From positions 1,795,186-1,859,185 of the forward strand of contig NC_049984.1 of assembly GCF_000003815.2 (NCBI RefSeq): 64,000 nucleotides of DNA. The letters are read 5' to 3'. Position 1 is the stretch's first letter, and the number at the start of each line of letters is the position of its first letter. The notes beneath the pieces were generated by a model that searched no databases, was not told where the DNA came from, and saw only the letters and a list, made by a program, of their open reading frames with translations. Shown one piece after another: positions 1-64,000 of the stretch. Origin of the DNA: Branchiostoma floridae. Its lineage: Eukaryota > Chordata > Leptocardii > Amphioxiformes > Branchiostomatidae. The position numbers were made by a program, and so were the translations under genes.

Positions 1-1320
1 ATCTGTATAAAAGCTCCTTGGTTAAACAAGACAGTCTCAAGTTCAAACTCCAAGACCTGTGGAATTTCTTAAATCCCAAACGACTTAAATACTGACAGTC
101 AAAATGGTTTGATGATGAAATACAACATACTGTAAGTTGTATATAGTAGCATGTATTTACTTTCGTACAATTTCAAGTTTTGAGAGCAAATTTGAAGGAC
201 TGAACTAAGACAACAGCCTTCCTGTAGAATATTCAGAAAATATAACGTTAGATGACAAAAGTGTATCACAAGCAAAATATATATTATAATCCTAAACTCC
301 ACAGAAAAACTCCAAAAGAGATTAGGTAATGGACCTGGTAATGGAGAGAAGGTAATGGGCCATGGGTTTGCCCATCAATCAACTGGATTCCTTCCAGCAG
401 GCTTTGTTGAGAACTTCATCCCCTAATTAATTATGCCCCTGCTGTGACTGCTAGACTATAGTGTAAACACTGGCCATGTGGCTTGTGTCATCTCACCCCA
501 TTAGCACAAAGTGCTGCTCTTTTGGAATGATCCAATATATGACAAAAGGGGAGTTTGGTGAAAGATATAGTTCCTGCAGATACTGGAATTTCAGACAATT
601 GCAACTTATAGATTTGTCATCCCCATTCATACCTGTTGGATGGGTAATACCTTTGAAAATACGGTATAATCGAACTTACATTGCACATCTTCTGATGAAT
701 GGTTCAAAGATATGACCCCCCATTAGATAATGATTTGGCCAGGAACAAGGCAACAGTATTTCAAGACTTTGGAGAGAGGTCTTTTAGCTGAGACAGCAAG
801 ATTTTCTGACTTCCCAACTTGCAGGAAGAGCACAACTATCATACAGGTCAGTTATTATGTTCTAACTAATCTAAGAATTGACTTGGTTTTAGCCCAGGCA
901 GGCATTTTAGATTTGGGCAACAGAATCGTGCAAGACAAGCCAAGATATGTTTCATGTATTCAAACAAGAGTTGTCAATACGGCATAAACATGCACCAGCT
1001 GGTCTGTCTCTAAAAATTCTACTGTGTGGCATCCTTTCTGTGGAGTGATTCAGACAGAAAACCGTGGCCAGGGAATGGCAATGAAAAGTACAAATGTTTG
1101 TTTACAAAGTTTTCAGCAGAAAACAGGATGCCTAAATGTCTGCAGTATCACACACACTTACTATAAAGTTTATTGGCTGTTGTTCCACATCTTGCAAGGG
1201 TTGGATGTGCTCAAAATTATATACTTTTAGATCTATCAGACATCTTTGTGACTGCACAAGGATTCTAGCATTTACATATAGTAAACCAGTGTAAATCTTT
1301 TATATCTTATATCTTTGCAG
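1..1320. other. No gene recognised upstream of the EGF gene
   Basis: Only short open frames without recognisable domains. A strong acceptor-like sequence (ATATCTTTGCAG) ends at 1320, nine bases before the first coding ATG of the EGF gene. A 5' untranslated exon may therefore lie here or upstream of the window, but I cannot place it. Confidence 0.4.
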
Positions 1321-1328
1321 TATCTAGG

Positions 1329-20839
<19,511 letters not shown>

Positions 20840-21342
20840 GGTCATCAGTGAGGCCAGTTATCAGCTTCCTTACATCATATCATCATTGAAAACCTTATTG
20901 TCATTGGTTTTCTCTTCAAAACCTTTTATACACAAAGGCAACAAATAGGAAGACAATAACATATCAGGCAGGATAGAACAGTTTTATATCAGAACAGAAT
21001 TATTGTCATCTGCCTATCTTGCAAAGGATGATGTAGTTCTAACATAAAGGCTTTTAAACTTACCATTGAGATTTTTAAAAAGTTTGCTGTTATGGTGCAC
21101 TCACAAAGATGCCTCTGTATTAGTGATCAAGCTTTATAAAAGCATGTGGCATGCACTTGTGGCTACTGTTTGACTAGTAACATCAGAAGAAAACATCTAC
21201 ATCATTGTATTATTGATCACAATGCCAGATAATGGTTAAGTGAAACATTCCATCCAAGTCAAGGCATACATTTGTAGTTACATGCAGTTGCATTGCATTA
21301 AATATGTAGCAATGTAAACTGTATTTTAAGAAGAATGTCAGT

Positions 21343-21348
21343 AATAAA
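21343..21348 (+). terminator. Candidate polyadenylation signal of the EGF gene
   Basis: AATAAA, about 500 nt after the TGA at 20837, within an AT-rich 3' region. It is a plausible site, not proven. Confidence 0.4.
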
Positions 21349-21384
21349 AGGATTTTATTGACCACCACTTTACTTCTTTTTTCT

Positions 21385-21745
21385 TTATCCTTTGTGCTTA
21401 TTGGCTATCCACTGTGAGATTCTGCAATACAACTTTGTCCTTGGTGCAGATTAGCTCTCAGCTCCAAAGCTTCATGAATCTGTCTTGCCATTGGTTTTCA
21501 TTGGCTGATCAAACTGCCCTGTCCTTCGTGCTGATTGGCCATCCACTGTGAGATTCTGCAAATCCCTTAGTCCTTAGTGCTGATTGGCTATCCACTGCCA
21601 TATTCTGCAAGTCCCATTGTCCTCGGTGCTGATTGGCCATCCACTGTAAGATTCTGCAAATCTCATTGTCCTTGTTGCTGATTGGCTATGCAATAAGCTC
21701 TCAAAAGACTTCATTTTCCTTGATGCTAATTGGCTGCCATCTCAA
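21385..21745. repeat. About 50-bp minisatellite with ATTGGC boxes
   Basis: Units of the form GTGCTGATTGGCTATCCACT + GTGAGATTCTGCAAATCCCTTAGTCCTT recur with about 50-bp spacing from 21528 to 21730, with more diverged units at 21397 and around 21480. Each contains ATTGG, the reverse CCAAT box. Confidence 0.75.
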
Positions 21746-22417
21746 TTTGTTACTTGGCTACTTGGTCCGTCTGTGGCTAGCTTCAACTGCATTTGTAGAC
21801 ACGAGAAAGTCCTGTTTGTGAACCATCTCTTTGAACAATTTATAATCTATTACAGTTTGGTGTCTTATTGGGTGGGTACAATGTGCTTGCCTCACCACAG
21901 GTAAACAGGGTTGTGGTCGGTGTCAGCATGGCACATGAAATAAAAGCCAGCACATTTTGTGTGGTTGCCTGAAAAACAGAACTATATTAATCTTTGCCAG
22001 TTCCACAGCTATCTTGATTATTTAATCGTTTTCTGGATATTTCTTTTGAGCAAGTCGCAGCTCTCCATTGCATCTTTTTGTCAGTGCTATAGAATCGTAA
22101 ACCATGTTCTATTGAGTATTGTTTTGGGCACTTTTTCAGAACCAAAAACACCCGCAATTATCTGATCACTGAGATGATCTGAAAGTGTAAACATTTTTTT
22201 CTTCTGGCCTCTAGACACGTGTATTTCACAGTCCAACTTTTCAAACTTAATACTTGGAGCAATAGACTCTGAAGCAGTGCGAACACCAGTAATGCCGTGT
22301 GAATCATTGTCCGTGACCACTTTATCTAGTACAACTGGATGTTTGTCTTGCATCTCCAAATGGCTCGCCTCGGCAAACCTTTCTGCGCCACTGTATGTAT
22401 GGTCATCATCGTCATTT

Positions 22418-22434
22418 GGGGGGGGGGGGGGGGG
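22418..22434. repeat. Run of 17 G
   Basis: Uninterrupted G tract, closely followed by an A9 tract. Could fold as a G-quadruplex and is a likely site of assembly or read error. Confidence 0.9.
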
Positions 22435-22534
22435 CGTTGTTCGTGAAAAAAAAAATTACAAAAACATAAATATCCGTTTTCTTTTCTTCGCACGTCTGTC
22501 AAATACGCGTTCTCAAGCATGTTAAACTGCCTTG

Positions 22535-22810
22535 TACGCAGGTGGCCACAGCAATTGTAAACAAAATGGAATACACAAAGTAATTGATGAAACAAAGGAT
22601 GCAAAACATAATAAAAAGAAAGCCAACCTTACATCTTTTGAGCTTGGAAATGCTCTGGAACCTGAGAGTAATTAGTCAAGTAATAATTTTGACTTATTGT
22701 TCATTTTCCTGGGAGATATCCTGTTATGTGACCACTTCCAAGCGCGAACAGTCTTCGGATGATACCGAACATGTAAACAACCCTGTAGCTTAGCAACTGT
22801 TTATAACCTC
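22535..22810 (+). repeat. Dispersed repeat family R1, copy 1
   Basis: Shares ordered blocks with copies at 22915-23280, 24050-24440 and (inverted) 24874-25150: GGTGGCCACA/GGTCGCAACA, AATGGAATACACAAA, CCTGAAAGAAAC/CCTGAGAGTAAT, TGTTCATTTTC, CTTCGGATG/CTTCGAATG, TAGCAACTGTTT, CCTCAGATGACCTCA, CTTGCTCTAGAACAC. No coding capacity recognised; probably a non-autonomous element. Confidence 0.65.
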
Positions 22811-22914
22811 AGATGACCTCACGTTCGATACTTGCTCTAGAACACGGCAATCAACATTTCATTACCGAAAATAAATACTGTCATCAATTACAAAACATGT
22901 AAATGTTAACAAAG

Positions 22915-23280
22915 AAAGAAATTAGAAATGAAATCTGCGCAAGGTTTCATTCTGACCTCTGAGAAAACAATCGGTGAAAATAAGCCCACGAAACATGACA
23001 AAAGAACGCTACTCTTACCTCTGCTTGGCCTTAAGGTGGCCAAGGACCTGAAAGAAACTATTTACGTTAAATGTATATATATTTGTGGTTCAAAGTGGTC
23101 TTACTGTTCATTTTCTTGAGAGTTGTCCTGTTGTGTGGCCACCTCAAAGCACGGTCAGTCTTCGAATGTTACTAAATTCGAACCAGTAAACAACCCTGTT
23201 GCTTAGCAACTGTTTGTAACCTCAGATGACCTCAAGTTCGACACTTGCTCTAGAACACTACATTGACTACATTCAACATT
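22915..23280 (+). repeat. Dispersed repeat family R1, copy 2
   Basis: Contains CTGACCTCTGAGAAAACAAT, CGGTGAAAATAAG, TTGCTTAGCAACTGTTTGTA and CAGATGACCTCAAGTTCGAC in the same order as copy 1. Confidence 0.7.
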
Positions 23281-23588
23281 TCATTAACTAAAAGATATGA
23301 AAGCTAGCCTGGGTACCATCCGGATAGTAGTTCGCTCCTACGTTCGCTTCTGCTATCCGTTTGGCAGGTATATAGGGGGTATATAGGGGGACAGTGATAT
23401 GAGGAATAACACGACGTGAGGTTTCTCTTCACACGAGGGTCAACACGAAACGTGCCATTGCTCGCGTGCCGCTATCTTTGCACGCTCGCCCCAAGTAAAG
23501 GCCAATTACGTGCACTTCTTCAATTTTAGCGATGTCCGCACGGCTATGGCGACATGTGAATTAGGGTGTTTTTTGCAGTCGAACTCAG

Positions 23589-23998
23589 CACTGGAACGTT
23601 CTAGTGCTATTAGAACGTGGTCACTGGAAGCCCAGTCAGTGCCGAAATAATTTCATCACTCGGTGTCCAGTGCCGAAGAGTCACCCATCACTGGAAAACC
23701 CAGTGAGGAACCGGTGACCTCGGTTGTTCCGCACTCGGTGTCCAGTGACGAATGACGTTCATCGCTGGGTCCCGAGTGACGAGTGGAGTTCATCACTGGG
23801 TCCCGAGTGACGAGCAGAATTCAACGCTGGAAACCGAGTGACGAGTCAAGGTTCATCACTGGAATTCCAGTGCCGAGAGAGCTTCATCACTAGAACAAAG
23901 CAATTCATCACTGGGAAACCAGTGACGAACTTTCTTCGTCACTGGGCGTCCAGTGATGACGCCATTTTGAATATATTGTCGTCACTGGAAGCCTAGTG
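23589..23998. repeat. 31-bp minisatellite built on a 16-bp palindromic core
   Basis: Thirteen units whose cores start at 23589, 23622, 23657, 23689, 23732, 23763, 23794, 23825, 23857, 23888 (degenerate), 23909, 23940 and 23983. The core is CACTGG-N4-CCAGTG with variants CGCTGG/CGAGTG and CACTCGG. Spacing is mostly 31-32 bp. Spacers are of the type ACGAN-TTCAT. Some cores are perfect dyads (CACTGGAATTCCAGTG at 23857-23872). Confidence 0.85.
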
Positions 23999-24049
23999 AG
24001 GAACCCGTGACTCGCGTAGCCTTGCAACACTGTCATCCATTAGAAAACA

Positions 24050-24440
24050 AAGACAGTAAATGTTAACAAAAAAATCAGATACTTGGGTTCATTCTGACCT
24101 CTGCAATTTGCGTGTTGTCAAACTGTCCGCATGTGCTGATTTGCCCTGTACGCAAATGGTCGCAACAAAGGTTAACAAAATGGGATACACAAAACAATCG
24201 GTGAAAATAAGCGCACGAAACATGCACAAAATTAAGTTACCCTCTGTTTGACCTACGGTTACCCCGAAACCTGAAAGAAACTAATCATTCTTATGTATGA
24301 CTTTATTTACCGTTGCAAGTTGTTTTATTGCTCATTTTCTTCGGCCAGACTTCGAATGTTAGCAACCCTATTGCTAAGCAACTGTATGGCGCCATTCCTT
24401 CAAAACGAATCCAAAAGACAAAAGGCAGTTAACGTTAGTC
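24050..24440 (+). repeat. Dispersed repeat family R1, copy 3
   Basis: Shares GTTAACAAA, CATTCTGACCTCTG, GGGATACACAAAACAATCGG, TGAAAATAAGCGCACGAAAC, ACCTGAAAGAAACTA and TTGCTAAGCAACTGT with the other copies. Confidence 0.65.
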
Positions 24441-24515
24441 ATTTGACAAACATGCTGCGTTTTCATGCTCCTAGTTAAACAACTTTCAATTTATAGTCAT
24501 GGCATTTCGTCGGAA

Positions 24516-24607
24516 ATAACGTTACTTACTTACTTACTTACTTTGGCCGAGCTCCCGCTCGAACCAGGCTTGGAAGTGCTCTCCACCTCGCCCTATCCTC
24601 CATCAGG
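24516..24607 (-). mobile_element. Very short LINE 3' end with (TAAG)n tail
   Basis: On the - strand: MEDRARWRALPSLVRAGARP then K and stop, the C-terminal signature of a non-LTR ORF2, followed at once by (TAAG)n. It interrupts a repeat whose uninterrupted version is seen at 37068-37110 (CGTCGGAA directly followed by CGACTTGTTGTGACTATT). That gives a natural empty site. Confidence 0.75.
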
Positions 24608-24873
24608 GACTTGCTGTGACTATTTTAGTATTTTGAGTTCACCATATGATAACGTTGATAACATGATATGACCTAACGTTACCGTCAATGTCTCAAAACG
24701 TTGTTACATGTTTGTGGCGGATCGCAACTGGACACAGTTTTTAGCTATCGCTGTTGAGTTCAAACTTAGTACATTGAATTCAAAGGTAATACACATCAAG
24801 AAGTTTAAAAGGAGGGACATAACCTCCTAGTAGACATAGAAATGCACTATTTTTACTTCTTTATCCTGCACAG

Positions 24874-25150
24874 CGTTCTAGAGCAAGTATCGAACTTGAG
24901 GTCATCTGAGGTTACAGACAGTTGCTAAGCAACAGGGTTATTTACGGGTTCGAATTCGGTAACATTCGAAGACTGACCGTGCTTGGAGGCGGCCACACAA
25001 CAGTACCTCTCCCAAGAAAATGAACAATAACACAATTTTGGACCGCAAGTAGAGGCACTTATACCTTGGATAATTTCTCTCAGGTTTCAGATAGAGCATC
25101 TCCAGACCCAAAGGAGGCAAGGTTAGCTTTCTTTTAACATGTTTTGCGTG
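24874..25150 (-). repeat. Dispersed repeat family R1, copy 4 (inverted)
   Basis: Reverse complement of the R1 blocks: TTCTAGAGCAAGTATCGAAC, TTGAGGTCATCTGAGGTTAC, AGTTGCTAAGCAACAGGG, CATTCGAAGACTGACCGTGC. Confidence 0.7.
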
Positions 25151-25314
25151 CTTGTTTTTAATCAACTGTTTTTGTTACGTTATCACACATTGTTTACATT
25201 TGTTGCAGTCACTTGTGCACATTTTCAATGTTACCTGCACCAGTGCAGGTATGCAGTAAAAAGTATTTCGAGCCCTGGCTTTGCATACATAACCTACTGT
25301 ATAGAGTTGTCAGA

Positions 25315-25445
25315 ACAATATTGCGTCACGTCCATCCCGAGCCTGGCAACGTGCCACGGCCCCAAAACCATACAGGTGTGCTTCCTCGCAAATTCGAAAG
25401 GCGGCAGTTCCCCCAAACATACGGGAACAGTCCTGATGGGATGGG
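25315..25445 (+). repeat. Dispersed repeat family R2, copy 1
   Basis: TTGCGTCACGTCCATCCCGA, GCCTGGCAACGTGCC, CAAAACCATACAGGTGTGCT and TTCGAAAGGCGGCAGTT recur at 35915-35990 and 36265-36380. A 149-codon open frame over this stretch is best explained as repeat-derived. Confidence 0.65.
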
Positions 25446-26507
25446 GCGTGGTGTTATATATACACTGTGAAGGTGTTCATGATGTTGAACCGTTCATTAG
25501 TTTCTTTCTTCTTGGAGAAATTCATTCCTTCTACAAATTATTCATTCCTTCTACAAATGTTGTAATAGCTAAGAGTGGATCTGAATAAAGTCAAAGTCAT
25601 TACCAGACTGTGCTTGAAGCACCACATGCATATGCAGAAGTCGTACAGGTAAAGAACAGAAAATCTGCATTGTTTGTGATTATTTCGCAGTGAAGAGGTG
25701 AAAAAGTTAACCACTGCGACAATTTCACGATGTATTAGTTCGGACCAGTCCAATGACTAGGGGCCGTGTAAGAAACGTCAGCATGGGCCTGTGAGTGAGC
25801 AGTTAATTTTCTAAAAGTATTTTTGGATTGTTGACTCATTGCATCAATACCTAGTAGTCATAGCATGACACGCTGAGCTTTTAGAGTTGAAAGATTCATT
25901 GATCTATTAAGAAAGATGAGGCGTGCAGTTCTGTTGGCACAACGACAGACATGTCTGTTAGGTCTGTCATGCCAAATAAGACTCAACCCAGGCCATACCA
26001 ATTTAATTTCTTGGATTATTAGTGCTTCATTCTATTCTGATCTATACAGAGGAAAGTCACATGTGGAATTTAGGATATAAATCAGCCATGAAATAATTTG
26101 GCACCAGCAATTTAAGAAAATCTTTGTCGTACCAGTTGTTACGTTATGTTACTCTGTATGTAACGTCAAACCACTGAGTGGCGTGTGATATAATGATAAG
26201 AATTGCTGTCACTGCTCTGTTATAGGAGCCACTCGTGCTAGTAGATGAAAATACAATGCGTTGTGTGTACAGAGGACTGTCTCAAATTCCTTCCAACGAA
26301 ACCTCTGCGTCTCTTCAAGTAACGTTATTGTAGTCTCCGAAATAGGTGCATGATACTCGTATACAGGAGTGTGACGTCTACAAGGATGGTAAGAATAGAG
26401 TGACAGGTATTACGTTATTAATGGGGGTGGAGGGAATGGAAGTATTGCTGTAGGTAATGTGGCCATGATGTTGTGTTCTCGATCGTTTTCCTATCAGTTA
26501 CGAAATA

Positions 26508-26680
26508 CACTGAAGCCAGTTAATTGCACAACGGATTAACGCACACTTCTGTTAACTGCACGGAATTCCAAAATCCCAAACCAGTGCGGTCCAGCTGGAT
26601 AACTTCGCATCATTGCACCAGCCGGATAATTGCACGAAATTCACTGGCAAATAGGCCGTGCAATTCAGCGGCTTCTACTG
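26508..26680. mobile_element. 173-bp pogo-like MITE
   Basis: Left end CACTGAAGCCAGTTAATTGC; the right end, reverse-complemented, reads CAGTAGAAGCCGCTGAATTG. Both are flanked by TA (26506-26507 and 26681-26682). The interior has further AATTGCAC / TAACTGCAC motifs. No coding capacity. Confidence 0.75.
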
Positions 26681-27059
26681 TATATCACATAATATGTGAA
26701 ACCAGCAACGGATCCGAGATAGATGTGGTGAACAGGGTCCGTTGGCGCGCGTCCATACTTTGGTGTATTGTCTACCCAGTGACTACATAATATACGTCTT
26801 ACTGGCGCTCGCTCATCGTATCTTTATTATACAGAGGGACGTACGCGGCGCTGCACTAAGGTGTGCAAGCGGTTTTAGTTTTCATAACATCGGTGGTATA
26901 TGTTACCTCGGTCCCATGATTACTTGTCATCGATCCCCCTTCCCTTGATCTATTAGATAGACACGATGGGCACGGCGCAAACACAAGTTGACCACAGCAT
27001 GTCCAGAACACGAGATATAAAAAATCAAGGTTCCGCTGCAGTACCTTAGCAAGCCGCTA

Positions 27060-27195
27060 GGGGGCCCATTATTGTACTTGACCTTCGTTTTCCAGACTTC
27101 TACCCACCTACTAAATATCATCAGGATCCATCCAAGGCTTCTCGAGTTATGCTGTTTATACAGACAGACAGACAGACCGACAGACGTACAAGCCT
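27060..27195. repeat. Repeat with CCACCTACTAAATATCATCA core and (CAGA)n tail
   Basis: CCAGACTTCTACCCACCTAC, TAAATATCATCAGGATCCAT, then TTATGCTGTTTATACAGACA and CAGA repeats. A decayed relative lies at 31410-31500 (CCAGACCCCACCCACCTACC, AAATCTCATAAAATCCATCT). Likely a SINE or LINE tail. Confidence 0.5.
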
Positions 27196-27399
27196 AAAAC
27201 ATAACCTTGCCATTCTGGCAAAGGTAACGAAGAGGGCCCAACAGCACCACATTCCAAAGGCAACATGACCTTTATTAATCCACGCCGCAGGCCTGTACGC
27301 GCATCTGCCGTTAGAACAAAGAACAACAAAGGCTGACTGTACCGTCGGCAGTAACTGGTGACCGAGATTTGTTATGTTCAATCTGGTGCTTTCATGGGA

Positions 27400-30300
27400 A
27401 ACATGTTTTCGATAATATCCAAGTAGATCTTGGCGGGCAAAATTGTGACAGTTTCTGGCTGGGACCCAAGAGGTGAAGTTTTACGCAACTGGGGAAATAT
27501 TTAAAAAGTTGGAATAACGTTCAAATTATTTCAAATCTCCTAGTCGACGCCCGTGGGCCATTTGTAACCCGCTAGTACCTCCGTAGTCACACAAAAGGTC
27601 TCCTACCAGGTAACAGTTACTTTTACTTCTTCTACTGCGTCTTTCATATGTCTCTCTGGTCGGGAGTTATTTCGCCACTCGCCTGCGGATGTTGGGCGGG
27701 CCGCCAGCATGCAGCGTTCCCATCGTAAACCGACCTCGCGCCCATGATGTTTCGTTGAACCGTGCTAATTTATAATTATTCTGATAATCATCTAGACTAC
27801 ACTAAACAACATTGGTGATTCATCTTCCAAACTTTGCTGTTGACACTTGAAGCACAGGTCGTTTTGTTATGAGACATCTTACCGGCCGAGCAATCTTAAG
27901 ATCTCAAGCCTCCACCTGTCATTATTTGATGACAGCATAAAACAAATTTCATAGCTTGGATATTTACAGCGTCTACATAAACATGTATAACAAAGTTGGT
28001 ATTATATATAACCATTTCCACGGGTATCCTTTATGTTTGTGATAGGCTCGTTCTCATTTAAATGTCAAAAATGCTGTCGCCTGCCTTTACGACTTGATAT
28101 GCAGCAAATTATAGACAACATCTCTGGTCCCTTCATTTTTCCACAGCCCCTGTAGTGTTTTACAAAAGATAAACCACAACATTCATATTGGTTGATGGCT
28201 TGGAAGATTATTATAGCCACGGGTGGGATTTCACCCCCTAAAAATGGCTGTCGCCTGAGAAGAAACGAAGAATTCAAATAGTAGCCCCAAATGTAATAAT
28301 TCAGTTCCCAGAATGATTGTTCGGCAGGTAAAACCGGCTACCAGGCCTTTTGCCTGATTACGCCAGATCGCTCCCGTCACTGATCTTGGAGGCTGTGTGA
28401 GGTGGTTTATGCCTGTCGTCAAATTCGGTAACAAACGTTATCACCACGAGTACAATGGTTGCCACGGCTATATTATACACGTATAAGACTAGAAATGGCC
28501 GTTTTTGTGATACTGTACAGTTTTTCTGGCCTTCTAAAGAAACAACAAAGGGTTGTTGATCATTTGTATCCCACCATGCTGACCAAAATGTTGCACAGAA
28601 ATGACTGTAACAAACGTTACCATTGTTCGATACTGTCTAAGCTTTCTATTTGACCTGGTCTAAGAAAGCTGCCCGCTTGTTAAATGTCCCCAGGGACGTC
28701 CACTTATACCTAAATGATGTAGTCAATAAGGTAAGTCCTTTGAAGAAAACAGGGTAAAGTCTACTGTTGTAACAAACGTTACTGGTAAAGTTTTTGTTAC
28801 CTGCCCTGTGATGTAAAACCAATAGGACCGAAAATAATAAGTTGCCATTTTTTGGCTATGGTTAAAAGACGAATTTTCCTAAACAAACAGGTAACGTTAC
28901 TTTTCACTGAAAATAAAGCCGATTCATTTTTCGACCAATTTTAACGAGTGGTAAGCACTAATATGTGCCCCTCGTGTCACACTGATGCCATTCATCCGAA
29001 AGTCAAGCGCTTGTCAAACTGATCAGCTGGCTCTCCTCTAGTTACAATTAAGATCCTACAGAATCTTCAGCTAGTCATCTAAAACTCTGCTTGTCACCAT
29101 GCTAGCCTCACTAAATCACGCTTATAGCAGCTCCATATTGTCGTGTATAGTGAGAGTGCTACACTGGGACTTACTCCTTATGATTATCATGTAAAACATG
29201 TTTGCCCTATAATGTCCTGTTGGTGTTGACAGCCTGCAAGGCATTTGATAACACACTCTCTTGGTTAACTTTGGCTAGACTAACCTGAAAAGTATGTAGT
29301 AACGAGCAGGAACCATGTCTAGAAAATGTGAGATCTGTCCCTAAATGATTTGATGATAAACATTATCCGCAAATAAATTTCCAAGCATTTGAATGTTTGC
29401 ATCTAAATTATCTTTTTAAACCGCTAACATCCATATTTTCACCATTTTATCCTGCATGAAATGCAAAAGTTTATGCACTCTCCTCAGCTCAGTCACGTGT
29501 GAAAGAATGGATTCAATGACAAGGTATGGAATCATGCATTTCCTTTTATTGCAAGAAATCTTGATTACATAGAGCGGCAAGAGCTGGTCTCTGGGCTCAT
29601 AAAAAGACAAACAAGGAAGATAAGGGTGTCATTCGAGTTGCCACAAAGTTGTACAAAGGCAGAATTGAAAATGTTATGGAATGAAAAGGTAGACGTTTTC
29701 CGTTCCACGAGCTTGTACTTAGTGAAGAAATCCAGAGATGACGATTATAAAGTTTAACTTTATCAGTTTGTAGAAATAGAAAAAAAAACAGAGAAAGTTG
29801 TAGGAGCCCTTTCATCTACTGCAGATACTGTGAGACGGATATGAACCAATCGGTTAAAATCTATGAACTAATATTTACTGTTATATGCTTTGGGCTTTCT
29901 TTGTTACAGCTGCAACACGGAACTTTCCCAACCAGATCTTTTCTGTCTTTTGCTCTCCTCATTTTTATCTCAATTTCATAGCTGAAAGGCTACTGATTTT
30001 ATCCACTGACTGTTGCACTGAGACTATGTTTCAGTCAATACCAGTGGTATGGGGGAAATGTTGTTTTATGTCTTGTTTCATCTCCTGCTCCTGTCATTTG
30101 ATAAAATGATTTCATCGTTTTCCTTTGAGGGGCCAAATAACTCGAAGTTTGATAGAGTGGGTCAGTACCCCCAAATTTGTCTTTCTCTTTAATTTAGCCG
30201 GCCTTTAGAGCTATTTCATTTAGTTCTTTTTTTTGCCATTTCCGGATAAAAAGGTTATATTTTTGCCTCCTGTACCCTAATAGTATAATAAAACAGACCT

Positions 30301-30790
30301 GGAATTTAGCATGTGTGTGTGTGCCTTGGGCATATGCTTACTCACGTTATGGGTCCCTTCAGAGATGGTGATGACCTGTTACATATCATGATCATAATGG
30401 TAATCCTAAGATGTTAAACAACGAAATATATTTTCCTCATTTTTGATATATAACTGAACGTTTACTAATGGTCCCCCTCGACACACACAGAGACTGATGT
30501 ACTGTGATTTCATTTTTCTTCATCATCGCAAGACCAAACTATTGAATTTTCATGGAGAAATTTGATATCCACTCACAAGCCCTGCTATGGTTAAATGAGG
30601 CAAATGCAGCTAAGCTCTATGTGGCTGATCTGCAGTCACGTTCGGAAGGCCAGGATGGTGCTCGGTGTAAGCAGCATGCGGTGGGACCATCGCCATTCCG
30701 GGTTCTGTTGGAAAATAGGACAAACGTTTGGTAAAATGTTGAGCAAAATGAGGACCATACTTAGATGCTACTCATTCTATTGTTGTTATT
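27400..30790. other. No gene recognised
   Basis: Only short open frames without domain signatures. Noted within: three copies of GTAACAAACGTTA at 28428, 28607 and 28769, and (GATT)n/(GAGT)n microsatellites at about 30810-30880. Confidence 0.4.
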
Positions 30791-30999
30791 GGAACAATTA
30801 ATAGATTAACTGATTGATTGATTGATTGATTGAGTGTGAGAGAGTGAGTGAGTGAGTGAGTGAGTGAGTGAGTGAGTGAGACATGCCCTATTACCAACTT
30901 GGTGAATGTGAAGGGTCTAATATATATAATGTCTTAACCCAAGAACTTAACATGCTGGAGACATATTCTGTAGATGTTTCTTACCTCCGGCTTTCGGAG

Positions 31000-32258
31000 C
31001 TACTTCAAGGTTTTGGCCAAGTCCTTATCATACTCATCAGGGTCAATGAACCCGTTGTTGTTGGTGTCCATGGATTCGAACCAATCATCGGGCAGTTTGG
31101 AGACGTCAACTTCCGCCATAGCCTCCAGCATCCCCAGAGCCTCCTGCTTGGACAGCTTATGGTCCTCGTCCTTGTCGTGGTGCTCGAACCCACGACCAGC
31201 CATGACGCTCCCCTCTGGGGCGATGTCCTCTTCTTCTCTGCGCAGCATGTCAAGGAGGCTGCGTGCATCCTCGACCACATCCCTTGTGAACAATCAGGTA
31301 CATAGTATTGTTATTCATCAAGGTGTTTTCTGATTCACGAGTTATATTCTATAACACCTTGAAATAACGACTATGGCATGTCTAAGCCTGAAGGTCCGCT
31401 GCAGTACTTTAGAGACTTATTGTCGAAATTGCCCCATCTTCCAGACCCCACCCACCTACCAAATCTCATAAAATCCATCTACGACTTAAGCTATTCACAC
31501 ACTAACAGCACCGAAAACACAGACCTTCTCGACAAAAACAATAACCATTTGTTTGCTAGCTTATAGCTAAAAAAGGTACGGAGATGTCGGATACCTGATG
31601 GCGACTCAACGGTAAGTTGCAGGTTACATTTCAAACTGATTTTGGTAAGAGACCATATCTAACGGATATCTAGATAACAGGACTGCTCAAAAGGTCATGT
31701 CTACTTATATATCGGAATGATTTTCAACGCAATTTACCTCTTACTGTGTCTGCAGCCCCCGTAGCAGTTACATCCGAAGCAGTTGCAGTGCCCGATTCCA
31801 CAGAAGGGTGATCCCTGTGTTTGGTGGAGACGCACACGTCCGTTTATATAACAAGAACACCTCACTCCATCCCCCTCCACTCCATCTCTCTCTCTCTCTC
31901 TCTCTCTAACTCCCTCCCTCCCTCCCTACCGCCAACCCTCCCTCCCTCCCCCCTACCTCCCTCCCTCCCCCCTCTCTCTCCCTCCCTCCCCCTCTCTCTC
32001 CCTCTCTCTCTCTCCCCCCCTCTGGGCAATGGGCAATCAAAATTTGGAGAGGCATTTTGTTTCCTTTTGTTTAGTTGGAACAAAGTTGCAACAAAGAAAG
32101 ATATTTACCTGCGTTCCATCTAGACAGCGGCCGGTGCACCGGCGGCCCCAACACCACCCAGTACAGTGCAGTTTAGCATGGCAGCAGAACGAGTCTGCCT
32201 GGTCCACCATCAGCACCGTCAGGAGGGTGCACAGCCCCAGGAACATCTTGTAGCCCAT
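31000..32258 (-). CDS. Mytimycin-like antimicrobial peptide precursor with EF-hand C-domain (169 aa, 3 exons)
   Basis: Exons on the - strand: 32258-32109 (phase 0 end), 31814-31738 (phase 2 end), 31282-31000. They sum to 510 nt with stop. Residues 1-23 form a signal peptide (MGYKMFLGLCTLLTVLMVDQ + ADS). Residues 24-76 are Cys-rich and basic, with 12 cysteines (six in each of exons 1 and 2), ending R-H-S-K-R, a dibasic processing site at the intron 2 junction. Residues 77-169 are acidic and hold two EF-hand loops, DKDEDHKLSKQE (His at the usual Gly position) and the canonical DTNNNGFIDPDE. A signal peptide, a 12-Cys peptide of about 54 residues and an EF-hand extension is the arrangement described for the mussel antifungal peptide mytimycin; homology is my inference. 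It would be secreted, with the acidic domain possibly acting as a calcium-binding pro-region. The exon model rests on splice sites only; no polyadenylation signal found. Confidence 0.82.
31410..31500. repeat. Decayed relative of the 27060-27195 repeat
   Basis: Shares the CCAGAC-CC-ACCCACCTACC-AAAT-TCAT-A-ATCCATC order with the better-preserved copy. It lies in intron 2 of the antimicrobial-peptide candidate. Confidence 0.45.
31881..32022. repeat. CT/CCCT-rich low-complexity tract
   Basis: (CT)n then (CCCT)n-type sequence in intron 1 of the antimicrobial-peptide candidate; purine-rich on the coding strand. It makes long spurious open frames on both strands. Confidence 0.9.
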
Positions 32259-32388
32259 GGTTGGCTAATGGGAACAATTGGTATGAGATGAGCTGGTAAT
32301 TTTAATCCACGAGCGGCATGAATTGAAAATAGGTAGCTATACCCGAAAAAGGTCGGTTTCTATCGCAAAATTAAACCATGTTTGTGTT

Positions 32389-32503
32389 GGACAGAACTGA
32401 TTCTCCCAGATACTGCTTATATTCAGTTATTAATGACTAGGTACATGGACAGAACTGATCTCCCAGATACTGCTTATATTCAGTTATTAATGACTAGGTA
32501 CAT
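32389..32503 (-). repeat. Two tandem 57-58-bp copies upstream of the peptide gene
   Basis: 32389-32446 and 32447-32503 are identical apart from one T (GGACAGAACTGATTCTCCCA / GGACAGAACTGATCTCCCAG, then TACTGCTTATATTCAGTTAT). They lie 131 bp upstream of the start codon, where promoter elements are expected. No known binding site recognised. Confidence 0.85.
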
Positions 32504-32787
32504 TCCAAATGACATGCTAGAATGGATGCATACAAAAGGCAACCTTTGGGCTGGCGTATTTGTGGCCGATGCTACGGGTGAGACATGACCTCCACGGCCC
32601 GACATGGGATAATGACTGTGTTTCTTGCCTAAGGCTTATAAGTATCGTGCTGGAATGCAAATAGTACACCATGCGACAAGACTGGTTGTACCGGCCTGGT
32701 CTCCGTTGGTCAGGCAGGGCGCGCGCCCGGGTCTGGGTCAAGGTGGCGTACCCTGGGGGCCAGCCGGGATCGGGTAGCTATCGGTGA

Positions 32788-32935
32788 CCCAAGACAGTCA
32801 GACCCGCTGATCTCCTATTAGCGCCCCGGGGAGTTTAAGCCCGATGAGGTCCACCTGCTTTAGGGTAGCGATAAGTCCTTCGGGCTTTAACTCCCCAGAG
32901 CGCTAATGTGAGATCGGCGGGCTGACTGCCTTGGG
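32788..32935. mobile_element. About 148-bp palindromic element
   Basis: The left arm begins CCCAAGACAGTCAGACCCGC and continues GATCTCCTATTAGCGCC, GGGGAGTTTAAGCCCGA. The right arm is its imperfect reverse complement, ending GCTGACTGCCTTGGG. A single-arm relative lies at 2626-2694. MITE-like. Confidence 0.65.
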
Positions 32936-32984
32936 TCCCCGAACAAAGCTCGCTAGTTACCCGGTCCTGTCTGGCTCTCAGGGT

Positions 32985-33470
32985 AAGTTGGCGTGGCTGT
33001 GGCCTTTGGAGGAAGGGGGTGTGGCAGGGCGTACTGGGTCCTGGGGTCCAAGGCAGGGAGACGCCGTTGTGGTCACTTGGAGAAAACGGTCTAGCAGGAC
33101 AGACAACAATGAAGTCTTTAGGGAAAAACAGCGTGGCAGGGGCGACGGGGTCCTAGATCCTGGACAGGGCGTCGTCCCTGTAGTCACTCTGCAAAACTGC
33201 ATGGTAAGACGGATAGCATGGCAGCGCGGACGAGGTCTTGGGTAGGGTCTCTGGGGGAACCGGTTCGACAGGACTCCTGGACAGGGCGACGTTGCTGCCC
33301 AGGGCGGACAGGGCCTTGGTCAGGGTGACGCCGTTGTGGACATTCCAGGAGAAAAACGGTCTGACAAAACAGATAGCATGGCAGGGCGGACGAGGTCCAG
33401 GGTAGCATATCTGGGGGGAAACGGCGTGACCGGACCGGCGGGGTTTGGGGCAGGGAGAAGTCACAATGGG
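32985..33470. repeat. G-rich degenerate minisatellite
   Basis: Recurring blocks GTGGCAGGG, GACGGGGTCCT, GACAGGGCG, GACGCCGTTGTGG, GGAGAAAAACGGTCT and GATAGCATGGCAG with about 120-bp spacing. Produces long open frames without conserved content. Confidence 0.6.
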
Positions 33471-34171
33471 GAATGACAGCGAAGAAGCACGGGCGGGGTT
33501 TGAGAGGCTTTAGTCCATTATCTGTGATACAAAATTCTACAAAATTGTACACTGCTAATCTTCCTGGACATGTGTAAAAATGCACACTGGGGCTGGGGAA
33601 GGATTGACGCTAAGTATTTCGCCAGTAAGTAGCGAGCTGATTAGGCGTTTTCTGGCCAGCGGGTTCGTCAGGCAGCACAAACAACAGCTCAGAACCAGTT
33701 TTACACGTACAGACTGATTACGGAATGTACTGGAACATGGGCTCTGCTATATGGACGCAGTCAACCTTTTCTATTCCACTTCAGTCAGCCATAAAAGCTA
33801 CAATTCTGCTACAAACTTAAGCTTGGGCTTTTGAAAAACAGTACATAACATATTATAATACGGCAACCAATTCGACGGTGTATGCAATTCGCGTATCACT
33901 GCGCTTTGGATGGGCCAGTATTGAGGTAACAGCCACGAAAGTCGGAACAACGAATATCTAATTAGATCCGTTTTTACGGATCATCGTACAGGCTTTTCAG
34001 AGGGGTTACAAAAAGCAACTCGCACTGATTATATCTCGTGGGCAACATACAAGACCAACAACACGACGGAAATTAATGGTACAGTATATGTTAACGTGGC
34101 AGAGCTGGATCAGTCCGATGTAACGACACTGACGTTTGAATACGTCTAGCTACTTTATTTTCTTTAGCTAT

Positions 34172-34493
34172 GGGCACAACCCGCCGTACGTGCAAATACG
34201 TGCTGTCTACCTGCCAAACATGGGCAATCTTTTGGGATCCGTAAGTGGTAAGTACCGCCTCCGTACGAACTCGTAGGGAATCCGACGGATTTGGGAGCAC
34301 GCAGACACGCCGTAGAACTTTACGTGCAGGTAAAGCTTTGTCTGCCATCGGGCTGGGGATTCGCCCCCCGTACGTGCCAGTACGGGCGACGCGCCTGCCC
34401 TGTACAGCCTGAACGTTTTCAGAAAAACGTGGCGGACGTGGCCTCCAAAAAAAAAAACGTGCGGACAAATTGCACGTACGGCGGGTTGTGCCC
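34172..34493. mobile_element. 322-bp MITE with 24-bp perfect terminal inverted repeats
   Basis: Begins GGGCACAACCCGCCGTACGT and ends with the exact reverse complement. Flanked by near-identical octamers TTAGCTAT and TTAGCTTT, suggesting an 8-bp duplication (hAT-like). The interior has more GTACGTGC motifs. A 224-codon - strand open frame spans it and is not a gene. Confidence 0.85.
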
Positions 34494-35393
34494 TTAGCTT
34501 TTATCGTAACTTGCTCACCGTGATAGAATGTCCGGCGTCTGTTGCTGGCGAATGTCTGTGGACGCTCACTGTTAGGGAAGGTGAGGTCGGTGGTTCTCTC
34601 TCGGTCTCGGTGTGATCTGTCTTGTAGAAAACAACTCTTTATGTTTGATCTGATGAATAAATTAGAAGGTGCGGCCAAAGAAGGTGCGGCCCTTAAGACC
34701 CGCCTTTGTCTGACAGCGTATGCAAAACGTATCGCGGTTATTTGGGGGACAATGCGACGACACATGTGTCGTCAACAGGGATACGTAATGGGCAGGTACT
34801 GAGATACTATCTATAGAATTGCATGCTGCTCAACTCATCATCAACCCAAACGATGCAATCATGACTCTTGAAGAAGCAAGGACGACAGAAGTGTTCTGCA
34901 TATTCCTTAAGAAAAAAAACTTCAGTCATACACCCGTAGAAAGACACATGATCATCAATATAGGCGCTGTGAACCTCCTTTGTTATGATATTGTGGAATT
35001 TCCCCTCCAGGCATCATTATCATTAGCCACGAGGATTTTGCCATACATGGTCAACATCGCGTCTTTCGTACGTTTTACGCTTTAGGCAGCATGACTCATG
35101 AGGCCATGCCAAATCGATTTTATGGTTTTCGTTCAGTGTAAGAGTTAAAAGTTGAATGTCATTTTGATACAAGTGCTTGAAACGCCGCTTTACCAGCCGG
35201 GATCACCTTTTCTCAAACGACCGTTGTTTCTGAATAACGACGTCAGAGAAAATAGTTGTTTCTCAGTAAAACTAAAGCTGACACAGAAAGTTTCATCGGT
35301 AATTTGAGCTCGGTCGATCCTTTCTCCGCTATATCTTACATTGTTTGTAATTTTTTTATTGGCCAATCATCCTGTTGACAATAGTCTCGCATT

Positions 35394-35499
35394 TACTGTA
35401 AATGCATTTAAGTTCGCGGTGGTTTTAATTTCGCGGTGAAGCGGCCGCTGCGAAAACCGTGAACATTAAACCACCGCGAAAGTTTCTGCATTTACAGTA
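35394..35499. mobile_element. 106-bp near-palindromic MITE
   Basis: TACTGTAAATGCATTTAAGT ... TTTCTGCATTTACAGTA, with arms also sharing TTCGCGGTGGTTTTAAT and a GCGGCCGC centre. The TA ends fit a Tc1/mariner-type target. Confidence 0.8.
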
Positions 35500-35914
35500 T
35501 GTGACGAGCTCCGGGTATGATTTGATTTGTCCATTGAAAATTCTGTATTTGTTGTCTTCTGTGGTGACGCCTTTGAAGTTTTAACTCGCCTGTTCCCACG
35601 ATAGGCACAAACATTTCTGTAAAGTCTAGTGATATTGCGACTACACTGCAAAGGGGGAGTGAGTTAGTGAGTCAGTGAGTAGGGTTGTCAGTAATGTGTG
35701 CGTATATCAGCGTGTGTACGTACATGTTTGACTTCGTGTCGGAGTGGGAGCAGGAGCGTTTTGTACGTGTGTGTGTATGCGTGTACGTCTATGCGTTTCT
35801 TTATGTCTTCGTGTAGCTACGGATTTTTGAATGAATCGTGATAGATATTCAGAGTAATGCAGCTGCCTGTGCTGACAGCTAAAATTGCATACATCGCCCA
35901 GTTAAGGGTTGTCA

Positions 35915-35990
35915 TGGTAATGTTGCGTCACGTTCCTCCCGAGCCTGGCAATGTGCCCAAACCATACAGGTATGCTTCCTCACCATGACA
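35915..35990 (+). repeat. Dispersed repeat family R2, copy 2
   Basis: TTGCGTCACGTTCCTCCCGA, GCCTGGCAATGTGCCCAAAC, CATACAGGTATGCTTCCTCA. Confidence 0.65.
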
Positions 35991-36017
35991 TACCTACTGT
36001 AAATAGCTACATGGGGT

Positions 36018-36170
36018 GGATGTGTGTGTGTGTGTGTGTGTGTCTGTGGTGTGTCCCTCTCTGTGTTTGTGTGTGTGTGTGTGTAACGTTATGTGTGTGT
36101 GTGTAACGTTATGTGTGTGTGTGTGTGTGTGTGTGTGTTTATGTGTGTGTGTGTGCGTGCGTGTGTGTGT
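36018..36170. repeat. (GT)n microsatellite with TAACGTTAT interruptions
   Basis: GT repeats interrupted twice by AACGTTAT within a duplicated GTGTGTAACGTTATGTGTGT block. Confidence 0.9.
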
Positions 36171-36264
36171 GGTTGCTTTCTGGGAGTCGTTTTGGTAACT
36201 TGACTGCCACGAATTTTTCGCAATAAACAACAACTATTTTGATTAATGACAAAATGAAGTTGTC

Positions 36265-36380
36265 TGTAGTGAGATGTGCGTCACGTTCATACCTAGCCTG
36301 GCAAGCTGCCCAAACCATACAGGTGCACTTTCTAAGACATTCGGAAGGTGGCAGTTTCCAAATAGTACATGAACGTTGAA
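36265..36380 (+). repeat. Dispersed repeat family R2, copy 3
   Basis: GTGCGTCACGTTCATACCTA, GCCTGGCAAGCTGCCCAAAC, CATACAGGTGCACTTTCTAA, CATTCGGAAGGTGGCAGTTT. Confidence 0.65.
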
Positions 36381-37924
36381 TTCAGAGACCACATACCTTC
36401 GCCAAATGATAAAGACTTCGCATTGATTATGCACATAAGGTCATCATTTGCATAAGTCGTATCATTTGATCATCTTCTCCACCTGAATAACAGAAGTTTT
36501 CCAAACTATGAAACTCTTATCTGCACAAAGGTTATTCTAACAGTAACGGTCCGTAGGGTGCGGTCTTATTGTGCGATGCAGAGGAGTTAGCTGGCCGACA
36601 TACTCCTCGTCTGGCATGATATTTGTCCAATTTCTACTATTCTATTTTTACAGCTACCTGTGGAGCCTGGTAGAGGCTATTAATTCCATACCGGAATTGA
36701 TACAAAATGTATATACGCTCATGTGACTACTCCTTAATCATCAATGACACAAATGAGGTCCTGACTTTCATTTATGGATACTGTCACACTTGCGTATGTT
36801 TTCAAGTCCGTATGCGGTCCGTATTAGGCTAAACGTCACGCACATCTGGAGTATGAATTACGACTTTAGCCAATCCATTCCGTATGAGGTGCGTATGATT
36901 TGCATAAGAAGTACTAGTGCGCAACAATATTTTCCTTGCTGCGAATAGCTGCTATATCACTGTGTCTTTTACATGTTATGAGCATATTCTCACCAGAACT
37001 GGTCATTCGACGACCATTCCGTATTCTCATGCTCCCTAGTTAAACAACTTCCTATATATAATGATGGCATATCGTCGGAACGACTTGTTGTGACTATTTA
37101 TCAGGGCAAAGGGTCGCAACCGTCGCCAACAGAATCAACTGCACCTATGTGTCAAGGTTGCTTCGTAGCCGCTCATTCATCTTTATAACAACAGGAAAGA
37201 CATAAAAATTAGAATATACAGCGACCATACGTCATATAGCAATAAATACGGTTGACACTCGGGCGTGTTTAACTTTTTTTGGACAAGTAATATGCCCCTG
37301 TGAATGTGTCAGACGAAGCCCAGAGAAGGTAGTAGTACAGCCGCGACCCCAGGCGGACTGTGTGAAAGATACAGTGCGTACAGATAAATGTCTTCTTCCA
37401 TGTACTTTGTGTCCTGCCACTAAACAGATGTAACTTTAATATTAATTAAACACTTCATTTCCAAATGTTCATTCAACGAAACCGAAAGAATCACTCTGTT
37501 TAGAGAAGTCACAAAGTATTATCCCAACTTCCCCACATTGACAGACGAACAGAAAGCTACTTTTCTCTTGAAATCGCAGAACCCACAAATTCTAGAAAAT
37601 GTGGGGCTTTTCGTCTCCCTCTGCTTCCAAAAAAGAAGTCAAACCCAAACTGTTTAGAAATAGCCAACACTAGTATTAGATTAGAATATTATTTATGGCT
37701 GTCCATTGTCACTATTTGTATACCATGTACATGTACTTGCAATTAGCCCTCGGGCACGAACTTGCAAATAAACTTCCATTAATAAGCGCAATAACTTTGT
37801 GTTATTATACGATCATACCTGGTTACCAATTGTCTGTAAGCAACAGTGTGACAGACTCTGTGATGAGTATATACCACACATCAAGATCCGTCAATGTAGG
37901 TTAGACATCCAGGTAATAAGATAC

Positions 37925-38585
37925 GCCAAAAATAGTTACTCAAGCAACTGGATATGGTTTTGAAACGGTCAGACGTTTCGGATAGAATCCACTATCCTTC
38001 GTCAGTGACACTGAAGAGATCTGGAAGAAACCAGGTCTTTTATACTCTAACTATGAATGAAGACAATTTCAGATGTCCAATAGGAAAGGTNNNNNNNNNN
38101 NNNNNNNNNNNNNNNNNNNNNNNNNNNNNNNNNNNNNNNNNNNNNNNNNNNNNNNNNNNNNNNNNNNNNNNNNNNNNNNNNNNNNNNNNNACATCGGCAT
38201 GGATGGCAAACATCGGCTGTTTAGGTATGACGTACTGTAAATTCATGTAGTTTTCTTGTGGTATTTCGCAGTACAAAGAAATCGAGTTTTTGTGGTTAGA
38301 ATAATTCTGTAATACAGTACTACATGTAGAAGTAATACATTGAAAATGCAAATTCGTAATGTCAGGAATTGGCAGTCAAGAAGTAGACTGAATGCAATTT
38401 GGATTCCAAAGAAAACAAAGCTAAGCCCAAGTCAAGCTGAAGACAATTTGGATTTCAAAGTTAGAGTATAAAAGACCTGTTTCTTCCAGATCTCTTCAGT
38501 GTCACTGACGAAGGATAGTGGATTCTATCCGAAACGTCTGACCGTTTCAAAACCATATCCAGTTGCTTGAATAACTATTTTTGGC
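37925..38585. mobile_element. Foldback element, 126-bp inverted arms around an assembly gap
   Basis: 37925-38051 and 38460-38585 are near-perfect reverse complements (GCCAAAAATAGTTACTCAAG ... and ... ACTATTTTTGGC). Between them lies unique sequence plus 100 N at 38091-38190. Related single arms lie at 53560-53670, about 6440-6545 and about 10460-10530. Confidence 0.85.
38091..38190. other. Assembly gap (100 N)
   Basis: Exactly 100 N, the conventional unknown-size gap, inside the foldback element. Confidence 0.99.
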
Positions 38586-38599
38586 ACACATCAAGATCA

Positions 38600-40010
38600 T
38601 TAGACTCTAACCCAATCTACTATAAACGTTTGCGTTTATTGACTCTTTATTTGTGGTTGGCTAAACTTCTTAAAGCTATCTGTTTGAAGAACGTAGTAAA
38701 TAGTAGTACCCCCTCCGATAGTAAGGGTTCATGATGGAACTTGTATTTTCTTTCGGTGACACTTACCCACATACCAAACTTTCTCAATAGTTTCTTGAAT
38801 GGTAATGTTGAACCAGAAACGAACCGCTGATATGGCCCTGGAATAGATGAAAAATATAAATGAGAACCTCTTAATCTGATGAAAGTTGTCTTTTATTTTA
38901 AAAATAGAGGCTCGTGGGCTCGACAATTGAACTTACTATGTAATTCTGCACGGTGTCGCTGCTGCATAGCCACCAGTCTTTTGCTGGCAGAGTCCACTTC
39001 TTATACACGGTCGGTTATTTTGAAGTAGAAATATGTCTCGAAAATTCCATTACATGCAGTGTCCGAGTAAGATAATGTTAATGTCTCTTTGCCTTTTAAC
39101 CATTTCACTATCTACATTAGATCTATTGCCACGACGCCAATGATCTTTATAGTTTATTCATCCCTTTCGTGGGAAGGTCAGTGGTATCTTCCAGCGTGAA
39201 AAAAAAGATGGCAGGCGTGAGTCGGGCCATGAAAATCAGGTTTTTCCTCTTCTTCGGCGCAAACTTTGACCTCTAACAGATAATACACACAACCCAACAT
39301 AAGCTCTGAAACGCCCAAGGGTGACAGTAGGGCCGAAAAAATGTCAAGCGTCTCCCAAAAATCGAGTTGGGCGGAAAAATATAATTAAATCCGGCAGGTA
39401 TTGTAAGCTCCTCGCAATTCAGCCCCTGGCTGCGAAGAGAGAGTAGTCGGCCCACCCAATAATAATATCCTGGAAATAACCAATAATAAAATCAATAAAG
39501 GTGTCGTCATAGGAAGCGCTACACTGTGTTGTGACGACATAAACAGTATTATAGTAGGTCAGACTTGTATTCAGTATTGTATGAAATAACTTCGAATTTA
39601 AACAAGGAAGACCTGTCCTTTCAAAACATTTCAGCAAAATTGCTAACGTTAACTGTAAAAAACGTCTTTCACATTTTCTGTCCATAAGTTATTTTACGAA
39701 CTAAATAATTTGCGGTAACAATTAAATCATCAAGTCTTTTCTATTCTTGAACCTCGTGTTCAAAATCTCAAAACTTTTCGCAGCAAAATATTTCTAGAAT
39801 ACGGGTACTAATGTTACAATTTTAAACTTTATATCCGTACACAAGCGCTTCACAACAAGTTTTCGATCAGTCCTCTGATCCTTATCAAGTTCTATTTGTT
39901 TAGCAGACACGTATTGTTACATATGTGTGGTGGGATCTTAAACATGCTCAAGGCCAGCTTCTACCAGAAACACATCTTTGTATATCATATACGGAAAATG
40001 AAAACTCAAC
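38600..40010. other. No gene recognised
   Basis: Short open frames only; no domain or repeat family identified. Confidence 0.4.
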
Positions 40011-40014
40011 ATTG

Positions 40015-40255
40015 ATGCGTTTTGACCATAGTTTAATGCTTGATAAAAAAGACATACATTTGCCTCTTAACTAACGGTAGCACCCTTTAGAGCAGACGTA
40101 TAATCTTCCATTTATATAATATTACCTTCCAATGGTAACAAGGTTTGGCAGTACATACAGGAAACCTGAATACTCGGACTTCTGTACAAAATATGTCTTT
40201 ACGGTACAAATATTGACATTTGAGCCAAAACGCATTAACCACATTTAATAGTAGC

Positions 40256-40289
<34 letters not shown>

Positions 40290-40750
40290 CATTTCACATC
40301 TAGATTAGATAAGTACAAAAGAACCTGTTATACTGTTAGTGATAGCCATGGCATAGAGGAAGAACTTCGTTCTTTTCTTTGGTTTCTTTCATTGACCTCA
40401 TCTCACAGATTTCTGTTCGTTCTAATGTTATAAAAGTGTATTTTCCATTCTGTTAAGAAAAAATGTGCTATCCATAGATGCCTTGCAACTCCCTGCTATG
40501 TTAAACACAAATTAGAAATATCCAATTAGCCATCATAATATGAGAAATCTTGGTAGAATCTTAAGAAGCAAATGCCATCCCATCGGAATTTATCAGCATT
40601 GTGACATCAATGCTAGAGTGTGTACGGCGGCGCTCTTGTCAGGTGCGTACTCGTGTGTAGGTCTCCATTTTAAACTTCCTAAGAATATGATACTACGTCT
40701 GTGTAAGGCGTACAGGATGTTATTACTGATGACCTCCCTCTGAATTTAGA
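40015..40750 (-). repeat. 3' flank of NLR unit 1 (duplicated segment)
   Basis: Shares ordered blocks with 47455-48480 and 55390-56370: CATAGTTTAATG, AAAAGACATACATTTG, AGCACCCTTTAGAGCA, TTTATATAATATTACCTTCC, GGTAACAAG, GACATTTGAGCC and, near the gene, TCCATTTTAAACTTCCT and GTGTAAGGC. An (AT)n run lies at 40258-40286. Confidence 0.65.
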
Positions 40751-40848
40751 AATTATTCGTGAGGCTAACTTCCTTCTACTTGTTAGAGACACGAATGTAC
40801 TATGTGGACCACTGTATAGATTCAACGTTAGTCATATGCATCGTTTCT

Positions 40849-43800
40849 TTAACTTGCCTTTATATAGCTGTAAATAGAGTCAGAACCGTACTCTTGATAG
40901 TGAGGCTGCTTATTGTACTCCTCAGAATCAAACATACTGATTCTGAGTTCCTCAAAGTTTGCAGGTTTATTACACATTAGCTGGTCGATTATCTCCTGAT
41001 GACCCTCTGATTCAGAGAACATGCCATCAATCGTCAATATCTCCAAGGTTCTGTTCCCCTGTATCGCCAAACATAGGTCGGAAAGAGACTGTCTACTACA
41101 AATTCCCTTATATGTTGTATAAGAAGTCTTAAACAAGCTGTATAAAAAATGAGTACGCATCGCAATTTTCCAGGTAAGCCGTAGCCTTTTAAGCGTTTTG
41201 TTTGTAGACAGACATGCCGTAAGCGTTTGTACCATTGTCTCGACATCAAGTGCCACAAGCCTGACGGACGTATCAGCTGGCGAATCGAAACACACCCCAT
41301 CCCCGAAACACTCGATGTTCACCGGATGTTCTAGCTCCACGACCTCGAGTGCTGCATGCTCAGAGATACTTGTTAGGGTTGCTGTCAGGTTACCAAACCC
41401 TCTTGGTTCTTCTGACCAAATCCACTGATCTATCTTCAGCCTTGCGGACCTGAGACAACTCTGTCTTGTAAGCAAGACTGAGAACAGTGAGTCGTAATGT
41501 GAGAAGTCTGGGCCCACGTTTCTCCCTATGTTGATGTTGACATGTTGTAAGCTCTGTATTTCTGATAATTCCTCCAACATGGTTTCCACTGGCACAGAAT
41601 CAAAGTCGTCAGTGTTTCCGAAATCTATGTGCACACTTTCTGTCCCACGTCGTGGTATGAATGTACGAAACGGGGAGTACCTGTGTCGGTCTGATGACAT
41701 GTACGGCATCCCCCCCATCAAAGTTTCGGGCTGAAGTATTGTCACACAACTGATTGTATCACAATCTGATAATGCGTCTTCTAACATATCGACTTGACGT
41801 TGTTGCAAATTGTTATATTTCACATACTCGTTGTTAACCGTGAGTTGCTGTATCAACCTTGGATCATGGTTCACAGCCAATGTGCTCTGGCATCTGATTA
41901 CTTGTATCAAACCTCCAATCCACTCAGCAAGATCTTGCACATCAAAGATATCATTATCTCCATACTTCCTCAAGTCGTTAGTTATGTGCTGTGGCAAACA
42001 AGGTGTCACAATCTCCGCCATTCTACAGTCTGCCCTACCATCTTCACAAGCTCTACCAAGAAACATGATACAGATAAAGGACAAAAGATCCTTGTCCTCC
42101 CCTTTACTCCATCTTTCCTAAGTTCCTCTGCAAACATTTCAAACAGCGGGCCTGAACTGTCACCCAGCATCGCAAGCAACATGTTTTGAACCTCTCTGTA
42201 CCTCTCACGGTTTGCTGACATCAGTTTCATGTCAACATTACTTGATGTAGAATTTGTCATCCCAAACACACTACGAAGACATTCTTTACCCTCTTTACTC
42301 TCCCTTTTGACTAACTCACGGATGTACCAGGCAGCCAAGTATTCCTGAAATGTTTTATGCAAGAAAGCACAGAAGCAGGTGCGTTTGATTCTGGAGAAAG
42401 AGTAATCTCTTGTCAGTAAGCCGATAGCCAACATGTCATCGGCATTCTGTCCATACTTCTCTTTGATATCATCTATGTTAAACTGAAGCCGATCCTGCTC
42501 TAGTCCCTCCCAGGACAGTTTCCCCAGGCATTTCAATGCTTCTTCTATGTTTGGGGGAATTTTATTCCTTTCTAATGGAATGTCTTTCTTTGCACAGTAT
42601 CGCTTGGCAACTGAATATACAATCATTTCATACAATTCAGCTCTGCTGGAAGGCAACTTCCCCTCATTGTCTTCCCAGACAATACATACCAGTACATTGT
42701 TGAGGGGATTAACAATTATTCTCGACAAATTTGGGTTACATTCAAGCTGTTTCACTACCTTTATGGCAGATTCAGGTGTCTCATTGAAGTATTTCTCTAT
42801 GAATTGAACAGAATTCTCTCTGGTGTAGCCAACGATTTTGTAAAACTCGTGACATTTCTCCAGGTCTTTGACACAGTGGTACGGCCTGGAGGTCACCAGG
42901 ACATGACAGTTTCGGAGGATTTTACCTTGAATCAAGGCCACCACATCTGTGACTTCCTTAGCTGTCTGACTGAGCTCATCTAGACCGTCCAGGATGAAGA
43001 GAACATCATCCTGGTTCTCTCGGATGTAGGACCAGAGCTGGTCCGGGGTAATGTTTATATCTTCTGGTAGGAGCTGCTCAATTATCGCGTCTTTAACATT
43101 TCCAGACATGTGTCGCATTTCAAGAAAGAAAACAGTCTTGAAAATATCTAGTTTCCCAGTTGACCAATCATGAGCCAGTTTCTGACAAGAGCACGACTTC
43201 CCAATACCGGGATCCCCCTCTACCCTTATCCTTCTAACAGCCCCCCTGGTATGAACATTCTTAGCTTTAGCTTGGTTCGTCTTGAAAATATCTTCTAAGC
43301 TTACAATAGTACAAGTGTCATGGAAGTACCCCCAATTGCCCCTACGTTGATGTCGCAGGTTGGTGTAGACTTCTCCCAATGGCAAGTTGAGGTCTTCACA
43401 CCACGGAAGAGGCCGCACGCTCGCATACTCTGTGACATACAGGTCTTTGAGACTGTTGATGACGTCATCAACTGTACATAGCGGTCCTGTAATGCATAAC
43501 AAAGGTTTTCGCGCACTGAACATTTGTGTATTCTTTCACGGTTCAGTAGATATACGATTAATACCCATGTCCATGTTTTGACAAGATCGCCATTTCATTA
43601 TGACAGTTGATGTTTTAAAGTAGACTCTGTCAAAACAAGAAATTAGTTTATTTGTGGTATGTGTGGTATTTGCTTCGTGGTGGGCACAGGCAAGGATAAC
43701 TTCTGCTTATCTAGAGGTCAAAAAAACTTTTTTTTGATCCTGCACAAGTCGGATGGATGCTATCCACTTCTCTATAGAAGTAAATAAGGGGAATGTTAAA

Positions 43801-43995
43801 CATACTCTGCTGAACTTTGCAACTTCTACACTGAATAACATGTTGTTTTCAATTATCATAACATTCACATAGACGTGAGACTATTTATCAATGATTTTTT
43901 TCTTCAATTGACATTTGTTTATTGGTATATTTGTACTCTTTTGTACATATCTGTATGTATGTATGTGTGTTTGAGTGTGTATGACCTGTATGTGT

Positions 43996-44035
<40 letters not shown>

Positions 44036-44768
44036 ATATCTGCCACAAACCTGCTGTCCGAGCCACGCCATGTCCATGACTCAATGTAGAGAGCCGCTGT
44101 GCGATCTCAGCAGCGATGTTTGGCAGCTCATTAGTAACATCATCTCTCTGCACACGTCTTGCACTCATCTGTTTTAATGTAGGGGAATACCTTCCGACAG
44201 ACTCACTGAAGGCCTTGAACTTGTCCTCGTTGGCATCAACCCAAATGGGGAATATGTGTTTGTTGTTTTTCAGACATGTTTCATACTCAAGTCTAGGCCA
44301 GTAGGATTTGTTAAGGAATGATGAGCTAACGGCAATGACAGCAACCTCTAAACTTTCACTCGATAAGGTCGACATTATTCTGTCCCTGATGACGTCACCA
44401 GGTTTGATGGAAACGTCATCAAAGAAGATGTCTTTTTCAGCCAACCCTTGTTGCTGCAGGTTGCCGACCAACGGGCGGACAAATGAGTCTTTGTCTTCCC
44501 CTGCATGAATAACGAATACTCGTGGTTCTGAAAAGAGAGGAATGCTTAGCGTCAAAGACATGTATTTGAGTTAACAGCAGAAAAAAAATGTTCTATTCTA
44601 TATCCCCTTATAGTATTTGCCAATAACATTCACAAAACATAAAAAGGTAATCTCTTTGATGCAACATCTACTGGACTAATATTACCTTTTAGCAGTTAAG
44701 GCTTTCAAAAAGAAATTAATACCATTTTGTTCAATGCCTGCAGGGATAACTTGCTGGTCTTGATGCAT
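40849..44768 (-). CDS. TIR-NACHT receptor (NLR-like), with a 1-nt frameshift
   Basis: Exons on the - strand: 44829-44723 (ATG at 44768, 15 codons plus 1 nt, after about 60 nt of UTR), 44527-44051 (TIR), 43486 onward (NACHT and C-terminal region). TIR: RVFVIHAGEDKD, then SIKPGDVI and SYWPRLEYETCL; the Glu in WPRLE falls where NADase TIRs carry their catalytic Glu (inference). NACHT: Walker A GDPGIGKS, Walker B LFILDGLDEL. The frame shifts near 42107: relative to the paralogue at 48772-52616 one A is missing in CCTTTACTCC (the intact gene has CCTTTACATCC). As written, translation stops at 42006 after 667 residues. The conserved LRR-like C-terminal region continues in another frame to 40849. It is either a recent pseudogene, a truncated functional form, or a sequencing error. 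A candidate 5' UTR exon donor lies at 46074. Intracellular innate sensing is the expected role. Confidence 0.85.
43989..44033. repeat. (TG)n microsatellite just after the TIR exon donor
   Basis: Starts about 20 bp downstream of the donor at 44050 on the - strand, where it reads (CA)n. Intronic CA repeats next to donors can affect splicing. Confidence 0.9.
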
Positions 44769-46410
44769 TATTGAAAGATGCAGATAGCGGTGCTCCAAAG
44801 CCCCTCAAAACAGTTCGCAAGCGTCGGTCCTGTGGTAAGAAAAAGAGAAAGGGTGACATGAATGAAAAGAAAACAGATTCTTGGCAATATTCTAGAGATA
44901 TCGATTCACACCAGTTCACCAATTTTTGGCTCAGTTGCTCGTACTCGGCATCACCTGACTCTGACGTTGACCTTTGAAACGTTTAAGCACTACTTTTAAC
45001 ATATAACAACGTTATGACTTTGTATTCTACAAATGGAATAAGTTTCGGCTTCACACTTATTTCAATATAGCAATGAGTCCCTTTTTCTTTGCTGATTTCG
45101 TCAGTTAAAACAAGCTTTTTTTAACGACCTTGACCGTTGCCATGTACTGTATTTAGAGTATTGATAAGGTTAGGCCTTATGGTTGGTGGGGATTACATAG
45201 ATTAGCTGGACAGGTGAGCCCTGATTCCCTACTGAGAGTAGCCCATTGTCATCTTACATGACCTCAGAGGTTCTATTGGACGTTAATCAGACAGTCGAGA
45301 CAGTTGAGTGCCTAATAAGTATGTATAATCTATGACGTATTCTACGAAATGACGTGCTTTTATCTTCTTCATCTCGTATAGCATGTACAGGTGCAATACA
45401 CTCTGAATAGACCCGTGCCTCAATTGACCCGTGCGCTTGTTGAAACGGACATGGCACTATTTGCATTCGAAAAATGTGGGGGTTACCCACGAATGAGATC
45501 TTAGGGGTCAACACACCTTTCTTCAAAATGGCGGACCTGGTTAGGAAACCGGAAGTATATTTACGTGAGAGCTACAAAACGTTTACTTGAAATATATGGA
45601 GATTTAGTGGTTCCAACAGGAAGAATGTAAGTCTAGAGCAGTCACCACGCGCACACAAAACAAGTGTATGTAGCTTTTAGATTCGCCAGCCAAAAAAACT
45701 AGAATCATTTCACCAGGTGACATCCCTTGCCGTGATCGACATGACAAAATTGCAAAAGGTAACGTTACAACGTTAAGTGCTGCGTAGTCCCTCACTTGTC
45801 CAAGGTTGAAGACAAAATAAGGAACAGGCCTGGAGCCTTCAGACGTCTAACACATACCGTTCACTCATGACACCCTTCCTGTTCTACACATGAATATTAG
45901 ACTTCTCCCGTTGGGGTTTACGTCTAAAACGGCACGACAAGAATTTTTGAAGCAACGACTCACTCGGGGAGGGTTCCGGACTGTATTGTTCAGAAGAACG
46001 ACTTTCCTTGCTAGATACAACTACGTATTGAGTATCTTTTCGACAAGTTTTTCGACACGTCAATAGAACTTACCCTGGTTCTCTAAATGGAGTCTGGTTT
46101 TAACAGGAAGGTTAAAAACAAGTTCCCCTCGTCTACGTCACCCTCGGTGTTGAAATGGTGGGTGTTCGAAGTAGGGTGTTTACATTGCACAGTACAAAGG
46201 GATCACGTGATGCACTTGGAGGGACCTACTGCTCATTGAATTTTGATTGGTAGAGAGAAAATCTGGCAATAGCATCTTCAATCTATGTACAGATTGGTTT
46301 TGTATGTGTGCCTGTATGTGTGTGTGTTTGTGCGCCTGTGTGTGTCTGAGTGTGTGTTTGCGCGCTTGTGTATGTGTGTGTTTGTGTGTGTGTATGTATA
46401 TGTATGTATG

Positions 46411-46880
46411 TGGATAGGCCATGACTGGCCCCTCGCGTAGGGTAATACGCCCCTTACGAGGTGATATACCCTTATTTGGCAGAGTACAAGACGGTGATGC
46501 TCCACGTCTCCCGTCCGGGTGAATGTTCCAACATGTCACTCACCATATGGCTGATACGAGACAGAGGTTCGCCAGGCTGATACGGTATGGAGGTTCGGGT
46601 GATTTGAAGTGAATCAACAACTCCAGACAGAAGGGTTTGCTCCGACCACACCGCACCATCGCACATGTGGGGGTTCTTTAACGTGCATGGGGTGTGACTC
46701 TCCCCATACACGGGACCTCCATTTAACGTCCTATCCGAGGGACGACTCATTTTTCACTTGAGTAAAGTGAGGAAAGTCGTGTAAAGTGCCTTTCCCAAGG
46801 GCACAAGACCGGCAACACGGCAGGCGGATTCGAACCGGCGACCTCTCGGTCACACACTACCACTGTGCTACGCGGCCCCA
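46411..46880 (-). mobile_element. tRNA-derived SINE with intact pol III boxes
   Basis: On the - strand starts GGGGCCGCGTAGCACAGTGG (A box TAGCACAGTGG), then B box GGTTCGAATCC. The body has CCTTGGGAAAGGCACTTTAC, GACTTTCCTCACTTTACTCA and CACGTTAAAGAACCC, and the tail is (CATA)n. It is inserted in a TG-rich microsatellite whose two halves are at 46305-46410 and 46880-46975. Confidence 0.8.
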
Positions 46881-47324
46881 CGTGTGTGTATGTACGTGTG
46901 TGTTAATTTGCGCGTGTGTATATATGTGTGTGTGCGCGCGCGTGTGTATTTGTATGTATGCGTATGTGCGTGTGTGACCTGGCCGGGATTCAAATTTGAT
47001 TACGACTGTTTTTCAGCATAGCACTACTCATTATATAACATGACCTAGCTGGTGTACTATATATAAGTTGTATTACATTTATATGGAACGAGTGAAGCCA
47101 GCTGCGTGTTGTCACTGCGTCTCAGGTGATCGATACACCGACCGGTACAACAGTCATGTCTTAAAAAGTATAGGTCAAAGGTATATGTCCTATAGCAGTG
47201 CTGCTGCACGTAGGGCAGCAAGACCCCTTGATGTTTACAAAGCAACATAATGTTTACCGTGTAGGGTCTCTGGGCCCCATGCCAAAATGAGTGATGTATT
47301 TGGGTAGCACACGCCGGGGTATGT

Positions 47325-47410
47325 TATGATTTGCTATGTTATGTTACGTACTTATGACATGGTATGTTATATTATGCCATATTATGTTCTTATGTTATGT
47401 CATATCACAT
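47325..47410. repeat. ATGTTAT-rich simple repeat
   Basis: Irregular iterations of TATGTTATG / ATTATG. Confidence 0.7.
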
Positions 47411-47454
47411 TTTGCAAACACCAACATTAATCACTTAACATAAATGCTCCTTTC

Positions 47455-48480
47455 AATTGTTTAATGATTCGTGAAAAACGACAAATATGTGTTATTCAAG
47501 CATCGTGACATCTAATGATAGTGGCACCCTTCAGAGCACGCGCAGAACATCTCATTTATATATTTTTACCTTCCAGTGGTAACAAATTCTGACAATATGC
47601 ACAAAACTGACTACTCTGTATAAATGACCTCTGTACAATTCATTACAGTACATATATTGACATTCGAGCCATAAAGACATTTAATATGTATACAACAACG
47701 GTCATGTGATTGTAATATCTCTTTCTTTTGCTTAAACAATCATGTAAATAGAAAATCTGAAAAGCTACATTATATATAGTAGGTAAAATGAAATTTTATA
47801 AATTCAACATTCTCTAACCTAACACCTTTGGTTTTTGTGACGGATGAAATACATGCTTATGGTCGACATCACAAAAGGTACATGACGCAATCATACACGA
47901 CCTCACACCAAATACAATAATATCATAAAAAAGTATATAACGATAACAGAATAGACTGGTTTATTATTGAGGCTTGATTGCGAGATCCAAAATGCAAATA
48001 AGTTCTGAACATACAATACAAGATAAAATACAGCAGCCAAATAACAATACATAGTAAAGTAAGATGATCAAAACATGATAGTAAAACTTATAAACTGTTG
48101 TAAAAGAGTTTGAAAATATAAATACAAGTAAAATACACACAATTAAACTACAATTGCTTTAAAGGTGACATTCTTCACATTTGGCGGATAGATGCTTACA
48201 ATGTTCGTCCCATTTACATTTAGACGTCGGCATACATACATACATTAATATTCTTGTGTTACACTTATAACGTTATCTTCGGTGAACTGTGAAACGTTAT
48301 ACAATCCTACCCTATAAAACTTAAATGTATATATTGTCAGTGTTCACAGCAATCATCAAAGTCATGAGTGGTGAGGGGAGGTTCAAATGGTAGCAAATGG
48401 TCTTGCTCTTGTCAAATGTTCTGCCGGTTTCCATTTCAAACTTCACAACTAGATGATACCACAGAGTTTAATCTTGCGTG
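47455..48480 (-). repeat. 3' flank of NLR unit 2 (duplicated segment)
   Basis: Blocks TTTAATGATTCGTGAAAAA, GTGGCACCCTTCAGAGCA, CATTTATATATTTTTACCTT, CCAGTGGTAACAAATT, GACATTCGAGCCATAAAGAC and TCCATTTCAAACTTC match 40015-40750 and 55390-56370 in order. Confidence 0.65.
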
Positions 48481-48771
48481 AAACTATGCTGTTGCCTCAT
48501 CTTCATATTTCCGATTATGACTTTTCCTATCCTTCATAGTCACTACACTTTCCAGCCACAGTTCTGGTGTATGACTGATTTAAATATCGATCTTTTATCT
48601 AACTATGCTTACTGATGCGACAGGGGCACAGATTCGCTTGCTGCTTATTGACTACAATTTTGACACCCAGACGAAACTTTGCGCAGTGGATGCTGCAGTC
48701 GCTATGGAAATTTGGTAGTAGAGGTGTGCCAAGGCTATCTCCCAAAGGGCGCACTTTTGGCGAACTTTTGG

Positions 48772-51700
48772 TTATGGTGATTCGAGTTCCTCACCACTGC
48801 AACTAGAGTCACTACAACTATTGGAACTGTCCGTAGAGATGCATTGAGCGTACTGTTTAGATTTAAACATGGTGATTCTGAGTTCCTCAAAGTTTGCAGG
48901 TTTATTACGCATTAGCTGGTCGATTATCTCCTGATGACCCTTTGATTCGGAGAACATCCCATCAATCGTCAATGTCTCCAAGGTTCTGTTCCCCTGTATC
49001 GCCAAACATAGGTCGGAAAGAGCCTGACTGCTACAGATTCCTTTGTATATTGTAAAAGAGAAGATGTTCAAGAAGACACCAGAACGGTCAAGGAGTTTAC
49101 AGGTAAGTCGTAGTCTTATTAGCAATTTGTTCTTAGTTATACATTCCGTAAGATTGTTAACCATTGAGTCGACATCAGATGTGACAAGCCTGTTGCATTT
49201 ATCAGCTGGCGAATCCCAATACTCGTCGTTCACTGGGTGTTCTAGTTCTACGACCCTCAGTGCTGCATGCTCAGAGATACTTTGTAGAGTTGCTCCTAGA
49301 TTACCGAACCCTCTTGTTTCTTTTGAACTACGTACACGACCCCACCGACCAAGCTTCACGCTTAGGGACCCGAGAAAACTATACTTCACAATCATGTCAG
49401 CCAACAGTGAGTCGTAATGTGAGAAGTCTGGACCACCGTTACGCCTTATTCTGATGCTGACATGTTTTAGTTGTTTTTTTAACAGTTCATCGACAGTTTT
49501 TCGAAAGCCAGAGTTATCAGTAGACGTGATATCTATATGCAAACGTTCTGTCCCACGCCGAGGTATGAGCATAAGACATCTCAAAACCAAACTAACCTCT
49601 AACAATAATACACAAGTAATTGTATCGCAATCTGATAATAAAGCTTCTAACATTTCAAAATGCTGTCGATCGCGAAGAAATAGACGTTCACAGTCTAATG
49701 TGAGATATCGTATCGACCAGGGATTGTGGGCCAACGTCCTTTGACATTTGATCACTTGTATCAAACCGTCAATCCACTCAACACCATCTATTGTGAAAGG
49801 ATGAACGACACCACGTTTGGGCACGTCGTTACGTATGTGCTGGGACAAACAAGGCACCACAGACTCTGCCAGTTCACACCCCATTCTACCAGCTCCACAA
49901 GCTCTACCAAGAAAAGCGATACAGATGAAGGACAAAAGATCCTTGCCCTCCCCTTTACATCCATCTTTACTAAGTTCCTCTGCAAACATTTCAAACAACA
50001 GGCCTGAACTGTCACCTAGGATTGACAGCACCATGTTTTGAATCTCCTTATATCTATCACGGTTTATTGCCATCAGTCCCATGTCAACGTTACTAGATGC
50101 AGCCTCTGTCATCCCAAACAAACTACGAAGACATTCTTTACTTTCATCCCTTTTACTTTCCTTTTTGACCATGTCACTGATGTACCAAGCAGCCATGTAT
50201 TCCTGAAATGTTTTATGTAAGAAGGAGCAGAAGCAGGTGCGTTTGATTCTGGAGAAAGAGTTGTCTCTTGTCAGTAAGCCGATAGCCAACATGTCATCGG
50301 CATTGTGTCCATACTTCTCTGTGATATCATTTATGGTGAACTGTAGCTGATCCTGCTCTAGTCCCTCCCAGGACAGTTTCCCCAGACATCGCAATGCTTC
50401 TTCTATGTTTGAAGGGATTTTTGCACCCTCTGATGGAATGTTTTTCTTTGCACAGTACCGTTTGGCAACTGAGTATACCATCATTTGATACAATTCAGCT
50501 AGGCTTGAAGGTAATTTTCCCTCATTGTCTTCCCAGACAATACATATCAGCACATTGTTGAGGGGATTCACTACTAATCTCGACAAATTTTGGTTACGTT
50601 TAAGCTGTTCCACAACTTTTCTAGCAGATTCAGGAGTCTCAGTGAAGTATTTCTCTATGAATTGAACAGAATCATCTTCGCTGTAACCAACGATTTTGTA
50701 AAACTCGTGACATTTCTCCAGGTCTTTGACACAGTGGTACGGCCTGGAGGTCACCAGGACATGGCAGTTCCTGAGGATTTTACCTTGAATCAAGACCACC
50801 ACATCTGTGACTTCCCTAGCTGTCTGACTGAGCTCATCTAAACCGTCTAGAATGAAGAGAACATCATCCTGGTTCTCTTGGATGTAGGACCAGAGCTGGT
50901 CCGGGGTCATGTTTGTATCATCAGGTAGGAGCTGCTCAAATATTGCATCTTTTACTTTTCCAGACATGTGGCGCATTTCTAGAAAGAAGACAGCCATGAA
51001 AATATCCAGTTTCCCAGAGGACCAATCATGAGCCAGTTTCTGACAAGAGCACGACTTCCCAATACCAGGATCCCCCTCTACCCTTATCCTTCTAACATCT
51101 GGTGTACTTTTAGTTTTGCTCCTGTTGTAAATATCTGCTAAGCTTACGATACTACCGGTCTCCTCGAAGCGCCCCTTTCGGTCCTTGCGCTGATGTCGCA
51201 GGTTGGTGTAGACTTCTCCCAAAGGCAGGCTGGGGTCTTCACACCAAGGAAGAGGTCGAACCTTGGCATACTCTGTGGCATACAGGTCTTTGATAGTGTT
51301 GATGACGTCCTCAACACTACTTGGCCCTCCACTTCCGCTGGGCGGTGCTGCTGTACCTACAAGACGTAACAGACGTCAAAATGTGGTATTCCCTCTTGTG
51401 TGTTTTGAGTGTCCCTTCGTTATTGAAAAACCTATGATTGTATTATCTTTATTGTATATTCCTGTCGTATGCAAGCCAATTTAGAGTTAGTACGTTCTCT
51501 TCACGGGAAGAGACCGAGAAAACATACTGAAGCTAAAAGGCTGGTATTTAGGCAAATCTAGACGAGAATCGCAAAACTTGTGTTTCGCTCTCAGAAATCG
51601 TGGTTCTATGTTTACATTCAATACGGATTACATGGTTCAATATATGCACAAGAACGAAGCGTGTATGTACCATTTAAGTTTTCTGCTGTGTGTGTTTCAC

Positions 51701-52616
51701 CAATGTCGATGAGGGCCTGTTGCAGAACCTGTAGAGTAGCTCTCCTTCCCTCCCTGTTTCTCCACCGGTTCAGCACCTCCCTGCACCTGTGATCATTGTC
51801 ACGCTCCGAGCTTCGGATTCCCTTTATTCTGTTCTCCTTGAACCCCAGCTTCCGGGCCAGGTCGTCCCACTTGTGGCTGACTTCACCGATGACGTCATCA
51901 AAGTATTCCTGTACGTCATCTGGAAGAAATATGAATTCATCTCTTTACAAAATGGACATAAAGTGATGAGAGGAATAGGTTTATCTGATGAGACACACCG
52001 ATGACACGGCTACGTTATCCTTGATGTAGCAAAAGTAGCTACTGTCACCTGAAATTAATGTGCAATATTGTAAAGGGTTGTATATATACGGATGTCGGGG
52101 GAGGGGGGGGGGCTTGGCATGCTAGCTAGACTCTATGGATCGATATGTACGGTCATATCAAATTTACCCGTGTGTACATATCTAAGAAAATGGTTAACAT
52201 GGAAACCGATAATGCTTTACCTAATATTGATATTGCATAATAATGCTTTCAAGTTAAAGCAACTATATGGCGAATCATTGAATGACAAATACTCGACGGT
52301 TCTGGAAAGAGAGGAGGCAAAAAAGACACGCAATTGAATTAGGAACAGGTAATTCTATTCTATGTTTTGGTATATATTTACTATGTGTTAAAATTATCTT
52401 TATTGTGTTTAAACTACACGAGTAGAAATTCTTAGGTCAGAATCTTTATAGCATTTCATAAAACCGTAACATATGATCTCTTTGAAGTGATATCTCCTGG
52501 GTTCATATCACCTTAGAACTTTGATACAGTAATTCTATTCCAATAAAAATCTAAGCTTGCAAAATCATACCATTTAGTTCACTGTCTGTGGGAGTGCCAT
52601 GTTGTCCCTTTTGCAT
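48772..52616 (-). CDS. Death-NACHT receptor (NLR-like), intact, 949 aa
   Basis: Exons on the - strand: 52680-52571 (ATG at 52616; MQKGQHGTPTDSELN plus 1 nt), 51919-51701 (Death domain), 51356-48772. Coding lengths 46+219+2585 = 2850 nt. Death-fold exon: SHKWDDLARKLGFKENRIKG, then H-R-C-R-E-V-L-N-R-W-R-N-R-E-G and L-Q-V-L-Q-Q-A-L-I-D-I-G, the six-helix death pattern. Main exon: a VEDVINTIKDLYATEYAKVR lead, Walker A GDPGIGKS, Walker B LFILDGLDEL, NACHT-associated helices (VNPLNNVLICIVWEDNEGKL), then a Leu-rich C-terminal region with degenerate LRR-like units (LSDLCLAIQGNRTLETLTID). Strongly similar to 40849-43486. Expected to act as a cytosolic sensor signalling through homotypic Death contacts. 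A candidate UTR exon donor lies at 54077, a duplicated one at 54730. Confidence 0.93.
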
Positions 52617-53299
52617 TTTTATGTGACACAGACAGTTGTGCTCCAGCGCCCCTCAAAAAACAGCGCGAAATTGCTCGGTCCTGTGGTAACAAAGATAAAG
52701 GAGACTTGGATTACAATAAAATAAATTGTGTGCAATAAAAATTGTAGAGATATCAATTTACTTTCTATGGGTTCACCTTTTGGTCTAGTCCCTTGACACA
52801 TTGTGATTTACCTGATGGTCAATCAAAGATGGCCGAAAGGCACGCTTAGTTCAGTCAAGATTAGAGACGCAAAAAGAGAATCTGATGTTGACTTTTCATA
52901 AGTTCAAGCACTACTTTTCATATACATTGAATCCCCCTCCTGCGCGCGGCTGCAAATTCAAACAGTCGTTTTCTTGTCGCCTCCTTACTCTTTAGGCTGC
53001 ACACTCGCAGTAATACATGATCAGACCTTAACAAATAATCTGTAAAACGAAACAATTTCTTCTCCATCATCTTGAAATTGCCTGTACAGCAATACATTGT
53101 AAATATACCCTTACCAAAACTGACCCGTGTGTTTGCCTACTAGTTATTTGTTTAGATATAATTGGTCAAATTTGTGCTATTAGGATATCCGTCTTTTTTC
53201 AGAGTCTTCTGTTTCCAGCAAAACTATATTTTGAAAGAAAAAAATTACACGCCCCTCAAAATAATGAACCTAGTTACATGACACTATTTGAATTCGGCG

Positions 53300-54960
53300 C
53301 CGTCTGAATGAGATGACGTCATGACTGAGACCTTAGAGGTCAACATGACGGACGTGCTGGTTTGGAGAGCGGAACAATTACTATATTTACTTACGAACAA
53401 CAAAACGTGCAACGTGGTAATACTTCAAAAATGTAAAGTTTTACTGATGCCAACCGGAGAAGTGTAAGTTCAGAGTACCACACAAGGCATCTGTTGCTGC
53501 GTTAAGATCCATAAGGACAAAATAGCAATGCAAGAATCGTCGATGTAGGTTAGACATCCAGGTAATAAGATACGCCAAACAGCAGTCACTCAAGCAACTG
53601 GATATGATTTTGGAAACAGTCAGACGTTTCAACTAGCATCCACTAGTTTTCGTCTGTGACACAGTGACACTGACGCAATACAAGAATCATTTCTTCAATA
53701 GTCATATTCCTTGCCATGATCAACAACATACAATGGCGAAGGTGTAACGTTAGATGCTTCTTCTTATTGTACTTTGTCTTGTTTTTGTTTAAGATTAAAG
53801 GCGCCCAACATTAAACAGGTACGGAGTTTTCGGAAGCTTAAAACGTACTTTTTACACGATGCCCTCACTGTTCTTCACATGACTATTAGTCTTTCCCAGC
53901 TGGACTTTACGACGAAGACGCTGACACAAGACCTTTTGAAACAATGGCGGACTTGGAGGAGCGTTCAGGACCCATCCCTTTAGAACGACGTTGCTTGCCA
54001 GAGACCGTACGTCATGAACGCCGCGACTTCGTACAAAGTATCTATAAAAGACCTTCGACAGATTGAGTGAACTTACCCCCAACGCAAAAAGGCCTGTACT
54101 GCAACATTAGTACGTGATGAGTTTTTGTGACGCCTGACACGGTTGGAGAGTTCAGCCATGGTGGTGGAGTGTCAGGTGCCAACACACCTGTATCCAAATG
54201 GTGGTGTTGGTTGGAAAAGTGGAACTATACTACACAAGAAAACGTTAACTTGAAATTTGTCGAGATAGTATTTCCAACAGGAAGAATGAAACGTAGTGTA
54301 ATTCTGGAGGAGTCACCAAGTGTACACAAGACATCATTCGGTCACTTAAAGATCTTGGAGCAATAGAATCGTTTCGCCAATGGTCTTCCTTGTCGTGATC
54401 GAGAAGACAAAATGGCGAAGGTGTAACGTTAGATGTTGCTTTTTGTTGTCTTTGTTCAAGATTGAAATCACATAACAAGAAACGGGCTCGGAGTTTGCAA
54501 AAGTTTAACACTTTTTACACGTTACACCCTTTTCGTTCTATACATGAATGTTAGACCTCTCCTATTGTTGGGGACAAAAACACTGAGACAAGATTTTTCA
54601 AAACAAGGGCGGACTTGGAGGAGGGTTCAGGACACATCCGTTCAAAACGATGCTGCTTACGTCTTGAGAAGCCCCGCGACTTCTTACAAAGTATCTATGA
54701 AAGTTTTTCAATGAGTCAAGAGAACTCACCCAGTTCTTGAAAGTGGTGGCTGGTTCAACAGGTAAGCGTTAGGTCTCAGTCAGTAGTTTAGAAATCATGA
54801 TATTGAGAAGAACATATTCCCTGCGTCACACTCGGTGTTAAAATGGCGGCCCCTCGTCAAAACATGGTATCACTTTGCACCGTACAAAAGAATCACGTGA
54901 TGACCTTGGGGGACGATCGGATGACCCAGGGAGCTTTTGATGGCCTTTCATTTTATATGG
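53300..54960 (-). repeat. 5' flank of NLR unit 2, itself tandemly duplicated
   Basis: 53700-54100 and 54380-54760 align in order: GGCGAAGGTGTAACGTTAGA, GGCGGACTTGGAGGAG(C/G)GTTCAGGAC, CCCCGCGACTTC/CGCCGCGACTTCGTAC, AAAGTATCTAT(A/G)AAAG, then a donor-like GTAAGT/GTGAGT on the - strand. The 5' flank of unit 1 (about 45240-46230) carries the same blocks. Each copy probably contains a promoter and first untranslated exon. Confidence 0.6.
53560..53670 (+). repeat. Single arm of the foldback family
   Basis: GTAGGTTAGACATCCAGGTA, ATAAGATACGCCAAA, CACTCAAGCAACTGGATATG and GTCAGACGTTTC match the left arm at 37895-37990. Confidence 0.75.
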
Positions 54961-55389
54961 TCAAGTTTAGCGGGCACGTTCTAAATTGAATTTGACTTTT
55001 TATGGGAATATCTTGCAAGTATAAGTAAAAAGACAACAAAACACACAAAGCGCATAAATAAGGATTCATTTTATTGATGAAATTTGATGACCGTTGTGTG
55101 AGATGCCCCTTTTTGTTAGTAAATTAATTTTGTCTGGCCTTATCCCCGTCTAGTACCTGATCACGCCTAGGCAAGCTCCCCTCCTATTTGTAAAGCAATA
55201 TTTGTTCACCGGGCGGAATTTCTGGGCACCTTGCCAAAGCAGATACAGTTTGTATGTACAAAAGTATTTGGATAGCAGACACGTGCTTATATGTGTCTGC
55301 TGTTATATGTGGTGGGAGGGTCTTTAACACACTAGAGGCAAGATACTACAAGGAATCCATTTTGTATATCAAATACGGAATATAAATAC

Positions 55390-56370
55390 TCAACATTTTT
55401 GCTCGACCATAGTTTAATGACTCGTAAAAAGACATACATTTGTGACTTGGCTCTTAACTGCCATAACATTGATTCACGGAAGTATCCTTCACAGCACATA
55501 ATGTATATAATCTCCCATTTATGATACTTCCCTTAAGTTACAACTAACATTGACAGTACATGCAAGACAACTGAACATTATACAAGTAGGTTTTGCACAA
55601 AAATACTTCTTTACAAAAAATATTGATATTTGATCCATAAAGACATTGGCCATACTTAATGGTAATGCTACTCTTTTTATACGCGATTAAGAATAGAGAA
55701 TTAAAAACGATGAGCTGATATTAGAAATATTTGAACGAACCACTCTAAGGCCAATTCAAAATGCATATTACTTTTGCATTACACGTTTGGCAATGCACCA
55801 AGTAATCAATAGCAACAGCTGTAACAAACTAAAATGCATATAAATGTAGAATACCTATTACACCATCGCAATACATGACCCTGAATCAGCTAGATGGGAT
55901 ATGTAACGTTACAAATCAAAACATTTTATAACGCTGAGCCTGAAGGCATTTGACTGATGATCACCATACATGTTTCTTTTACTGTAACCGCATCTAACAA
56001 ATAGTTATATATTGTGATATACGTTTCTGGAGAAAAACACGAAGTGTCAATCCTTTGTACATATGTACATAGACAAGACTATAAATCTCTGAAATGATAG
56101 TACTATCCATAAATGCTTTGCAACTTCAATCTGAGCTACATACATTCAGTTACAACTTCTATATAGAATCGCATCGCGAGAAAATGTGGTAGAATAACCA
56201 TCATCTATCAACGTTGGTTGTGATGTCAACAATAGAGTGTGAATGGCCGTGCTCCTGTCAGGTGACGCCTCATGTAAATGTTTCCATTTTAAACTTCCTG
56301 ACAATAGAATAACTATGTATGTGTAAGGCTCGCTGAGCTCTTTCTGAATTGAAGAATTAAACTATGTGTC
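55390..56370 (-). repeat. Orphan NLR 3' flank (third unit, no NACHT body)
   Basis: GACCATAGTTTAATGACTCG, AAAAAGACATACATTTGTGA, GTATCCTTCACAGCACATAA, TTTGATCCATAAAGACATTG, TCCATTTTAAACTTCCTGAC and GTGTAAGGCTCG match the 3' flanks of units 1 and 2. No NACHT, TIR or Death coding is seen beyond it, so the third unit is truncated. Confidence 0.65.
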
Positions 56371-58190
56371 TATTCAAAGTTTATTTAAGCCAGGTTACTG
56401 AATATGCATTTACATAGCTAAGGTAAAACTGTGATAAATGGTCAGAAAATAGCGACGTTTTTGTATGGGGAGGGGGCTACCACCGCTTCCTTTTCGCGTT
56501 GCAATGGTGTTCCGGGGAAATTTTGAAATCTGGACCCTCTGAAAAGCCATTTCCTGCACTTTCTAGGGGTAAATTTTGCTGATAGACTCACTAGGATTGA
56601 ATGAAATGTCTATCAGTGAATAATGCAAATCAGTCTTGCCTTTGAAAAAAAATCTTGGACATGAAAAAGGTGACCTTTGGACCTAGCGTCGAGTTACGTT
56701 ACTGCAACAGGTTCAAAGTTGGTGGTAAAATTTTCCTGAAGAGCCAGATTCATGATTTTTTAGTAGTGGCTATGTCTTTGGGCAGGAAGTAAGTTGTGTA
56801 AGTTTGGGTCCCCTGGCAGCTTGTTTTGAACTGCAGCAGGCAATTTTGTTGTTATCTTTGGACTAGAATAAGTCAAGCTGGGATTGGTGGATTTACATCA
56901 TTTTTAGTATGAACATACCTTAGGTGATGATTGAAATACTAAAATGTATTGCATGAAAATCTGGGCTTTATTTACACAATTATTATGGAAATTGTGTAAT
57001 TCCAGAACTCGACCTCTTTTCATGGACACTCAGCACTTCTTCTGACTGCCAACTGTGCAGCAGATGTGCATAGTTAATGACAGATTTCTGATGGCAAAAC
57101 ACAGATGTTATTTTTGCTCACATGTTGTTTATTAGTTTGCAGGGTGCCATGTTCTTTGTTTGTTTGTGGAATATCTCTTTAAGCAGAAGTGATGATTGGG
57201 AGGGGTTTCACCATTTTAATGTGAAGGGGTGTTTTGGTGATCCTTACGTGGCATGGAAATGTTAATACCTATTTGTACCTTTGACAAGAAGGTTATGTTT
57301 TGAGATGTATTTGTATTGTCCATGACCTTAAAGTCTTTGATAAAGCTTAAGGCACTCCCCATAATAAGCCTTGATTATTTGGCGAAGGTATGTGTTTCGT
57401 GGAACTCTAGTTTCCTTCTTATTTCACTTCTTCAATTTCGTTGGGTAACAAATCCAATTAAGGACAGAGGTATGCACAGCGAGACACCCACTTAAGACGA
57501 TACTTGGTAATACATGTAACTCGAACTCTTATTGACTATTGATAACTTAAGTCATTATGGCAAATGATTGATACAAAACTAATCATGCAGCAATTCAACG
57601 CATTTTATTAGGTTTCAAGAAATCATTGAGTAGAAAAAAAAACAGTCTTCAAACATTCCAGAAGTATTATTTGCAAAGAATATCTTTATTCTGTGTTCAC
57701 TGCATGGAATTTTTGTGAGAAATTGAAAAATGCGTTACAATGTCCTCTCAAAACTTTTGCTAGAAAATACCTTAAAAATTCGCATTATAGTTGCTTCTTA
57801 AATTTATGTCTGGACACATTGCATACGTACAACGAGACATAGAGTATTACCTCTACTCTGTTACTTTCCAAGAAGCGTTAAAGCTTCATTCATTTTTTGT
57901 TTACACAATCAGTTACAGTATACTACTGAGCTGACGTCCCTAATGTAGCACTTTCCTATTGAAAGTATATTCAGGAACTCACTGGCGTAAGCATACGTGT
58001 GAACTTTTGGCTCTCGCAGTCAACTTGCCTGCCCACTTTAAACCCGCTAATTATTTTCACCGTGAAGCTCTTTCGTACACGCAACGCACCATTTTTCGTT
58101 TCTTTTGAAACTTTTTTCATTGCAATTGGCACGAGGTGTTTAGCTTCGTTCTTTCATTTGGGTGAGCCATTGGGTCAACTCAATCTTTTT
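56371..58190. other. No gene recognised
   Basis: No domain-bearing frame longer than about 60 codons and no repeat family identified. It separates the NLR array from the PARP gene. Confidence 0.4.
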
Positions 58191-58479
58191 TAGAGTTCGT
58201 TGCGTTTTTTAAAAAACTTTTTATTAGGAAGCCCCAGTACTCAATCTCACTCACTCATCCTTGCCGCATATCAGACTTCGCTGTGGCGGGCCGTACTCAA
58301 TAATGTGCTTTGGATAGCACTGGACGTTGTCGCTTTTTTAGAGTTTGCTGCGTTATTTCGTTTTTTTTTTATAATTAGCAAACCCTAGTACTCAATGATG
58401 TGCTCCGGATAGCACTGGAGGTTGTCGCTCCTTTTATTTTTAGAGTTCTCTGCCTGTCTTCGCTTCTTTATATCAAACC
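58190..58479 (-). repeat. Tandem copies of the PARP stop-codon region
   Basis: The last coding bases plus 3' UTR (GTACTCAATAATGTGCTCCG + GATAGCACTGG + GTTGTCG, then TTTAGAGTTC-TGCGTT) recur at about 58285, 58383 and 58484 (the real CDS end), spaced 98-99 bp. A further fragment lies at about 58238. Confidence 0.8.
58220..58225 (-). terminator. Candidate polyadenylation signal of the PARP gene
   Basis: AATAAA on the - strand, about 255 nt beyond the stop at 58480. Confidence 0.4.
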
Positions 58480-61400
58480 CTAGTACTCAATAATGTGCTC
58501 CGGGTAGCACTGGGCATTGTCGAAGATGACGAAGATGTTAGGACTGGCCGTGTCGTTGACACACGAATCGTACATCCGACCGAACGGCTCACCCGGGTTG
58601 ACGGGGGGAGGGCGGCGGACGCCCGCATCCCCCTTCGCGTACGCCCCGACCAGAACCCTGACCACGAACATGTAGCGGCGCCCATTGGAACCCTGCTGGG
58701 CGTAGTTGTGTGAGTACTGCGAGCTGGCGGAGAAGTACGTTCCCTGCCCGTAGATCTGCCCGACTCGCGAGCCGCTGAGGCGCCAGTCGAAGTTTTGCTG
58801 GCAGATGGCGTCCACGACGGCTTCCTGCGTCCCGTGGAAGAGGCGACGCTCCTCTACATCCTTCCCGCCGTTCTGTTTCTTCAGCTGGGCTTTCTTCCTG
58901 TAAAGGTAATTAACAGTGATATTTTTATATGCATATAGAAGGGTAACAAAAAATAACCGGTCATTGATTGGTTACGCATTCTTTAAATTGCAGCAGCGAC
59001 ACCTAGCTGCTGTGCGATGTAGGACCAGTCAGTAGAGGTCTCAGGAAGGCAAGACGGCCACCGAAAAGTCTGATAATATTAGCGCCTTGCTTGTGTACAG
59101 ATAAAAATACATTTTTGAAATCTAACTGGTCACTGCTGTTATATTTTTTCTGATAGTGATGTTGCGGTCATGGTCGTTGGAAAAGGCAATGTATCTCCAT
59201 AGAATTTGAGGTTGTTATCCACTGCGTGTAGTGCACGGTATTGGGAGGTATCTGGAATCCAGACACCCTAACCCTTACGCCAACACGACGCTACATAATG
59301 ATGCAATCTTATCAGACATTGATCAGCTGTGGAAGTAGACCATGCTTAATCTCCAAGCAGATCTATCGGAGGCAATGACAGACTCCAAATGGCTCAACAG
59401 TGTCCAACTGGCCTCCCTAGTTACAATTGGACACTGTATTCCGTCTTTGGCCCCGATAGATCTGCTTGGAGATTAAACCACTCTATGGAAAAGCCCACCT
59501 GTTATATGCGCTCCAAAGAAAGGCATTCTGGACACGCTTGACTCCCGAAATGGCTGTTCCCGCCATCCCGTTCTGCTCAAACAGCGTCCTGACGTCATTG
59601 TACTCCTTAGTGTTTCCCGCCACGTCCACTTTGACGAACTCGTCGTCTTCTGACATGGCGGACCAGTGGGCTGGGGTGGATTCGTCCCAGGCTGAGGCGC
59701 CTCTAGCGGATTTTGCACGAACTGCGGGCTTCGGTCTAATGACAAGAGGATAATTATGACATGAATTCCTTAGAAGTTACTTTTCAAACATTGATCACTG
59801 CTGATGAATACCCAAAATGAAATGGGAAAGACAGAGGGAAAGAGCAGACGATAGACAGATATCGAAGTAAAAAGAAAGAAGAAAATGACTCCATAAGAGA
59901 GAGAGAGAGCTAGAGACTGAAGAGGACGAGGAGATATTTCCTATCTGTCTGTCTGTCTGCCTCACTGTCTCTCTCTGTGTGTCTGAAAATCATGACTCAA
60001 TCCAATCTGGCAGGAGGTGACAAGAGGAGAGATACTCTAAAGAGAGAAACAGGGAGAGAGAGAGAGGGAAAGGGAGAAAGAGAAGAAAGCAGAATTATTA
60101 TTCAATCAATATGTAAACGTACTCACATTTTTCACATTCTCCCCTGACAGCAGGACAGAGATTCCAAAAGAGAGACAAGAGAGAGAGGGAGAGACAGGAG
60201 AAAGAGAAAGTTAGAGAGAGGATGAGTGTTCTCAATCCACTCACTTGGGTGGGTTTTTCACCTCCTCCTCCGACACGAACTTGGGCCGACGTCTGACGTC
60301 ACGGCGGGTCCCGACCCTGGTGTTCTCCTGACACATGTCGCGCAGGCGCAGTACGTACTGGTGATGGCCGGTAGAGAAGATGACGTCAGCGTCCTGTTGG
60401 TCCTGAAACTTGTCCTCGATGTCCCTACTGGTCAGGCTGCTCGTGCCGCGAACCTCCCCGCTTTGGTTCTAAAGAAGTGCCAACAACAGGCTTTGAAAAT
60501 AGTTTCATTTCTATGCTACATATATCAAAGAAATACCTACCTACCCACCTAACTAGTCTCAAAGAAATGCTCGATTTCATCTGGATAAAATCTGATAGAT
60601 TTCTCCAAAGTTCTCCATCACGCCAGTAGCACCGTCACTCCGTCATGAACAACTAACCAACCAATCAAGCTACCACACGGACAGACAGACAAGCACAAGC
60701 TAAAACATGTAACCCCTTCCGAAAGTCTCACCATGGCCCGTCCCCTTCCAGCCAGTACCACCGCCACTCCGTCACGAACAGGTGACCCGGCGGAGACTTC
60801 ACTGAGGAACCAAACAACCAACAAACCAAACAACCAACAAACAAACAAACAAACGCGTCTGTTCAGTCTCACCATCTGCCCGCACTCCACCCAAGTCCCG
60901 CCCACGTCCCTCCAGTACCACCGCCACTCCGTCACAAAAACTGACCAAGCTACCACACAGACAGACACACAGACAGACACAGGCACAAACATATAACCCA
61001 TTCAGAAGTCTCACCGTCTGCCCGTACTCCACCCATGTCCCTTCCCCGTCACACCAGTACCACCGCCACTCCGTCACGAACAACTTACCTACAAACCAAG
61101 CTTGCACATAGACAGACAGGCACACAGACAAATAGACAGAAACACAGACAGACAGACAGGCACAGCGAAAAAAAAATATAATCCCTTCCGAAAGTCTCAC
61201 CATGTGTCCGTACTCCACCCAGGTCCCGTCCACATCCTTCCAGTACCACCGCCACTCCGTCACGAACAGGTGACCAGGGGGAGACTTTACAGACGACGAC
61301 GTGGAGAGACGGCGCACCTCGAACTCCTGGCGAGAGTCACCGGTATTGCAGTCCGCCACCGCCTTCATGTCCGCGAAATTCACTGCGCAGGTTTTTCTGT

Positions 61401-63906
61401 AAACATCGCCACAAATTTACTCCAAGACGTTGAGAGAACGAGTAGTCTATTGTTATCTCTTAAACGGTTACTTTCTTTGACTTATGGTCAATCTTTCTTT
61501 TCATGTAAGAAAGATTTCCCGGCCATTGTAACGAAGAAATTGGTTGCGTCAGACTTACAGCGTACCGAAACCTAGACTAAGTTGTAGTGGCTTCTGAGAA
61601 CACCCCCGCTATGCGTCGCTACACTTTGAACACAAACAGGTCCACGGTTTAGCCTCTACCAGGCTTCACAGGTCGCTGGAAAAATAGTAGAAATTGGCCA
61701 AATAAGACAGAAAACACGCCAGAGGAGCTAGATGGCCGAGGAGTACAGTTTGCGACCGAGTTTTTAATTAGCCTAGGAGTGAACTTACCGGCCGGATAGC
61801 TGGATAGACTGCAAAAGACTGACTAAACTCTCATTTCAACTTAAGTTATTTGTCCCTATTTCGCCAAATTCTTATCTTATTTTTCATCCAGATGACACGA
61901 CTCCGTAAATTATTTCATCAGGTTGGTCGATCAATTGAACAAAGTCTTCTTCGTTACACAACCTTCTTTTAATTGTTCAGTAAACGTTTTGATAAAATGT
62001 ACTGATGAAGGCGTCAGATGGTCGTCGAAACGTTTACTGAACAATGTAACGAAGAAGACTGACATGGCTGCTTAGAGATAAGGTCCACAGTGTCTTGTTT
62101 GCGGTCCTGCCACTGAAAGCATAAAAAGAAAACGATGAACACCAACCCGTCCAGTCGCACAGGGGAGTAGGTGTCCTCGGTGACCTTGCAGTAGGCCTCC
62201 TCCACCATGACGTTAAGGTCATGTCCAAGATGGCGCCACCTGTCTGCTCCAGGGGCGCGAAACTGCCACTGGTACGGCATGCGGCAATGCCACCTCTCAC
62301 AGAGGGTCTTGTAGGAACACCTGTGAACAAACGCAAACAGTGTAGGAATAAGTTAACATTCTTTATGCGTTTCACATCGTGTACATCGCGGAACTGCCAC
62401 TGGTACGGCATACGGCAGTGCCACCGCTCACACGGGGTCTTGTAGGAGCACCTGGGAACAAATAGACACAGTGTAGGAATAAGTAAACATTCTTTATGCC
62501 TTACACATCGTTTACATCGCTGTACTGCCACTGGTGCGGCATGCGGCAGTGCCACCGCTCACACGGGGTCTTGTAGGAACACCTGTGGACAAACGCATAC
62601 AGTTTAGGAATAAGGAAACATTTTTCATGCGCTTCACTTGTGTACATAGCACGTTGTGCAATGGCCCCATGTACATCGGTGTACCAGTATTTACTATATA
62701 GATCTAGTATTTGTCAAATTTCGCCTCAAAATTACCATCCCACAATTTCCTTCATTCAGCTTCCATCAACTTTCGGCAAAGTTTGATTATTGACATGCAT
62801 GATTGACTTGATACGAAACTTCATAAAAAGAGGATGTGTTATGTATGGAATGGCTCGCCCACGGGCCATCGAAAGTGAAAGTACACACGTCATTTCCGGT
62901 GTCTACAAGGCGGGACGTTTCGCCAAGTGAGCGAAACTTCTTTCATTTTCTTCTAGCAGACAATTTGCGGCACCAAAGGGCTCTTTTCCAGGACGAAACG
63001 TTCAGTTATTTCTAGTAGTGAATAAAAATGATTTGGGCAATGTCTCTATGACTGATATATCTACACCATAGTTATTAGTACTACATTACAACTACAAAAC
63101 CCCATAGCACAAGCATCATATATACCGCGCCAAAGAAAATGAGAGTTGGCCCACCTTTGACGGATGTTGAAAATACAGATTTCGTCCAACTTCTCTGGGA
63201 CTTTGTCTCCTTGTTCTGCCTTCTTCTTCTTGACGAGATCCTTCTTAAAGATGTCGATGACGGCCTTCTCGGAGGTGCTGGGGATCCCGAACTTCTGCAG
63301 GATGCCCCTGTTTTGCGGGGTCATGACGTTGTGTGAAAAATCGCACTGGCCCTTGTCGAAGATACAGCCCCCGACGAGATAGCGGCTGCACACGTGGAGA
63401 TATGTGCAGGCGTCGCCCTTGGTGCAGCCCCGTTGGCGGTTATTGTACCAGGTACAGGCCTGGGGCAGTTTGGCGGGGACCGGGGCAGGGTTATCGTTCG
63501 CTCCGGACCTCTGGCGCGACCGTGGCCAAGGGCGGGCGCGTCCGCTGGCCGGTGGAACCTCGGGCGGTGTTTGCGGCATTTGTGCAGCTCCCATTTGCAC
63601 AGCCTGCATTAGCTGCATGACATCGCTCATAGAGAATTTAGCCTCGTTGCCGACCATCGGGCCGCTAGGAGGCTGAGGCACCTGTTGAATAAACCCTCCA
63701 CGGCCACGGCCTCGGTCCATCCCGCGACCCCCTCTAGGCCCTCCCCTTCCCCCGCGACCGTTGGGGTTCGGAGAGGGGCTAGGCCCGCTGTAGCCCCTCC
63801 CCCTCCCTCCACGGCCACGGAAACCTCCTCGACCCCGGGGGTTTGGACCGCCCCTAGTGCCGCTACTGTGGGGTGAATTGTCCCGGTCGTGCTTCACGGG
63901 CTCCAT
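58480..63906 (-). CDS. PARP12-like: PARP12/PARP13-like CCCH zinc-finger ADP-ribosyltransferase (666 aa, 6 exons)
   Basis: Exons on the - strand: 63906-63155, 62320-62147, 61396-61201, 60468-60245, 59735-59499, 58897-58480; total 2001 nt. The start is the first ATG after an in-frame stop upstream. The N-terminus is RG/RGG-rich. Fingers: CTWYNNRQRGCTKGDACTYLH (Cx9Cx5Cx3H), then CSRYLVGGCIFDKGQCDFSH (Cx7Cx6Cx3H), then a third, C-x7-C-x5-C-x3-H, split across intron 1. WWE1: PYQWQFRAPG...EEAYCKV, ending NFADMKA. WWE2: FVTEWRWYWKDVDGTWVEYG, ending YVLRLRDMCQENTRVGTRRD. Catalytic domain: VQNAFLWSAYNR, FHGTQ (His), GTYFSASSQYS (Tyr), CYPEHIIEY near the C-terminus. Related vertebrate genes act in antiviral RNA recognition and mono-ADP-ribosylation. 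Orthology to one vertebrate member (PARP11/12/13 or TIPARP) cannot be fixed by eye. Confidence 0.93.
59346..59476. mobile_element. 131-bp hairpin MITE with TTAA ends
   Basis: TTAATCTCCAAGCAGATCTA + TCGG at 59346-59369 and its exact reverse complement at 59453-59476; the loop has a further inverted GTGTCCAA/TTGGACAC. TTAA ends recall piggyBac/Kolobok targets. It lies in intron 5 of the PARP gene, 22 bp from the donor at 59498. Confidence 0.8.
59860..60235. repeat. GA-rich low-complexity intron
   Basis: Repeated GAGAGAGA, AGAGAGGGAAAG and CTGTCTGTCTGTC tracts between PARP exons 4 and 5. Confidence 0.85.
60620..61200 (-). pseudogene. Four partial tandem copies of the PARP WWE2 half-exon
   Basis: The 3' half of exon 61396-61201 recurs at about 61018-61085 (FVTEWRWYWCDGEGTWVEYG), 60870-60940 (FVTEWRWYWRDVGGTWVECG), 60728-60800 (FVTEWRWYWLEGDG, truncated) and 60620-60655 (degenerate, with a stop). 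The first three keep a GTGAGA donor. They lack the exon's 5' part and start in the wrong phase for simple substitution. The open frame does run from the true exon through the intron into the next two repeats. Confidence 0.75.
62321..62585 (-). pseudogene. Two partial tandem copies of PARP exon 2 (third CCCH finger / WWE1 start)
   Basis: Exon 2's acceptor and first about 20 codons (CSYKTPCERWHCRMPYQWQF) recur with exon-side ends at 62451 and 62582, a period of about 131 bp including intron sequence. Both copies keep a CAG|GTG acceptor and the finger residues. Both then diverge into GATGTACACGATGTGAAACG-type sequence and lack the rest of WWE1. The copy at 62582 has an in-frame stop soon after. 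Confidence 0.75.
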
Positions 63907-64000
63907 GTTTGATAGTGTGGGGACGTTTTTGTGCTGCTTCCCTTCGAATGATACCACGGCAGAAGGTAGGGACTCCTTACAGCGCTAGAAATCGCGTGGG

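Follow-up and report, generated by a model that had tools for sequence, protein, structure and literature searches.

A predicted amphioxus precursor with a Diedel SD2-like knot on an EF-hand propeptide, mytimycin-like in build

Gene content of the window

The window, a stretch of 64,000 nucleotides at C6:1795186-1859185, comes from the amphioxus Branchiostoma floridae; the chordate host supposed in the preliminary description is thus confirmed. The gene under study occupies three coding exons on its minus strand. The minus-strand region 40852-51944 is predicted, from its sequence, to be a cluster of genes for NLR-like immune receptors. NACHT frames were found at 42009-43535 and 48775-51375, a Death-domain frame at 51621-51944 and a TIR frame at 43884-44570, all on the minus strand. 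Also on the minus strand, 58483-58971 and 63064-63984 hold a frame for a PARP catalytic domain and one for a tandem of PARP12-like CCCH zinc fingers, which may be parts of one PARP12/ZAP-like gene. On the plus strand, a long array of EGF-like exons extends from 4117 to 19042; Pfam cEGF was found in the two frames that were scanned, and the other frames were recognised by eye.

Exon structure and precursor layout

Coding exons 1 and 2 (32109-32258 and 31738-31814, minus strand) were delimited by a scan of the splice junctions. In the paralogs exon 1 likewise ends behind D-[GN]-T, and exon 2 is matched by both Diedel and mytimycin in tblastn searches of the window. Coding exon 3 (31000-31282, minus strand) encodes the acidic C-terminal extension, which contains two EF-hands, and includes the stop codon. 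When ranges of 8-10 bases around the junctions were scanned, a single combination, 32109/31814 and 31738/31282, gave GT-AG at all four ends. These are the minus-strand junctions that had been proposed beforehand, and they yield an open frame of 169 amino acids ending with TAG at 31002-31000. Transcripts of the family are predicted probably to contain additional non-coding exons, because nine of the ten loci examined have a GT[AG]AG donor 8-15 nt past the stop codon and several have an acceptor-like tract just before the ATG. In the window gene the probable 3' UTR intron donor is at 30983-30984 (minus strand), 15 nt past the stop, as predicted from its recurrence in paralogs. A possible 5' UTR intron acceptor, predicted from a similar tract in several paralogs, lies directly before the ATG (32265-32266, minus strand).

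Repeats were seen in and near the gene. A long purine-rich simple repeat (GA/GGGA) fills intron 1 at about 31865-32020. A perfect 45-nt direct repeat (32402-32446 and 32459-32503) is located about 150-250 nt 5' of the start codon, and diverged GC-rich repeats with a spacing of 160 nt are found at 33193-33257 and 33353-33417.

The spliced frame agrees with the precursor layout described earlier, namely a 23-residue signal peptide, a 53-residue peptide with 12 cysteines, a KR site and an acidic C-terminal domain with two EF-hands. Exon 1 encodes the signal peptide (codons 1-23, 32190-32258, minus strand) and then the first half of the peptide; a Cys-Cys pair occupies mature residues 2-3, and the exon closes with C-x-D-G-T. 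Residues 1-23 are signal-peptide-like with an A-D-S cleavage site, as read from the sequence. Exactly 12 cysteines are present in residues 24-76, which end in KR, and one further cysteine is at position 10 of the signal peptide. For residues 24-74 with six disulfides the calculated mass is near 5.55 kDa. Exon 2 contributes the core F-C-G-x3-C-N-x-F-G-C-N-C-x3-C, then K and two bases of the R codon of the KR site; only RHS-KR follows the last core cysteine. At the KR site, the P4 arginine of furin sites is missing. Since the exon 2 donor lies inside the R codon of KR, the EF-hand exon starts exactly at the presumed cleavage site. The separation of the cysteine-rich and EF-hand parts at an intron, noted previously, is therefore real and falls exactly inside the KR codon.

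Residues 77-169 have a pI of 4.3 and a charge of -15.9 at pH 7; the net charge is +4 for the window peptide versus -16 for the EF-hand pair. Pfam EF-hand_1 matched two stretches of the precursor (E = 4.1e-7), and the EF-hand pair is its best Pfam match. The two 12-residue loops are formed by residues 112-123 (31141-31176, minus strand) and 148-159 (31033-31068, minus strand).

A paralog family in the amphioxus genome

Genome-wide searches covered 513,431,437 bases in 431 contigs. With the precursor as query, 25 exon-level matches were obtained, which correspond to 12 loci including the window gene, and the genome is thus predicted to hold at least a dozen loci of this family. The window gene appears to be more than a chance frame, as the 11 other loci carry relatives and the exon boundaries recur in the complete coding models. 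Tandem copies occupy C6:1.685-1.726 Mb, with loci at 1.686, 1.698, 1.712 and 1.725 Mb, on the same strand as the window gene and about 100-140 kb away from it. Further loci are located on C19, C5 (four), C12 and at 25.8 Mb of C6. Complete coding models were obtained at seven of the 12 loci and have a common plan of three coding exons and phases; the exon 1 donor, the exon 2 acceptor and the exon 2 donor within the KR codon are kept in all seven. Among the partial loci, L016 and L019 have the signal peptide and the peptide (L019 without the EF-hand exon), and L017 and L018 have exon 3 alone. L012 (C6:1722800-1727300), in which most of the peptide core is replaced by a run of N, was excluded from the peptide alignment, and the identical peptides of L010 and L011 were entered once, giving eight distinct amphioxus peptides. 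Row starts for L016 and L018 in the alignment (A4) were set by eye.

The number of cysteines per copy varies from 8 to 13, and a count of 12 was rejected as a diagnostic character. Eight cysteines, at positions 2, 3, 22, 32, 37, 42, 44 and 48 of the window peptide, are invariant in all eight peptides; those at 9, 13, 18 and 39 vary among the paralogs. The L009 peptide has exactly the eight cysteines corresponding to SD2 of Diedel and none besides. The core sequence of L014, L015 and L016 is T-P-C-C-G-x-G-x-C-N-[IV]-F-C-C-N-C, with two added cysteines, each directly preceding a core cysteine. The net charge (K+R-D-E) is +1 to +7 in all eight amphioxus peptides, +2 and +4 in the mytimycins and -4 in Diedel.

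Evidence for selection on the family is weak. NG86 dN/dS for the peptide was below 1 in 20/20 defined pairs (21 in total), with an N-terminal half that is saturated or misaligned. In the gap-free exon 2 core it was below 1 in 15 of 20 defined pairs, with values of 0.37-0.59 in the six that include the window gene. In comparisons among the window gene and L009-L015, each of the 20 pairs for which peptide dS is defined showed a lower dS in the EF-hand exon than in the peptide. For the pair L014-L015 the values were 0.13 and 0.73, respectively, and signal peptide dS was low too. The low dS of the flanks may reflect gene conversion around a diversifying peptide, or may in part be an alignment artefact.

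Relationship to Diedel

Diedel has been described as a family with few members, found in drosophilids, aphids and DNA viruses of insects, with an SD2 fold unlike anything known and with no evident homologs in vertebrates (PMC3307722, PMC6072105); moths were added later (PMC11335235). Drosophila Diedel was the top PDB match of the precursor (E 0.0011) among 56 sequences at E<=10, the remainder being mostly EF-hand proteins. A profile of the eight amphioxus peptides, searched against 177,635 PDB sequences, retrieved only Diedel at E<=10 (E 1.8e-6). In Pfam, Diedel was the sole family at E<=1 for each of the eight peptides (best E 6.5e-4), and hhalign gave a probability of 97.6% for the amphioxus-Diedel pair. 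The Diedel-SD2-like core motif in the window, 18 residues at 31752-31805 (minus strand), is 72% identical to Diedel (tblastn E 4e-7). On these scores the nearest family is Diedel, which the preliminary description did not name.

The genome was also searched from the Diedel side. Diedel itself found two places, both exons of the family (L013 and L019). The Pfam Diedel model (PF13164, cut-off 21.3 bits) found eight, of which five are in the family, and four of the five places above the cut-off are family members: L013 (30.8 bits), L010 and L011 (23.9 each) and L015 (21.3). All scores of the window gene fall below the cut-off, at 17.6 bits for the exon in the genome search, 16.6 for the peptide and 8.8 for the precursor. 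The other place above the cut-off, C17:4766675 (22.3 bits; L021, C17:4763500-4769500, near 3175), carries C-E-I-F-G-C-S-C-D. Family exons were looked for in its neighbourhood and none was recognisable; the frame may belong to a diverged or a distinct Diedel-like gene. Two more places, on C11 and C4, scored less than 21.3 bits.

SD2 of Diedel consists of residues 25-28 and 60-89 and contains four disulfides (PMC3307722). By our count, the cysteines within these limits are 26, 27, 60, 71, 76, 81, 83 and 87, and these eight align with the eight invariant amphioxus cysteines. The spacings leading up to C48 of the window peptide (x4, x4, x1, x3) are the same in Diedel and amphioxus. SD1 with its own disulfide is absent from the window peptide, in which the Cys-Cys pair is 19 residues from the next core cysteine, compared with 33 in Diedel. 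The integrin-binding RGD, a Diedel feature that PMC9116668 places within SD1, is consequently absent too.

Relationship to mytimycin

Mytimycin, an antifungal peptide, has been described as restricted to Mytilida, with its fold and cysteine pairing unsolved; mytimycins have 10 to 14 cysteines, and the gene has a non-coding exon 1 (PMC8004829). PMC3210125 gives three exons and two introns for it. Two mussel sequences (P81614, AET85056) were taken from tables in PMC6628016 and PMC5484132. In an ungapped alignment, C-L-D-G-T-Q-G-S-P-F-C-G of the window faces C-W-D-C-T-A-G-T-P-Y-C-G of mytimycin, and C-N-x-F-G-C-x-C follows in both; the central core of mytimycin, C-G-x3-C-N-x-F-G-C-x-C, is thus present in the window peptide. 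Comparison of the amphioxus peptides with the two-sequence mytimycin alignment by hhalign gave a probability of 96.2%, and mytimycin with Diedel gave 94.4%. Against the amphioxus profile, the full mytimycin precursor scored 18.1 bits, weaker than the mature peptide (22-23 bits). As a genome query, mytimycin found two places, the first being the L013 exon (E 0.036); the second (C2:27172350, E 0.27) was rejected as a chance match, its frame being without the cysteine core. Searched with mytimycin, Pfam returned no match to Diedel, and the PDB returned Diedel at E 0.16, ranked under many EF-hand proteins.

The gene had been called a mytimycin-like precursor. This holds for the overall build and for the peptide core, with the 96.2% probability given above; by score, Diedel is closer. 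Correspondence of all 12 cysteines with those of mytimycin is not supported, as eight of the 12 align and the count ranges from 8 to 13 among the amphioxus copies and from 10 to 14 among mytimycins. C14, C44, C51 and C53 of mytimycin have no partner in the window peptide, which lacks three C-terminal cysteines of mytimycin. Because these four are partnerless and four window cysteines vary, the equal count of 12 is partly a coincidence. Not all of the ten invariable backbone cysteines of mytimycin are found in the window, numbers 4 and 10 (our numbering) being those without a partner. A plain mytimycin ortholog was rejected on account of these two cysteines and the higher score of Diedel. Mytimycins have an optional cysteine pair, placed beside the fifth and seventh backbone cysteines from the text and Table 1 of PMC8004829. 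In our numbering these would be the same two places as in the added pair of L014-L016, and the pair is probably common to mytimycin and these three amphioxus copies.

The EF-hand tails give a different picture from the knot. The mytimycin C-extension reaches 16-17 bits against the amphioxus EF-hand profile, versus 26-44 bits for unrelated EF-hand proteins (calmodulins about 26, best PDB match 43.7). As the mytimycin extension scores below many unrelated EF-hand proteins, the knot may have gained its tail on separate occasions in mytimycin and amphioxus. Separate joining of the EF-hand tail has also been suggested for mussels (PMC8004829).

Predicted function

The amphioxus gene is predicted to encode a free-standing Diedel-SD2-like knot attached to an EF-hand propeptide, mytimycin-like in build. 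The best explanation, to which we give a probability of roughly 0.57, is a secreted precursor from which an SD2-homologous knot would be freed as an immune effector, the EF-hand pair serving as folding partner or mask. The precursor would enter the secretory path, and the knot would fold around four core disulfides and accessory ones. A proprotein convertase would probably cleave after KR and free the small cationic knot, whose activity, as with mytimycin, would most likely be antimicrobial or antifungal. Until cleavage, the acidic EF-hand pair, filled with calcium, would most likely help the knot to fold and mask its charge. The endoplasmic reticulum and the body fluid are rich in calcium, and for this reason a calcium switch is predicted to be a less likely role for the pair. 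The immune-effector function itself is predicted as likely because the peptides are cationic, copies are in tandem on C6 and mytimycin is antifungal (PMC8004829). Against the explanation stand the KR site without a P4 arginine, the score of the window peptide below the Pfam Diedel cut-off, the lack of a Pfam Diedel match in mytimycin, the weaker score of the full mytimycin precursor than of its mature peptide, an EF-hand kinship to mytimycin that is nothing special, and the weak evidence for selection.

The main rival, which we regard as unlikely, is a Diedel-like signalling role. The knot would bind a host receptor or matrix protein by its exposed Asn-x-Phe loop (C-N-x-F-G-C) and thereby tune immune signalling or cell death instead of killing microbes. 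Diedel is the nearest family by score, and a loop with a strictly conserved Asn and exposed hydrophobics is its proposed binding site (PMC3307722). The window gene and L013 retain this loop, and L014-L016 its N and F, but either N or F is lost in L009, L010/L011 and L019. The amphioxus peptides are, moreover, cationic whereas Diedel is acidic, and SD1, the bearer of the functional RGD of Diedel (PMC9116668), is missing.

Reuse of the knot in a non-immune secreted peptide, for instance one with a role in mucus, matrix or the handling of minerals, with the EF-hand pair storing calcium, would account for this pair being the best Pfam match of the precursor. It is improbable, as both relatives of known role are immune-linked (PMC8004829, PMC3307722), and the tandem multicopy layout and variable cysteine number suit effectors.

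Predicted origin of the knot

Sequence comparison identifies the amphioxus knot as homologous to Diedel SD2 and the mytimycin core, and suggests that a single animal defence module underlies all three. In genome searches with Diedel, the Pfam Diedel model and mussel mytimycin, a family exon ranked first in each. Against the amphioxus profile, none of 20,000 cysteine-fixed shuffles of Diedel or of either mytimycin reached the true score. In pairwise tests the observed score was reached, per 20,000 such shuffles, once for window-Diedel, once for window-mytimycin and four times for mytimycin-Diedel. A signature pattern fits 11 of 11 sequences; it was written post hoc and is a description, not a test.

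We put even odds on a reading in which the SD2 knot is an immune module of ancient bilaterian origin, free-standing and EF-hand-chaperoned in mussels and amphioxus, and present in insects as Diedel, a cytokine with SD1 inserted. If so, insect viruses took Diedel from insects, and the 1.15 A structure of Diedel is the missing template for mytimycin. Transfer of the knot between distant animals, perhaps via large DNA viruses, would fit the patchy known distribution and the presence of Diedel in Baculoviridae and Ascoviridae (PMC3307722). We consider it quite improbable, since neither an intron-free nor a virus-flanked copy was seen and scans of viral contigs revealed no relative, although these scans reach close relatives only and missed the known viral Diedels too. 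Convergence of small cysteine-rich peptides, for which the shortness of the domain, the few pairwise shuffles reaching the score and the lack of a Pfam Diedel match in mytimycin could be cited, is highly improbable given that D, G, N and F match at fixed spacing, a Cys-Cys pair is at mature residues 2-3 in all three, no profile shuffle reached the score and the three genome searches arrive at one family.

In the open-licence PMC literature, no paper pairing Diedel with mytimycin or with amphioxus was found, and core strings such as CNIFGC occurred in mytimycin tables only. Among open-licence PMC papers naming both mytimycin and amphioxus, the portions consulted did not place mytimycin in amphioxus. 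If the link is true, one module is common to a chordate family with many copies and to two immune families regarded as orphans. Mytimycin would then have a structural template, a possible evolutionary source of Diedel would be at hand, and what the EF-hand propeptide does could be tested in a chordate.

Comparison with known systems

A precedent for the distribution is provided by big defensins, an antimicrobial peptide family that PMC10608444 reports from horseshoe crab, mussels and Branchiostoma; in sequence and fold class they are unrelated to the amphioxus peptide. Diedel (CG11501; PF13164; PDB 3zzo/3zzr) is, like the window peptide, secreted, with Cys-Cys at mature residues 2-3, C-x-D-G and Y/F-C-G-x3-C-N-x-F-G-C-N-C-x3-C, and all eight SD2 cysteines are at matching spacing. 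The window gene differs from it in having neither the ferredoxin-like SD1 subdomain nor the RGD, in a cationic rather than acidic peptide, in four additional cysteines and in the KR site and EF-hand pair that follow the knot. Mytimycin, like the window gene, has a 23-residue signal peptide, a cationic peptide of about 54 residues with 12 cysteines, a basic cleavage site and an acidic C-extension with EF-hands. Three cysteines upstream of the core and one within it, and a peptide spread over two exons, set the window peptide apart from mytimycin; the two nevertheless share the pattern C-x-D-x-T-x-[GA]-x-P-[FY]-C-G-x3-C-N-x-F-G-C-x-C.
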